This document shows, in pieces, positions 1 through 64,000 of a stretch of 64,000 nt of DNA. Each line of letters starts with the position of its first letter. Within the stretch, counting starts at the first letter, position 1. The DNA comes from Lachnospiraceae bacterium (GTDB lineage Bacteria > Bacillota > Clostridia > Lachnospirales > Lachnospiraceae), in the NCBI GenBank assembly GCA_024682115.1, contig JAIKZO010000065.1, forward strand, positions 1-64,000, written 5' to 3'. The position numbers were made by a program, and so were the translations under genes. A model generated the notes under the pieces. The model did not search any database. It saw nothing but the letters and a program-made list of their open reading frames with translations, and was not told the origin of the DNA.

Positions 1-387
1 CAGGGCGCAGGCGCAGGACGTAAGTTAGGTGAGATGTCAGGCGTTTCGATCCAGAAGGACGGAAAGATCTACGCTACATACGATAACGGTCAGTCAAGAC
101 TCCTCGGCCAGATAGCTACGGCAGAATTCCCGAACGCTTCAGGCCTTGAGAAGGCAGGAGACAACCTTTATTCCGCAACACAGAACTCAGGTGACTTCGA
201 CGGTATCGGAGTTGATATCACTGCAGGCGGCGGATACATGAACACAGGTGTTCTCGAAATGTCAAACGTTGACCTTTCGGCAGAGTTTACCGAGATGATC
301 ACGACACAGCGTGGATTCCAGGCTAACTCACGTATAATCACAGTTTCGGATACACTCCTCGAGGAACTTACGAACCTTAAGAGATAA
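1..387 (+). CDS. flgE: Flagellar hook/basal-body rod family protein (FlgE-like), C-terminal part, 5' truncated by window edge
   Basis: Frame open from base 1; C-terminus NVDLSAEFTEMITTQRGFQANSRIITVSDTLLEELTNLKR is typical of FlgE/FlgG family; followed by flbD-motA-motB. Confidence 0.88.
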   Translation, partial: QGAGAGRKLGEMSGVSIQKDGKIYATYDNGQSRLLGQIATAEFPNASGLEKAGDNLYSATQNSGDFDGIGVDITAGGGYMNTGVLEMSNVDLSAEFTEMITTQRGFQANSRIITVSDTLLEELTNLKR

Positions 388-562
388 GGTAGCACATCAT
401 AAGGATGCAAGGGCTGCGTAGCGGCACTTGAATGAAGAAGATATAATAATCAGGGAAAATATATGGAACCGCATGGGAAACAGATCAGATCTGTTTCCCT
501 TAAGCGGTTTTATACGAACGGATACCGGACCTTCGGGAATATCCGGACCGGATGGGGGGGAT

Positions 563-748
563 ATGATCGAATTGACTAAATTGTCGGGACAAAAGATACT
601 TGTTAACCCCGATCTCATAGAGATCGTGGAAGAGACACCAGATACTGTGGTTGCTTTCACGACGGGGCGCAAGATAATAGTAAAAGAAAGTAGACAAGAT
701 ATAAAAAATCTTGTAAAATCGTATAGAAAGGATGTCTTTGTCCGCTAA
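563..748 (+). CDS. flbD: FlbD family flagellar protein
   Basis: MIELTKLSGQKILVNPDLIEIVEETPDTVVAFTTGRKIIVKES; small FlbD-like protein between hook gene and motA. The ORF track starts at 428, but the ATG at 563 fits the family. Confidence 0.85.
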   Translation: MIELTKLSGQKILVNPDLIEIVEETPDTVVAFTTGRKIIVKESRQDIKNLVKSYRKDVFVR

Positions 749-772
749 CAGCAAAGGCAGGAGTAAGTCAAA

Positions 773-1567
773 GTGGATTTAGCCTCGCTTATCGGTTTTA
801 TTATGTGTCTGGGGATGCTCATCTTCGGAATAGCATCCAATGCGGGCATTCAGAACATAAACAGATATATTGATGTGCCATCGGTAATCATAACATTTGG
901 TGGTGCTTTTTTTGCTGTCATGGTGATGAACACGATGTCCGGTTACGTAAAAGGACTGAAGAGTATCACCCTTATATTCAAGTCGCCTACGCTTGACATC
1001 AAGTCGATGATCCAAAAGATAATCGATCTTTCCAACGTTGCGAGAAAAGAAGGACTTCTTGCTTTGGAAGAAGCGGCCGGCGAACTTGATGATGCGTTCA
1101 TGAAAAAAGGTATCCTTCTTATCGTCGACGGTACCGATCCGGATCTTGTAAGAGGCATCATGGAAACGGAGCTTTACGCTACCGAAGACAGACATAAATC
1201 AACCATTCAGTTCTGGGACGATCTCGGAGCCATGGGTCCTGCCTGGGGTATGATCGGTACTCTGGTCGGACTCGTTAACATGCTTTACAACATGGATGAT
1301 GCTTCGGCTATCGGTCCTGCCATGGCGGTTGCCCTTATCACTACTTTGTACGGATCTTTGCTCGCAAACTGGATATGTGCTCCCACCGCCGGTAAACTCA
1401 AACTCAATAACGCTAACGAAATGGCAATGAAAACGATCATGATAGAGGGTCTGCTTTCAATTCAGGCAGGTGAAAACCCCAGAGTCATAGAAGAAAAACT
1501 TAAATCATTCTTAGCTCCTGCGGACAGAACGGCTTCTTCGGATGAAGGAGGTGGAGAGGATGGCTAA
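773..1567 (+). CDS. motA: Flagellar motor stator protein MotA
   Basis: MotA motifs such as DDLGAMGPAWGMIGTLVGLVNML; followed by motB. Confidence 0.93.
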   Translation: MDLASLIGFIMCLGMLIFGIASNAGIQNINRYIDVPSVIITFGGAFFAVMVMNTMSGYVKGLKSITLIFKSPTLDIKSMIQKIIDLSNVARKEGLLALEEAAGELDDAFMKKGILLIVDGTDPDLVRGIMETELYATEDRHKSTIQFWDDLGAMGPAWGMIGTLVGLVNMLYNMDDASAIGPAMAVALITTLYGSLLANWICAPTAGKLKLNNANEMAMKTIMIEGLLSIQAGENPRVIEEKLKSFLAPADRTASSDEGGGEDG

Positions 1568-2369
1568 GAAACGCCAGGAGGATCCCCCGAAAGGTTCGCC
1601 GGCATGGATGGCGACTTTCTCGGATCTGATGAACCTCCTTTTGTGTTTCTTCGTGCTCCTGTTTTCAATGTCCACGATAGATGCACAGAAGTTTGAATTA
1701 TTGGCTGCAAGTTTCAACCAGACCTTCAGCATCTTCGATGCCGGAGCTACCGCGATCGGTGACGGTGTACTTGTCAGTAACGGTGTCAGCCAGCTCAACG
1801 AACTGGACGACTACATAAATTCCACCGGACGGGATAACGAGGGAGATACGATACCCGAGGATCTCGAGACGGCGGTTGAAAAAGTGGATGAAGCCAAACT
1901 CGAGGAATCCGAGGAACTGGCTGAGCTTATCGAGGAATCGCTGAAGGAAGCGAATCTCGATAAGGAAATAGATATAGAATTTACATCGCAGTATGTTCAG
2001 CTTACGCTGAACGGAGCGCTTTTGTTTGATTCGGGTTCCGTTGAATTAAGGAACGAATCGCTTCCGATGCTTTCACAGATAGGAAAGATACTTGAACGTT
2101 ATGCCAAGTCGACCATAGAGATCGAAGGACACACGGACAATGTTCCGATGCGCGGCAGCGGTAAGTATTCGAACAATGATGAACTCAGCGCCGGACGTGC
2201 GTTATCCGTGTTCTATTATCTCGAGCAGAACACATCGCTCGATATGAGCTACGTTAAGCATGCCGGACGCGGTGAATATGTTCCGATAGCTGACAACTCA
2301 ACGCCTGAAGGAAGACAGATGAACAGGCGCGTAGAGATCAAGATATATAATTCCCTCAGCGGGTATTAA
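1560..2369 (+). CDS. motB: Flagellar motor protein MotB (OmpA-like C-terminus)
   Basis: PAWMATFSDLMNLLLCFFVLLFSMS plug/TM motif and IEGHTDNVPMRG...NRRVEIKI OmpA domain; ATG at 1560 overlaps end of motA. Confidence 0.93.
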   Translation: MAKKRQEDPPKGSPAWMATFSDLMNLLLCFFVLLFSMSTIDAQKFELLAASFNQTFSIFDAGATAIGDGVLVSNGVSQLNELDDYINSTGRDNEGDTIPEDLETAVEKVDEAKLEESEELAELIEESLKEANLDKEIDIEFTSQYVQLTLNGALLFDSGSVELRNESLPMLSQIGKILERYAKSTIEIEGHTDNVPMRGSGKYSNNDELSAGRALSVFYYLEQNTSLDMSYVKHAGRGEYVPIADNSTPEGRQMNRRVEIKIYNSLSGY

Positions 2370-2381
2370 GGAAGGCTTACC

Positions 2382-2918
2382 ATGAAAAAGAATTTCGTAT
2401 CGATCGCCATCCTGGCACTGCTCATTGTGAACATAGCCCTTACGGCGATAATGATGTTCAGTGTCATGAGCACCAACAAGAAAACGGCATCGCTGATCAA
2501 CGATATAGCGACCGCGATAAACCTGGAGCTTGTCGACGGGACCGCAACGGCCGAAGAAGAGGTTTCAACTGTCAGCATGGCGGATATAGAGTTATACACC
2601 ATCGCCGACATGACAATTCCGTTAAAAGCCGGGGTCAATGCCGACGGTACGGCAGACACCAAAGACCATTTCGCCCTGCTTTCCGTATCCCTTTCGATGA
2701 ACAAGACGAACGAGGATTATGAAACATACGGCGCGGATGTCTCTACCAAGGAAGACCTGATAAAGGGTGTGATAAACGAAGTTGTTTCGCAGTATACGGT
2801 TGCGGACGCCAAGAACAACTCGGCTGTTATCTGTGATGAGATACTTAAGAAGATCCAGGGTCTTTACAATTCGGATTTCATCTTTGACGTTAAATTCAGC
2901 AGCGCCCTTTTCCAGTGA
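2382..2918 (+). CDS. fliL: Flagellar basal body-associated protein FliL-like
   Basis: Single N-terminal TM, position between motB and fliM, C-terminal ...FDVKFSSALFQ. Confidence 0.75.
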   Translation: MKKNFVSIAILALLIVNIALTAIMMFSVMSTNKKTASLINDIATAINLELVDGTATAEEEVSTVSMADIELYTIADMTIPLKAGVNADGTADTKDHFALLSVSLSMNKTNEDYETYGADVSTKEDLIKGVINEVVSQYTVADAKNNSAVICDEILKKIQGLYNSDFIFDVKFSSALFQ

Positions 2919-2996
2919 TCGGATAAAGCGGCCATACGAAACTCTTTGACAGCGAAAGAGTAAACGAAGATCTCTCGAAAAGGGAGGTGAGAATTC

Positions 2997-3977
2997 GTGG
3001 GCGAGGTACTGTCCCAAAGTGAAATAGACAATTTGCTGGCTGCGCTGACCACCGGTGAATTGGATGTTAACGAAATGCAGGAAACTTCGGATAAACAGGT
3101 CAAGGACTATGACTTCAAGCGACCTGCGAAGTTCTCAAAAGAGCATTTACGTACACTTGAAATTATATATGAGCATTACGGCAGACTGATCTCCACGAAC
3201 CTGCCTTTGTACCTCAGAAAATCGGTACAGACGACAGTGGCATCATCGGAAACGGTCACGTTCTCGGAGTTTTCGAACGCACTGTCAAACCCGGTCATTT
3301 TGGGAATAATTGACTTTAAACCCTTAAATGGTAATATTATTGTAGAACTTTCTCCCAACCTGGGGTTTGCGATGATAGACAGGATGCTTGGAGGCGCCGG
3401 AGTCCCGCTTGAGAAGAACAGGGATTTTTCGGAGATAGAGATGACTATAGTGACCAAGCTGATGATCATCTGTATGCAGCTGATGAAGGAACCGTGGAAG
3501 AACGTACTTGATATCAATCCGATCATGGAACGTATCGAGACCAACGCACAGTTCGCACAGGTCATAGCTCCCTCTGACATGATCGCAATCGTCACGATGA
3601 ACATCAGGATAGGCGAGACCGAAGGATTTATGAATATCTGCCTTCCTTACTTTACATTAGAGGAAGTTATGGATAAACTTAATACCAAGTACTGGTTCTC
3701 TACCATGCAGAAGGAAGATGCTTCCGATTACCATGAACACATCGAATCGCTTATCAAGAGGGTTGATGTTCCGGTAAGAGCGGTACTGGGTAAATCAGTC
3801 GTATCTGTCAACGAATTCCTGGGATTACAGGTCGGAGACGTAATAAGACTCGATTCGGCTGTTGAGTCCGAAATGGACATCTTTGTCGGAAACATAAAGA
3901 AATTCACGGCTCTGCCGGGTTCTAGCAAAGATAAATACGCCGTCAGGATCACGACGGTAAGAAGAGAGGGGGAGTAA
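2997..3977 (+). CDS. fliM: Flagellar motor switch protein FliM
   Basis: GTG start; N-terminal GEVLSQSEIDNLLAAL CheY-binding motif; FliM core and SpoA-type C-terminus. Confidence 0.95.
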   Translation: MGEVLSQSEIDNLLAALTTGELDVNEMQETSDKQVKDYDFKRPAKFSKEHLRTLEIIYEHYGRLISTNLPLYLRKSVQTTVASSETVTFSEFSNALSNPVILGIIDFKPLNGNIIVELSPNLGFAMIDRMLGGAGVPLEKNRDFSEIEMTIVTKLMIICMQLMKEPWKNVLDINPIMERIETNAQFAQVIAPSDMIAIVTMNIRIGETEGFMNICLPYFTLEEVMDKLNTKYWFSTMQKEDASDYHEHIESLIKRVDVPVRAVLGKSVVSVNEFLGLQVGDVIRLDSAVESEMDIFVGNIKKFTALPGSSKDKYAVRITTVRREGE

Positions 3978-3980
3978 CGC

Positions 3981-5225
3981 GTGGACGGCGGAATGTTATC
4001 ACAAGATGAAATAAATGCATTACTTTCCGGAATGGATATATCGGGAGGAGACGCAGCTCCCGAGGACGGATCTCCCGGCGCCGAAGGTGCCGCAGATACC
4101 GGAGCCGATGCAGCCCCCGCGGGTGATGCTTCATCGGGAGAGATAGATGAATCGCTTCTCTCAATGGAGGAGAGGGATGCGGTAGGTGAGATAGCCAACA
4201 TAAGCATGGGTTCTTCGGCTACCACACTTTACTCGCTTGTTAACCGAAAGGTTGACATCACCACACCGACGGTTGAGCTTTGTACCTGGGCTAATGTAAT
4301 ACAGGATTACCAGCGGCCCTGCGTTTTCATTCAGATTAAATATACGGTCGGACTTGACGGTTCCAACATAATGGTATTGAAGGAACATGACGTTAAGGTC
4401 ATCACCGACCTGATGATGGGCGGAGACGGTACCAACACCGACGGAGAACTCGGAGACCTGCACCTGAGTGCGATATCCGAAGCCATGAACCAGATGATGG
4501 GTTCGGCTGCAACATCACTCTCCACGATGCTTGGTAAGATGATAGATATCTCTCCTCCGGAGGCCTCACTCGTGGACCTCACGGAAAAGATGGATGCAGC
4601 ATCTGTCGCACCGTTCCTTGCGGGAACATTCGCAAAAGTATCCTTTAGGATGCAGATAGACGAACTGGTTGACTCGACTATCATCCAGTTGTATCCTCTG
4701 GATTTTGCAAAAGAACTGTATGCGACATTTGCCGGAGGCGGAGCTTCCGAACCGGAACCCGCACCGGAGCCGGCACCGGCTCCCGCACCCGGAGCAGCAC
4801 CTTCACCGGAACCTTATGTTCCACCGCAGGCACCTCCTCCGATGCAGCAGGCTCCACAGATGGGTTACCCCCAGATGGCTCCTCAGATGGGCTATCCGCC
4901 TATGGGATACCCGCAGATGCCTCAGCCGAACATGAATATACAACCGGCGCAGTTCCAAAGCTTCCCGGTGGATTATTCACAGGTTCCCGGGGCAGAAAAC
5001 ATCGGTATTATCAAGGACGTTCCTTTGGAGGTCACCGTTGAACTCGGAAGGACAAAGAAATCAATTTCTGAGATCCTTGATTTTGCACCAGGTACGATCA
5101 TAGAACTTGACAAGATCGCCGGTGAGCCTATAGATGTACTGGTAAACGGAAAGTTCGTTGCCAAGGGCGAAGTAGTTGTAATTGAAGAAAGTTTCGGTAT
5201 TCGTGTTACCGAAATAATTAATTAG
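3981..5225 (+). CDS. fliY: Flagellar motor switch protein FliY/FliN (CheC-like domain plus FliN C-terminus)
   Basis: N-terminal MLSQDEINALL, CheC-like ERDAVGEIANISMGSSATTL, Pro/Met-rich linker, C-terminal FliN domain DVPLEVTVELGRTKKSISEIL. Confidence 0.92.
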   Translation: MDGGMLSQDEINALLSGMDISGGDAAPEDGSPGAEGAADTGADAAPAGDASSGEIDESLLSMEERDAVGEIANISMGSSATTLYSLVNRKVDITTPTVELCTWANVIQDYQRPCVFIQIKYTVGLDGSNIMVLKEHDVKVITDLMMGGDGTNTDGELGDLHLSAISEAMNQMMGSAATSLSTMLGKMIDISPPEASLVDLTEKMDAASVAPFLAGTFAKVSFRMQIDELVDSTIIQLYPLDFAKELYATFAGGGASEPEPAPEPAPAPAPGAAPSPEPYVPPQAPPPMQQAPQMGYPQMAPQMGYPPMGYPQMPQPNMNIQPAQFQSFPVDYSQVPGAENIGIIKDVPLEVTVELGRTKKSISEILDFAPGTIIELDKIAGEPIDVLVNGKFVAKGEVVVIEESFGIRVTEIIN

Positions 5226-5241
5226 AAACAGGAGAATAAAA

Positions 5242-5604
5242 ATGGCAAAGAATATTTTAATTGTTGACGATGCGGCATTTATGCGAATGATGATCAAGGA
5301 TATCCTCAGCAAGAACGGATATAACGTTGTCGGTGAAGCCGAGAACGGAGCAAAAGCATTCGATAAGTACAACGAGTTACATCCCGACCTTGTCCTTATG
5401 GACATTACAATGCCTGAGATGGACGGAATCGCAGCTCTTAAAAAGATCAAAGGCAGCGATCCCAATGCGCTCATCATCATGTGTTCAGCCATGGGGCAGC
5501 AGGCTATGGTCATCGAAGCCATCCAGTCCGGTGCGAAGGATTTCATAGTTAAGCCTTTCCAGGCTGACCGTGTATTAGAGGCAGTCAAAAAGGTAGTCGG
5601 CTGA
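5242..5604 (+). CDS. cheY: Chemotaxis response regulator CheY
   Basis: MAKNILIVDDAAFMRMMIKDIL...LVLMDITMPEMDG...KPFQADRV; single receiver domain in fli operon. Confidence 0.93.
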   Translation: MAKNILIVDDAAFMRMMIKDILSKNGYNVVGEAENGAKAFDKYNELHPDLVLMDITMPEMDGIAALKKIKGSDPNALIIMCSAMGQQAMVIEAIQSGAKDFIVKPFQADRVLEAVKKVVG

Positions 5605-5990
5605 TGCTTCTTTCTGCATTTAATAAGACAGACAGTGTCGTGCAGTTTCTGACTCTGCTCGTTATCTTTGTTTTCATCATCTGTATCACCTACTTTACGG
5701 TCAGGTGGATGTCAAAGATAGGACAGGGTCAGTCGAAGTACTCAAACATCGAGATCATTGAAACCAGGAGGATCACTAACAACAAGTACCTCCAGATCAT
5801 TAAAGTCGGAGATAAATACCTCCTTATCAGTGTGGGAAAGGATGAGATCCACCTGATAAGCGAGCTCAACGAAGATTCTCTCACGATAAAGGAAAACGGA
5901 TCTTCGGATACCGGTATGAGTTTTTCCGCCATGCTCGATAAAGCGAAAAACCTCACCCAAAAGAACCTAAACGATAAAGATAAGGAATGA
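5604..5990 (+). CDS. fliO: Flagellar biosynthetic protein FliO/FliZ-like
   Basis: Small single-TM protein with LLISVGKDEIHLISEL, directly before fliP. Confidence 0.8.
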   Translation: MLLSAFNKTDSVVQFLTLLVIFVFIICITYFTVRWMSKIGQGQSKYSNIEIIETRRITNNKYLQIIKVGDKYLLISVGKDEIHLISELNEDSLTIKENGSSDTGMSFSAMLDKAKNLTQKNLNDKDKE

Positions 5991-6003
5991 AGTTAGGTTT
6001 AAG

Positions 6004-6861
6004 ATGAAAAAGATATCTGTGATAATATGCCTGCTGGTAACGGTGGGCATGTTGTGTATATTGCCTTCGATTCCCGTTCACGCTCAGAATGTTACGGGCA
6101 TCGGTGACGGACTTACCGGAGAAACGACTACCTCGACGGTCATCCGTGAACCGGGCACGTCATCCTCGCAGGATGAGCTCGGCGAACTGAATATAGCCAA
6201 CAGTCTGATCATCACCCAGAGGGGTGATAACGGCAGCATAAACGGGACCTTGAGGATCCTTATCACACTGACCCTTATAGGGCTGGCGCCTATCTTGCTC
6301 GTTATGCTGACCAGCTTTACGAGGATCATAATCGTTCTCCATTTTACGCGTGCTGCATTAAGTACCCAAACAGCTCCACCGAACCAGGTGCTGCTTGGGT
6401 TAGCTTTGTTTTTAACCTATTTCATCATGCGCCCCACCTTGGCGCAGATATATACGGAAGCCGTGGTCCCTTTCGATAACGGGACCATTACCCAGGAGGA
6501 ATTTTTTGATACTGCAATACTTCCTCTCAGGGAATTCATGTACGGACAGACACAGACCAAAGATGTAAACATGTTCCTGCAGATAAGCGGAGCCGACTGG
6601 GACGGAACCCTTGAGGGTATTCCCACGGAAGTTCTGATCCCGAGCTTTATCGTGAGCGAACTTCGGACCGCTTTTATCATAGGATTCCTGATATATATAC
6701 CTTTTATTGTAATAGACATGGTAGTGGCCTCATCATTGATGAGTATGGGTATGATGATGCTGCCGCCGACCACGATATCCATGCCGTTCAAGATACTGCT
6801 CTTCGTGCTCGCGGACGGATGGAACCTGATCATCGGAAACCTTGTAAAGACGTTCTACTGA
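6004..6861 (+). CDS. fliP: Flagellar type III export protein FliP
   Basis: FTRIIIVLHFTRAALSTQTAPPNQVLLGLALFLTYFIM and C-terminal PFKILLFVLADGWNLIIGNLVKTF. Confidence 0.96.
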   Translation: MKKISVIICLLVTVGMLCILPSIPVHAQNVTGIGDGLTGETTTSTVIREPGTSSSQDELGELNIANSLIITQRGDNGSINGTLRILITLTLIGLAPILLVMLTSFTRIIIVLHFTRAALSTQTAPPNQVLLGLALFLTYFIMRPTLAQIYTEAVVPFDNGTITQEEFFDTAILPLREFMYGQTQTKDVNMFLQISGADWDGTLEGIPTEVLIPSFIVSELRTAFIIGFLIYIPFIVIDMVVASSLMSMGMMMLPPTTISMPFKILLFVLADGWNLIIGNLVKTFY

Positions 6862-6874
6862 AGCGGAGGATCAT

Positions 6875-7144
6875 ATGAATATTGATACAGTCACAGCAAT
6901 AGCTTCCGAGACTCTGTTCATGATAATAAAGACTTCCGCGCCGGTGCTCCTTGTTTCACTGACCGTCGGACTTCTGGTCAGTATATTCCAGACCGTTACG
7001 TCCATACAGGAGCAGACGCTTACGTTTGTTCCCAAGGTACTTGCGATCTTTCTCACGCTGATGGTCATAGGACACTGGATGCTTAACAACATGGCCGGAT
7101 TCATGCAGAGCCTCTGGTCTGATTTTACGGTTTATATTAAATAG
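6875..7144 (+). CDS. fliQ: Flagellar type III export protein FliQ
   Basis: 89 aa two-TM protein with LLVSIFQTVTSIQEQTLTFVPK. Confidence 0.95.
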   Translation: MNIDTVTAIASETLFMIIKTSAPVLLVSLTVGLLVSIFQTVTSIQEQTLTFVPKVLAIFLTLMVIGHWMLNNMAGFMQSLWSDFTVYIK

Positions 7145-7149
7145 CTCAT

Positions 7150-7929
7150 ATGCTTGATTATTCTTTTACCTACGGGGATTTCGAACTGTTCATACTTGTG
7201 CTCGTCCGCGTTACGTCCTTTGCTTTCGTGGCGCCTTTTTTCAGTATGAACAATACTCCCAGACCGGTAAAGATCGGGCTTTCGTTTTTTATTACGGTAC
7301 TGCTTTTTAACGTGATACCGCACGATCCTTTATCCTACGGAACGCTGCTTGAGTATTTCGGGATACTGGTAAGGGAGGTGCTCACGGGACTGCTCATCGG
7401 ACTCGGAGCCAATCTCTGTACGATGATAGTCAATTTTGCCGGACATATCGCGGATATGGAAGTCGGTCTTTCAATGGTATCACTGATGGATCCGGCGACC
7501 AGGAACAATGTCACCATCACCGGAGTTTATTACAACTATATGGTTATGATGATGCTCCTTATTTCCGGAATGCACAGATACCTCATTTCCGCACTTGCGG
7601 AGACCTACACCCTGATCCCGATAAACGGGCAGGTTTTTCATGATAACAAGCTGATCAGTGCGTTCATCGAGTTTATGGGTGAATATATGCTGATAGGATT
7701 CAGGATATGTCTTCCTATATTTGCGGTAATGATCATCCTGAACGCAGTACTTGGAATACTGGCCAAGATATCACCGCAGCTTAACATGTTTGCCGTCGGA
7801 ATACAGATCAAGGTTCTTACGGGGCTCGCGATACTTCTGGTATCGACATCGATGCTTCCCGATGCGGCCGATCTGATATTCAAAGAAATGAAACATATGG
7901 TAGTCACCATGGTTGAGGCTTTGTCTTAA
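7150..7929 (+). CDS. fliR: Flagellar type III export protein FliR
   Basis: Multi-TM protein between fliQ and flhB; FliR motifs. Confidence 0.93.
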   Translation: MLDYSFTYGDFELFILVLVRVTSFAFVAPFFSMNNTPRPVKIGLSFFITVLLFNVIPHDPLSYGTLLEYFGILVREVLTGLLIGLGANLCTMIVNFAGHIADMEVGLSMVSLMDPATRNNVTITGVYYNYMVMMMLLISGMHRYLISALAETYTLIPINGQVFHDNKLISAFIEFMGEYMLIGFRICLPIFAVMIILNAVLGILAKISPQLNMFAVGIQIKVLTGLAILLVSTSMLPDAADLIFKEMKHMVVTMVEALS

Positions 7930-9047
7930 TGCTTTTAAAGTATGATCTCCAGTTCTTCGCCAAGGACGGACCCGGCGGAGAAAAAACCGAGATGCCCACA
8001 TCCAAGAAATTGGATGATGCCAGAAAGAAAGGGCAGGTAGCCAAGTCCAAAGAAATAGCCAATGCGGCCGGCATCGTTTCGATGTTCCTGTTGGTAAGGC
8101 TTTATGTCGGGACGGTGGGCAATAACTTCATCGGTCTTTTCGGAGGCCTGTATTCGATGATCCCTTCGACCATACAGGAATACGACGGGAACATCCCGAT
8201 AGCGGCGATCATTGCGTTTATACGTATGGCGATGTACCGGCTGATGCTCATAGTGCTCCCGATATTTATCGTTTCGTATATAGTGGCATTTGTGAGTGAT
8301 CTTGTGCAGGTCAAATGGAGGCCGACGAACGAACCGCTAAAGCCCAAGTTCAGTAAATTAAATCCTATAAGCGGGTTCAAAAAGATCTTTTCTTTAAACT
8401 CGCTCGTGGAACTCATAAAATCACTCATCAAGCTGCTGCTTGTGGGATATATGGTCTATTCCTACCTCAAAGGGCAGGTAAGCCAGATATATCTGCTCTA
8501 TGATCTTTCGATAGGGCAGTCGCTTCTTTTGATCCTTGATATAGTGACCAACTTAGGCCTTAGGATAGCCGCTGTCTATCTTGTGATCGCTGCGGCGGAT
8601 TTCGGTTATCAGAAATGGAAATTCCGTGAAGATATGAAGATGACCAAACAGGAAGTCAAGGACGAGTTCAAGGAACAGGAAGGTGATCCCCAGATCAAGG
8701 GTAAGCAGAAACAGAGGATGAGAGAAGCTTCGATGCGAAGGATGATGCAGCAGCTTCCGACTGCGGATGTCGTCATCACCAACCCGACGCATTATGCGGT
8801 TGCCATCAGATACCGCAGGGACGAAGACGATGCTCCCGTGGTCATCGCAAAGGGTGCCGATTACCTTGCACAGAAGATAAAAGATGTTGCCCGTGAGAAT
8901 GACATTTACATTTTTGAGGATAAGCCCCTTGCCCGAATGCTTTATGCAAATGTAGACCTCGAGCAGGCTATCCCGCCCGAACTTTACGAGGCTGTCGCCA
9001 ACGTGCTCGCATTCGTTTACCAGATGCAGGGCAAGATCGGAGCCTAG
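7929..9047 (+). CDS. flhB: Flagellar type III export protein FlhB
   Basis: LQFFAKDGPGGEKTEMPTSKKLDDARKKGQVAKSKE and autocleavage motif NPTHYAVAIRY. Confidence 0.95.
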   Translation: MLLKYDLQFFAKDGPGGEKTEMPTSKKLDDARKKGQVAKSKEIANAAGIVSMFLLVRLYVGTVGNNFIGLFGGLYSMIPSTIQEYDGNIPIAAIIAFIRMAMYRLMLIVLPIFIVSYIVAFVSDLVQVKWRPTNEPLKPKFSKLNPISGFKKIFSLNSLVELIKSLIKLLLVGYMVYSYLKGQVSQIYLLYDLSIGQSLLLILDIVTNLGLRIAAVYLVIAAADFGYQKWKFREDMKMTKQEVKDEFKEQEGDPQIKGKQKQRMREASMRRMMQQLPTADVVITNPTHYAVAIRYRRDEDDAPVVIAKGADYLAQKIKDVARENDIYIFEDKPLARMLYANVDLEQAIPPELYEAVANVLAFVYQMQGKIGA

Positions 9048-9127
9048 ATATTCCCGTGATCGGAATGTCTTTGCCGATCGGATAAAGTATGGGTACAAAA
9101 TAAAAATATAAGGGAAAGGAGGAGAAC

Positions 9128-11161
9128 ATGAAGAAAGCGGATGTTGCCGTAGCAGCATATATCGTTGCGGCGTTCGTAATGATGATCATCAATATCCCCG
9201 CAGGCCTGTTGGACGTTTTTCTGGCCTGTAACATAGCAGTCGCTTTCACAATACTTTTCGTATCGATGTTCTCGGTCGAGGTCCTCGATCTTTCCTTCTA
9301 TCCCACGATCCTGTTGTTCACAACGATATTCAGGATATCGCTTAATATATCATCCACCAAGCTGATACTTCGTACCGGTGATCCCGGTAAGGTCGTAGCG
9401 ACCTTCGGAAGTTATGTCGGCGGCGGAGATCTTATCATAGGAACGATCGTTTTTATCATACTGATCATAGTTCAGTTCATGGTAATAAACAAAGGTTCCG
9501 AACGAGTTGCCGAGGTTACGGCGAGATTTACGCTCGATGCCATGCCCGGTAAACAGATGGCTATCGATGCCGACCTTAATACGGGGGCCATCGATGATGC
9601 TGAAGCCAAGAGAAGGCGTGACAAGATACAGGAAGAAGCTTCTTTCTTCGGTTCCATGGACGGTGCCGTTAAGTACGTTAAAGGAGACGCGACGGCCGGT
9701 CTTATCATTACCGCTGTCAACGTCGTGGGCGGTATAGCCATGGGTGTCTTAAGGATGAACATGGATTTCAGTACTGCCCTGAATAAGTACATAATCCTTA
9801 CCATAGGTGACGGACTTGTTTCTCAGATACCTTCGCTTCTGATATCTTTGTCAACAGGTATACTTGTTACGAAGGGTTCAAAGGATGCGGACTTCGGTAC
9901 GGTGCTCGTAAAACAGCTTTTCGGAATACCCAAAGCCCTTTACCTTGTCGGTGCGATCCTTTGTCTTCTCGGTGTCATAACGCCTCTTCCGACGATCATA
10001 TTCCTGGCGCTCGGACTTACGTTCATAGTTGTGGGACGTACTATGGCCGGAACGATAGAGACCGCGAAGATCGAGTCCCAGGCCGAGGCGGAAGAGATCC
10101 AGGCGGAGGAGATCAGGCAGCCGGAAAACGTCAACTCGCTTTTGCAGGTTGACCCTATCGAGCTTGAGTTCGGATACGGTATCATTCCCCTGGCCGATGT
10201 CAATCAGGGCGGAGACCTCCTTGACAGAGTCGTAATGATCAGACGTCAGGTGGCACTTGAACTCGGTACCGTTGTTCCGATCATAAGACTGAGGGATAAT
10301 ATACAGCTGAATCCCAACCAGTACATCATAAAGATAAAAGGCATACAGGTCGCGGAAGGCGAGATACTGTTCGATCATTATATGGCGATGAATCCCGGAT
10401 TTGTCGAAGAAGAGATACCGGGTATCGATACCTTTGAACCTTCATTCCATCTTCCGGCCATCTGGATTACGGAAGGACAAAGAGAAAGGGCTGAAGCTGC
10501 GGGATATACCGTTGTCGATCCGCCTTCGATCATAGCCACGCACCTCACCGAGGTGATCAGAGGACATATCGCGGAACTGCTCACGAGACAGGATGTTCAG
10601 AACCTCATAAACAACCTGAAGGAGAGCAATCCTTCGCTTGTGGACGAACTCGTTCCCAAGCTTTTGGGTCTCGGAGAAGTACAGAAAGTACTCCAGAACC
10701 TGCTTAAGGAAGGAATATCTATAAGGGATCTTCTTACGGTATTTGAAACACTGGCGGATTATGCGACCACGACCAGAGATACCGATATCCTCACGGAATA
10801 TGTCCGTCAGGCTTTAAAGAGAGCGATCTCGGGTAAGTTCTTTCCGCCCAATGAGACCACGAGTGTTGTTACGCTCGATCCTCAGGTAGAGCAGGACATC
10901 ATGGCAAGCGTAAAGCAGACGGAAACAGGTGCCTATCTCAACCTCGATCCCGAAAAGACGAGGGCCATCATGGAATCCGTCGGCAACGAGATAAAGAAAC
11001 TCGAGGATCTCGGCAAGAACCCGATCATCATCACTTCGCCGATAGTCAGGATGTATTTTAAGAGACTTACGGAAGACTACTTTAAGGATCTTATCGTTGT
11101 GTCGTATAATGAGATAGAAGCAAATATTGAATTACAGTCAGTTGGAATGGTGACAGCATGA
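9128..11161 (+). CDS. flhA: Flagellar type III export protein FlhA
   Basis: ARFTLDAMPGKQMAIDADLNTGAIDDAEAKRRRDKIQEEASFFGSMDGA FHIPEP-type motif. Confidence 0.96.
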   Translation: MKKADVAVAAYIVAAFVMMIINIPAGLLDVFLACNIAVAFTILFVSMFSVEVLDLSFYPTILLFTTIFRISLNISSTKLILRTGDPGKVVATFGSYVGGGDLIIGTIVFIILIIVQFMVINKGSERVAEVTARFTLDAMPGKQMAIDADLNTGAIDDAEAKRRRDKIQEEASFFGSMDGAVKYVKGDATAGLIITAVNVVGGIAMGVLRMNMDFSTALNKYIILTIGDGLVSQIPSLLISLSTGILVTKGSKDADFGTVLVKQLFGIPKALYLVGAILCLLGVITPLPTIIFLALGLTFIVVGRTMAGTIETAKIESQAEAEEIQAEEIRQPENVNSLLQVDPIELEFGYGIIPLADVNQGGDLLDRVVMIRRQVALELGTVVPIIRLRDNIQLNPNQYIIKIKGIQVAEGEILFDHYMAMNPGFVEEEIPGIDTFEPSFHLPAIWITEGQRERAEAAGYTVVDPPSIIATHLTEVIRGHIAELLTRQDVQNLINNLKESNPSLVDELVPKLLGLGEVQKVLQNLLKEGISIRDLLTVFETLADYATTTRDTDILTEYVRQALKRAISGKFFPPNETTSVVTLDPQVEQDIMASVKQTETGAYLNLDPEKTRAIMESVGNEIKKLEDLGKNPIIITSPIVRMYFKRLTEDYFKDLIVVSYNEIEANIELQSVGMVTA

Positions 11162-12525
11162 TAATCAAGAAGTTTCAGGGAAAAACCAAAGAGGAAGCAC
11201 TGGAACAGGCTTACAGGGAACTCGGCAGCAATATCGTCGAGATGAACACCAGAAACGTTAAGAAGAAAGGCCTCTTCAGTTTCCTTATGCCCCAGATGGT
11301 TGAAGTGACCGTGGCACTTGAAGAAGAGCCCGCTCAACCCAGGACATCCCAGATAGCCGAAGCTATCGCAGGGGTGAGGTCCGTGGCTCAATCTACCCTG
11401 ATAAATGAAGAAGCGATCGAATCAAAACTTGACATCAAGACTCCCGAGGATGATCTTCCGGTTGTCAAGTCGGCTATAGAACTTTTGAGTGAACGGCAGA
11501 AAAGATCGAATGAGCCAGATAATTCTCCCGTTTATTCACAGCCTGAAAGGACAGTGAGAAGCGAGGTTAAGAGCCAGCCTAAAAATGACAGCAGTGTCAT
11601 AGAAGAGAAGCTGGATTCTCTTCATACTATGCTTGAAGCCCAGCTTCAAAAGCCCGAGGATCAGGAGGATTCCGACGGGATATTTACGAGAAGCCAGAAA
11701 GAAAACGAAGACAGTTCGCACGGTGAAGTCGAAAAATTCATAAAGCTTCTTTATAACAAGATGATCGACAACGAAGTTAACGAAAAATACGCAAACCAGA
11801 TCATCGATGAAATGGAAAAGAACACGAACCCGAACCTTCCTTTTGAGATGGCGCTTGCCAACACCTATCAGAAGATGATACTCAAGTTCGGAAATCCCGC
11901 GGGTATCACACCTGCGATGAAGGGACCGAAGATCGTATTCTTCGTCGGCCCCACAGGCGTCGGCAAAACAACGACCATAGCAAAGATCGCATCGAAGTTC
12001 AGTGTTGAAGCAGGCAAGAAGGTGGCCCTGCTCACTGCCGATACATACAGGATAGCCGCAGCCGAACAGCTGCGTACCTATGCCAATATCCTGGAGATCC
12101 CTTTCAGGATCATCTACTCCACGGAGGAAGTGGAACAGGCATTAAGAGATTTCAAGGATTATGATTACGTGCTCGTGGATACGGCCGGACATTCCCATCA
12201 GAATAAGGAACAGGCCGATGCCATGAACGGTTTCATACATTCGGTTGACGGAGTTGCGGAGAAGGAAGTGTTCCTTGTACTTTCCGCGACCACCAAGTAT
12301 CGCGATCTTATCAGCATAGCCGATACATATTCGAAGATGACGGAATACAAGCTCATCTTCACAAAACTCGACGAAACGACAACACTCGGAAATCTGCTCA
12401 ACTTAAGGCTTCATACGGGGGCACCGCTTTCGTATGTCACCTGCGGGCAGAACGTTCCGGATGATATAGAGAACTTTAATCCTCAGAAAACAGTCAAGCA
12501 GTTATTGGGTGGTAGAAAGAACTAG
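11158..12525 (+). CDS. flhF: Flagellar biosynthesis GTPase FlhF
   Basis: SRP-type GTPase: GPTGVGKTTTIAKIA, DTYRIAAAEQLRTYA, DTAGHS, TKLDETTTLG. Confidence 0.94.
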   Translation: MIIKKFQGKTKEEALEQAYRELGSNIVEMNTRNVKKKGLFSFLMPQMVEVTVALEEEPAQPRTSQIAEAIAGVRSVAQSTLINEEAIESKLDIKTPEDDLPVVKSAIELLSERQKRSNEPDNSPVYSQPERTVRSEVKSQPKNDSSVIEEKLDSLHTMLEAQLQKPEDQEDSDGIFTRSQKENEDSSHGEVEKFIKLLYNKMIDNEVNEKYANQIIDEMEKNTNPNLPFEMALANTYQKMILKFGNPAGITPAMKGPKIVFFVGPTGVGKTTTIAKIASKFSVEAGKKVALLTADTYRIAAAEQLRTYANILEIPFRIIYSTEEVEQALRDFKDYDYVLVDTAGHSHQNKEQADAMNGFIHSVDGVAEKEVFLVLSATTKYRDLISIADTYSKMTEYKLIFTKLDETTTLGNLLNLRLHTGAPLSYVTCGQNVPDDIENFNPQKTVKQLLGGRKN

Positions 12526-12530
12526 AAAGA

Positions 12531-13424
12531 ATGGATCAGGCGCAGCAGCTCCGCAATATAGTCAAGGCGGGGAACATCAACAAGACGCCGCGACCGCTTG
12601 CAAGGATAATAACCGTTACTTCAGGTAAGGGGGGCGTCGGAAAATCGAATACGGCGATAAATCTTGCCATTCAGTTTAAGAAGCTCGGGCAGAGAGTCAT
12701 TATACTCGATGCCGATTTTGGTCTGGCCAATATTGAGATCATGTTCGGGGCTGTTCCGAAACACAATCTTTCGGACCTCATATATCAGGGTAAGAATATC
12801 AAGGAGATCATAACCTGGGGACCCGGTGACGTCGGGTTCATTTCGGGCGGTTCCGGTATCGCCGGCCTTTCGAATCTGAGCAGGGAATATTTGGTTTACA
12901 TAATACAGAACCTTGCCCAGCTTGATGCGCTTGCCGATATAGTTATAATAGATACCGGAGCGGGAATATCGGATGCCGTACTTGAATTCCTTGTCGCATC
13001 GGGAGAGATAATACTTGTTACGACTCCGGAGCCGACTTCGATAACGGATTCGTATTCGCTCCTTAAGGCATTGAACAATCATCCCAGGTTCAAGAGAGAG
13101 TATTCCGCGGTTAAGATGCTCGCCAACAAAGTCCTGGGAGACAATGACGGACAGATGCTTTTTAACAAGCTTAATGCCGTGGTACAAAGATACCTTAAGC
13201 TTCCGATGGAATACCTCGGACCCGTACCTAACGACAACCAGCTCGTCAAAGCCGTAATGCAGCAGACTCCCGTATCCCTTGCCGCACCGAACTCAAAATC
13301 GGCCCAGGCATACGAGGGCATCGCGATGAAACTGATGAACAAAGAAGCCGAAGGGCTTGTTAATAAAAGAGGAATGGCTGCTTTCTTCAGCCATATAGTA
13401 GCCGGAAAAAAGACTAACGCTTAA
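12531..13424 (+). CDS. flhG: MinD/ParA-like ATPase FlhG (YlxH)
   Basis: TSGKGGVGKSNTAINLAIQ Walker motif; directly after flhF. Confidence 0.93.
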   Translation: MDQAQQLRNIVKAGNINKTPRPLARIITVTSGKGGVGKSNTAINLAIQFKKLGQRVIILDADFGLANIEIMFGAVPKHNLSDLIYQGKNIKEIITWGPGDVGFISGGSGIAGLSNLSREYLVYIIQNLAQLDALADIVIIDTGAGISDAVLEFLVASGEIILVTTPEPTSITDSYSLLKALNNHPRFKREYSAVKMLANKVLGDNDGQMLFNKLNAVVQRYLKLPMEYLGPVPNDNQLVKAVMQQTPVSLAAPNSKSAQAYEGIAMKLMNKEAEGLVNKRGMAAFFSHIVAGKKTNA

Positions 13425-13439
13425 ATACAGGGGGTAATT

Positions 13440-14168
13440 ATGTTATCAAAGTATATTCTGCCGGGAAACAGAATAGAGATGCAGGCCGTTGAACGCGTGA
13501 AGCTTGCTGACGAAGGAGAAAGGAAGAGAGTCTATCTTTCGCAGGTCCGCGATATCCTCTCGGAGGAACAGCTCGAGATCTTCATGCCGATGGAAAAGAC
13601 GAAGATGATCCTTCTGCCGGTTAATACCGAATACGATATGTATTTTTACACGCCACAGGGTCTTTATCAGTGCTTCGCGAACGTTATCGACAGATATAAG
13701 GACGAGAATCAGTACGTTCTCCTTATGGAACTCACATCCAACCTCCGTAAGTTCCAGAGAAGAGAATATTACAGACTGAGCTGCGCGCTTGAAATGAATT
13801 CGCGGCCTCTTGAAAAGGAAGAGAAAGACGCGATGGACAAAAAGACCGGATCTTACCTTGTTCCCGGACTTCCGCTAAAGAGATCGGTCGTTGTCGATAT
13901 ATCGGGAGGCGGTATAAGATTCTTAAGTTCATATTCATATGAACCCGACAGCCTTCTTTATTGTAAATACAATCTTGTCATCGACGGGACTTCCAAGGAA
14001 TATACTCTGATAACCAAAGTTCTCACATCAAAGGAACTCGACGACAGGCCCGGAGTATACGAGCACAGGGCACAGTATGTCGACATAGACACTTACGACC
14101 GTGAGGAGATCATAAGATTCATATTTGAAGAAGAAAGAAAACACAGAAAACGTGAAATGGGCTTTTAA
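13440..14168 (+). CDS. PilZ-domain flagellar brake protein (YcgR-like)
   Basis: RREYYRLSC...VVDISGGGIRFLS PilZ signature; N-terminal YcgR-like domain. Confidence 0.87.
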   Translation: MLSKYILPGNRIEMQAVERVKLADEGERKRVYLSQVRDILSEEQLEIFMPMEKTKMILLPVNTEYDMYFYTPQGLYQCFANVIDRYKDENQYVLLMELTSNLRKFQRREYYRLSCALEMNSRPLEKEEKDAMDKKTGSYLVPGLPLKRSVVVDISGGGIRFLSSYSYEPDSLLYCKYNLVIDGTSKEYTLITKVLTSKELDDRPGVYEHRAQYVDIDTYDREEIIRFIFEEERKHRKREMGF

Positions 14169-14241
14169 GTCAGTTAATATACAAAATTTTCAGAAAATTT
14201 ATGCCCTAATGTTACTTTGCACCCATGTGAAGAATGAATAG

Positions 14242-14250
14242 TGGTATACT
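14242..14250 (+). promoter_or_regulatory. Candidate extended -10 promoter (TGGTATACT) ahead of cheB
   Basis: TG-n-TATACT in the only sizeable gap (135 bp) inside the fla/che operon, followed by a CCGGAA/TTCCGG hairpin (14260-14276). Confidence 0.4.
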
Positions 14251-14303
14251 GTTTTTGTGCCGGAAATAGGTTCCGGATACAGAAAGTGAAGGCAAATTGA
14301 ATC

Positions 14304-14894
14304 ATGATCAGCAATGGAAAGAAGATTGTTGCAATCGCCTCTTCCACAGGAGGACCCAAGGCCTTGCAGGAATTGATTCCGCTGCTACCGCCAAACCTGG
14401 ACGCTCCGGTGTGTCTTGTGCAACACATGCCTGCAGGGTTTACGGCGGCCCTTGCCGACAGACTTAACGAGATTAGCCCGATAAGCTGCAAGGAGGCTGC
14501 CGAGGGCGATCTGCTCGAAAGAGGAAAGCTCTATCTGTCTGCAGGCGGGAAACACATGAAGATCGGAAAACGACCGGGCGGGCACTGCATCAGGTACTCA
14601 GATGAACCGACCCGTGAGGGCGTAAAACCGTGTGCCAATTACATGTACGAGTCGCTGGCCGACTCGGTGTATGACGAAGTCATATGTGTGGTGCTGACCG
14701 GAATGGGTGCGGACGGTACCGCAGGTATCAAAGCTCTGAAGGAGAAAAAGAAGATTTACTGTATTACTCAGAGCGAGGCTTCGTGTATCGTATATGGAAT
14801 GCCAAAAGCAGCTGCTAAAGCCGGTCTTTCGGACACGGAATTGGATCTAAAATCAATAGCAAGAGAAATCATTAAGAACGTGGGGGTATTTTAA
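14304..14894 (+). CDS. cheB: Chemotaxis methylesterase CheB, catalytic domain only (no receiver domain)
   Basis: IASSTGGPKALQELIPLL, VQHMPAGFTAALADRLN, VLTGMGADGTAGIKALK; 196 aa with no N-terminal REC. Confidence 0.9.
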   Translation: MISNGKKIVAIASSTGGPKALQELIPLLPPNLDAPVCLVQHMPAGFTAALADRLNEISPISCKEAAEGDLLERGKLYLSAGGKHMKIGKRPGGHCIRYSDEPTREGVKPCANYMYESLADSVYDEVICVVLTGMGADGTAGIKALKEKKKIYCITQSEASCIVYGMPKAAAKAGLSDTELDLKSIAREIIKNVGVF

Positions 14895-14895
14895 A

Positions 14896-17016
14896 ATGGA
14901 TGTTAGCCAATATTTAGAGATCTTTTTGGACGAAACAAGAGAACATTTATCTTCGCTGAATACGCAGATACTGAATCTCGAACAGAATCCCGAAGATGAG
15001 AATACCATTAACGAGATATTCCGTGCTGCCCATTCTTTAAAAGGAATGGCAGGAACCATGGGATTTAAGAGAATGCAGAATCTGACGCATGATATGGAGA
15101 ACGTATTCTCGGAGATAAGGAACGGAAACATGAAGGTTTCTTCGAACCTTATCGATATCCTGTTCCAGACACTGGATGCTTTGGAAGAATATACTTCCAA
15201 CATTCAGGAAACTGCAGACGAAGGTACCAACGACAATCAGAATATCATCGATATGCTGAACGAGTTCCTTAACGGAAAGGGTGAAGCCGCAGAAGAAAAA
15301 CCCAAGAAGGGCAAAGGTAAGGCTAAGGAAGCCAAGGCAGAAGCTCCCGCTGAGGAAGCCAAGAGCGAAGAGGCTCCGGCAGGTGCTTCCGAGGATGAGA
15401 AATTCAGGAAGATACCGATAGGCGAGACCGAGTCGAGCGTTATCAAGGCCGCTATCGCCGAAGGCAAGAACGTTTACGGATTTACAGTATTCGTTGACGA
15501 GAACTGCCTGCTCAAAGCAGCAAGAGCGTTCCTTGTTTACAAAGCGGTCGAGGAAAAGGGTGAGATAATCCTTTCCGATCCTTCGGCCCAGGATATAGAA
15601 GACGAGAAATTTGATTTTGATTTCAGTCTCATAGTTATTTCGGAACATAAGATAGACGATATACTTTCTGCGGCAAGAGCCGTTTCCGAGATCGCAAAGG
15701 TTGTCGGTGCTCCTCTGGAAGCAACGGATGCCGCACCTGCGGAAAAGGGCGAAGAAGCAGAGAGCAAAGAGGAAACAGCTCCCGCAAAGACAGAGCATCA
15801 GGAAAAGAATGCTCCCGCAGCTGCTCCCGCCAAGACTGCGAACAAGGCAGCCGCAAAGCCGGTTGTCAACAGGACGGTCCGTGTCGATATCGAAAAACTG
15901 GATGTTCTGATGAACCTTGTTTCAGAGCTTATCATTGCAAAGAACTCACTCGTTTCCGCTTCGTTTACCGACGGAGTTTCGGGTGCTTCTTTCAACGAAC
16001 AGATAGAATACCTCGAGAGCGTTACGACCAACCTTCACGAATCAGTCATGAAGGTTCGAATGGTTCCTATCGAATCAGTCGTTTCCAAGTTCCCGAGAAT
16101 GATAAGAGACCTCTCCAAGAAGCTTGACAAGAAAATGGAACTTTACATGTCAGGTGAAGAGACTGAACTTGACCGTACCGTGGTTGACGAGATCGGTGAC
16201 CCTCTGATGCACCTCCTTCGTAACAGTGCGGACCACGGTCTTGAGTCTGCCGAAGTCAGAGCCCAGAGAGGAAAGCCCGAAGTCGGATCCATCTTCCTTG
16301 ATGCATATCAGGACGGTAATAACGTTGTCATCGAGGTAAGAGATGACGGTAACGGAATCGATGTTGAGGCTGTTAAGAACAAAGCCATCGAGCGTGGTGT
16401 TATCACACCCGAACAGGCCGACAACATGGCGGAGAAGGACATCATTAACCTCCTTTTCAATGCCGGATTCTCTACGGCAAAGGTCATCTCGGATGTATCC
16501 GGAAGAGGTGTCGGACTCGACGTAGTTAAATCAAAAATCGAAGCTCTGAGCGGTGAAGTTGAAGTACATTCAAAACTCGGCGAAGGTTCTACATGGACCA
16601 TCAGACTTCCTCTGACACTGGCTATAATCCAGGCTCTCATGGTTGTTGTCGGCGGCGAGAAGTACGCTATATCACTCGGAAGCATTCAGACCATAGAAGA
16701 TGTTTCTCCCGATGAGATCAAACTTGTTCAGAATGAAGAAGTTATGACGCTTCGAGGAAATGTTATTCCTATAGTAAGACTCGATAAGGAACTCGATACG
16801 GTTTCGTTGAAGAAACCCGAAGACAATCTCGTTGTTGCGGTTGCCAAGAAGGGCGAAAAGCTTGCGGGATTTGTTGTTGACGAACTTATCGGACAGCAGG
16901 AGATCGTTATCAAGTCTCTTGGAAAATATATCAACAAGAGTAAGATCATAAGCGGCGCAACGATCCTGGGTGACGGCGAGATAGCTCTCATCATAGATGC
17001 GAACGCATTAATTTAG
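14896..17016 (+). CDS. cheA: Chemotaxis histidine kinase CheA
   Basis: HPt AAHSLKGMAGTMGF, kinase motifs RNSADHGLE, DDGNGID, C-terminal CheW-like domain. Confidence 0.96.
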   Translation: MDVSQYLEIFLDETREHLSSLNTQILNLEQNPEDENTINEIFRAAHSLKGMAGTMGFKRMQNLTHDMENVFSEIRNGNMKVSSNLIDILFQTLDALEEYTSNIQETADEGTNDNQNIIDMLNEFLNGKGEAAEEKPKKGKGKAKEAKAEAPAEEAKSEEAPAGASEDEKFRKIPIGETESSVIKAAIAEGKNVYGFTVFVDENCLLKAARAFLVYKAVEEKGEIILSDPSAQDIEDEKFDFDFSLIVISEHKIDDILSAARAVSEIAKVVGAPLEATDAAPAEKGEEAESKEETAPAKTEHQEKNAPAAAPAKTANKAAAKPVVNRTVRVDIEKLDVLMNLVSELIIAKNSLVSASFTDGVSGASFNEQIEYLESVTTNLHESVMKVRMVPIESVVSKFPRMIRDLSKKLDKKMELYMSGEETELDRTVVDEIGDPLMHLLRNSADHGLESAEVRAQRGKPEVGSIFLDAYQDGNNVVIEVRDDGNGIDVEAVKNKAIERGVITPEQADNMAEKDIINLLFNAGFSTAKVISDVSGRGVGLDVVKSKIEALSGEVEVHSKLGEGSTWTIRLPLTLAIIQALMVVVGGEKYAISLGSIQTIEDVSPDEIKLVQNEEVMTLRGNVIPIVRLDKELDTVSLKKPEDNLVVAVAKKGEKLAGFVVDELIGQQEIVIKSLGKYINKSKIISGATILGDGEIALIIDANALI

Positions 17017-17033
17017 GAACGGGGGACATTAAA

Positions 17034-17516
17034 ATGGCAGATGAAGTTAGAATTACAAACGCAGACCTCATTGTCGATGAGGGTGAAAAAGTTCAATACA
17101 TTGTGATCAAACTCGGACATGAGCAGTACGGTATCGATATAAAGTATATCGACAACATCGTAAGGATGCAGAGCATAACCAGAGTTCCTCATGTCGCAAA
17201 CTACATCAAGGGTGTTATCAATCTTCGAGGCGAAGTCATTCCCGTTCTTAATCTCAGATTGAAGATGGGTCTTGAAGAAATAGAGGATACCAAGGCAAGC
17301 AGGATCATAATCCTTAAGCTTGAGCAGTACGGACTCCTCGGATTCATAGTTGATGAAGTTAAGGAAGTTGTTACATTAAGCGAGGTACAGATCGAAAAGG
17401 TTGCTTACGACGGAACCGAAGAGAAGCAGAAATTCGTGTTCGGTGTAGGAAAGACCGAAGCAAGTTTGATCTCGTTACTTGATATGAATGTTGTTTGCGC
17501 TGAAAACGTTAAGTAG
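17034..17516 (+). CDS. cheW: Chemotaxis coupling protein CheW
   Basis: RVPHVANYIKGVINLRGEVIPVLNLRLKMG. Confidence 0.95.
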   Translation: MADEVRITNADLIVDEGEKVQYIVIKLGHEQYGIDIKYIDNIVRMQSITRVPHVANYIKGVINLRGEVIPVLNLRLKMGLEEIEDTKASRIIILKLEQYGLLGFIVDEVKEVVTLSEVQIEKVAYDGTEEKQKFVFGVGKTEASLISLLDMNVVCAENVK

Positions 17517-17524
17517 GAGGAAAT

Positions 17525-18160
17525 ATGTCAGACCTTAATATGGAGCAATTAACACAACAGTATTTTGATGTGTTAAAAGAGCTTGGAAATATAGGCGCCG
17601 GAAATGCGACCACCGCTCTGGCGGAGCTCATCAACTGCAAGGTAGACATGATGGTTCCCCAGGTAAAGCTCCTCGAGTTCAATGAACTCGGAGATATACT
17701 CGGCGGGGAAGAACAGATACTTGTGGGAATTTATCTTGCGGTAGAAGGAGACATAGACGGAAGTATGATGTTTACACTTCCTCAGGAATCCGGACTTCAC
17801 CTTGTGAACAAACTGATGGCGGGAATGATGGGAATTCCCGAAAAGAATATAGAGGAAATGGAATTCGGTGAGATGGAAGTATCCGCTATGAAGGAAGTCG
17901 GAAATATCATTACCGGTGCTTACCTTAACGCTCTTTCATCACTGACGAACTTAAAGATCTTCCCTTCTCCTCCGCAGCTCGCCATTGATTACGCCGGTGC
18001 ACTCCTCAGCGTTCCGGCTGCCGAATTCGGTATAATCGGAGATAAGATCCTGCTTATCCAGACCAAATTCTCGGATGATGTCGATCTTGACGGATACTTT
18101 ATCATGATACCTGACATGGCTTCTTACGAGAAGATCCTGTCGTCGTTAGGTTTGATGTGA
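17525..18160 (+). CDS. cheC: Chemotaxis phosphatase CheC
   Basis: LKELGNIGAGNATTALAELI and MKEVGNIITGAYLNALS repeats typical of CheC. Confidence 0.92.
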   Translation: MSDLNMEQLTQQYFDVLKELGNIGAGNATTALAELINCKVDMMVPQVKLLEFNELGDILGGEEQILVGIYLAVEGDIDGSMMFTLPQESGLHLVNKLMAGMMGIPEKNIEEMEFGEMEVSAMKEVGNIITGAYLNALSSLTNLKIFPSPPQLAIDYAGALLSVPAAEFGIIGDKILLIQTKFSDDVDLDGYFIMIPDMASYEKILSSLGLM

Positions 18161-18191
18161 TTGTAACGCAAAGTAATGGAGTAGTAGATAA

Positions 18192-18680
18192 ATGAGTGAA
18201 GTAATAAAGGTTGGAATGGCCGATTGGAAGATCTGCACCGGTGACGATGCGTTAACAACGTTGGGTCTTGGGTCATGCGTCGGAGTGGCGATCAGGGATC
18301 CGCAGTCCGGAGTGGGCGGTTTAGCCCATGTAATGCTGCCGGACAGCCGTGAAACGGAAAGTAATTCCAACAGACCGAAATTTGCAGATACGGGTATTAC
18401 CGATATGGTGGCCGAAATGGTCAAAAAGGGAGCCGATATATCCAAGATGGTTGCCAAGATAGCCGGCGGAGCCCAGATGTTCGCCTTCAGCTCAGCGAAG
18501 TCCGATATGGTCCGCGTCGGAGAAAGAAATGTTGAAGCCTGCAAGAAGAAATTAAAGGAGCTTAAGATCCCGCTTCTTGCCGAGGACACGGGAGAAAACT
18601 TCGGTCGTACCGTAATCTTTTATCCCGCAACGGGAAATTATACGATCAAATCGGTAGGTAAACCGGAGAAATCCATATGA
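18192..18680 (+). CDS. cheD: Chemoreceptor glutamine deamidase CheD
   Basis: TLGLGSCVGVAIRDPQSGVGGLAHVMLP motif. Confidence 0.94.
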   Translation: MSEVIKVGMADWKICTGDDALTTLGLGSCVGVAIRDPQSGVGGLAHVMLPDSRETESNSNRPKFADTGITDMVAEMVKKGADISKMVAKIAGGAQMFAFSSAKSDMVRVGERNVEACKKKLKELKIPLLAEDTGENFGRTVIFYPATGNYTIKSVGKPEKSI

Positions 18681-19039
18681 AAAAGCACAAGCTTTTCGCC
18701 CCTTTTATCACACTGCTGGCAGTAGCCGTAGCATATTTCACGATGCTGTTTTTCCATTATCAGCTCAAGGATATGCTGATCATAATGCTGGTGGTACTCG
18801 TGGTGTTTTATATCGCGGGTTCACTGATCCAGAGAAGGGTGAATAAGTTTGTCGAAGAGAACGAAGAAAAACTTCGTCTCGAAGAGGAAGAAAACGGTGC
18901 CGTTATAGAAAAAGAGGCCGATGAGAACTCCGAAGAAGAGGGTTCTCCCGCAGAAGAGGAAGAATATACGCTTCCGCCTCTTACGGGTGCAATGCCGCCG
19001 CGACCCGGTGAAAACGATGACGACGGCTTTTCACAATAA
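18677..19039 (+). CDS. Small membrane protein of fla/che operon, acidic C-terminal tail
   Basis: Two predicted TMs, acidic tail; start overlaps cheD stop. Confidence 0.7.
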   Translation: MKKHKLFAPFITLLAVAVAYFTMLFFHYQLKDMLIIMLVVLVVFYIAGSLIQRRVNKFVEENEEKLRLEEEENGAVIEKEADENSEEEGSPAEEEEYTLPPLTGAMPPRPGENDDDGFSQ

Positions 19040-19056
19040 TGGTTTTGGAGGGGTAA

Positions 19057-19821
19057 ATGAACGAGGCACAAAGAACCAAGCTTTGGTCAGACTATGCTCG
19101 TACCAAATCACCGGATTTAAGAGAACAATTGATCCTAGAGTACGCTCCGCTGGTTAAGCTTGTCGCGGGGCGACTTAGTATGTATCTGGGTTATAACGTC
19201 GAATACGAAGATCTATGCAGTTACGGGATCTTCGGTCTTATAGATGCGATCGACAAATTCGACTCCATGAAGGAAGTCAAATTCGAAACATATGCAAGCT
19301 TAAGGATCCGCGGATCCATCCTCGATCAGATAAGAAAGATGGACTGGATACCCAGGACCATAAGGCAGCGTCAGCGTAAGATCGATCAGGTCATGCATGA
19401 GATCGAAGCGACCAAAGGAAGACCGGCTACGGACGAAGAGATAGCCGCTTCACTTGGAATAACCGACGATGATTACGCCGAATGGCAGTCTCAGATGAAG
19501 ATCACGGGTATAGTCTCACTCGATGAATTCATGGAGACGGGTGCCGAGGTTCCGTCCGATCAAAGGACACAGTATCGTTTTGATGCTCCCGAGGAGGTCA
19601 TAGAAAAAGCCGAACTCAAGGAAAAACTCAAGGAGGCTCTGGCACTCCTTACAGAGAAAGAGCAGCTCGTGATCACCATGTATTATTACGAGGACATGAC
19701 ATTAAAGGAAATCGCATGTGTCATGGAAGTTTCGGAATCCAGAGTATCACAGCTTCACACAAAGGCACTTGCAAAAATGAAAAATAAAATGGGGAATTAT
19801 ATGGGGGTATTTTCAGCGTGA
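19057..19821 (+). CDS. fliA: RNA polymerase sigma factor, FliA/SigD/WhiG family
   Basis: LWSDYARTKSPDLREQLILEYAPLVKLVAGRL...YEDLCSYGIFGLIDAIDKFD...RIRGSILDQIRKMDWIPRTIRQ. Confidence 0.95.
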   Translation: MNEAQRTKLWSDYARTKSPDLREQLILEYAPLVKLVAGRLSMYLGYNVEYEDLCSYGIFGLIDAIDKFDSMKEVKFETYASLRIRGSILDQIRKMDWIPRTIRQRQRKIDQVMHEIEATKGRPATDEEIAASLGITDDDYAEWQSQMKITGIVSLDEFMETGAEVPSDQRTQYRFDAPEEVIEKAELKEKLKEALALLTEKEQLVITMYYYEDMTLKEIACVMEVSESRVSQLHTKALAKMKNKMGNYMGVFSA

Positions 19822-21419
19822 GAAACGGTTATTTTCAGATCGGTTGCACTCCGAACGGAACCATACTGAAGGTTTTCAAGCCCAAAGACGGCGGGCTTCA
19901 GGCAGATCCGAAGGAGATCACTGAGTATCTTTCAAACAATCAGGTCATGTATTCTGCGCCCTCTATCAATCAGGGGCTTAATGTACTTGCCACTTCCGAC
20001 AAAGACAATCAGCTGATTTTATTGAATAAGGATCTTATCAGTGAAATTGATGAGAGTTATGTTCTGCGATCTTCCGCAGATAAGATGACTCTGACGGCCA
20101 GGTTCTATCCTCCTTCAATGAAGGGCAGAAGGCTTCCGCTTGCGGAGATATTAAATGATCTCAGCTTTAAGGGTGTAAAGCACGGAATAAAACAGGACGT
20201 TCTCGAGCAGTTCGTTAAGGAACCGCGTTACTGTGAAGATATAGTCGTAGCGGAAGGAACTCCCGTAGTTCAGGGAGAACACGCGAGGATCGAGTATTAT
20301 TTCGAGACCGACTTAAGCACCAAACCTACTCTTTCCGAAGACGGTTCGGTGGATTTCTTTAATCTTAAAACATTTACCCAGTGCAAGAAAGGTGATATAC
20401 TTGCAAGGCTCATACCTCAGAAAGAGGGAACGCCCGGAACGACGGTATTCGGCGATTCCGTTAAGCCTCTTGATGTAAAGAGAGCCGCTCTTAAATACGG
20501 ACGTAATATCGCCTGCTCCGAAGACGGAAAGGTACTTACCGCAGAGGTTAACGGACATGTTTCCCTGGTGGATGATAAGGTTTTCCTTTCCGATGTAATG
20601 GAACTTGATAATGTCGGTACCGCGACCGGAAACATCGAATATGAAGGAAGCGTCGTCGTACTCGGAAATGTTTGTGAGAACTTTTCCGTTAAGGCAAAAG
20701 GCAATATTGAAGTACGCGGTGTCGTTGAGGGCGCGTACATAGAATCCGAGAGTGATATCATAATCGCCCGCGGAATGAACGGAATGGGAAAGGGTGTTTT
20801 AAAGGCAGGAAACAACGTTATCGTTAAGTTCCTTGAAAATGCCGAAGTTTCTGCCGGCGGATATGTGGCTGCGGATTCGATCCTTCACTGTAAGGTAAAT
20901 GCCGGGACCGAGATCACGGTTTCGGGTAAGAGAGGATTCATCACGGGCGGACACGTTTGTGCGAGAAGCCTGATCGCGGTTAAGACACTCGGTTCCGAGA
21001 TGGGAGCCGATACCATAGTCGAAGTCGGAGTTGACCCCAAGATCAAAGCCAGGGTACAGGAGATCCAGAAAAAGGTTCAGGACAACAAAAAATCACTTGA
21101 ACAGTCTGAACCCGTACTGGCCAATTTCATCAAAAAGATGCAGAGCGGGGTACCCCTTTCGAAAGACCAGAAGATGTACATGCAGACTCTTCTGGAGGAG
21201 AGTAAGATTAAGAAAGCGGAGCTTGAGGAACTGACTACGGAATATGATTCGTATCAGGATATCCTTGAAGGCTCGAACGATGCAAGGATCCAGGTTACCG
21301 GGGATGTTTATGCCGGTACCAAGATCGTTATTTCCGATGCATCGATGGTAGTTAAGTCAACAATGAAATACTGTCAGTTCAAGAAGGTTGCCGGAGACGT
21401 AAAGATGACGGCTCTGTAA
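19818..21419 (+). CDS. FapA/DUF342-type flagellar-assembly-associated protein
   Basis: GTG start; repeated beta-helix-like IEVRGVVEGAYIESESDIIIARGMNGMGKG region typical of DUF342. Confidence 0.85.
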   Translation: MRNGYFQIGCTPNGTILKVFKPKDGGLQADPKEITEYLSNNQVMYSAPSINQGLNVLATSDKDNQLILLNKDLISEIDESYVLRSSADKMTLTARFYPPSMKGRRLPLAEILNDLSFKGVKHGIKQDVLEQFVKEPRYCEDIVVAEGTPVVQGEHARIEYYFETDLSTKPTLSEDGSVDFFNLKTFTQCKKGDILARLIPQKEGTPGTTVFGDSVKPLDVKRAALKYGRNIACSEDGKVLTAEVNGHVSLVDDKVFLSDVMELDNVGTATGNIEYEGSVVVLGNVCENFSVKAKGNIEVRGVVEGAYIESESDIIIARGMNGMGKGVLKAGNNVIVKFLENAEVSAGGYVAADSILHCKVNAGTEITVSGKRGFITGGHVCARSLIAVKTLGSEMGADTIVEVGVDPKIKARVQEIQKKVQDNKKSLEQSEPVLANFIKKMQSGVPLSKDQKMYMQTLLEESKIKKAELEELTTEYDSYQDILEGSNDARIQVTGDVYAGTKIVISDASMVVKSTMKYCQFKKVAGDVKMTAL

Positions 21420-21431
21420 GGGGGTAAACTT

Positions 21432-21749
21432 ATGACTATTTCCAGGGTTGAACTTCAGGGGCAGATAATGCATGCCCAGGATTATACCAACATCAAGCAT
21501 CATGAAGACCACCATTCCACAGTGGTTCAGGGACAGTTGACCGATATAAACGATAAAGCTGCAGAGCTTAAGCTTCATCAGGTAAACGACCCCGAACAGG
21601 CGGAGAACAGGCGTGGTAATTTTGATGCCAAGGATGAGGGTTCCAATCAGTATGCCGGAGACGGCGGTGCAAAACGTCACAAAAAGGAAGAAAGCGACGG
21701 GAAGGTTATATTAAAAGCCCCCGAGCACGGGTTTGATCTGAAGATATGA
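21432..21749 (+). CDS. Hypothetical protein of flagellar operon
   Basis: 105 aa hydrophilic ORF with stop overlapping the next start; no family recognised. Confidence 0.6.
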   Translation: MTISRVELQGQIMHAQDYTNIKHHEDHHSTVVQGQLTDINDKAAELKLHQVNDPEQAENRRGNFDAKDEGSNQYAGDGGAKRHKKEESDGKVILKAPEHGFDLKI

Positions 21750-22789
21750 CTATAGGATATATTTTATTAGTGCTGGGTATCATTGTGTTTGTTCTGAGTT
21801 TTCTGATACCCGTAAAATCACAGGATGAAAAAGCTGCAGAATTCAGCGAGGATATGATAAGGGATATGGTCGGTAAGGAGGTAGAATCCGCCAAGGGCCA
21901 TATCAATGATATCGTCGATGAGACAATAAACTATTCCGTGGAGAAGACGGAACGCTCAATGGACAGGATAACCAACGAAAAGATGCTGGCCATCAATGAG
22001 TATTCCGACACGGTACTCCAGGAGATAAACAAGAACCACCAGGAAGTGGTTTTTCTTTATGATATGCTCAATGACAAGCATGAGAATCTGAAGAATACCG
22101 TTTCCGAGGTTGAAAAGACCGCTTCAGAGGTCAAGCAGGCCGTTAAGGATGCGGAGCTTACCGCCAAGGAAACCAGCCGTCATGCCATGGAAGCGAAAGA
22201 AGCGGCGATGGAAGCAAACGCAAATGCCGTAAAAGCGGCCGATGCGAGTGCCAATTATGCCGACTTAAAGCTTGATGACGGATTTGTTCCGGGGATCGCA
22301 ACCCTTGTTGCGGAAACCGCGAATATAGGCTCCGACAGAACGGAAGATGAAGCACCTGCACAGAACGGCAGGATCTCTGCGATCGACAGGCTTAAAATGG
22401 TACAGGCTTCGCAGGAGGAACCCGAAGAGCCTGCTGCGGAAGATAATGAATCAAAGCCTCAGCGTAAAAAGCGCACCACCAAACCCAGGGTTCGTGAAGA
22501 AGCCGTTATTTTGGGAAGTGATGACAATGATGAGCAGGGACTTTGGAATAACGGACTTGAGATAGTCAAATCCGAAGAAAACGAAGAGAACTTTGCGCCG
22601 AGGGATCCTTCCGAAGTGCCTAATCTGAATCTCGGGGAAAATCCCGTCGGAAGAAGCGGCGGAAGAAATAAGAACGAACAGATACTTGAACTTCACAGTG
22701 CGGGAAAATCCAACATGGCAATAGCCAAGGAACTTGGGCTCGGCATAGGTGAAGTAAAACTGGTAATAGACCTTTTTGAAGGAATGTAA
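21746..22789 (+). CDS. SwrB/DUF6115-like membrane-anchored coiled-coil protein
   Basis: N-terminal TM, long coiled coil, C-terminal HTH-like NEQILELHSAGKSNMAIAKELGLGIGEVKLVIDLFEGM; end-of-fla/che-operon position like B. subtilis swrB. Confidence 0.7.
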   Translation: MTIGYILLVLGIIVFVLSFLIPVKSQDEKAAEFSEDMIRDMVGKEVESAKGHINDIVDETINYSVEKTERSMDRITNEKMLAINEYSDTVLQEINKNHQEVVFLYDMLNDKHENLKNTVSEVEKTASEVKQAVKDAELTAKETSRHAMEAKEAAMEANANAVKAADASANYADLKLDDGFVPGIATLVAETANIGSDRTEDEAPAQNGRISAIDRLKMVQASQEEPEEPAAEDNESKPQRKKRTTKPRVREEAVILGSDDNDEQGLWNNGLEIVKSEENEENFAPRDPSEVPNLNLGENPVGRSGGRNKNEQILELHSAGKSNMAIAKELGLGIGEVKLVIDLFEGM

Positions 22790-23470
22790 ATGAATCTTAA
22801 GTTTTATTTGAGGGGCTTGGGTATCGGGATCATAGTCACGGCAGTGATCATGCTTGTGATCGCCGGACGTCTTAACAAGCCCTTAAGTGATGAAGAAATC
22901 AAAAAAAAGGCCGGACTTCTCGGAATGGTAGAATCTGACGGCTTGCTCACGGAAGTAGTTCCTGCGGACCAGAACGGACAGGTGACGGACGACGGGACAG
23001 GAAGCGTAACGGACAGCTCCGAAGGAGATACTGCATCCAACGATAAACTCGATGAGATAGAGCAGCTCGTTGACGAAGCCGATGCTTATCTTGAAGAGAA
23101 GAACGGTGAAGAAAACGGGGAGATCTCCGATACGGAGAGTGAGGAAACATCAGAGCCGGAAGCAACTCCCGAGCCCACTCCCGAACCGACTCCCGAGCCT
23201 ACACCGGAACCGACCCCCGAACCCGTTAAAGAAGTCGAGGAGACCGTTTCTCCTTCAAACGGACCGTCTTTGACATTTGTTATCAACAAGGGAGAGAGTT
23301 CTTATACGATAGCAAAAAATCTTGAAGATAAGGGATTTGTCTCATCCGCCAGAGAGTTTGATACATACCTTTGCGATAAAGGTCTGGACAGATATCTGAG
23401 CGCGGGAACATACGAACTGTCTTCGGGAATGACATACGAAGAACTGGCCAAAAAGATATCGAATCGTTAG
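22790..23470 (+). CDS. Membrane protein with PTPEP linker and MltG/YceG-like N-domain at C-terminus
   Basis: N-terminal TM, (PTPE)n linker, FVINKGESSYTIAKNLEDKGFVSSAREFDTYL...LSAGTYELSSGMTYEELAKKI. Confidence 0.7.
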   Translation: MNLKFYLRGLGIGIIVTAVIMLVIAGRLNKPLSDEEIKKKAGLLGMVESDGLLTEVVPADQNGQVTDDGTGSVTDSSEGDTASNDKLDEIEQLVDEADAYLEEKNGEENGEISDTESEETSEPEATPEPTPEPTPEPTPEPTPEPVKEVEETVSPSNGPSLTFVINKGESSYTIAKNLEDKGFVSSAREFDTYLCDKGLDRYLSAGTYELSSGMTYEELAKKISNR

Positions 23471-23482
23471 TATATAAAATAA

Positions 23483-23511
23483 AAAAAGAATCCTGAAACA
23501 GGATTCTTTTT
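23483..23511. terminator. Bidirectional rho-independent terminator between fla/che operon and tRNA-Pro
   Basis: AAAAAGAATCCTG-AAA-CAGGATTCTTTTT, 13-bp stem with A/T tracts on both sides. Confidence 0.9.
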
Positions 23512-23513
23512 AG

Positions 23514-23586
23514 TCGGAGTGACAAGACTTGAACTTGCGGCCTCTTCGTCCCTAACGAAGCGCTCTACCACCTGAGCCACACCCCG
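23514..23586 (-). tRNA. tRNA-Pro (anticodon AGG)
   Basis: Reverse complement CGGGGTGTGGCTCAGGTGGTAGAGCGCTTCGTTAGGGACGAAGAGGCCGCAAGTTCAAGTCTTGTCACTCCGA folds as cloverleaf; anticodon loop TTAGGGA; C1-G72 and G37 typical of bacterial tRNA-Pro; no encoded CCA. Confidence 0.93.
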
Positions 23587-23653
23587 AAACGCAAGTTACA
23601 TTATATATGTATGTCTGATAAAATGCAACTACTTTTTAAAAGGAGATAAAAAA

Positions 23654-24826
23654 ATGGATTACGGAAAGATCGCTCTTGAGAAACATAAGGAATGGAAGGG
23701 AAAGCTCGAGATCAAGTGCAGAGCCGATGTAGACAGCTCGGAAGCCCTCAGTATAGCTTATACTCCGGGTGTTGCGACTCCCTGTCTTGAGATACAGAAA
23801 GATGTTGACTTAAGTTACGAACTGACAAGAAGGTGGAACACGGTCGCTGTCGTAACGGACGGAACCGCGGTCCTCGGGCTCGGTGATATAGGACCGGAGG
23901 CGGGAATGCCCGTCATGGAAGGAAAATGCGTCCTATTTAAGGCTTTCGGCGATGTTGATGCCATCCCTCTTTGCATAAGGTCAAAGGATGTTGACGAGAT
24001 AGTAAATACCGTAAAACTTCTTGCGGGCTCTTTCGGAGGAGTAAATCTTGAGGATATTTCGGCACCCAGATGCTTTGAGATAGAAAAGAAACTCAAGGAA
24101 TGCTGCGATATTCCCATTTTCCATGACGACCAGCACGGAACCGCTGTAATAACCCTTGCCGGTCTTATGAATGCCCTTAAGGTAGTAGGAAAGAAGATCG
24201 AAGACATCAAGATCGTCACATCAGGTGCGGGTGCCGCAGGTATCGCGATCATAAAGCTCCTTATGTCCATGGGACTTAAGAACGTGATCATGACCGACAG
24301 GAAGGGTGCGATCTACGAAGGCAGGGAAGGCCTTAATCCCATAAAGGAAGAAATGGCCAGGATAACCAATCCCGGAAAAGAATCGGGAACTTTGGCCGAT
24401 GTCATAAAAGGTGCCGATGTATTCATTGGTGTTTCGGCGCCCGGAACACTCACAAAGGATATGGTAAGGAGCATGGCAAAGGATCCGATCGTCTTTGCAT
24501 GTGCAAATCCGACTCCCGAGATATTCCCGGATGAAGCCAAAGAAGCGGGTGCCGCCGTGGTTTCGACCGGAAGGAGCGATTATCCGAACCAGGTAAATAA
24601 CGTACTCTGTTTCCCCGGTATCTTCAGGGGAGCGCTAGATGTCCGTGCAAGAGATATAAATGACGAGATGAAGATAGCGGCCGCCAAGGCGCTGGCCGGA
24701 CTAATCCCGGATGATGAGCTTTCTGCGGATAATATCCTGCCCAAGGCATTCGACCCGAGGGTAAAGGATGCGGTAGCGAAGGCTGCGGCTGAGGCTGCAA
24801 TAAAGAGTGGAGTAGCTAGGATCTGA
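23654..24826 (+). CDS. NAD(P)-dependent malic enzyme
   Basis: SIAYTPGVATPCLEI, VTDGTAVLGLGDIGPEAGMPVMEGK, FHDDQHGTAVI, GAGAAGIAIIKLL. Confidence 0.95.
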   Translation: MDYGKIALEKHKEWKGKLEIKCRADVDSSEALSIAYTPGVATPCLEIQKDVDLSYELTRRWNTVAVVTDGTAVLGLGDIGPEAGMPVMEGKCVLFKAFGDVDAIPLCIRSKDVDEIVNTVKLLAGSFGGVNLEDISAPRCFEIEKKLKECCDIPIFHDDQHGTAVITLAGLMNALKVVGKKIEDIKIVTSGAGAAGIAIIKLLMSMGLKNVIMTDRKGAIYEGREGLNPIKEEMARITNPGKESGTLADVIKGADVFIGVSAPGTLTKDMVRSMAKDPIVFACANPTPEIFPDEAKEAGAAVVSTGRSDYPNQVNNVLCFPGIFRGALDVRARDINDEMKIAAAKALAGLIPDDELSADNILPKAFDPRVKDAVAKAAAEAAIKSGVARI

Positions 24827-24846
24827 CAGAAACAGGGTACTTTTAG

Positions 24847-26010
24847 ATGGAATCTACGATAAATATGACAGCCGTATTTGTTGCGGATTATATAGGCGTA
24901 CTTTTCTTGAGCATAGTTCTCCTTACCAAAGGATGGAACCTTCCGACCAGGCGTAAGGAGAGCATCATTCTGTGCGTTCTTATCTCGGCTACTTTGTTCG
25001 ATTGCGCGATCGACCCTTTTGTATTTCTGGTAGACGGAAAGCCCGGAATGTTCAACCGTATGGTCGGTCTTTTGGGGAATTCGGCCCTATACATCTACAA
25101 CCTGATAGTCGGTACGGGCATGCTCGCACTTATCGTAATGCACATAAACAAAAGCATATCCAGGTTCCAGTATGTGGTCGTTTGGATCATAACGATAATG
25201 GAATCGGTTCTTCTTTTGATCAATTTCTTTTACCCCATCGTATTTTCGATCGACGAAAACAATGTATATAAGCGCGGACCCGGGTATGCGGTATATATAA
25301 TCGCCGCTTTCTATCTTCTCGGTTATGCTCTTTTTGTGTACGGGATCGCCAAGTTCAGGGATGATTCGGTAAGGTATTTTCCGGTCTGGGAATTTGTCAT
25401 CCCGATATCGCTCGGTGTTACGATACAGACGGCTTTCTATGGCCTTTCGGTCCAGCCTGTCAGTTTTGCGGTGGCCTTCTGTGTCCTTCTCATAAGTCTT
25501 CAGAATGAGTGTATCTTTATCGATAAGCTGACCGGGGTTTATAACCGGTATGAGCTTGAGAAGATCCTCCGCCAGTATTCGGGAAGACGGATCAAAAGGA
25601 TCGGAGCGATAATGATCGATATGAACGACTTCAAATCGATAAACGACAATTATTCGCATGAAGAGGGCGATAACGCACTGGTGGCTGTCGCCAATATCCT
25701 GACAGAGGTCATCCAGAACAAGGGGACGATCATAAGATACGCCGGAGACGAGTTCGTGGTCATAATAAGCAAGGCCGGAGAAGAATCCCTTAAGAACTGC
25801 TGTGAGGGTATATGCCGGAAGATGGAAGAATATAACGCGACTTCGGATAAGCCTTATAAGCTTTCCGCGGCTCTGGGATCCGATGTTTTTGAACTGGGAG
25901 GGGAAAAGGGCACGGACTTCCTTACGAGGATAGACCGGCTGATGTACGAGAACAAAAGAGAATACTACACGATGCATGACAGAAGAAACATATCAAGAGG
26001 CAATACGTGA
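24847..26010 (+). CDS. Multi-TM diguanylate cyclase (GGDEF domain, AGDEF variant)
   Basis: About 7 N-terminal TM segments; DKLTGVYNRYELE...MIDMNDFKSINDNYSHEEGD...IRYAGDEFVVI. Confidence 0.9.
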   Translation: MESTINMTAVFVADYIGVLFLSIVLLTKGWNLPTRRKESIILCVLISATLFDCAIDPFVFLVDGKPGMFNRMVGLLGNSALYIYNLIVGTGMLALIVMHINKSISRFQYVVVWIITIMESVLLLINFFYPIVFSIDENNVYKRGPGYAVYIIAAFYLLGYALFVYGIAKFRDDSVRYFPVWEFVIPISLGVTIQTAFYGLSVQPVSFAVAFCVLLISLQNECIFIDKLTGVYNRYELEKILRQYSGRRIKRIGAIMIDMNDFKSINDNYSHEEGDNALVAVANILTEVIQNKGTIIRYAGDEFVVIISKAGEESLKNCCEGICRKMEEYNATSDKPYKLSAALGSDVFELGGEKGTDFLTRIDRLMYENKREYYTMHDRRNISRGNT

Positions 26011-26297
26011 TAATAGAAAAAGAAAAATTCAACATTCTTAATTTCATAAAAAAGGATGACTATACCGGATCATATTCTGGCATGAGATATCTCATCCGAT
26101 CTGCGGGTAAAGAAGAAATGAAGGTCTATATATGGCCGGAGCCTTACTCTTTTTCAAAAACGGATAAGGAACTCATCATAGAGAAGACCTTTCCGCTTAA
26201 TATGGACGGACTTGAAGAAGCGAGGGTTTATCTCAACGATCAGTACGAAGCTCAGAAGGCACTTTGGGGGCTTTCTTTGGGCAAGCACATTGTCTGA
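26007..26297 (+). CDS. Hypothetical protein
   Basis: 96 aa ORF overlapping GGDEF gene stop; no family recognised. Confidence 0.6.
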   Translation: MIIEKEKFNILNFIKKDDYTGSYSGMRYLIRSAGKEEMKVYIWPEPYSFSKTDKELIIEKTFPLNMDGLEEARVYLNDQYEAQKALWGLSLGKHIV

Positions 26298-26370
26298 CGG
26301 GATAAAAAATCAAAAAAAATATTTGTTTTTGTTTGGATTTGTTGTAAAATATCTTCGTTGGAGGTGAAAG

Positions 26371-26640
26371 ATGTCTTCTTTGGATATTGGAGTAGTTAAC
26401 AGAGAGGTTGCCTTTTGCAGGGTATACAGCAAAGAGGCTAAGGAGAAGCTCGAAAAGCTTTTCTTAAAGAACCAGATCTCATATTTCGTTGAATGTCAGG
26501 AAAAATCTTTATTATCGAAGCTTATGGGCAAAGGAGACAGGAATGTCTTTACGATAAAGATCAATGATGCCGATCTCGGAAAAGCCACGGCTCTGGTACA
26601 GGGTATAGATTCCGTTAAGGTAAGGAAGCCCAGACCTTAG
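26371..26640 (+). CDS. Small hypothetical protein
   Basis: 89 aa ORF with good RBS (ttggaggtgaaag-atg), own candidate promoter and downstream terminator. Confidence 0.7.
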   Translation: MSSLDIGVVNREVAFCRVYSKEAKEKLEKLFLKNQISYFVECQEKSLLSKLMGKGDRNVFTIKINDADLGKATALVQGIDSVKVRKPRP

Positions 26641-26670
26641 TTTACAGTCATCCAAAATAAAAACAGTGAG

Positions 26671-26699
26671 AAAAGTCCTTGCAAACAGGGACTTTTTTT
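26671..26699 (+). terminator. Rho-independent terminator
   Basis: AAAGTCC-TTGCAAACAG-GGACTTT followed by T-tract. Confidence 0.85.
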
Positions 26700-26707
26700 G
26701 ATAAAAT
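26679..26707 (+). promoter_or_regulatory. Candidate rpsB promoter overlapping the terminator
   Basis: TTGCAA (26679-26684), 17-bp spacer, TAAAAT (26702-26707) with upstream TG (extended -10). Confidence 0.6.
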
Positions 26708-26713
26708 CGTTTA

Positions 26714-26884
26714 GTGCGTCGATAAAAGCCTGTATTTACAGGAGGGAGGCGCAAGGAAACCAATAAACACGCGTGTTTCCGGGGCGGGTGCCCTTGCTCG
26801 GGGTTGGCTCCATACGCGGTACTGTCAGATAAAGACAGACAGCGGGAGATATGCGGAAGTTCAAACCGAAACGGAGGTAGAAAA
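26714..26884 (+). ncRNA. Candidate structured 5' leader of rpsB-tsf
   Basis: About 170 nt untranslated leader with CCTGTA/TACAGG, GGAAAC/GTTTCC, GCAAGG/CCTTGC and CTGTC/GACAG pairings, some mutually exclusive. Confidence 0.45.
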
Positions 26885-27652
26885 ATGAGCGTTATTGCAA
26901 TGAAACAGTTATTGGAAGCAGGTGTTCATTTCGGACATCAGACCAGAAGATGGAACCCTAAAATGGCTCCCTACATCTTCACTGAAAGAAACGGTATCCA
27001 CATCATCGATCTTCAGAAGACGGTAGGAAAAGTTGACGAAGCCTACAGAGCGGTTTTCGAGATCGCACAGCAGGGTGGAACGATCCTCTTCGTAGGAACA
27101 AAGAAGCAGGCTCAGGACGCTGTTAAGGCAGAGGCGGAGCGTTGCGGAATGTACTATGTAAATGAAAGATGGCTCGGTGGTATGCTTACAAACTTCAAGA
27201 CCATCCAGTCTCGTATCGACAGACTTAAGAAGATCGAAAAGATGTCTGAGGACGGAACATTTGATGTACTTCCCAAGAAAGAAGTAATCGCACTCAGAAA
27301 AGAATGGGAGAAGCTCGAGAAGAACCTTGGCGGTATCAAGGAAATGAGAAGGATCCCCGATGCTATATTCGTTGTAGATCCCAAGAAGGAAAGGATCTGC
27401 GTTCAGGAAGCACGTTCACTCGGTATCACTCTTATCGGTATCGGTGATACGAACTGCGATCCCGAAGAACTTGATTTCATCATCCCCGGTAACGATGATG
27501 CTATAAGAGCCGTTAAACTCATAGCAGGTAAGATGGCTGATGCGGTCATCGAAGCCAAAGAAGGTGAAGAGGCAGTAACGGCTGAAGATGCCAATGCTGA
27601 CGCACAGGCTGAAGCAACCGATGTTGAAGAGGTTGCAGCTGAGGAAGCATAA
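26885..27652 (+). CDS. rpsB: 30S ribosomal protein S2
   Basis: [46 protein letters not shown]; the ORF-track extension to 26804 lies in the leader. Confidence 0.97.
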
Positions 27653-27695
27653 AGATTTTTAGATAAGAACCGGAATTATTACAGGAGGAAATAAA

Positions 27696-28778
27696 ATGGC
27701 AGATATAACAGCTTCTATGGTCAAGGAATTAAGAGAGATGACCGGTGCCGGAATGATGGACTGTAAGAAGGCTCTTGCAGAGACAGACGGCGATATGCAG
27801 GCAGCAGTTGACGTTCTTAAGAAGTCAGGTGCGGCAAAGGCTGAAAAGAAAGCAGCAAGGATCGCTGCGGAAGGTATTACCAGAGTAGCGATAAATGATA
27901 AGAAGGCAGTTGTTGTCGAGGTTAATGCCGAGACAGACTTCGTTGCCAAGAATGAGGTTTTCCAGGAGTTCGTACAGTCAGTAGCCGATCTGGCTTTAAA
28001 GTCAGGGCTTAAGGGCGGTAAGGACGGAGAAGATATAGACAAGCTTCTTGAGACAGATAACTTAAAGGATACACTGGTTGAAAAGACAGCTACTATCGGT
28101 GAGAAGCTTTCCGTAAGAAGATTCGAGACCATCGAGGCGGATATGGTAGTTTCATATCTCCACGGCGGCGGAAGGATCGGAGTTCTTGTCGGAGCTGAAG
28201 GTGCTTCATCTGATGCAGCCAAGGAAGCTCTTACGAACGTAGCAATGCAGGTTGCGGCTATGAATCCCCAGTATATCAGCAAGACTGATATCTCTGAAGG
28301 CGAGCGTGCTAAGATTAGAGAAATCACGATAGACAGTGCTCTTAACGATCCCGCTTCTTTACCCAAGCCCATCCTTAATGCTCTCATCGAAAAGGCTCTT
28401 GCAGGAAAACTCTGGAGCGATGAAGATGTTGCCATCTATGAAGAGAAGAAGAGCAATATGAACTATCTGTTCAACTTCCTTTCAGATGCAGCCAGAGCAG
28501 CTCTTGCACAGCTCGGTCTCGAGAACAAGGCTTCTTATATCGAGGATAAGATCTTCAAGGGTCTTGTTGACGGACGTATCGCAAAGAACGAAAAAGAAAT
28601 CTGCCTTCTTGAGCAGGTTTATGTTAAGGCTGAAGACGGAAAGCAGACAGTTGCTGCTTACCTTAAGTCAGTAGATCCTTCGATCGTTATCAAGAAGATC
28701 GTAAGATTCGAAGTCGGCGAAGGAATGGAGAAGAAGAACGAGGACTTTGCGGCAGAAGTTGCAGCTCAGCTCGGTTAA
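27696..28778 (+). CDS. tsf: Translation elongation factor Ts
   Basis: MADITASMVKELREMTGAGMMDCKKALAETDGDMQAAVDVLKKSG; 360 aa with internal insertion. Confidence 0.96.
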   Translation: MADITASMVKELREMTGAGMMDCKKALAETDGDMQAAVDVLKKSGAAKAEKKAARIAAEGITRVAINDKKAVVVEVNAETDFVAKNEVFQEFVQSVADLALKSGLKGGKDGEDIDKLLETDNLKDTLVEKTATIGEKLSVRRFETIEADMVVSYLHGGGRIGVLVGAEGASSDAAKEALTNVAMQVAAMNPQYISKTDISEGERAKIREITIDSALNDPASLPKPILNALIEKALAGKLWSDEDVAIYEEKKSNMNYLFNFLSDAARAALAQLGLENKASYIEDKIFKGLVDGRIAKNEKEICLLEQVYVKAEDGKQTVAAYLKSVDPSIVIKKIVRFEVGEGMEKKNEDFAAEVAAQLG

Positions 28779-28819
28779 TTCATTCGCTTGGCGGATCATT
28801 CAATTCTATTTGTATTTAC

Positions 28820-28849
28820 GGAGCAGGTCATACGACCTGCTCCTTTTTT
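28820..28849 (+). terminator. Rho-independent terminator of rpsB-tsf
   Basis: GGAGCAGGTC-ATAC-GACCTGCTCC-TTTTTT. Confidence 0.95.
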
Positions 28850-28860
28850 CTGTCTGACTT

Positions 28861-29114
28861 CTATCTGTCTGACGGAGGCGGCGCGTCTGCTGTATCCCGG
28901 TAATTCAGTCTTCCGCAGACAGGTATCTCTAAATATTCCCGTTCACGTTTTCAAAACGTACGCAACCGACCCTCATAAACATCCTGTTTGTCGGGTCTTT
29001 TCGCGACATCCGTGTCGCGAAATTGCTGACTGATCATGGGAATATTAAGAGCTGCCGGTCTGCTCCACATTCATTACCGGGATACAGCAGACGCGCCGCC
29101 TCACCATAGACAGA
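28861..29114. repeat. Large foldback element 1
   Basis: Perfect 30-bp inverted repeat: 28875-28904 (GAGGCGGCGCGTCTGCTGTATCCCGGTAAT) vs 29073-29102. Outer TCTGTCT/AGACAGA and inner imperfect stem (28915-28940 vs about 29037-29063), plus internal TTTCGCGACA/TGTCGCGAAA hairpin. Confidence 0.9.
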
Positions 29115-29285
29115 AGGACCGCGAGGCAGCCATATCCCGAACAACGATTATGAGCCACGAAGGCGAGACCACAAAAACATCGAAATGCCTATATGTGAGA
29201 TGTTTTTGGCTTTGGGCTCGCCGGAGTGTCAGGCTCAACGAGTTGGAGAGATATGGCTGCCTCGCGGTCCTTCGTGCCTCATGGT
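29103..29285. repeat. Large foldback element 2
   Basis: Perfect 24-bp inverted repeat: 29113-29136 (GAAGGACCGCGAGGCAGCCATATC) vs 29250-29273. Nested GAGCC/GGCTC, GGCGAG/CTCGCC and AAAAACATC/GATGTTTTT; outer ACCAT/ATGGT. Confidence 0.9.
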
Positions 29286-29316
29286 ATAAACCGCAACAGT
29301 TGACAAGTAAATAACA

Positions 29317-30918
29317 ATGGATAGTGAGTTTGTGTTCGGCGTGACGGGTATACTACATACCATGAGAAAAAATGAGCGCGACATAAACCCCATAATAAGG
29401 TCTGACTATCCGGATCCCGATGTGATCAGGGTAGGAGATACCTATTATATGATAAGCACCACCATGCATTTCATGCCCGGCGGTGTTATTTTGCGTTCTT
29501 ACGATCTTGTAAACTGGGAGATCGCATCGTACATATTTGACACTCTCGATGATTCTCCCGACGAACGTCTTGAACTTGAGAGCACCAACTATGCCGGGGG
29601 CATGTGGGCCGGAAGTTTAAGATATCATGACGGACTTTTCCATGCGGTATTCATTTCGCATTTTTCGGAGAAAACTTATCTTTTCACCGCAAAGGATGTA
29701 TGTGACAAATGGGAAAAGCATACTATAGACGGATATTTCCACGATCCTTCGCTGTTCTTTGATGATGACGGCAGAAAATACATAATTTACGGAAATACAG
29801 AGATCTATCTGACCGAGCTTTCGGATGATCTTAGCGGCCCAAAAGAGGGCGGGATCCACAGGATCATCCTGGTGGATAATACCGAAAGGATACTCGGATA
29901 TGAAGGATCCCATTTTTATAAGATCAACGGAAAATATTATCTTTTCGTAATAAACTGGCCCAAGGACGAATTCACGAGAAGGACGGAGAGCTGTTTTGTT
30001 TCCGACAGCATTGATGGAGAATTCAGGGGCGGAGTAGTGCTCAGCGATGACAGAGGCTTCTTCGGTCAGGGAGTTGCACAGGGCGGTATCGTGGATACTC
30101 CGGGCGGCAAATGGTATTCCGTTATGTTCCAGGACAGCGGAGCTGTTGGAAGGATGCCGGTCCTTTGCCCGATAACCTTTAAGGACGGATTCCCGGTATT
30201 CGGCGTTAACGGGCGTGTGCCGAATGATTTTGAAGTCGCCAGTTCAAGACCGTATTACAGATATGAACCACTGAACATTTCGGATGATTTTGTAAAGGAA
30301 GATCCTTCATCCGATGATTACAGTCAGATAAAGAAACAGTGGCAGTGGAATCACGTTCCGGACAGGGAACTTTTCTACCTGCGACCCGAAGGCGGACTCA
30401 CGGTACGTACCGGCAAGCTCTGCAGCAATCTGACTCATGCTCCGAACACACTGACACAGAGGATGATATATCCCAGATGTGAGGCTGAAGTTACCGTTGA
30501 TGCATCGGCCTTAAAGAACGGAGACAGAGCCGGAATATGTGCGCTTCAGGGCTGCTACGGATATCTGGCGGTGACGAAGGAACTTGGGGTTTATTACCTT
30601 ATAAAGGTCGTAAGAAACCTGACTTCCGAACCTCATAAGGTGGGAGTCGCCGTGGATTTTATGCCGGGGGATATCGTCGAGAAGATAAGACTTAAGGAGA
30701 GTACGGTAACTCTCTGCCTGAAAGCAAATTTTGAAGAACTTACCGATAAACTCGATTTTTATTACTTAAAGGATAACAAATACGTCAGGATAGGAGATAC
30801 GCATCAGCTTAAATTCCGTCTGGATCATTTTGCGGGTGCGAGGTTCGGCCTTTTCCTTTACGCGACCGAGGAAACCGGCGGGGAAGCAACATTTACGAAG
30901 TTCGTTTTCAGGTCATGA
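29317..30918 (+). CDS. Glycoside hydrolase family 43 (beta-xylosidase/arabinofuranosidase-like), no signal peptide
   Basis: NPIIRSDYPDPDVIRVGDTYYMISTTMHFMPGGVILRSYDLVNWE; DPSLFFDDDGRKYIIYG. True start may be ATG 29362. Confidence 0.92.
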   Translation: MDSEFVFGVTGILHTMRKNERDINPIIRSDYPDPDVIRVGDTYYMISTTMHFMPGGVILRSYDLVNWEIASYIFDTLDDSPDERLELESTNYAGGMWAGSLRYHDGLFHAVFISHFSEKTYLFTAKDVCDKWEKHTIDGYFHDPSLFFDDDGRKYIIYGNTEIYLTELSDDLSGPKEGGIHRIILVDNTERILGYEGSHFYKINGKYYLFVINWPKDEFTRRTESCFVSDSIDGEFRGGVVLSDDRGFFGQGVAQGGIVDTPGGKWYSVMFQDSGAVGRMPVLCPITFKDGFPVFGVNGRVPNDFEVASSRPYYRYEPLNISDDFVKEDPSSDDYSQIKKQWQWNHVPDRELFYLRPEGGLTVRTGKLCSNLTHAPNTLTQRMIYPRCEAEVTVDASALKNGDRAGICALQGCYGYLAVTKELGVYYLIKVVRNLTSEPHKVGVAVDFMPGDIVEKIRLKESTVTLCLKANFEELTDKLDFYYLKDNKYVRIGDTHQLKFRLDHFAGARFGLFLYATEETGGEATFTKFVFRS

Positions 30919-31842
30919 GTAAACCTGATTCTTGGCCCTGTATTCGCGCGGGGTACACCCGAGCTGCTGCTTAAAGAGTCTGTTGAATGTTGAGATGCTG
31001 GGAAATCCCGAATTAAGTGCAACTTCGGTTATGGATAGATCGCTCATTCCGAGAAGCTCGGAAGCTGCTTTTATCCTGCGGTAGCACAGATAATCACAGA
31101 ATGTGAAATCGGTGTACTGCTTAAACAACCTTGAAAAATGAAACTTTGAAAACCCGGCCATGGAAGCGATGCTTTCCAAAGTCAGTTCATCCATGTAATG
31201 TTCGTCTATGTACTCGAGCAGCTGATTGAACTTGGCTACATATTCCTTCTGCTTTCCGAGCTTGACGTTGGGGAAGAGCTCATCGGCGTTATTATGATGT
31301 TCTCCGAGTTTAACGAACATGTTTAGTATCAGAGACTGGATCATCAGCTCCGCATATTCGCTGTTAGAGAAATATTCGTTCCTCATCTTGATGAGAACCT
31401 GATATATATCGTCAAAAATAAGAGGGTAGCTCTGCCTGGTAAGGAGTATCGGATGGGCCATGAGAGCCTGTATTCCGACAAATCCCTTGAGCACGCTTAT
31501 GCTTGAGATGTCCAGGATGAATATGAAACGCTGGCCCCATGACGGAGCGTCGATGGAATGCAGCATACCGGGAGGTATGATGAGGATGTTTTCGGGCATC
31601 AGATGAAAGTCGGTATTTCCGACAGTTACGTCATAATGGTTTTCAACAGGCATGATGATCTCAAGTGCCTGATGCCAATGGGTGGGGAAGTCATCGGTCT
31701 GGTCGTTGAGCCAGATCCTGCAGGAGGAATTCTGATGATATTCGACAAGCTCCTGCGTACCGGATAACTTACGGTATCCGGCAAAATCCCAGTTTATGCT
31801 GTTTAATGATCTGTCTTTTATGGGGTCACCCAAAACACTCAT
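30913..31842 (-). CDS. AraC family transcriptional regulator (cupin N-domain)
   Basis: YIDEHYMDELTLESIASMAGFSKFHFSRLFKQYTDFTFCDYL...ITEVALNSGFPSISTFNRLFKQQLGCTPREYR. Confidence 0.95.
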   Translation of the reverse strand: MSVLGDPIKDRSLNSINWDFAGYRKLSGTQELVEYHQNSSCRIWLNDQTDDFPTHWHQALEIIMPVENHYDVTVGNTDFHLMPENILIIPPGMLHSIDAPSWGQRFIFILDISSISVLKGFVGIQALMAHPILLTRQSYPLIFDDIYQVLIKMRNEYFSNSEYAELMIQSLILNMFVKLGEHHNNADELFPNVKLGKQKEYVAKFNQLLEYIDEHYMDELTLESIASMAGFSKFHFSRLFKQYTDFTFCDYLCYRRIKAASELLGMSDLSITEVALNSGFPSISTFNRLFKQQLGCTPREYRAKNQVYS

Positions 31843-31874
31843 CGATAACCTCGGTCAAACGAAAAACAAAAAAT

Positions 31875-31931
31875 AGCAATATTCGGGAAAAATTATAGCA
31901 TATTTTGCGTAATTCAGCAATATTTGAGGAA
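31875..31931 (+). promoter_or_regulatory. Phased direct repeats, candidate AraC-type operator between araC and GH10 gene
   Basis: AGCAATATTCGGGAAA (31875), AGCATATTTTGCGTAA (31897), AGCAATATTTGAGGAA (31916); start spacings 22 and 19 bp. Confidence 0.55.
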
Positions 31932-31962
31932 TTATAACAAACTATCCGGATTGGAGAGATCA

Positions 31963-33399
31963 ATGAAGAAAAATCTTAAACTTTCAGCCCTTGTGCTTGC
32001 TTTAACACTGATACTTTCAGGGTGCGGCGCTTCAGATTTACAGAGCGTGAACCAGGATGTTAAGCCGGCCGATACGACGGGCGAAGCGACATCGGTCGAA
32101 ACAGCCGAGACCACTGAAGATACCGAAGCGGATGTCACTGAGGATACCGCAGAGGATGAAAAGGAGAATGAAATGAGCAACATGGAAGTGCCTGCATTGA
32201 GGGACTGCGTGCCGAAGGATATGGACGGGACGTTCATAGGATGTGCGGTAACATATGATGAGATAAATGATCCCAAGGTATTTGAGATCATGACGACTCA
32301 CTTTAATGCCGTTACGTTCGGAAATGAATTAAAACCGGATTGCCTGTTCGGATATCATAACAGTGCATGTCCCGGAACGGTAGAGGACGAGCTGAACGGT
32401 CAGACGATCATCGTTCCCGTAATGGATTTTTCAAGAGCCGAGGCGATGCTCGATAAGATATACGAATATAACGAGCAGAACCCTGACCGGCAGATAAAGG
32501 TCAGAGGTCATGTCCTTGTATGGCATTCCCAGACTCCCGAATGGTTCTTCCACGAGGATTACGATAAATCAAAAGACTATGTTGATAAAAAGACCATGGA
32601 CATGCGCCTTGAGTGGTACATCAAGACTGTCCTTGAGCATTTTACCGGACCCGACAGCAAGTATAAGGACATGTTCTACGGATGGGATGTGGTCAATGAG
32701 GCTGTATCCGACAACGCGGGAAAGATCCGTACTGATGCGGAAAAGGCCGATGAGGCCCTCTCTTCGGATACTCACGGAAGCAACTCAAGCTGGTACCACG
32801 TATACGGCAGCGAAGAATTCATAATCAATGCGTTCAGGTATGCGAACAAGTATGCTCCGGAAACGCTTGAACTTTACTATAACGATTACAACGAGACCAA
32901 TCTGGCCAAGAGGAACGGTATAGTTGCACTTCTTACGGCCATTAAGGAAAATGAAGGACCTGCGGGAGAAGGAACCAGGATCTCGGCCATGGGAATGCAG
33001 GGACATTATAATATGGACCAGCCTTCAGCCAATGATGTTGAGGTATCCGCAAAGGCATATGCGGCTGTTGTGGGTTCAGTACAGATCACCGAGCTCGATA
33101 TCAGGGCGTCGGACGGTTATGACGGTACCGAAGCTACGAAAGAAGAAGAAAACGAGAAACTCCGCAAGAGATACAACGTTCTTTACTATACCCTTAAATC
33201 GCTTAAGAACACGGGCGGAGTGGATGTGACAGGGATAACTTTCTGGGGTACCGTGGATAAATACTCGTGGCTTCAGTATGTTTCGAACGTAGGCGGAGGA
33301 AGCACCAAAAAGAAGCCTCAGATGCCGCTCCTTTTTGACGACAACTACGAGCCCAAACCGGCCTTTTACGTGTTTGCCCAGGCCGCAAGCAATGAATGA
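31963..33399 (+). CDS. GH10 endo-1,4-beta-xylanase, lipoprotein
   Basis: Lipobox LILSGCGAS; GH10 motifs VRGHVLVWHSQTPEWFF, GWDVVNEAVSD, ITELDIRAS, GITFWGTVDKYSWL. Confidence 0.95.
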   Translation: MKKNLKLSALVLALTLILSGCGASDLQSVNQDVKPADTTGEATSVETAETTEDTEADVTEDTAEDEKENEMSNMEVPALRDCVPKDMDGTFIGCAVTYDEINDPKVFEIMTTHFNAVTFGNELKPDCLFGYHNSACPGTVEDELNGQTIIVPVMDFSRAEAMLDKIYEYNEQNPDRQIKVRGHVLVWHSQTPEWFFHEDYDKSKDYVDKKTMDMRLEWYIKTVLEHFTGPDSKYKDMFYGWDVVNEAVSDNAGKIRTDAEKADEALSSDTHGSNSSWYHVYGSEEFIINAFRYANKYAPETLELYYNDYNETNLAKRNGIVALLTAIKENEGPAGEGTRISAMGMQGHYNMDQPSANDVEVSAKAYAAVVGSVQITELDIRASDGYDGTEATKEEENEKLRKRYNVLYYTLKSLKNTGGVDVTGITFWGTVDKYSWLQYVSNVGGGSTKKKPQMPLLFDDNYEPKPAFYVFAQAASNE

Positions 33400-33460
33400 A
33401 CATTAATTAGCATTATTTGACAAGTATCTTTTTTTGACGGGTTATAGAATTAATACTAAA

Positions 33461-33489
33461 GTCACGGATCGTGTGTTTTAGCCCGTGAC
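33461..33489 (+). promoter_or_regulatory. Inverted repeat in leader upstream of the large solute-binding protein gene
   Basis: GTCACGG-N15-CCGTGAC about 25 bp before the start codon; AGCATTATTTGA similar to the AraC-type repeats at 33409. Confidence 0.3.
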
Positions 33490-33512
33490 ATCAGATTTAT
33501 ACGGAGACCGAT

Positions 33513-36491
33513 ATGAACGATACCCTTAAGAAACTCATCATAGTTTTTTCAGTCCTGGCAGGAATAGCAGTACTGTGCGTACTGCTTTCGTTAAGAGGAG
33601 TAGATAATTTTTCTGATAAGTATGCCGGAGTGGACCTGACAGCGGATGTCAGCGGACTTGAGAGGATCGGAACATATGAAGGATATTTAAGGGAACATGA
33701 AGGAGCATCGGAGCCTTCTTCGGATATCGATATCGATATCTTCAACTATACCTCGGAAGGCGATGTAAAGGTTGAAGATAATTACGAAGGCGCTTCCGGT
33801 TCTTACAAAGCACTTTATACCGCGAACGATTCGGTGGTAACATTCAAAGTCAATGCCCCTGAAGCGGGATTCTATAATCTTTATGTCGAATATCTCATTC
33901 CCGAATCAAGAGGAGTGGCCGCAGAAAGAGCGGTATATATAAACGGCGAGATGCCTTTTGAAGATGCAAGGAACATCACTTTTACCAGAATATGGACTGA
34001 CGGAGGAGAAGTCAGGGTTGATAATCAGGGCAACCAGATCCGTCCTTCACAGGTTGAGCGCTTCGACTGGCAGAATGCATATTTCACGGATGACATGGGT
34101 TACGTTGTGGAGCCTTATAAGTTCTATCTTGAAAAGGGAAGCAACGAGATCACGCTCGAAGCCGAGAATGAACCCATGCTCATAAAGACCCTTTCTTTAA
34201 AGGGTATTACTTCAGACAGATCATATGAGGAATATCAGGCCTCATGTCCGAAGGATGCAGGATCGGCCGCAGACAGTTATCTTTACACCGTTCAGGGTGA
34301 AGAATCAACGTTCAGATCAGAATCATCATTATATGCTAAATATGACAGGTCTTCTCCGACCACAGTTCCGAACAGTGTGACCTACACTGTCCTTAACTAT
34401 GTCGGCGGTGAGACATGGCGTGATAACGGACAGTGGATAGAGTGGGACTTTGAAGTTCCCGAAGACGGACTTTATCACATCACGATCAAGGGCCGCCAGA
34501 ACTATAACAGAGGCTCGGTTTCCAACAGGACTGTCTATATAGACGGCGAAGTTCCGTTCAAAGAACTCCGTGAGGTTTCGTTCGCTTATGCAAATGACTG
34601 GGAGTGCAAGACGCTTTCCGATGAGAACGGTACACCGCTTGATTTCTATCTTACAAAGGGTGTTCATACCATCAGGATGGAAGCAACACTCGGCGGTATG
34701 GGACCGATCCTTGAGGAACTTGAGAACTCCACATACAGACTTAATCAGGTCTATCGTAAACTGCTTGTTTATACCGGAGCCAATCCCGACCAGTACAGAG
34801 ACTATCATATAGATACGACTTACCCCGAGATCATGCAGGCCATGGATCTCGAGTCAAAGAGACTTTATAAGATAGTTGATGACATGGTCGCATATTCGGG
34901 ACAGAAGGCCGATCAGATCGCAACTGCCCAGACTGTGGCAACGCAGCTTGAGCGTTTCTGCAAGAAGCCCAATAAGATCACTACGGAATTCGTTTCGTTC
35001 AAGGATAATATAACGGCACTCGGTACCGCTTCACTTAACCTTTCGCAGACAAAGCTTGATATCGACTACATCACGGTATCCGGAAAGAACGTAAAGGTTA
35101 AGAAGGACAAGGCCAATTTTGCGACCAAAACATGGCATGAAGCCAAGTCGTTCGTTGCATCATTCTTCGTGGACTACAATTCGGTCGGAGATGTATATGA
35201 TGAGAACGCTACGGATATAGTAAAGGTATGGGTGCTTACCGGACGCGATCAGGGAACCATATTAAAGGCCATGATCGATGACGACTTTACACCGAATACA
35301 AATATCAAGGTCAACGTTGAGATAGTTGATCCTTCTGCACTCCTTAATGCGGTTCTTGCCGGAAGAGGACCGAACGTGGTCCTTTCGGTGGGTGCCGATC
35401 AGCCGGTCAACTACGCTCTTCGTAAAGCATCCGAAGATATCACCCAGTTTGAAGGATGGGAGGATGTGCTTTCGCATTATTCGGCAAGCTCTTACGAGCA
35501 GTACAGACTGGATGAGCATATTTACGGAGTTCCGGAGACACAGACATTCAACGTTATGTTCTACAGAAAGGACGTACTTGAGGAACTCGGACTCACACCT
35601 CCGAATACATGGAAGGAACTCATAGAGATGCTTCCTACCATTCAGGGTAACAACCTCTCTGTCGGAATCCCGACGGCAGCAGGTTCTTCTACGGTCGCAA
35701 CCGCATCAACAGCTGTAATGAGTAACGTACCGGATCTTTCGATGTACTTCTCACTGCTGTTCCAGTATGGTGGAGACATGTATAACGAAGCAGGCACTAA
35801 GACCCGCGTTGATGATGAGGCAGGTGTCAGCGCATTCGATGATTACATCAGATACTTCAATGATTACGGACTTCCTACCGTTTATGATTCGGTCAGCCGT
35901 TTCAGGTCTGGAGAGATGCCGATAATCATAGGACCTTACAGCACATATAATACGTTGATGGTATCGGCTCCCGAAATAAGAGGACTTTGGGACTTCACCC
36001 TTATCCCCGGTACGGAGTATACGAATGCTGACGGCAGCACCTATATCGACAGATCTGACTTTATCACAGGGTCCGCAACGATGATGATCGCTTCCGATGA
36101 TGAACAGATCAAGAAGCTTTCGTGGGAATTCATGAAGTGGTGGGCAACGCCCGATACGCAGGTCAGATTCGGTAGGGAGATAGAAGCACTGCTCGGATCA
36201 TCAGCCCGTTATGCGACAGCCAACAGGGATGCGTTCTCTAACCTCTCATGGAGCAGTGACGATATCGAGGTGCTCAATGCACAGTGGGATGAGACCACCG
36301 GTATCAGGGAAGTTCCCGGAGGATACTTTACCGGTCGTCATATCTCGAACGCCATACGTAAGGTTATAAACAAGAAAGAAGACTCGCGAGAGACGATCAT
36401 AGATTACTCGATAAAGATAGACGAAGAGATCACAAAGAAACGTAAGGAGTTCGGTATGCCTGTATATGAGGACGATACCGTTAAGCAATAA
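33513..36491 (+). CDS. Extracellular solute-binding protein with N-terminal carbohydrate-binding-like repeats (992 aa)
   Basis: C-terminal family 1 SBP region (VNVEIVDPSALLNAVLAGRGPNVVL...YGVPETQTFNVMFYRKDVLEELGLTPPNTWKEL) followed by permease pair; N-terminal tandem beta-rich repeats. Confidence 0.88.
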   Translation: MNDTLKKLIIVFSVLAGIAVLCVLLSLRGVDNFSDKYAGVDLTADVSGLERIGTYEGYLREHEGASEPSSDIDIDIFNYTSEGDVKVEDNYEGASGSYKALYTANDSVVTFKVNAPEAGFYNLYVEYLIPESRGVAAERAVYINGEMPFEDARNITFTRIWTDGGEVRVDNQGNQIRPSQVERFDWQNAYFTDDMGYVVEPYKFYLEKGSNEITLEAENEPMLIKTLSLKGITSDRSYEEYQASCPKDAGSAADSYLYTVQGEESTFRSESSLYAKYDRSSPTTVPNSVTYTVLNYVGGETWRDNGQWIEWDFEVPEDGLYHITIKGRQNYNRGSVSNRTVYIDGEVPFKELREVSFAYANDWECKTLSDENGTPLDFYLTKGVHTIRMEATLGGMGPILEELENSTYRLNQVYRKLLVYTGANPDQYRDYHIDTTYPEIMQAMDLESKRLYKIVDDMVAYSGQKADQIATAQTVATQLERFCKKPNKITTEFVSFKDNITALGTASLNLSQTKLDIDYITVSGKNVKVKKDKANFATKTWHEAKSFVASFFVDYNSVGDVYDENATDIVKVWVLTGRDQGTILKAMIDDDFTPNTNIKVNVEIVDPSALLNAVLAGRGPNVVLSVGADQPVNYALRKASEDITQFEGWEDVLSHYSASSYEQYRLDEHIYGVPETQTFNVMFYRKDVLEELGLTPPNTWKELIEMLPTIQGNNLSVGIPTAAGSSTVATASTAVMSNVPDLSMYFSLLFQYGGDMYNEAGTKTRVDDEAGVSAFDDYIRYFNDYGLPTVYDSVSRFRSGEMPIIIGPYSTYNTLMVSAPEIRGLWDFTLIPGTEYTNADGSTYIDRSDFITGSATMMIASDDEQIKKLSWEFMKWWATPDTQVRFGREIEALLGSSARYATANRDAFSNLSWSSDDIEVLNAQWDETTGIREVPGGYFTGRHISNAIRKVINKKEDSRETIIDYSIKIDEEITKKRKEFGMPVYEDDTVKQ

Positions 36492-36505
36492 GCGGAAGGA
36501 TCAGC

Positions 36506-37444
36506 ATGAAAGAATTTTTCGACAAGTATGTCAAGTTAAGAAAACATAATGCGAAGATAGCGTGGAAAAAGGCCAAGCGCGCCAAGATGTGTTATGCATT
36601 CCTGGCACCGTATGCCATACTGTTTGCCATGTTCTTCATCTTCCCCGTAGTAGCGTCGATCTATTTCAGTTTCACCTACTACAACATCCTCGAGAGCCCG
36701 AGGTTCATAGGGCTTCAGAACTACATCTCGCTGGTGCTTGAAGATGATATCTTCCTGACGAGTATAAAGAACACGTTCATGATAGCCATCATAACGGGTC
36801 CCCTGGGATATATCATGTCATTCCTTTTTGCATGGCTCATCAACGAGCTTCCCAGATGGGTACGTTCGGTAGCGGTCATCGTATTCTATGCTCCTTCGAT
36901 CGCAGGTAACTGTTACGTTATCTTCTCGGTATTCTTCAGAGGAGATGCATACGGATACGTTAACGCGATACTGATGAACATGGGTATCATAGATGCCCCG
37001 ATCCTCTGGCTCATCAATCCCACATACATGCTTCCGATCTGTATGCTGGTTATACTGTGGATGAGTCTCGGAACAGGATTCCTTTCATTCGTTGCCGGAC
37101 TTCAGGGTGTAGATAAGGCCCAGTTCGAAGCAGGTTACATGGACGGTATCAAGAACAGATGGCAGGAGCTTTGGTACATCACGCTTCCCAATATGAAGCC
37201 CATGCTGATGTTCGGTGCGGTAATGAGCATAACCCAGGCATTCGGTGTCTGCGACGTCACGATGGCGCTGTGCGGATATCCCAGTACGGACTATGCGGCA
37301 AGAACGATCGTCACGCACCTTTTCGACTATGGTTATTCCAGATTTGAGATGGGATATGCCTGTGCGATAGCTACGGTATTATTCCTGATCATGATCTTAT
37401 GTAATAAAGCCATTCAGGCACTGTTAAGAAGAGTAGGAACGTAA
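36506..37444 (+). CDS. Sugar ABC transporter permease
   Basis: Multi-TM protein with EAGYMDGIKNRWQELWYITLPNMKPM EAA loop. Confidence 0.93.
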   Translation: MKEFFDKYVKLRKHNAKIAWKKAKRAKMCYAFLAPYAILFAMFFIFPVVASIYFSFTYYNILESPRFIGLQNYISLVLEDDIFLTSIKNTFMIAIITGPLGYIMSFLFAWLINELPRWVRSVAVIVFYAPSIAGNCYVIFSVFFRGDAYGYVNAILMNMGIIDAPILWLINPTYMLPICMLVILWMSLGTGFLSFVAGLQGVDKAQFEAGYMDGIKNRWQELWYITLPNMKPMLMFGAVMSITQAFGVCDVTMALCGYPSTDYAARTIVTHLFDYGYSRFEMGYACAIATVLFLIMILCNKAIQALLRRVGT

Positions 37445-37446
37445 GG

Positions 37447-38349
37447 ATGAGCAAAAAAGCAAAAAAAGAAGTACAGGAAAAAGAATATCGTAAGCCGCTG
37501 ATCAAGAAAAGGAAGCCCAACCGCTCTATAGGAGGCGACATTGCTTTGTATGTGTTCCTTGCGCTGGTTGCCTTTGTCATGGCTTTCCCGATCATATATG
37601 CGGTGAGTTCCGCATTGAAGCCGTTGGACGAACTGTTCAAGTTCCCGCCCACGATCTTTGCACAGCACCCGACACTTGATAACTTCTCCGATCTGTTCAT
37701 AACCATGGGCAAATCATGGGTAACGTTCTCAAGATACCTGTTCAATACCGTATTTATCACGGCGGTAGGAACAGCGGGACATCTGATCATAGCATCAATG
37801 GGAGCTTTCGTTCTGGCCAAGTATGAATTCCCCGGTGCGCAGGGATTCTTCAAAGTCGTAACCGTAGCCATGATGTTCACGGGATATGCAACAGCGATCC
37901 CCAACTACATCATCCTCAACAAACTCGGCTGGATAGATACATACTGGGCTATAATAATCCCCGCATTTGCTTCACCCATGGGATTCTTCCTTATGAAGCA
38001 GTTCATGGAAGGACTTCCGACCTCTCTTATCGAGGCTGCCAAGATAGACGGCGCCAATGAGTGGAAGGTATTCTCGGGAATAGTAATGCCCAACGTTAAG
38101 CCTGCATGGATGACACTTATCATCTTCTCCGTTCAGGCTCTGTGGAACAACAAGGCTTCCACATACATCTATTCCGAAGAAAGAAAAACTCTTGTCTATG
38201 CACTTCAGCAGATCCAGGCAGGAGGTATCGCCAGAACCGGACAGGGAGCTGCGGTACTGGTAGTGGTAATGATAGTTCCGATCGCTATATTTATTTTCTC
38301 TGAGAGCCAGATCCTTGAGACGATGGCAAGCTCAGGATTAAAAGACTAA
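37447..38349 (+). CDS. Carbohydrate ABC transporter permease
   Basis: EAAKIDGANEWKVFSGIVMPNVKPAWM EAA loop; second permease of pair. Confidence 0.93.
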   Translation: MSKKAKKEVQEKEYRKPLIKKRKPNRSIGGDIALYVFLALVAFVMAFPIIYAVSSALKPLDELFKFPPTIFAQHPTLDNFSDLFITMGKSWVTFSRYLFNTVFITAVGTAGHLIIASMGAFVLAKYEFPGAQGFFKVVTVAMMFTGYATAIPNYIILNKLGWIDTYWAIIIPAFASPMGFFLMKQFMEGLPTSLIEAAKIDGANEWKVFSGIVMPNVKPAWMTLIIFSVQALWNNKASTYIYSEERKTLVYALQQIQAGGIARTGQGAAVLVVVMIVPIAIFIFSESQILETMASSGLKD

Positions 38350-38361
38350 AGAGGTTGTTGT

Positions 38362-39882
38362 ATGAAGAAAGTCTTTAAAAGATTATTTGCAATCGTATTA
38401 AGCACGGTGATCGCAACGGGTATACCGCTTTGCGCGTTCGCGGAAGATCCCGCAACGGGTGAGATAAGTTATACCTACAATCTCGATTACTGGGGAGACG
38501 TTCAGGATTCGCCCGATTTTTACACAGTATGCAAGGTCTTCACATCATCCGATCTGGGTCTTGAAGTAAAACTCAAGAATCCCGAAGGTCTTTTCGTGAG
38601 CGGGGATCTTCTCTACTTATGCGATACCGGTAATAACAGGATAATAGAGATCAAGAGGATTTCTTCGGAAAAACTCGAGGTCGTAAGGATAATAGACAGT
38701 TTTAAGGGTGCCGACAACAATACGTTCAGCGGACCTACGGACATAGCGATTTCCGAAGACGGCAATTTCTTTATCGCCGACAAGGGAAATGCCAGGGTGT
38801 TAAAACTCGATCCCGATTTCAACTTCCTGCTCGAGTTTGTAAAGCCCGTCGATAATACGCTCGATCCCAAGCTTACGTTCCAGCCCAGCAAGCTTGCCGT
38901 CGACACGGCCGAGAGAGTTTACTGTATAGCGACGGGTATCAACAAAGGTCTTATAAAGTATGAGCCCGACGGAACATTTTCGGGATTTGTCGGTGCGACA
39001 AAGGTTACATTTGATTTCATGGATTACCTCTGGAAGAAATTTGCGACACAGGCACAGAGAGCCCAGATGGAATCCTTTGTTCCCACCGAGTATGACAATA
39101 TCTACATGGACCATGAAGGTTTTGTGTACGCATGTACGGGTGCCGTTACAAGGGAAGATCTAAGGGCTGATAAAGCAGATGCCATAAGAAAGATCAACCT
39201 CATGGGTAACGATATCATGGTACGCAACGGTGAGTGGCCGATCTACGGTGATATCCATATGGGATCCGGCGGAGGATATGAAGGCCCTTCATATTTCTCG
39301 GATGTTACGGTGTTCCCCAACGATATTTTCGTATGTCTTGACAGGAACAGGGGACGTTGCTTCGGATACGACGATCAGGGACATCTTGTCTTTGCTTTCG
39401 GAGGAAACGGAAACATGGACGGATATTTCAGACGCCCCGTTGCGATAGAACACTTTGATCACGATCTTCTCGTGCTTGATACCCTTGATTGTGCGATCAC
39501 GGTATTCGTTCCGACCCATTTCGGAGGACTTGTTTACAATGCCATCGAGGAATTCGACGAAGGCCGATATATAGAGTCCGGTAAAGCCTGGGAAGAGGTG
39601 ATGAAACTCAACGGAAACTATGACCTGGCTTATATTGGCATAGGAAGATCACTGCTCCGTCAGGAAAGATATAAAGAAGCTATGGATTACTTCGAAGTTA
39701 AATACGATGATGAAAACTACTCAAAAGCCTTCAAACAGTATCGTAAGGAATGGGTGGAAGAGCATATAGTCATCATAGTCATCGTTCTGATCGCATTGTT
39801 CCTTATTCCCATGGGAATAGGAAAGATCAAGTCGATCAAGCATGAGATTGACATAGCGGATATAGATTGGGAGAAATCATGA
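38362..39882 (+). CDS. Secreted/membrane NHL-repeat protein with TPR-like segment and C-terminal TM
   Basis: Signal peptide, GLFVSGDLLYLCDTGNNRIIEIKR and FIADKGNARVLKL NHL motifs, C-terminal TM helix. Confidence 0.8.
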   Translation: MKKVFKRLFAIVLSTVIATGIPLCAFAEDPATGEISYTYNLDYWGDVQDSPDFYTVCKVFTSSDLGLEVKLKNPEGLFVSGDLLYLCDTGNNRIIEIKRISSEKLEVVRIIDSFKGADNNTFSGPTDIAISEDGNFFIADKGNARVLKLDPDFNFLLEFVKPVDNTLDPKLTFQPSKLAVDTAERVYCIATGINKGLIKYEPDGTFSGFVGATKVTFDFMDYLWKKFATQAQRAQMESFVPTEYDNIYMDHEGFVYACTGAVTREDLRADKADAIRKINLMGNDIMVRNGEWPIYGDIHMGSGGGYEGPSYFSDVTVFPNDIFVCLDRNRGRCFGYDDQGHLVFAFGGNGNMDGYFRRPVAIEHFDHDLLVLDTLDCAITVFVPTHFGGLVYNAIEEFDEGRYIESGKAWEEVMKLNGNYDLAYIGIGRSLLRQERYKEAMDYFEVKYDDENYSKAFKQYRKEWVEEHIVIIVIVLIALFLIPMGIGKIKSIKHEIDIADIDWEKS

Positions 39883-40535
39883 TCACAGCATTGACCAGAA
39901 AAGAAACATGGAACAGATATTTTGATTCGCTCAAGTTTGCGTTGTACATAATGACGCATCCGCTTGACGGATTTTGGGATCTTACGCACGAAAAGCGCGG
40001 AACCTATGCGGCGGCAAATACCATCCTCATCCTGACCATCATGGCCAGGCTCATGAGACTCAGGTTCACGAGCTTTATATTCGTACAGGTATACTGGGAG
40101 GAAGTAAATATCTTCCTTTATATCGGAAGTATCCTTTTTCCGCTGGCTTTATGGGTCATCGGAAACTGGGCGCTCACAACGCTCTTTGACGGAAAGGGAA
40201 GACTTGGACAGGTATATATGGCCACCTGTTACGGACTTGCTCCTTATCCGATCATCCAGTTCCCGCTCATGATCTTCAGTAATTTTGTAACTGTGGAAGA
40301 AGGGCAGTTCTATTCGGTACTCAGCGTGATCTCACTCATATACTGCGCCGTATGGATCGTTGTCGGAATGGGTCAGATACATGAGTTCTCGGCCGGTAAG
40401 AACCTTTTGTTCACGGTGGCTTCGCTTTTTGCGATGCTGGTAATGATATTCATCCTGATGATCTTCTTCAGCATGGTATCGCAGGGAGTATTCTACATCA
40501 TCTCCCTTGTGAGGGAATTCCTTTTCAGGCTATAG
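39867..40535 (+). CDS. YIP1-family membrane protein
   Basis: About 5 TM protein overlapping previous gene; YIP1-like NWALTTLFDGKGRLGQVYMATCYGLAPY. Confidence 0.75.
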   Translation: MGEIMITALTRKETWNRYFDSLKFALYIMTHPLDGFWDLTHEKRGTYAAANTILILTIMARLMRLRFTSFIFVQVYWEEVNIFLYIGSILFPLALWVIGNWALTTLFDGKGRLGQVYMATCYGLAPYPIIQFPLMIFSNFVTVEEGQFYSVLSVISLIYCAVWIVVGMGQIHEFSAGKNLLFTVASLFAMLVMIFILMIFFSMVSQGVFYIISLVREFLFRL

Positions 40536-40577
40536 CGCCTTCGGGCTTTCATAAAGTTTAGTTATTTTGGAGCGGAC

Positions 40578-43172
40578 ATGAAAAAAGAAAAGCATGTAAA
40601 TATTGAAAAGCAGACTGAACGCAACAATAAGATAAAGGAATTTCTAAAGAGCCTTATCTTTCCTGTTATCCTGACGGCGATAATACTCACGGGAGTTTTT
40701 GTCGTTATAAATTACCAGAATGCACCGGTGGAAGAGGAGATCATAGAGATCCATGCATTTGCGGGCGATGACAAACCCATCGTCATGGAAAACGATGCGA
40801 TCAAGTTTACCATGGATCCCACCAGCACCCAGTTTTCGGTTGAAGTGAAGGATTCGCATAAGATATGGTATTCGAATCCCGAAGGAGCCGAGAACGATTC
40901 ATCGGCACTTCCCGAGGAGAAGAACAAGCTTCAGTCGCCCCTGCTTATTTCCTATGCGGTCGAGACGGGACTTGAAACTTCGTTCAATGCTTATGAGCAG
41001 AGTATCCTTAACGGTATCTACGAGATAGAGCAGGGCGATGATTATATCAGGGTCAATTATTCGCTCGGTAACGTTGAGAAGGAATACGTGATCCCTCCCG
41101 TACTTACGGTGGACAACTATAAGAAATGGACATCGGGTATGGACAATAAGGATTCCGACACGGTTTCACAGTATTACAAAAAATACGACATCAATAAGCT
41201 CGGCAAAAAGGACAACAAGGAAGAGCTTCTGGAGAATTATCCGGAACTTGCCAATCAGGTATTATACGTTCTTCGTTCCAACACCAAGGAACAGATGCGT
41301 AAGAAGCTGCAGGGGATCTTCGAAGGTGTCGGTTATACTTATGAAGATTATGTAGCCGATAAGGAATTTGACTTTTCCGAGAGATCTTCGGACAAGCCGA
41401 TCTTCAATGCGAGCATAATATACAGACTTGACGGGGATGACCTCGTTGTGGAGGTTCCGTTCGATTCTCTCGAGTACAAAAAGGATTATCCTATATATAC
41501 ACTTACTCCGCTTCCTTATTTCGGAGCGGGAGGCAAGTCTGACGAAGGATATCTTTTCGTTCCGGAAGGTGGCGGAAGCCTCATTAACTTTAATAACGGC
41601 AAGACATCACAGGCCACCTATTACGCTAATGTATACGGATGGGATATGTGTCTTTCGCGTGATGCGGTCGTTCACAACACGAGAGCATATTACGGAGTAT
41701 ACGGAGTTGCGAGCGGAGATGATTCCTTCATCTGCATACTCGAGGACGGAAGAACATATGCTTCGATCCAGGCCGATATAGCCGGAAAGAACCATTCATA
41801 TAATTTTGTAAACGCGATCTATTCGATCTCACAGAGAGAACAGTACGATGTCGGAGACATAGCAAATTCCGATATCTACAAATACATTGAAAAGCTTCCC
41901 CAGGAATCCATCGTACAAAGATACAGTTTTGTATCTTCAAACAGCTATGTGGATATGGCGAAGGATTACGGCGATTATCTCAAGGATAAGTACGGCGATT
42001 ATCTGAAACTCAATACGGATTCAAATGTTCCCGTCAACATCGAGGTGATAGGAGCCATAGACAAGATCAAGCAGATCGTCGGAGTACCCGTGAGACGTCC
42101 CTTAAAGCTTACGACCTTTAAGGAAACAGCTTCAATACTCAGCACGCTTCATGATGAAGGTTTGAGCAATATGTCGGTCAAGCTGCTCGGATGGTGTAAC
42201 GGAGGAGTAAGACAGCAGATATTAAAGAGTATAAAGCTCAATTCGTCACTCGGCTCCAAGAAGGATCTTAAAAACCTGTGCGATACGGCCAATTCACTCG
42301 GGATAAACCTTTACCTTAACGGTATTACCCAGTACGCCTTTGATTCAAATCTGCTCGACGGATTCTTCTCATATACCGATGCGGCCAAGTTCATCAGTAA
42401 GGAAAGAGCCCAGCTGATGGAATACTCGCGTACCACTTATTCCGAAAGAGACGATCTGGATCCTTATTATCTGCTCCATACCGAAGTTGCCGCAAAGATG
42501 TCTGACAACCTGGTAAAATATGCACAGGATCTCGGTGTCGGCGCAGCTTTTGAAAATGACGGACGCGATGTTTCATCGGATTTCTACAAAAAGAAGTCCT
42601 ATTCAAGAGAAGCGGTATCAAGGCTTCATGAAGACAGGTTCAAGAGCCTTGACTCAACCAAGGTGATGATCAATATGGGTAACGACTATGCGATACCATA
42701 CGTTGATTTTGTTACAGGCATGGACCTTCGCGGAAGCGAATACACGATCATCGATGAGTGTGTTCCCTTCTATCAGCTGGCGATCCACGGCTATATAGAT
42801 TATGCCGGACGTCCGCTCAATATCTGCGGTAACGCGGAGGATGCACTGCTTTACAGCGCTGAATACGGTGCAGGACTTTCGTTCTCGATAATGAAGGAAA
42901 GTGCATTTGCGCTGCAGAAGACGCTTTATACCGAATACTACGGTTCGAACTTTGATTCCTGCCATCAGTATATAGTAGACACTTATAACAGATACAATTC
43001 CGAACTCGGACATACCTTCTGTCAAGAGATGACTGGTCATGACAATCTGACGGAAACGGTTTCCCTCACCGAATACGAAGACGGGACAAAGGTATATGTC
43101 AATTACGGATACGAAGATTATACGGAAGGTTCCGTTACGGTTCCTGCCAGAGACTATAAAGTAGTCAGATAG
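40578..43172 (+). CDS. Large secreted/membrane-anchored protein, DUF5696-like
   Basis: N-terminal TM, 864 aa, embedded between two permease pairs; family call from context and general resemblance. Confidence 0.6.
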   Translation: MKKEKHVNIEKQTERNNKIKEFLKSLIFPVILTAIILTGVFVVINYQNAPVEEEIIEIHAFAGDDKPIVMENDAIKFTMDPTSTQFSVEVKDSHKIWYSNPEGAENDSSALPEEKNKLQSPLLISYAVETGLETSFNAYEQSILNGIYEIEQGDDYIRVNYSLGNVEKEYVIPPVLTVDNYKKWTSGMDNKDSDTVSQYYKKYDINKLGKKDNKEELLENYPELANQVLYVLRSNTKEQMRKKLQGIFEGVGYTYEDYVADKEFDFSERSSDKPIFNASIIYRLDGDDLVVEVPFDSLEYKKDYPIYTLTPLPYFGAGGKSDEGYLFVPEGGGSLINFNNGKTSQATYYANVYGWDMCLSRDAVVHNTRAYYGVYGVASGDDSFICILEDGRTYASIQADIAGKNHSYNFVNAIYSISQREQYDVGDIANSDIYKYIEKLPQESIVQRYSFVSSNSYVDMAKDYGDYLKDKYGDYLKLNTDSNVPVNIEVIGAIDKIKQIVGVPVRRPLKLTTFKETASILSTLHDEGLSNMSVKLLGWCNGGVRQQILKSIKLNSSLGSKKDLKNLCDTANSLGINLYLNGITQYAFDSNLLDGFFSYTDAAKFISKERAQLMEYSRTTYSERDDLDPYYLLHTEVAAKMSDNLVKYAQDLGVGAAFENDGRDVSSDFYKKKSYSREAVSRLHEDRFKSLDSTKVMINMGNDYAIPYVDFVTGMDLRGSEYTIIDECVPFYQLAIHGYIDYAGRPLNICGNAEDALLYSAEYGAGLSFSIMKESAFALQKTLYTEYYGSNFDSCHQYIVDTYNRYNSELGHTFCQEMTGHDNLTETVSLTEYEDGTKVYVNYGYEDYTEGSVTVPARDYKVVR

Positions 43173-43192
43173 AGCGATCTTTTCGGAGGAAG

Positions 43193-44104
43193 ATGATGAA
43201 GAAAAAGAAGAACAAACTTGCAGGTCTGCAAAAGAGAAAGGCCATAGCGGGATATATGTTCATATCGCCGTTCCTGATAGGCTTCCTGGTTTTCATGGTC
43301 AAGCCCTTCTTTCAGTCGGCATATATGAGCTTCAGTACGGTTGAACTCGGATCCGCCACGTTTTCACAGACCTGGGTGGGATTGATGAACTACAAGCAGG
43401 CATTCCTGGTAGATCCCGAGTTTAACAGATTCCTTGTTGAAGAGATCTCGAGGATGATAATCTATTCGCTGGCTATCATAGTTTTCAGCTTCTTTGTATC
43501 GCTGATACTTAACCAGACTTTCAAAGGAAGAGCTTTGGTCCGTGCCGTTTTCTTCCTTCCCGTTATCCTTTCTTCGGGAGTTATCCTCGGCCTTGAAACG
43601 GATAACCAGCTGATGGCCACCCTTGCCCAGCAGATAGAGGTAACGACCACGGGCGTGAGCATCACGGACGGTCTCGAAACGATCCTTACCACTGCCGGAG
43701 TAGGTACGAGAGCTCTTGAGACACTGTTTGAGATCATCGACAATATCTATGATGTGGCGATAGCTTCGGGAATTCAGATCATCATATTCCTTTCGGGACT
43801 TCAGACGATATCTTCGAGCATGTACGAAGCAGCCGATATAGAGGGATGCACGAAGTGGGAGAGTCTGTGGAAGATCACATTCCCCATGATAAGCTCACTG
43901 TTCCTTGTTAACTGGATATACACCGTAATAGATTTCTGCATGCGTTCGGACAACCAGGTAATAGAAAAGATCCAGACTGTCATGATCGATCAGCTGAATT
44001 ACGGAGCGGCATCAGCCATGTCGTGGGTATATTTCCTTATTATCCTTGCCTTTGTAGGAATAACCTCAGGCTTGATCTCTAGGGGGGTTTACTACTATGA
44101 ATGA
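43193..44104 (+). CDS. Sugar ABC transporter permease
   Basis: EAADIEGCTKWESLWKITFPMISSLF EAA loop; multi-TM. Confidence 0.92.
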   Translation: MMKKKKNKLAGLQKRKAIAGYMFISPFLIGFLVFMVKPFFQSAYMSFSTVELGSATFSQTWVGLMNYKQAFLVDPEFNRFLVEEISRMIIYSLAIIVFSFFVSLILNQTFKGRALVRAVFFLPVILSSGVILGLETDNQLMATLAQQIEVTTTGVSITDGLETILTTAGVGTRALETLFEIIDNIYDVAIASGIQIIIFLSGLQTISSSMYEAADIEGCTKWESLWKITFPMISSLFLVNWIYTVIDFCMRSDNQVIEKIQTVMIDQLNYGAASAMSWVYFLIILAFVGITSGLISRGVYYYE

Positions 44105-45104
44105 TAAGATGAAGGTAAAGAAGAATAAAAGTGAATTCTGGGAAAGAAACCGGAAGTCGGGCGGATATCTCCTTAAGAGGAAGATAATGAACGTATGCAT
44201 AAGCATAGCCAGGTTCATCCTGCTTTTCGGTCTGTGCTTCCTCATACTTCAGCCCATACTTAACAAGATCTCGGTAAGCTTCATGACGGAACAGGATCTT
44301 TACAATCCGATCGTCATTTCGATACCCGAGCACTTTACTACCGATAACTACAAGCTGGCGGCGGAACTCATGACTTATTCCAAGTCATTGAAGAATTCGA
44401 TAGTCATATCGCTGACGATAGCGGTGCTCCAGATATTTGTCTGCACGCTGGTCGGATATGGATTTGCTAGATTCGAATTCCCGTTAAAGAAATTCTGGTT
44501 TGCCTGTGTTATCCTTGTTATCCTGATACCGCCGCAGACCATATCGAGTTCGCTGCATCTGCACTTTAAGTTCTTTGACATACTGGGGCTGTTTAAGCTG
44601 ATAAAAGGGCAGACCGTTAACCTCAGAGGTTCGATCCTTCCTTATTATCTGATGAGTGCGGGATGTATGGGTCTTAAGAACGGACTTTATATCTTTATGA
44701 TAAGACAGTTCTTCCGCAATATACCCGGAGATCTTGAGGAAGCTGCTTACGTTGACGGATGCGGAACACTGAAGACCTTCTTCAGGATCATGCTTCCCGA
44801 AGCCAAGCCCATCATCACATCGTGCTTCCTGTTCTCTTTCGTATGGCAGTGGACCGACGGATTTTATTCAAAGATGTTCCTCGGCGGAACGCCTCTCGTA
44901 AGTACTTCACTTGCCAGGATCGTGGATTCGCTCGGCGCGTATATCCAGAGAATAACGGGAGTTAAGACCACCATATCGATCGCTTATTCAAACTGTATCC
45001 TTGCAACGGGAACGCTGATGATCATCATGCCGCTCATCATCCTTTATCTCTTTGCCCAGAGACAGTTCGTGGAAAGTATCAGCTCTACCGGTATTAAAAT
45101 GTAA
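44097..45104 (+). CDS. Carbohydrate ABC transporter permease
   Basis: EAAYVDGCGTLKTFFRIMLPEAKPIITSCFLFSFVWQW; C-terminal QRQFVESISSTGIKM. Confidence 0.94.
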   Translation: MNDKMKVKKNKSEFWERNRKSGGYLLKRKIMNVCISIARFILLFGLCFLILQPILNKISVSFMTEQDLYNPIVISIPEHFTTDNYKLAAELMTYSKSLKNSIVISLTIAVLQIFVCTLVGYGFARFEFPLKKFWFACVILVILIPPQTISSSLHLHFKFFDILGLFKLIKGQTVNLRGSILPYYLMSAGCMGLKNGLYIFMIRQFFRNIPGDLEEAAYVDGCGTLKTFFRIMLPEAKPIITSCFLFSFVWQWTDGFYSKMFLGGTPLVSTSLARIVDSLGAYIQRITGVKTTISIAYSNCILATGTLMIIMPLIILYLFAQRQFVESISSTGIKM

Positions 45105-45125
45105 GTTTGAATATGCATATAAATG

Positions 45126-45134
45126 TGGTATAAT
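45126..45134 (+). promoter_or_regulatory. Candidate extended -10 promoter (TGGTATAAT) for solute-binding protein gene
   Basis: TG-G-TATAAT about 100 bp upstream of start; consensus -10. Confidence 0.55.
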
Positions 45135-45234
45135 TGAGTCTGTATTGGTCATCCGACCCGGAAAATTCGGAAGACCCGTATATAGATTGGTGAATCAATA
45201 GTGATCCATCAACATCTTTTAAGGAGGAAAAAAT

Positions 45235-46719
45235 ATGAAAAAGCCTATGGCAAAGAAAGCTTTAGCAGCAGCAACAGCAGCAGCTATGGCTATGAGCGCC
45301 GTTGCTTGTGGTGCTGCAAATCAGGCAGCAGCTCCTGCAGCAGATCAGCCCGCTGCAGACACAGCAACAGAGACAACGGATACGGCTTCTACCGAGACTG
45401 AAGCAGAACCCGCTGAAGAAGAGGAAGTTAGCCCTTACACAGTGCTGACAGACGCAGACGGTAATGTTTATGACCTCGGCGGAATGGAGATCATTATCCG
45501 TAACTGGTGGTCACCCGATGAGCCCGCTGAACCTGCCAACGAGTATGAAGAAGCTCGTCAGGAGTGGAGAGACTGGGCACAGGAGACCTATAACTTCACC
45601 ATCAAGGAACAGGCTATCTCTGACTGGGGCAGCGCTCCTCAGGATTTCGTAGACTACTGTACAACAGGTGGCGACGATGTTAACTATGTATTCACACTTC
45701 GTGATGACCCGGCTGTAACATCAGCTATGGCTAACGGACTTATGTATGACCTTGCTACTCTTGATTGCCTTGATTTCTCTCAGGACAAGTTCCAGAACAA
45801 CATGCTTCACGAGCAGTACGCTAAGGGTGATTCAATTTATTGTATGTATGCAGGACTTTCTGAAGCACGTACAGGTGTATACTTCAACAAGAGAGTTCTT
45901 ACAGACGCAGGTATCGATCCCGAGTCACTTTATGACATGCAGGCTGACGGCACATGGACATGGGATAAGTTCGACGAGCTTATGGGTCAGTGCCAGAGAG
46001 ATACCGATAACGACGGTGTAGATGATGTTTACGGTCTTACCGTTAACGAAGGTAACATGACAACAGCTGCCATCTTCTCTAACGGCGGTTCTTATGTTGG
46101 TAAGGATGCTAACGGTTACTTCTATAACCTTGAGTCTCCTGAGACAACAGAAGCCCTTGAGTGGACTGTTGATATGTTCACAAAGTATGACCAGCATGAT
46201 CCCGAGGGAGCAGAATGGGATTACTACAAGGAAGAGTTTATCAACGGATCTGTAGCATTCATGGTTGATGATGAGTACTGCGGAACACCCGGTAACTTCC
46301 TTCAGGATATGCAGGATGAAGTCGGATTCGTAATGTTCCCTAAGGGACCTCACGGAACAGACTATGTCAACGTTTGGTCTAACAACCCTGCTTGTATCCC
46401 TGCTTGCTACGATGCTGACAGAGCTTGGAAGATCGCATTCGCTTGGAACCTCTTTACCGACGATCCCGTTGGTTACGAGAACTACAACGGATTCCTTTCA
46501 ACAGCACGTGAAGGTATCTTCGACTCAAGAGCAGTTGATGAGACTATCACAATGATGTCAGAACCCAAGTACGGAACGATCGCATTCCACGGTCTTATTC
46601 CTAACCTCAACTTAGGACCTGACTTCGTATGGGGCATCGGACCTAACTCTGTTGTATCAGAAGCTCAGGAAGCTATCAGAGATACATGGAAGTCTTACAT
46701 AGACGATGCCAATAAGTAA
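45235..46719 (+). CDS. Extracellular solute-binding lipoprotein
   Basis: Lipobox SAVACGAAN; SBP family 1 features; strong RBS aaggagg. Confidence 0.93.
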   Translation: MKKPMAKKALAAATAAAMAMSAVACGAANQAAAPAADQPAADTATETTDTASTETEAEPAEEEEVSPYTVLTDADGNVYDLGGMEIIIRNWWSPDEPAEPANEYEEARQEWRDWAQETYNFTIKEQAISDWGSAPQDFVDYCTTGGDDVNYVFTLRDDPAVTSAMANGLMYDLATLDCLDFSQDKFQNNMLHEQYAKGDSIYCMYAGLSEARTGVYFNKRVLTDAGIDPESLYDMQADGTWTWDKFDELMGQCQRDTDNDGVDDVYGLTVNEGNMTTAAIFSNGGSYVGKDANGYFYNLESPETTEALEWTVDMFTKYDQHDPEGAEWDYYKEEFINGSVAFMVDDEYCGTPGNFLQDMQDEVGFVMFPKGPHGTDYVNVWSNNPACIPACYDADRAWKIAFAWNLFTDDPVGYENYNGFLSTAREGIFDSRAVDETITMMSEPKYGTIAFHGLIPNLNLGPDFVWGIGPNSVVSEAQEAIRDTWKSYIDDANK

Positions 46720-46753
46720 GAGTTAAGATATTAACTTACTGAAATGAAATTTT

Positions 46754-46784
46754 AGGGTGGTGTTTTCCGGGCACCACCCTTTTT
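46754..46784 (+). terminator. Rho-independent terminator
   Basis: AGGGTGGTG-TTTTCCGGG-CACCACCCT-TTTT. Confidence 0.92.
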
Positions 46785-46854
46785 ATGAGCTCAAAACGAA
46801 AAGGATATTTATGTGAATGCAGGATAATCATGTATAGTGCGGTTATACATAGTG

Positions 46855-46863
46855 TGATATACT
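46855..46863 (+). promoter_or_regulatory. Candidate extended -10 promoter (TGATATACT)
   Basis: TG-A-TATACT just after the terminator and before the HD-GYP gene. Confidence 0.45.
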
Positions 46864-46881
46864 GTTATCCTGATAATCTAT

Positions 46882-49044
46882 TTGATCACGGAATATTTCG
46901 ATCGGTCTTGGAGAGATATGATGGGGAATAAAGATTCCAAAAAACGTCTTATAAAAGAATTCACGGTTCTTCCTAAGCCGGGAGAGCCTTCTGTCGTATT
47001 CTATTTTCTGCTGCTCGTACTTTATCTGTTGTCGTATTTTATGACAGCAAGAGCAGCAAAGATGGACGGAGTTTACATGATAATGGGTCATCCGGTCCCG
47101 ATTGCTTCTTTTACCGGAGTTTTTTCTTCGTTTGCCAATATCTGTGTCATGTTCCTTGCAGTCTTTTATAAAAAGCGCGGCTATATTACCGCCCTTGTTC
47201 TTTTGCTCTTCCAGTTACCGTGGATCTTCAGGAACATAATCGTCAGCGGGGAACTGGCAAGCATACAGGGAATCTTCAGTGATCTTTTCACGATAGTAGC
47301 CATAACTATCATCCATCTGAGTAACAAGAAGATAGATAATTTCAGATCCGTTGAGATCGAATATCTGAAGGATCAGCAGAAATTCTCACAGCATCTGTTC
47401 GAACAGACCGCGACCGCGCTCGTAAACGCAATAGATGCAAAGGACACTTATTCGCACGGTCATTCGCTGAGAGTTGCAGAGTATTCCGAAAGGATAGCAA
47501 GGGCAATGGGTCGTTCTGCCGAAGAATGTTACAAGATCTACTATACCGCCCTGCTTCACGATGTCGGAAAGATAGGTATCGATGACAGTATCATAAACAA
47601 AAAAGGAAAACTCACTCCCGAGGAGTATGAAATCATAAAACAGCACCCTGCCATGGGTAATCAGATTCTTTCAAGTATCAATGAATATCCCTACCTCAGC
47701 ATAGGAGCGCATTTCCATCATGAAAGATATGACGGAAAGGGTTATCCCGTAGGATTGAAGGGAGACGATATCCCGGAGATAGCAAGGATCATTTCCGTTG
47801 CCGATGCATATGATGCGATGTCTTCAAACCGAAGCTACAGGGATGCGATCCCCCAACAGCTGGTCCGTGAAGAGATCGTTAAGGGTGCGGGAACCCAGTT
47901 CGATCCCGAAATATCCAAGGTCATGCAGCATCTTATAGATATGGATACGGAATACCGGATGAAAGAAAGAGCTGCGGTCAGAGAGCTTGCGGGAAATAAC
48001 GAACTGCATTGCGGTGAATACAGGAGCGTGACATCAGACGGTGTTCTGTTAAGCCCCAGACCGACCAGGATCCATCTTAAGTATTCATCTGTCGCGAAGA
48101 CGTCCTCGGAATCACGGCCGCCTGCGATGATCATTTTTGATTCGCTTGACGGACGTGTCCATGAAGATGAGAGGACCATCGGCGAGCTGAATTACTTCGA
48201 ATATTGTGAGCTTTGGTTTGACGGTCACTCGACCGAGACCGGAGCCAGGAAACTTAAAACAGGTATCATAGATCATGAACCTACAAGGCAGATAAAACAG
48301 GTTTCTTCGGAAGAGATCGAATATGATGTCGAGGCGGTAAAATGCAAGGACCATATCCTCATAAGGATAGATGACGGATTAAGAACGGTAGAGGCTACGA
48401 TCGCGCTTCCCGACAGTTCCCGTTTTGCGTATTTTTCGCTCACCGGTGAAGAGTGCGATATCTTCGATGTCAGCATAACCGAAGCCGATGAAGAGGTTCC
48501 GATCGACTATATACCGAGAATAGCCGAGGAGATCAGCTATATTAAAAATGTTCCCGAAGGAGATATTCCGAATATCCAGATCGACGGGCAAAGGACCGAC
48601 GCGACCGAAGGCATTCCCGTAATAGACGGGATGAGAGTTTCTTTCCATACGATGAGTCTTCCTACCGCAAGGCTTATCTGGCATTGTCCCTACTTTGTGC
48701 TGTTTTATTCCGATGATAAAAAAGTCAGAGGTGAAGGCTACAGGGAATATGCACTCGTAAGGCTTGACGGAGAAAAGATCGGAACGGTAGAACTTTCGGA
48801 GAACAGGACCGTGGCAAGTCAGGAAGAGAACTTTGCAGGCTGGGATGCGTGGAAGAAGGCCAATAAAGAGGGCTTTGACTGTGTCGTAAGGTTCGAGAGG
48901 AAAAATAACAGGATAACGATGATCACCGAAAATCTCGGTATGTCCGTAAAGAGTGTGACCACCATAAACGACGGAATCGAAGATATTTATTTTTCACTTA
49001 CCGGAGACCAGGTTGCGCTTACGGGAATAAGGATAGTCAAGTGA
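46882..49044 (+). CDS. Membrane HD-GYP domain protein with novel C-terminal extension
   Basis: N-terminal TMs; HGHSLRVAEYSERIARAMG, LLHDVGKIGI, HHERYDGKGYPVGLKGDDIP. Possible later ATG at 46921 (atgggg). C-terminal region from about 48000 not recognised. Confidence 0.92.
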   Translation: MITEYFDRSWRDMMGNKDSKKRLIKEFTVLPKPGEPSVVFYFLLLVLYLLSYFMTARAAKMDGVYMIMGHPVPIASFTGVFSSFANICVMFLAVFYKKRGYITALVLLLFQLPWIFRNIIVSGELASIQGIFSDLFTIVAITIIHLSNKKIDNFRSVEIEYLKDQQKFSQHLFEQTATALVNAIDAKDTYSHGHSLRVAEYSERIARAMGRSAEECYKIYYTALLHDVGKIGIDDSIINKKGKLTPEEYEIIKQHPAMGNQILSSINEYPYLSIGAHFHHERYDGKGYPVGLKGDDIPEIARIISVADAYDAMSSNRSYRDAIPQQLVREEIVKGAGTQFDPEISKVMQHLIDMDTEYRMKERAAVRELAGNNELHCGEYRSVTSDGVLLSPRPTRIHLKYSSVAKTSSESRPPAMIIFDSLDGRVHEDERTIGELNYFEYCELWFDGHSTETGARKLKTGIIDHEPTRQIKQVSSEEIEYDVEAVKCKDHILIRIDDGLRTVEATIALPDSSRFAYFSLTGEECDIFDVSITEADEEVPIDYIPRIAEEISYIKNVPEGDIPNIQIDGQRTDATEGIPVIDGMRVSFHTMSLPTARLIWHCPYFVLFYSDDKKVRGEGYREYALVRLDGEKIGTVELSENRTVASQEENFAGWDAWKKANKEGFDCVVRFERKNNRITMITENLGMSVKSVTTINDGIEDIYFSLTGDQVALTGIRIVK

Positions 49045-49059
49045 TCTTTTAACGCTCAT

Positions 49060-49090
49060 AAGATCCGCACGCTTTGTGCGGATCTTTTTT
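49060..49090 (+). terminator. Rho-independent terminator
   Basis: AAGATCCGCAC-GCTTT-GTGCGGATCTT-TTTT. Confidence 0.95.
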
Positions 49091-49195
49091 ACATGTCGGA
49101 TATGTCCGTATAAGCCCAAAATGCAAAAAACGCTAGATAATTCCGCAATATATGAGAAGTATATGTTATGCAAAGGAATTATTATACTTTAGAGT

Positions 49196-50326
49196 ATGAG
49201 GAAATACGTTCACTTTAATGGAAACAACAGAATAATACCTGCCTTCGGAAGGATGCTATTAACATCCGTTCTTTTTGCGTGCTTAACTCTTTCGGGATGC
49301 AGCAAGCCGGAGGAGGAGAACATCGTTGTCATAGAACCCGAGGAAGAAAGCATACCATACGGACTTATCGCAGTTACCAGGGATGATGTCATCCTTTCAA
49401 AGTCCGTTACCTGTACATATACGCAGACCAGGGAACAGACGGTTTCATTCCCCGTCGGCGGAAAGAGGGTCTCAAAGGTACATGTAAATGTGGGTGACTC
49501 GGTAAATACCGGTGACCTTCTGATCGAGCTTTCGGAAGACAATCTGGGCGCTCAGATCGATGAACTCGAATATAAGATAGCAAAGAACACCCTCCTTCTT
49601 GGTTATCTGGACAAGGCTGAGGAGTTTGACAAAGAAAGCGCCTATAACAGCTTTGTTTACTATACGGATAAAGAAGAGGACGACATCAAGAAATATGATA
49701 AGAACATTGAATCCATAGAACGCGACTATGATTACAGGCGCGAAGATTACAACGATGAGATAGAGTTTGATAAGAAGAAGCTGCAGAAACTCAAGGGTGA
49801 ACAATCGGGTAGTAAGATATGTGCCACGATGAGCGGGACCGTATACTCCGTAAAGGACCACCTCGAAGGATCCACATCAAAGAAGGATGAGGTAGTCATG
49901 AAGATAGTGGACAGCAGATCTGGATTCTTTGAATCTTCTGATGAAGACTGTCTGAAACGCTTTAAGGACGGTGACGTGATCGAGATGAGCATCGTTTACG
50001 GAAACGCTTCCGGAGATTACGAGCTTACTCCTTACAACATCTCTTCCTGGGGTGAGATCCAGAGATTTGATATCCTTAGCGGCCCCGAAAACGAAGGCAT
50101 TGATGTCGGTACCACGGGTACGTTGAAGATCATACTCGAGAAGAGGGAAAATGTCCTGAGCCTTCCGCTCGGTGCGATCTATTATGCCGACGAAAAGCCT
50201 TATGTTTATGTACTGGATGAAAATAATTTCAGGCAGATGGTTTGGATAGAAACCGGACTTACCGGCGACGATAAAGTAGAGATAACCGGAGGATTATCCG
50301 AAGGTGATAAGGTAGTATATAAATGA
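49196..50326 (+). CDS. HlyD-type efflux periplasmic-adaptor-like lipoprotein
   Basis: Lipobox LTLSGCSKP; VHVNVGDSVNTGDLLIELSEDNLGAQIDELE; NVLSLPLGAIYYADEKPYVYVLD...EGDKVVYK. Confidence 0.88.
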   Translation: MRKYVHFNGNNRIIPAFGRMLLTSVLFACLTLSGCSKPEEENIVVIEPEEESIPYGLIAVTRDDVILSKSVTCTYTQTREQTVSFPVGGKRVSKVHVNVGDSVNTGDLLIELSEDNLGAQIDELEYKIAKNTLLLGYLDKAEEFDKESAYNSFVYYTDKEEDDIKKYDKNIESIERDYDYRREDYNDEIEFDKKKLQKLKGEQSGSKICATMSGTVYSVKDHLEGSTSKKDEVVMKIVDSRSGFFESSDEDCLKRFKDGDVIEMSIVYGNASGDYELTPYNISSWGEIQRFDILSGPENEGIDVGTTGTLKIILEKRENVLSLPLGAIYYADEKPYVYVLDENNFRQMVWIETGLTGDDKVEITGGLSEGDKVVYK

Positions 50327-52479
50327 TGAAACGCAGGATGATCGCCAATTTAACAGCGTTTTCCCTGCTCGTGCTCACTCTTTCGGGGTGCTCTTCTTCA
50401 GCGGACGGTGCGACTGAGGATGTAATGCCTGTCGTGGAGCTTATCGAGCCCGTGGGTACCGTACAGGGGTATGAAAAAGCGGCTTTCAGAGATATAGACA
50501 TGGTAAGTACTTATTCGGGAGTGATATGTCCCGACACCGTGGAATATACCTATGAATCGTCTCAGCCTTTCAGTTCATATGCCGTTCTTCCCGGTGAGAG
50601 CATATCATCGGGGGATCCCATCTTTTACTCAAGATCCGAGAGCATAGAGGATGACGTGGAGAAGATAGAGGAAGAAAATGCGGAACTGGTAGAGTCTTTT
50701 GCGGACTATCTTGAGGATTACGTCTACGATCTTTCGAAGTCAAAAAAGGCTGAATACAAGGCTTCTGTCGCTTATCAGGATATGAAGAACTGGGAACCCG
50801 AGAACGAAGAAGATCAGATGTATGCCATGTGGGCAAAATCGGTGATGCCGTCCGAGAGCTCTTATAAGCAGGCGGTAATGTCAAGGGAAAAACTCGAGCA
50901 GTCATACATAGAGAAACAGGAACTTTTCGAACTTGAATATAATTACAATCTTCAGAGGATAAAAAGACTTCAGGAAAAAGAACACGAGGGCAGCGTCAGT
51001 TCGACAATGGACGGTGTTGTAGTTGCCACGAGCTATTATAATCCCGGAGATACGATCCCGCAGGGTACGGTCGTAAGTGCGGTCGGTAATCCTTCGGACA
51101 AGGAGATAAGGTGTGAATTCGTCAGCAAATCGATCGCGAATAAAGCCGTCGATCTTTATGCGATCGTAGACGGTAAGAGATATGAGATCGTATACGAGAA
51201 CATGGAACCCGAGGAATACAGACGTCTTCTTCAGAAAAACGATGCGGTTTATTCAACGTTCAAGATCGCCGATCCTGACGATGAAGTTAAGATGGGTCAG
51301 TTTGCCGTTGTTGTAATAGTCGAAAGGCAGATCACCAATGCACTCTGTGTCCCCAAGGATGCGGTAAACAAGGATGAAGCGGGCTTTTTCGTATATGTCC
51401 TTAACGGAGAAGAGAGCGTATATACTCCTGTCCAGACCGGTGTGTCCGACGGCAGCTATACGCAGATAACTTACGGCGTCAATGAAGGCGATAAGATCCT
51501 TTATGATGCTCCTTACGATCTCGGTACAAAGACCGAAAAGATCAAGACGGGCAGCGTTGCAAACGATTTCCAGACCGACGGATACCTGTTCTATCCTTCG
51601 GCAGAGTGGATCAGCAATCCCGCAAAGAACGGCACATGCTACATCAAGGAGATGTGCGTTGACCGCTACGAACAGGTGAGCGCGGGACAGCTGCTTTGCA
51701 GGATAGAGGTAACGAGTGACGATGTTGAGTCGGGAAGGATCAGTCGAAAGATCCAAAGACAGCAGGAGAGGCTGGTCGATCTATATGCTCAGAAGACCGA
51801 AACAAACGATGAGGATGAACTCAATTCTCTTGACCGTGCGATAAGGGAAAGAGAGCGTTCGATAGAGCATCTGCAAAAACAGCTTGATAAGCTTACAAAG
51901 TATACGGGTATCATAGATATAAAGGCACCTTATGACGGTCTTGTGACCGATATGAGTGACCTTAAGGACGGAGAACTCATAGCATACGACACCAGGCTTT
52001 TACAGGTTTCACCAAATGTATCAAGTTATATAGTTGTCGAGGATAAGGGCCTGCTTTCATACGGTAATGATGCAACGGTAACGATAAAGGCCCAGAACGG
52101 TGACAGAACGGATCTTCAGGGAAAGGTTGTCACGCTTAACCCCTACGGGATCACTTCCAAGGACCTTAATACGGGATATGCCCTGGTCAAGATAAACGAC
52201 GAAGATATGGAAAAACTGGTTGAATCCGGCTCCAATATGCAGAACGGATACTGGAGCAGGAGCAGATATACGGTCAGCGTCATGGCTAAAGACATGAACA
52301 ACGTTCTTCTTGTCCCGAAGAATGCGGTATACAAAGCAGGAAATGACACTTATGTCATAACAAAGGGGCAGGACGGAGATGTCAGACTCGTCAAGTTTTA
52401 TGCAGGCGGGGCCGACGCGGCCAATTACTGGGTAGCATACGGAGATATCACGGAGGGTATGGAAATATGCTTGGAATAA
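50323..52479 (+). CDS. Lipoprotein with two fused HlyD-type adaptor modules
   Basis: Lipobox LTLSGCSSS; ALCVPKDAVNKDEAGFFVYVLNGEESVYTPVQTG (first half) and VLLVPKNAVYKAGNDTYVITKGQDGDVRLVKFYAG (second half). Confidence 0.8.
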   Translation: MMKRRMIANLTAFSLLVLTLSGCSSSADGATEDVMPVVELIEPVGTVQGYEKAAFRDIDMVSTYSGVICPDTVEYTYESSQPFSSYAVLPGESISSGDPIFYSRSESIEDDVEKIEEENAELVESFADYLEDYVYDLSKSKKAEYKASVAYQDMKNWEPENEEDQMYAMWAKSVMPSESSYKQAVMSREKLEQSYIEKQELFELEYNYNLQRIKRLQEKEHEGSVSSTMDGVVVATSYYNPGDTIPQGTVVSAVGNPSDKEIRCEFVSKSIANKAVDLYAIVDGKRYEIVYENMEPEEYRRLLQKNDAVYSTFKIADPDDEVKMGQFAVVVIVERQITNALCVPKDAVNKDEAGFFVYVLNGEESVYTPVQTGVSDGSYTQITYGVNEGDKILYDAPYDLGTKTEKIKTGSVANDFQTDGYLFYPSAEWISNPAKNGTCYIKEMCVDRYEQVSAGQLLCRIEVTSDDVESGRISRKIQRQQERLVDLYAQKTETNDEDELNSLDRAIRERERSIEHLQKQLDKLTKYTGIIDIKAPYDGLVTDMSDLKDGELIAYDTRLLQVSPNVSSYIVVEDKGLLSYGNDATVTIKAQNGDRTDLQGKVVTLNPYGITSKDLNTGYALVKINDEDMEKLVESGSNMQNGYWSRSRYTVSVMAKDMNNVLLVPKNAVYKAGNDTYVITKGQDGDVRLVKFYAGGADAANYWVAYGDITEGMEICLE

Positions 52480-55265
52480 TGCTGCAAAAAATGTGGCAGA
52501 AAAAGTGGATGAACCTGAGCCTCCTTTTGGGATGTGTTCTCCTTATAGCGACAACCGTGAGCTTCCCTCTTTATCAGAAGGCGGCTTATGACCGCATGCT
52601 TCAGGACGAGTTTACCAAGTATACGGCATCCGAAGGCAGATGGCCTATGCTGATCCGTATGGGAGCAAACTGCAACAAGGATAAAAAGGGAACCCTCGGC
52701 AAGATAGAGAACTATTCAAAGGAAATATATCAGGTACTCGGCGTTAAGGAATATATGTCGGTATATTCTTACAGTATCTTCAGAGCTGTGGCAAAGTCCG
52801 ACATAAACAGGGCCGATGCGGATTCCATTGACCTTTCGCTTTCTATGATGACCGACCTCGATCAGCACGCGAAAATGATAAGCGGTGAGATGTATTCCGA
52901 AAAAGGAGTCGACGAGGAAGGCAATATCGAAGTAGTCGTACCGCAGGCAACACTGGTATCAAGGGGTCTTCTTGTGGGAGAAACGCTTAAGTTCGACAGG
53001 ATGAGAACTCCCGACGACAAGGAGATAAAAGTAAAGGTTGTCGGTGTGTTTACCAAGGATGAACAGGATAAGTTTTATTTCCAGGACAATCCGGAGACCC
53101 TTTTCGAAAACTGTTTCATGAATCCGGATCTTTTCAGGGAGATATTCCTCGGGGATAATGCCGTCGGATATAACATCACGATAAACGTGTTCGATCTGAT
53201 CGATTATGAGAGTGTTTCTGCTTCGATGGTCGAGAATATCAATACACAGACAGAATATCTTTGCAATAAGAGCGCATATAAGAGCGTAATAAGACAACCG
53301 GGCTATCAGAGCATACTGGAAGAATACGAGATCAAGAGAGTCAGGATCTCGGCGACACTCCTCATACTGCAGATACCGGTCCTGGTGCTGCTTGCGGCAT
53401 TCCTTCTTATGATCTCGGGACAGATGTATGAGATGGAACGTAACGAGATATCGGTAATAAAGAGCCGCGGAAGCTTCAGAGGACAGATACTGCTCCTGTA
53501 CATCTATCAGGGACTGTTCCTTACGGTAGTCGGCGCTCTGATCGGTATCCCGCTCGGGGGCGTGTTTGCCCGCATACTGGGTTCTACCAGGAATTTCCTT
53601 GAGTTTGACCTCAGTTCTTCGCTTGATGTCAGATATACGACCGAATCGCTTATCTATGCTCTCGTTGCGATGTTCATAACTCTGCTCAGCATTTCGCTGC
53701 CTGCTGTAAAACACAGCAAGGTTTCGATCGTTCACTTAAAACAGCAGAAGGCAGTAAAGAAGAAGAGCCTTTGGGAGATCCTTTTCCTGGATATCGTTCT
53801 CATAGGTATTTCCATCTATGGATTTTACACATTCAACAAAAGGATGCAGGATATATCGACGACCGTTCTTTCGGGACAGAAACTCGATCCCCTGTTGTAT
53901 ATCAGTTCTTCACTGTTCATAGTTGGAATGGGTCTGTTCTTCTTAAGGATACAGCCGTTTTTGGTAAAGCTCATATATCTTTGCCTTAAAAAGCTTTGCG
54001 GACCTGCCGGATATATCTCGTTTATGGAGAATATCAAGAACGGACGCAAGATGCAGCTCATCATGCTCTTCCTTATCATGACGGTCTCTCTGGGAATGTT
54101 CCATGCGACCGTGGCAAGAACGATCCTTGAAAACGCAGTCGAGAATACGGATTACAGGGACGGTGCCGATCTTATCATAAAGGAATACTGGCCCGCGATC
54201 ACCGATTCATCCGGTGTACCTACCGGTCAGTATATGGAGCCCGATTTCAATAAATATGCGTCGATGGATTTCGCTTCTTCATATACCAAAGTCTTTTATG
54301 ATGACAAGGCTTTTATCAAACAGGGTAAGACAGGACGGCTGTCCCTTACGCTGATGGGTATCCATACGAAGGAATTCGGAAATATGACATCCCTTCGAAG
54401 GGGTATAAACGAAAAGCAGTATTACGAATACCTTAACGAACTTGCCGTTGTTGAAGACGGTGTGCTCCTTTCGGATAATTTCAGGACCAAATATGATTAC
54501 AAGATCGGTGACACCATCACTTTCACTAATTCGGACGGAACTTCGATAAGCGGAACGATAGTCGATTTTGTTAACTTCTTCCCGGGTTATTCACCTACCC
54601 TGACGGTCATCAATCCTGACGGAAATGCCACGACCGAGGATAACTTCCTCGTCGTTGCCCAATATGCCCGTCTTAAGAAGCAATGGGGCATAAAGCCGTA
54701 TGAGATATGGGCCGATCTAAAGGAAGACGCTTCCGGGGAAGCGGTATATGATTTCATAGAAAAAAACAACATGAAGATAAAGCGCTATGTCAACAAATCC
54801 GAGGATATCGAGGATACGCTCACCGATCCGCTGCTTCAGGGAACCAACGGCGTCCTTACGATGGGATTTGTAGTAACGCTGCTGCTCTGCGGGGTGGGAT
54901 ATCTCATATACTGGATAATGTCAATCAGGGAAAGAGAGCTCATTTTCGGTGTCTTAAGGGCCTGCGGTCTTCATAAGAACGAGATAGTCCATCTTCTTAT
55001 AAATGAGCAGATATTCTCGGGACTCTTTTCGATACTGGCCGGTATCGGTATAGGCTTCCTGACTTCAAAGATGTTCGTTCCGATGCTCCAGACATCCTAT
55101 GCAACATCCGAACAGGTGCTTCCGATGAGACTCATCACAAAAGCATCGGATCTGTACAGGCTGTACGGTATCATTGCGGCAGTTATGTTCATCTGTATCT
55201 TCGTTCTGATATTCATACTGTTCAGGATGAATGTTACGAAAGCTCTTAAACTGGGTGAAGAATAA
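52467..55265 (+). CDS. FtsX/MacB-type ABC transporter permease
   Basis: 932 aa with multiple TM segments in two FtsX-like blocks; followed by two ATPases. Confidence 0.9.
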   Translation: MLGIMLQKMWQKKWMNLSLLLGCVLLIATTVSFPLYQKAAYDRMLQDEFTKYTASEGRWPMLIRMGANCNKDKKGTLGKIENYSKEIYQVLGVKEYMSVYSYSIFRAVAKSDINRADADSIDLSLSMMTDLDQHAKMISGEMYSEKGVDEEGNIEVVVPQATLVSRGLLVGETLKFDRMRTPDDKEIKVKVVGVFTKDEQDKFYFQDNPETLFENCFMNPDLFREIFLGDNAVGYNITINVFDLIDYESVSASMVENINTQTEYLCNKSAYKSVIRQPGYQSILEEYEIKRVRISATLLILQIPVLVLLAAFLLMISGQMYEMERNEISVIKSRGSFRGQILLLYIYQGLFLTVVGALIGIPLGGVFARILGSTRNFLEFDLSSSLDVRYTTESLIYALVAMFITLLSISLPAVKHSKVSIVHLKQQKAVKKKSLWEILFLDIVLIGISIYGFYTFNKRMQDISTTVLSGQKLDPLLYISSSLFIVGMGLFFLRIQPFLVKLIYLCLKKLCGPAGYISFMENIKNGRKMQLIMLFLIMTVSLGMFHATVARTILENAVENTDYRDGADLIIKEYWPAITDSSGVPTGQYMEPDFNKYASMDFASSYTKVFYDDKAFIKQGKTGRLSLTLMGIHTKEFGNMTSLRRGINEKQYYEYLNELAVVEDGVLLSDNFRTKYDYKIGDTITFTNSDGTSISGTIVDFVNFFPGYSPTLTVINPDGNATTEDNFLVVAQYARLKKQWGIKPYEIWADLKEDASGEAVYDFIEKNNMKIKRYVNKSEDIEDTLTDPLLQGTNGVLTMGFVVTLLLCGVGYLIYWIMSIRERELIFGVLRACGLHKNEIVHLLINEQIFSGLFSILAGIGIGFLTSKMFVPMLQTSYATSEQVLPMRLITKASDLYRLYGIIAAVMFICIFVLIFILFRMNVTKALKLGEE

Positions 55266-55948
55266 TGAGCGATATAATAATAAAGACTAACGGAATAAAG
55301 AGGGCTTTCCAGACCCCTGCCGGACTCTTCTGGGCACTCAAGGGTATCGATATGGAGATACCCGCGGGTACGTTTGCGATCTTAAAGGGGCGTTCCGGTT
55401 CGGGTAAGACGACCCTTATGAACATAATCAATTCACTCGACGATCCCACCGAAGGAGATGCGTTTATAGACGGTGTAAACCTTAAGCAGCTTTCGGATAA
55501 GGAAAGAGAGAACCTTCGAAGGACCAGGATGGGATTCGTTTTCCAGTCAGTATCTTTGATCCCTTCGCTTAACGCATTTCAGAATGTCGAATTTTCGATG
55601 AGGATGGCGGGGATAAAAATAAACCGCGAGAGCGAAAAACGTGTTGAGGAATGTCTTAAACTCGTCGGACTGGGAAACAGAATGAACCATATGAGTGCGG
55701 AAATGTCCGGAGGAGAACAACAGAGGGTTGCGATAGCCAGAGCTCTTGCACACCGTCCGGGGATAATCTTTGCCGATGAGCCCACGGCAGAACTTGATTC
55801 CGCCATGGCTGCGAAGGTTACGGAGATATTTAAGGAAATGACAAGAAGAGAGGGCATCACGGTGCTAATGACCACTCATGACGTAGGTCTTATGGGTGCC
55901 GCCGATATGCTCATAGAACTTGAGAACGGAGAGAGGGTCAATGTCTGA
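55265..55948 (+). CDS. ABC transporter ATP-binding protein (MacB/LolD type)
   Basis: GRSGSGKTTLMNII; MSGGEQQRVAIARALAHRPGIIFADEPTAELDS. Confidence 0.95.
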   Translation: MSDIIIKTNGIKRAFQTPAGLFWALKGIDMEIPAGTFAILKGRSGSGKTTLMNIINSLDDPTEGDAFIDGVNLKQLSDKERENLRRTRMGFVFQSVSLIPSLNAFQNVEFSMRMAGIKINRESEKRVEECLKLVGLGNRMNHMSAEMSGGEQQRVAIARALAHRPGIIFADEPTAELDSAMAAKVTEIFKEMTRREGITVLMTTHDVGLMGAADMLIELENGERVNV

Positions 55949-56825
55949 AGAAGAAGTAATGGTTCAGGCCGACGGCCTGGTAAAGATCTATAAATCCAAG
56001 GAGACTGAGGTCCTCGCACTTCAGGGACTCGATCTTACCGTGAACAAGGGAGAACTCACCGCCCTCATCGGGAACAGCGGATCGGGTAAATCCACCTTTC
56101 TTAATATGATCGGAGGACTGGACAGACCCAGTGCCGGATCGCTTAAGGTGGACGGAAAGAACCTATTTACGATGAGCGAGAAAGAACTGGTCCTTTACAA
56201 AAGGGAGACGGTAGGTTTCGTGTGGCAGAACAACGGAAGAAACATGCTTCCTTACCTTACCGTGCTTGAAAACATCATGCTCCCCATGAACCTTTCTTCC
56301 ACAAGGCATAAAAAGGATAAGGCTTTGGGCCTTCTTGAAATGGTTGGCCTTGCAAATAAAAAGTACAGCAAGATGAATATGCTCTCGGGCGGTGAACAGC
56401 AGAGGATCGCGATCGCTATTGCACTTGCCAATTCACCCAAGCTTCTACTTGCGGATGAGCCCACGGGTTCGGTGGATACCAAGACCGCGGATTACATCTT
56501 CGATCTTTTTACCGAACTTAACAATAACGGTCAGACGATACTCATTGTTACGCATGATACGGCTCTGTCCAAAAAGGTTAAGAGAGTCGTAGCCATAAGA
56601 GACGGAAAGATAAGCTCGGAGAGAGTGCTGAAAGAAGAGTTCGTGGACAGGATCGGAGAGAGCAATATAGACTGGAGAGCGGAAGAGACTCAGGATGAGT
56701 ATGTGGTAATGGATAAAGCCCATCGCCTTCAGATCCCGCAGGAACTCGTGGATGAGCTTTCACTCGATGACAACAAAGTTAAGCTTTCGTTTAAGGACGG
56801 AAGCATAATCATAACGAAACCTTAA
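55941..56825 (+). CDS. ABC transporter ATP-binding protein with AbrB-like C-terminal extension
   Basis: GNSGSGKSTFLNMIGGLDRP; LSGGEQQRIAIAIALANSPKLLLADEPTGSVDT; C-terminal MDKAHRLQIPQELVDELSLDDNKVKLSFKDGSIIITKP. Start taken as ATG 55941. Confidence 0.92.
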   Translation: MSEEEVMVQADGLVKIYKSKETEVLALQGLDLTVNKGELTALIGNSGSGKSTFLNMIGGLDRPSAGSLKVDGKNLFTMSEKELVLYKRETVGFVWQNNGRNMLPYLTVLENIMLPMNLSSTRHKKDKALGLLEMVGLANKKYSKMNMLSGGEQQRIAIAIALANSPKLLLADEPTGSVDTKTADYIFDLFTELNNNGQTILIVTHDTALSKKVKRVVAIRDGKISSERVLKEEFVDRIGESNIDWRAEETQDEYVVMDKAHRLQIPQELVDELSLDDNKVKLSFKDGSIIITKP

Positions 56826-56875
56826 ATATAACACCATAACAATATACGGTGAAAAGGCCGTAAAAAGGAGGAATC

Positions 56876-58471
56876 ATGTCAGTAAAGGCAGTTAACCCGA
56901 TCCTTTCGGGATTTTATCCGGACCCTTCGGTCTGTGCAGTGGGAGATGACTATTACATCGTCAACTCTTCTTTTGCATACTTTCCGGGTCTTCCCATCAT
57001 GCACAGTAAGGATATGGCACATTGGGAACAGATAGGAAATGTTCTGACGCGTGAGTCACAATTGCCCCTTAAGGGAGCCGAAACCTCACAGGGACTCTTT
57101 GCTCCCACGATGAGATATCATGACGGTACATATTACGTTATTTGTACCAATGTCACATACGGCGGAAATTTTATAGTGACCTCGGACAAGCCCGAAGGAC
57201 CTTACTCGGATCCTCATTATATCGAAGGCGCCGACGGCATAGATCCCAGCCTTTTCTTCGATGATGACGGAAAATGCTATTACATAGGTACGCATCCGAA
57301 TCCCGAAGGCTGCAAATATAACGGAGACTGGTATATCTATATCCAGGAGATCGACATAGAAAACTTCAAACTTGTCGGTGAGCATAAGAATGTATGGAAC
57401 GGTGCTTTAAAGGGCGTGCATTGGCCCGAAGGACCGCATCTCTATCACATAGGCGAGTATTATTACATCCTCCATGCCGAAGGCGGAACGGGTCCCGAGC
57501 ATGCCGTCAGCGTTGCCAGGTCAAAGGATGTGTTCGGACCTTACGAAAACAACTTCTGCAATCCCATATTTACACACCGTCATCTCGGAGAAAGGTATCC
57601 GATCAAGTATGTCGGACACGCCGATCTTGTTCAGCTTTCAAACGGTGACTGGTATATGGTCATGCTTGCGGTAAGGCCTCTCAACAGCTTTACCACCATG
57701 GGCAGGGAAACTTTCCTTGCACGCGTCATATGGGAAAAGGACTGGCCGGTAGTCAATCCCGGTCTCGGAATGCTCTCGGCGGAGCTCGTGATCGACCTTC
57801 CCGAGTACGATAGGGAGAAGGGCAATACCTCGCTTCCCGGAGTGAACAAGCTTTACGATTTTACCAACATGGCTTCGTTCGGGCCCGAGTGGCTCTTCCT
57901 TCGCAACCCCAAAGATGATATGTATGAATTCAGGCAGAGTGAGGGACTTTTCCTTACGTGCGATAAGGATTCATTTACGGAAAAAGTCTCTCCTTCGTTT
58001 GTTGCCCTGCGCCAGGACTGCCACTGTTTTGAAGCGGCCGTGACACTTAAGGGAGACGATCTTTTTGACGGAGCATGTGCGGGACTTGTCCTTTATCAGA
58101 GCCAGGATTACAACCTGAGACTTGAATATTCCGGATGCAGGGGAAATGTCATTTTCAGGAAGAACGGTGAGGACGAAAAACTCGCTTCCCTTCTTCTTGC
58201 TTCAAATATCGTTACCCTGGTCATCAGTGTAATCGGACTCAAGGCTTCTCTCTTCATGGTAGAGGGCAAGGAGATCAGGGAACTCGTTAAAGATATAGAC
58301 ATCAGCGCACTTTCGACCGAAGTCGCCGGAGGTTTTGTCGGCTGCACGGTCGGCATATATGCACAGGATTCGGAAGAAAGAGACGAAAAGGCAAAGGCAT
58401 GCTTCAAATCCTTCTCATACAAGAGAACGGTACCCGTCAGGGCTCCGAAAAAAACGGAAGATAAAGAGTAG
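56876..58471 (+). CDS. Glycoside hydrolase family 43 beta-xylosidase-like, no signal peptide
   Basis: NPILSGFYPDPSVCAVGDDYYIVNSSFAYFPGLPIMHSKDMAHWEQIGNVLTR; C-terminal beta-sandwich-like region. Confidence 0.94.
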   Translation: MSVKAVNPILSGFYPDPSVCAVGDDYYIVNSSFAYFPGLPIMHSKDMAHWEQIGNVLTRESQLPLKGAETSQGLFAPTMRYHDGTYYVICTNVTYGGNFIVTSDKPEGPYSDPHYIEGADGIDPSLFFDDDGKCYYIGTHPNPEGCKYNGDWYIYIQEIDIENFKLVGEHKNVWNGALKGVHWPEGPHLYHIGEYYYILHAEGGTGPEHAVSVARSKDVFGPYENNFCNPIFTHRHLGERYPIKYVGHADLVQLSNGDWYMVMLAVRPLNSFTTMGRETFLARVIWEKDWPVVNPGLGMLSAELVIDLPEYDREKGNTSLPGVNKLYDFTNMASFGPEWLFLRNPKDDMYEFRQSEGLFLTCDKDSFTEKVSPSFVALRQDCHCFEAAVTLKGDDLFDGACAGLVLYQSQDYNLRLEYSGCRGNVIFRKNGEDEKLASLLLASNIVTLVISVIGLKASLFMVEGKEIRELVKDIDISALSTEVAGGFVGCTVGIYAQDSEERDEKAKACFKSFSYKRTVPVRAPKKTEDKE

Positions 58472-58510
58472 TTTTTCCGAAACATACCGTTTGGGATTCG
58501 ACCGAAAGGA

Positions 58511-59470
58511 ATGAGTATGACGGAAGCAAGATTTCATCTGCCGGGATTAAGGTATAACTATCCCCTTAATATGTTCTGGATAAGTCTTCAGGAGGAACGC
58601 CCCCATTTTTTCAGGGAGGGTGTTAAGATCGCATCGGTTTTCGGATGCTTTCCGATGTCAATGTGGAACGGAGGAAGGCTCATTACCAACGACCAGTGCG
58701 ATTCGAAATTCGTTGAGAGCGTTATAAGGAACATCAACGCAAAGGGGATACCGGTAAGGTATACGTTCAACAATACCATTGTGGAAAGAAGCGAGCTTGA
58801 CGATCCCTTCTGTAATTTCTGCATGGACGTTGCAAATAACGGGATGAACGAGGTCATAGTCGCATCACCCGTTCTTGAGGAGTACCTGAGGGACAGGTAT
58901 CCGGATTTCAAATACAACAGTTCCACCTGCAAGGAGATAAGAAATGCGGATCAGATAAATGAGGAGCTGAAAAGTGACTATGAGACCGTCGTGCTTGATT
59001 ACAACATGAACGGCCAGTGGGACCAGATCGACAGGATCACGGATAAATCCCGCCTCGAGGTGCTGGTAAATGCGGTCTGTCATCCGAACTGCAAACGCCG
59101 CGGAGAGCATTATAAGAACATAGCCCGCAACCAGCGCATCATCAAAAAGAATAAGAACATGCCTCCGGATAAGCAGATCCCGCTTGAAGGATGGCAATGC
59201 GAGTACGGAGACCACAACACCTTATATACGATCATGGACTACTGCACGTTCGTAAGCACAGATGATATCTGGGGAGAGTATCTTCCCCGGGGGATCAGGA
59301 ACTTCAAGATAGAAGGAAGAACGGCATATCTTTTCTCGCTCATAGAAACATATTGTTATTACATGATAAAGCCCGAATATATCGGGCAGGCGAGACTTCT
59401 CCTTATCAAGAATCTGGAAAGCATGCATGTATTTACGATTAACAAGCCCCGGCCGTCGACCTGGCCCTGA
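58511..59470 (+). CDS. U32-peptidase-like protein (paralog of 60315-61214)
   Basis: Similar to 60315-61214 along its length; CHPNCKRRGEHY and GIRNFKIEGR resemble U32-family motifs. Confidence 0.65.
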   Translation: MSMTEARFHLPGLRYNYPLNMFWISLQEERPHFFREGVKIASVFGCFPMSMWNGGRLITNDQCDSKFVESVIRNINAKGIPVRYTFNNTIVERSELDDPFCNFCMDVANNGMNEVIVASPVLEEYLRDRYPDFKYNSSTCKEIRNADQINEELKSDYETVVLDYNMNGQWDQIDRITDKSRLEVLVNAVCHPNCKRRGEHYKNIARNQRIIKKNKNMPPDKQIPLEGWQCEYGDHNTLYTIMDYCTFVSTDDIWGEYLPRGIRNFKIEGRTAYLFSLIETYCYYMIKPEYIGQARLLLIKNLESMHVFTINKPRPSTWP

Positions 59471-59486
59471 CCGACTGTGAGGAGTA

Positions 59487-60287
59487 TTGAAAACGAAAAG
59501 GATGAATAAAAAGATAGTTGTATCTTTGATAGCGGCTCTTGCTTTTACATTGAGTGCGTGTTCAAAAGCTCCTGACAGTAATGCGGCCGTAACGGGATCA
59601 GACGCAAAAGATGCCAACGCATCGGATGAGATGTATGCTTCGAATGAAGAGATCAAAGATCCCGAAGAGTGGCTTTTAAACCTGGAGGCCGCTAAGGACT
59701 CAAACAATAAGCAGCTCTTTGTTGTGGCCGCTATGGGAACGGATACTACCACCGCTACGATCTTTATGCTCGAGCGGGATGCTAAGGGTACCTGGAAGCA
59801 GATATTATCGACACCGGGGTTCGTCGGAAAGAACGGACTGTGCCCCGACGGGGATCATAAAGAAGGCTGCGGACAGACCCCGATAGGAACATATAAGTTC
59901 AATAAGGCTTTCGGCATAGCCGATGATCCGGGCTGTGCGATCCCTTATGTTAAAGTGACCGACGACACATACTGGTCGGGGGATACAAGAGAGGGAATGC
60001 ATTATAACGAGATGGTCGATATAAAAGACTATCCGGATCTTGAGATGGAAGACAGCGAGCATATCGTTGATTACGTTTACCAGTATCAGTATTGCCTCAA
60101 CATCAGTTTCAACGAGGACGGGACACCGGGAAGAGGATCTGCGATATTCCTTCACTGTTTCGGACCCGAGAAACCCTATACCGGAGGATGCGTTGCGGTT
60201 CCCGAGTATGTGATGAAGACCATCATGCGTAAGGTCGATCCCGATTGCACTGTGGTCATAGACACCATGGACTCACTGAAGAAATGA
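59487..60287 (+). CDS. L,D-transpeptidase (YkuD domain) lipoprotein
   Basis: TTG start; lipobox LTLSACSKA; catalytic IFLHCFGPEKPYTGGCVAVPE. Confidence 0.9.
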   Translation: MKTKRMNKKIVVSLIAALAFTLSACSKAPDSNAAVTGSDAKDANASDEMYASNEEIKDPEEWLLNLEAAKDSNNKQLFVVAAMGTDTTTATIFMLERDAKGTWKQILSTPGFVGKNGLCPDGDHKEGCGQTPIGTYKFNKAFGIADDPGCAIPYVKVTDDTYWSGDTREGMHYNEMVDIKDYPDLEMEDSEHIVDYVYQYQYCLNISFNEDGTPGRGSAIFLHCFGPEKPYTGGCVAVPEYVMKTIMRKVDPDCTVVIDTMDSLKK

Positions 60288-60314
60288 TAGAATAAACTGT
60301 ATTTCGGAGATGAT

Positions 60315-61214
60315 ATGAGCGATAAGAAGATATACTGGCATCTGCCCGGGTTCTGTGTTTTTTTCTATATGAACCAGGTCATCATAAATCTTATGAAAGA
60401 GTATCCGGATAAGTTCAATGACGGATATGCCGTAGGCAGCGTATACGGAACTTTCCCGGGCGCGATCTGGAACGGCGGAAGAGCCGTGTTCGGGATTACC
60501 TCCCGCGGTGACATGCAAAAGATCATAAAGACCTATAATGACTTCGGTGTTCCGGTAAGGTTCACGTGGACGAATTCCCTGATCGAGGAGAAGCATCTTA
60601 ACGATACATACTGTAATCTCATAATGGAGACTGCGGATAACGGAAAGAACCAGGTCCTCGTTAACCGCATCGTGCTTGAGGACTATCTGAGAGAAAAGTA
60701 TCCCGGTTTTAAGTTCATTTCGTCAACAACAAAGAGGATAACGGATCCTTCTAAACTCATAATGGAATACGAAAAGGATTATGAACTCGTTGTTCTGGAT
60801 TATGATCTCAATCATGACACGGATGTCATAAATTCCCTCAAGGAATATGCATCCCGTACCGAGATCCTCGTCGACGAGATCTGCTTCCCGAACTGTCCGA
60901 AAAGAAAAGCTCATTATGCGGACGAATCACGTGCGCAACTTTTGTTTGAAAAGGGCACATCCTATGACTGCCCCAATACAAAAACGATACCTTCGTTCAA
61001 TGAGTGTAAGAAACGTCCGGCATTTATCTCCCGCGAAGAACTGCCGGAGTATATAGATAAGGGATTCGTAAACTTTAAACTGGTCGGAAGGGGCCTTCCC
61101 CGCAATATGGTGGAAGATTCATATATCTATTATCTGGTCAAGGAAGAACACGCGGATTTTATCAGAAAAAAACTTGACGATACCTTGGTCAAACTTACAG
61201 GTGGCAGACGTTGA
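60315..61214 (+). CDS. U32-peptidase-like protein (paralog of 58511-59470)
   Basis: Shared HLPG, SVYGTFPGAIWNGGR, GVPVRFTWTNSLIEE, LEDYLREKYPGFKFISSTTKRI, CFPNCPKRKAHY, GFVNFKLVGR. Confidence 0.65.
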   Translation: MSDKKIYWHLPGFCVFFYMNQVIINLMKEYPDKFNDGYAVGSVYGTFPGAIWNGGRAVFGITSRGDMQKIIKTYNDFGVPVRFTWTNSLIEEKHLNDTYCNLIMETADNGKNQVLVNRIVLEDYLREKYPGFKFISSTTKRITDPSKLIMEYEKDYELVVLDYDLNHDTDVINSLKEYASRTEILVDEICFPNCPKRKAHYADESRAQLLFEKGTSYDCPNTKTIPSFNECKKRPAFISREELPEYIDKGFVNFKLVGRGLPRNMVEDSYIYYLVKEEHADFIRKKLDDTLVKLTGGRR

Positions 61215-61714
61215 AACTGATCGTTAATCTTGAAAATGAAACAGAGTTTGATCCCGGTTTCGATATCCTTAAGACCGCCGAAGAGGTGGCAGGAACGATC
61301 CTTGAAAAGGAGAATTTTTCAAAGGATGCGGAAGTTGAATTACTCATAACCGATCCCGAAACCGTAAAGGAGATCAATTCGGAATACCGTGATATCAAAA
61401 AAACGACGGACGTTCTTTCCTTTCCCAATACCGAGTGGGACGCTCCGGCTGATTATGAATGCGAAGGGTTCTCCGATGAGAGCCTTATCGATCCGGAGAA
61501 CGGCTGTTATATGCTCGGACAGATCGTATTAAATGACCGGAGGATAATCTCACAGGCTGAAGAATACGGACACAGCATAAAGCGCGAATATGCTTTTCTC
61601 ATCGCTCACAGCATACTACACCTGCTCGGATATGATCATATGGAAGAGGATGATGCGAAGGTCATGGAAGAAAAGCAGAAAAAATATCTGGATGTTCTGG
61701 GAATAACCAGATGA
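61211..61714 (+). CDS. ybeY: Endoribonuclease YbeY (rRNA maturation factor)
   Basis: TTG start; IKKTTDVLSFPNTEW and HSILHLLGYDHMEEDDAKVMEEKQ zinc motif. Confidence 0.95.
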   Translation: MKLIVNLENETEFDPGFDILKTAEEVAGTILEKENFSKDAEVELLITDPETVKEINSEYRDIKKTTDVLSFPNTEWDAPADYECEGFSDESLIDPENGCYMLGQIVLNDRRIISQAEEYGHSIKREYAFLIAHSILHLLGYDHMEEDDAKVMEEKQKKYLDVLGITR

Positions 61715-61750
61715 TCTTCAAAGGGTTAGTTTGGAAAACAATGTGATCAT

Positions 61751-62044
61751 ATGCCTGAATACGAAAAGGGAATGACGCGCTCCGATCTTGCGCGGATGAT
61801 ACATACATATATAAAAAACGATAAAGGCATCGGGGACCTTAACGATATATCCCAAGCCGGTGTGCTTAAAGATCTTTACGACTGTCGGGTCTGTGTGGAT
61901 CACATAGCGCAGGTATATCTTCGCGGTCTTATGGATGCTTTTTTTATACCCTCGGAACCTGAGGGGTTTTACATATTCGATCCGCGGCGCACTGTGGATG
62001 AGGAAGAATTCAACTCAGTCATATCCCGCGTTGAAAACTTATGA
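61751..62044 (+). CDS. Small hypothetical protein, weakly SLH-like
   Basis: 97 aa ORF; TRSDLARMIHTYI...DHIAQVYLRGLMDAFF...FDPRRTVDEEEF pattern. Confidence 0.55.
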   Translation: MPEYEKGMTRSDLARMIHTYIKNDKGIGDLNDISQAGVLKDLYDCRVCVDHIAQVYLRGLMDAFFIPSEPEGFYIFDPRRTVDEEEFNSVISRVENL

Positions 62045-62104
62045 TAACCGAACCGTAAGGCCTGAACGATCAACGGGCAGATATCAAAGATAAGGAGACA
62101 GAAC

Positions 62105-63979
62105 ATGAAGGGACCTTCAAAGATCGAGGATTCTAAATACAGGTTTGACAGTTTTAAAAACGGTGAGACTTTCCCGGGCAAGAAGAACGGACGCCTCCCC
62201 ATGATGGGATGGAACAGCTGGAACGCGTTCGGAAGCGGCAATACCGAAGCTCTGACTAAAGCGATGGCTGATGCCATTGTTGATCTCGGGCTTGATAAAC
62301 TAGGATATTCCTATATCGTACTCGATGACGGATGCTACAAGGAAGAGAGGGTCGACGGTCTTTTGGCTAACGAAGAAGTCAAGTTCCCTTCCGGATTCAG
62401 GGCTCTTTCGGACTATATACATTCAAAGGGACTTAAGTTCGGAATGTATAACGATATAGGGACCAATCTCTGTGCGGGCGCGGCAGTCGGAACATGCGGA
62501 CATGAAAATGAGGATGCGAAGAGCTATCTTGAATGGGGCGTCGATTTCATAAAGGTGGATAACTGCTATTATCCCTGGGATAACGCAACCTTTTCGGATG
62601 CAAGGAATGCAAGCTTTACCTATGCTCCGCAGATTAGCAGGATAAGGATCGAAGGCAACGGTCTCATAAAGGAATATGATGCCGTAAGGGACGGAAGGAT
62701 TCAGGGCAGCGGACCGAAGAAAGTTGACGAAGACGGGCTTTCATTCGTGGAAAATATAGGAACATTTGACGGCACGGGTCCCGAACAGACACCGATAGGA
62801 GACCTCAGCGGAGAGCTTTGCTTTGATATCGATGATTTTCCCGAAGGAGAGTACGAACTTAAGGTTCTGTATCGGGCGGGATTAATGTCCGGATGCGGAG
62901 CCTGGCTTCAGGTCGCGACCGGCACATCAGACGATATCAGTTATTATTATGATGACTTTATCTGTGATCGGGATGAGCTCCTTAAAGAGTATGAAAAAGT
63001 GAAGAAAGAACTTGGCGTACCGGATGAAGACAGGGTATCGCCCGAAGCGGATGAAAGATTCATGAAACGGGAATTTACCTGGAGTGAGCCCATAAAGATA
63101 GGTCTTAAGAAAGGCAGCAATACCATTAGGCTCATGAACCATCGAAGGCAGGAAAACACACTTTGTTCATATGCGAGACTGCTTAAAGGTTTTTATGAAG
63201 CAGACAAAGATAACGATATCGTAATGTCTCTTTGCGAGTGGGGCAAGACACAGCCTCAGAACTGGGGATATAAGGTAGGTTCTTCATGGCGTATCCTTAA
63301 TGATATAACATTCCGTGTCGGCTCCGACGGTGATCCCGGGTTTGGGGAATGGCAGAGCGATTATACACCCGGAGTGGCAACACAATACAACAAGGCTGTC
63401 ATAATGGATGAATTCGCGGGCCTTGATAAGGGATGGAACGATCCCGACATGCTGATGATCGGAATGAACGGACTTGATGAGACCCAGTGCAAAACTCATT
63501 TTGCGATGTGGTGTATGATGAATTCTCCGCTGATGCTGGGACTAGACTTAAGAAGGGTTAAAAAGGGAGATCCGATCCACAGGATCATCTCCAACGAGGA
63601 TCTTATCGCACTTAACCGGGATACCCTCGGGATACAGGCCAAAAGGATCTTTTCGACCAAAGCAAAGGAAGCTCCGGACAAAGAATATATCAGGGATAAC
63701 GACAGAGTCGATGTGCTTGCAAAGTCTCTTAGTGACGGAAGTGTCGCATTGGCGTTTTTTAACCTTGCCGATAAGGACTTCACGGAAGAGATCAGCATGG
63801 ATCTTAAGCGCATAACTTCAATGCTGAAAGATAAGATGATATCACCGGAAAGATTCCTTGATGCATCTTCGCATACCGTTAAAGACCTTTGGGATAAGAG
63901 CGAATATTCGACAGATAAAAAGCATATCACGGTAAAATCTATACCCGCATTCGGAAGCGTTGTTTTAAGGATCTCGTGA
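62105..63979 (+). CDS. GH27 alpha-galactosidase with large internal domain insertion
   Basis: PMMGWNSWNAFG, YIVLDDGCYKEERVDG, MYNDIGTNLCAG, WGVDFIKVDNCYYP, SSWRILNDI, GWNDPDMLMIGMNGLDETQCKTHFAMWCMMNSPLMLGLDLR. Confidence 0.94.
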   Translation: MKGPSKIEDSKYRFDSFKNGETFPGKKNGRLPMMGWNSWNAFGSGNTEALTKAMADAIVDLGLDKLGYSYIVLDDGCYKEERVDGLLANEEVKFPSGFRALSDYIHSKGLKFGMYNDIGTNLCAGAAVGTCGHENEDAKSYLEWGVDFIKVDNCYYPWDNATFSDARNASFTYAPQISRIRIEGNGLIKEYDAVRDGRIQGSGPKKVDEDGLSFVENIGTFDGTGPEQTPIGDLSGELCFDIDDFPEGEYELKVLYRAGLMSGCGAWLQVATGTSDDISYYYDDFICDRDELLKEYEKVKKELGVPDEDRVSPEADERFMKREFTWSEPIKIGLKKGSNTIRLMNHRRQENTLCSYARLLKGFYEADKDNDIVMSLCEWGKTQPQNWGYKVGSSWRILNDITFRVGSDGDPGFGEWQSDYTPGVATQYNKAVIMDEFAGLDKGWNDPDMLMIGMNGLDETQCKTHFAMWCMMNSPLMLGLDLRRVKKGDPIHRIISNEDLIALNRDTLGIQAKRIFSTKAKEAPDKEYIRDNDRVDVLAKSLSDGSVALAFFNLADKDFTEEISMDLKRITSMLKDKMISPERFLDASSHTVKDLWDKSEYSTDKKHITVKSIPAFGSVVLRIS

Positions 63980-64000
63980 TCGGACCATACGGATATAAAG

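Follow-up and report, generated by a model that had tools for sequence, protein, structure and literature searches.

Two MITE-like foldback elements between tsf and a GH43 gene of a Lachnospiraceae bacterium: a TwoAYGGAY (RF01731) copy and a hairpin family outside Rfam

The window analysed here is the whole stretch of 64,000 nucleotides from a gut bacterium of the Lachnospiraceae. The tsf gene for elongation factor Ts (27696–28778, plus strand; Pfam PF00889, 179 bits) is followed by its intrinsic terminator (28820–28843, plus strand) and further downstream by a glycosyl hydrolase family 43 (GH43) gene (29362–30918, plus strand; PF04616 and the C-terminal domain PF17851), whose start at 29362 was chosen from an alignment with congeners. 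Between both genes lie two adjacent foldbacks, here termed E1 and E2. A repeat search of the window recovered the outer arms of E1 at 28875–28904 and 29073–29102, which are complementary at all 30 positions, and those of E2 at 29113–29136 and 29250–29273, complementary at all 24. The pairing of E1 continues inwards (28915–28940 with 29038–29063, 26 nt, 85%) and, by sequence inspection, outwards, where TCTGTCT (28864–28870) faces AGACAGA (29108–29114), the latter overlapping the first E2 arm by 2 nt. In all these points, as well as in naming the two neighbouring genes and in placing both foldbacks beyond the separately mapped tsf terminator, the original prediction for this DNA proved accurate.

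According to a simple calculation, chance alone would give about 3e-13 perfect inverted repeats of 30 bp in 800 bp. Folding gave z = -13.6 for E1 as minus-strand RNA, -14.4 for E1 as DNA and -10.3 for E2 as RNA, with no shuffled sequence being equally good in any of the three cases. This confirmed that both foldbacks are real and far above chance.

The E1 core (28908–29070, minus strand) is matched over the full length of the Rfam covariance model TwoAYGGAY (RF01731; model positions 1–168 of 168) with 94.8 bits at a cut-off of 43 and E = 1.1e-16, and E1 is a member of this known family, read on the minus strand. A second copy on contig C42 of the same genome, which contains two copies each of E1 and E2, scored 111 bits. 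As in the published family, both GGA hairpins of E1 are located within the closing stem. In detail, the hairpin at 28968–28997 (minus strand) presents its GGA in the loop in the context AACAGGATGT and the one at 29000–29021 (minus strand) in ACACGGATGT, and both resemble CsrA sites in sequence, fold and the GGA pattern across copies. The loops read ACGGAT and CAGGAT, the second being ANGGA-like and not strictly AYGGAY. At least two GGA are present in the hairpin region of 54 of 57 E1 copies, a count that is not limited to loops, and 83 GGA-loop hairpins were counted across 53 copies. The model, which carries the Rfam type Cis-reg, ends short of the long outer arms seen in E1. As far as could be found, the published description of RF01731 mentions neither the terminal repeats and target duplications given below nor the copy numbers and deletion derivatives, and no report of TwoAYGGAY mobility was found in that part of the literature which was searched. 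Crude ORF calls at 54 loci placed the downstream gene convergent with E1 in 39, with median gaps of 124 nt to the downstream and 237 nt to the upstream gene.

The E2 core (29149–29238) is a long interrupted hairpin with a GAA/GGA internal loop and a 17-nt apical region; it is given on the plus strand, an assignment taken from the model and lacking independent proof. In Rfam searches of the window, E2 was without a match at E values up to 10, where a single chance-level match fell over E1, and 11 loci searched with the curated cut-offs gave none either. Contig C73 of the same genome holds a second E2 copy, which has kept the fold with different arms. Relatives were found with the models R1 and R2, and a model built from two sequences led to relatives in other genera. 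A pattern scan, confirmed with the covariance model, yielded at least 119 stretches, which among the matches listed come from Eisenbergiella, Hungatella, Coprococcus comes, Blautia, Butyrivibrio, Hespellia and others. In 100 distinct cores, 97.1% of the cells were paired, double changes occurred at 23 of 27 pairs, and 555 double-change cells compare with 143 in shuffles, all measures lying above every shuffle. E2, whose relatives within the Lachnospiraceae number more than 100, is a hairpin family that has not been described before and is not in Rfam 15. The homolog search and covariance modelling put forward for this locus were successful for both elements, and the earlier notion of a structured non-coding RNA holds for the cores as conserved structures, for E1 through RF01731 and for E2 through its heavy covariation.

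The second E2 copy of this genome adjoins the upstream region of hrcA with its CIRCE-like repeat (L010, 3120–3146). E2 was also sought in viral contigs, where the loop pattern GAAATNCNTATATGTGA gave 48 sequence matches and no structural match and was discarded; the core pattern found nothing there either. DNA similar to the E1 core was not found in plasmids, nor DNA similar to E1 or E2 in phages.

When the joined flanks of the window were aligned with the congeners G004 and G001, the intergenic region between tsf and GH43 was found in both without E1 and without E2, which places the double insertion at approximately 28864–29286; two other genomes (G005 and G002) carry other genes after tsf. 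An insertion of roughly 420 bp in this lineage is the simplest reading of these empty sites. At the left edge, 28843–28872, a 15-bp unit is repeated in tandem almost perfectly (CTTTTTTCTGTCTGA / CTTCTATCTGTCTGA), which is possibly a trace of the insertion event. No target duplication could be resolved at the window copies, and no end sequence is common to both own-genome copies of either element. The same alignment bears on the suggestion that this region controls the GH43 gene in cis, as a leader or regulator. E2 does lie upstream of this gene with its modelled strand in the same direction; however, both congeners with the empty site keep the GH43 gene and a conserved upstream stretch without either element, other copies adjoin hrcA, xpt and unrelated genes, and the orientation of the neighbours is mixed. 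We consider such a role highly improbable, and the leader for a xylan gene that had been suggested for this region is not supported.

Further evidence for mobility comes from relatives. Fully scored genomes contain 50, 47, 40, 32, 31, 23, 20 and 20 copies of E1, and E2 reaches at least 17 copies in one genome. In genome G219, E1 forms a unit of 301–302 bp with the terminal inverted repeats GATTCRGGTGTCAAAAGG, conserved terminal inverted repeats of E1 being seen in G165, G047 and G103 as well, and 7-bp direct repeats flank 7 of 11 copies as compared to 5 of 104 cross-pairs. The same genome holds units of 191, 147, 94 and 61 bp that have kept the E1 ends and lost the core partly or wholly (L294, L295, L296, L297, L298). 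Its E2 copies end in different terminal repeats, TAGGYAATTGCGAAA, with flanking repeats of 8–13 nt (about 11 bp) at 9 of 14 copies and at 1 of 182 cross-pairs. In G219, the boundaries were set by eye using the very copies on which the test was run, the cross-pairs serving as the control. Since ends and duplication lengths differ between E1 and E2, different transposases are probable. No element of 1–3 kb bounded by E1 ends was present among the pattern matches in four genomes. As shown in these relatives, E1 and E2 behave as mobile, MITE-like foldback repeats. This is the explanation first offered in the original prediction, and it is borne out by the empty site, terminal repeats, target duplications and high copy number; of the two traces of insertion it had pointed to, the empty sites were found for this very locus, while the target duplications appeared in G219 and not at the window copies.

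Transcribed or structured MITEs of bacteria, namely the Correia/NEMIS elements, QMITE1/2 of Coxiella and bcr1–bcr3 of B. cereus, are likewise short non-coding sequences that have terminal repeats and target duplications; they occur in dozens of intergenic copies with very stable stem-loops, and some of them yield small RNAs or are cut by RNase III (PMC2229807, PMC10969869, PMC5896051, PMC3446304). MITEs giving rise to structured RNAs are an already known kind. E1 and E2 differ from those examples in that many genera share their conserved cores but not their ends and arms, in the link of E1 to CsrA, and in that both occur as divergent pairs.

In detail, the E1 inverted pairs not more than 600 nt apart were divergent in all 10 cases among the matches listed, and so were all 19 tabulated close inverted pairs of E2; two pairs, G209 for E1 and L202 for E2, were arranged in tandem. 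The pair in the window, E1 on the minus and E2 on the plus strand, mixes the two families, yet it is divergent as well. Local duplication is not supported as the origin of the E2 pairs because partners are no more alike than non-partners (0.90 versus 0.89). In one genome, the Clostridiaceae bacterium isolate C65_88_CS_BP, E2 pairs make palindromes of about 600–680 nt, and those at L182, L236, L238, L197, L209 and L243 each hold two divergent E2 copies within their arms. E1 and E2 were also seen about 180 nt apart in another genus, there in the same orientation (G219, C15:90193–90628, L313).

The connection with CsrA was examined in two samples. In the first, which was drawn at the family level with about one genome per genus, CsrA was present in 38 of 39 RF01731-positive genomes as compared to 126 of 250 overall (Fisher p about 6e-12, a value that ignores shared ancestry). 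In the order-level sample, which has 6 genomes in common with the first and in which 18 of the 22 positives lie above the Rfam cut-off, the figures were 22 of 22 and 177 of 295, again ignoring shared ancestry. Both samples combined, CsrA was found in 54 of 55 E1-positive genomes, the one without a CsrA match being G211, against 50–60% overall. This link may be due in part to shared ancestry or to a flagellate lifestyle. For E2 it was ruled out, as 8 of 16 carrier genomes have CsrA, which is the background rate.

The dedicated CsrB/CsrC and RsmX/Y/Z RNAs are encoded by one to few genes with many sites each. E1 resembles them in having hairpins with GGA in the loop that could bind CsrA, which for E1 is judged from the motif, and differs in that its dispersed copies, up to 50 in number, carry two sites each. 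Rfam 15 has placed RF01731 in clan CL00106 together with CsrB/RsmB (RF00018), a membership that we confirmed using E. coli CsrB, and binding of CsrA by TwoAYGGAY was proposed in 2014/2015 since its loops match the CsrA motif (PMC4333381). Judging from motif, Rfam clan and co-occurrence, an RNA copied from E1 on the minus strand would most likely bind CsrA. The clan, the published proposal, the co-occurrence and the covarying cores conserved across genera would also suit stand-alone small RNA genes, with E1 as a CsrB-like CsrA sponge, which were multiplied by ordinary duplication and whose mobility is incidental. Such genes would, however, hardly be expected in up to 50 copies per genome, with terminal repeats and target duplications and with internal-deletion derivatives that lack the core. 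In addition, neither a promoter nor a terminator fitting E1 or E2 was found in the window, on which ground a single sigma-70-dependent small RNA gene was rejected. We regard the small RNA gene explanation as quite unlikely.

The arms follow a pattern of their own. Beyond the model, E1 arms from different copies show 66% identity over 32 nt, as compared to about 91% for both arms of one copy. In genome G150, three E2 copies have arms matching at 80 of 80 positions and two more have a single mismatch, whereas the left arms of different copies are mostly 57–80% alike where they can be aligned; as these left arms are alignable and related in most pairs of copies, with few or no mismatches between both arms of a copy, inverted duplication of target DNA is ruled out as the arm source in this genome. 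A comparison of the two most similar copies gave 14 differences that appear mirrored in both arms and 8 that do not. G219 and G165 show the reverse, arms that are alike between copies and imperfect within a copy, as is expected for recent spread.

We further compared G-U with C-A combinations in the stems. These numbered 89 and 99 in the E1 arms, 86 and 108 in the E2 arms, and 3 and 5 in 788 positions of the E1 GGA hairpin stems, the last of which would be odd if selection acted on RNA only. In the E2 core, whose alignment was fitted by an RNA model, they were 44 and 18. Of the controls, transfer RNA acceptor stems gave 8 and 0 in 112 positions, and terminators, with 23 and 19, were also without asymmetry, which limits the power of this comparison. 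That G-U is no commoner than C-A in the arms, and that in many copies these are near-perfect within and different between copies, suggests upkeep at the level of DNA. Template switching at the DNA level has been argued for RNA hairpins (PMC8794818), where perfect stems are likewise kept via arm-to-arm copying; those cases concern RNA genes with shorter stems, whereas the arms here reach at least 80 bp and belong to dispersed elements. From these patterns we infer that the arms of a copy are probably kept alike by arm-to-arm copying of DNA, with selection on the core.

The same counts could mean that the elements act as DNA hairpins, single-stranded or cruciform, which are recognised by an enzyme like REP/RAYT hairpins or attC sites, RNA being irrelevant. 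The absence of a G-U excess in the arms and E1 hairpins, the strictly Watson-Crick stems and the perfect arms in G150 would all agree with this. On the other hand, the E2 core shows some strand bias towards RNA (subject to its RNA-fitted alignment), the test is weak given the terminators, E1 tracks an RNA-binding protein, and the target duplications in G219 are of the ordinary kind. An exclusive role as DNA hairpins appears unlikely to us, if worth keeping in mind.

The explanation that we prefer, and hold with reasonable confidence, is that E1 and E2 represent two distinct foldback elements, MITE-like and non-autonomous, which lie side by side in divergent orientation, the core of E1 being a CsrA-binding RNA and that of E2 serving another factor. 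Their insertion downstream of tsf and upstream of the GH43 gene would postdate the separation of this species from its congeners. In each element, long inverted-repeat arms surround a conserved folded core, and it would be moved by transposases acting in trans on its ends, probably by different enzymes for the two elements. The minus-strand RNA of E1 would present its two GGA hairpins to CsrA, so that the dispersed copies may serve as decoys for CsrA or provide neighbouring transcripts with CsrA sites, and the E2 core would bind some other factor. DNA template switching would keep the arms alike within each copy.

A bolder version is that TwoAYGGAY is a transposable element exploiting CsrA, with CsrA-binding hairpins on its dispersed copies and, possibly, a dependence on CsrA, and with E2 as a sister design that uses another factor, both renewing their arms by DNA copying. 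This we advance tentatively, as a possibility somewhat short of even chances. If it is true, TwoAYGGAY copies may instead, when transcribed, form a distributed CsrA sponge or rewire the CsrA control of neighbouring genes. Independently of this version, a catalogued RNA family of unknown function is now seen as a mobile repeat that follows a single regulator in its distribution, which renders the CsrA proposal for TwoAYGGAY directly testable in gut Lachnospiraceae. E2 adds a second hairpin family outside Rfam, and together the copies provide a natural dataset of long perfect inverted repeats that are kept while their sequence changes.
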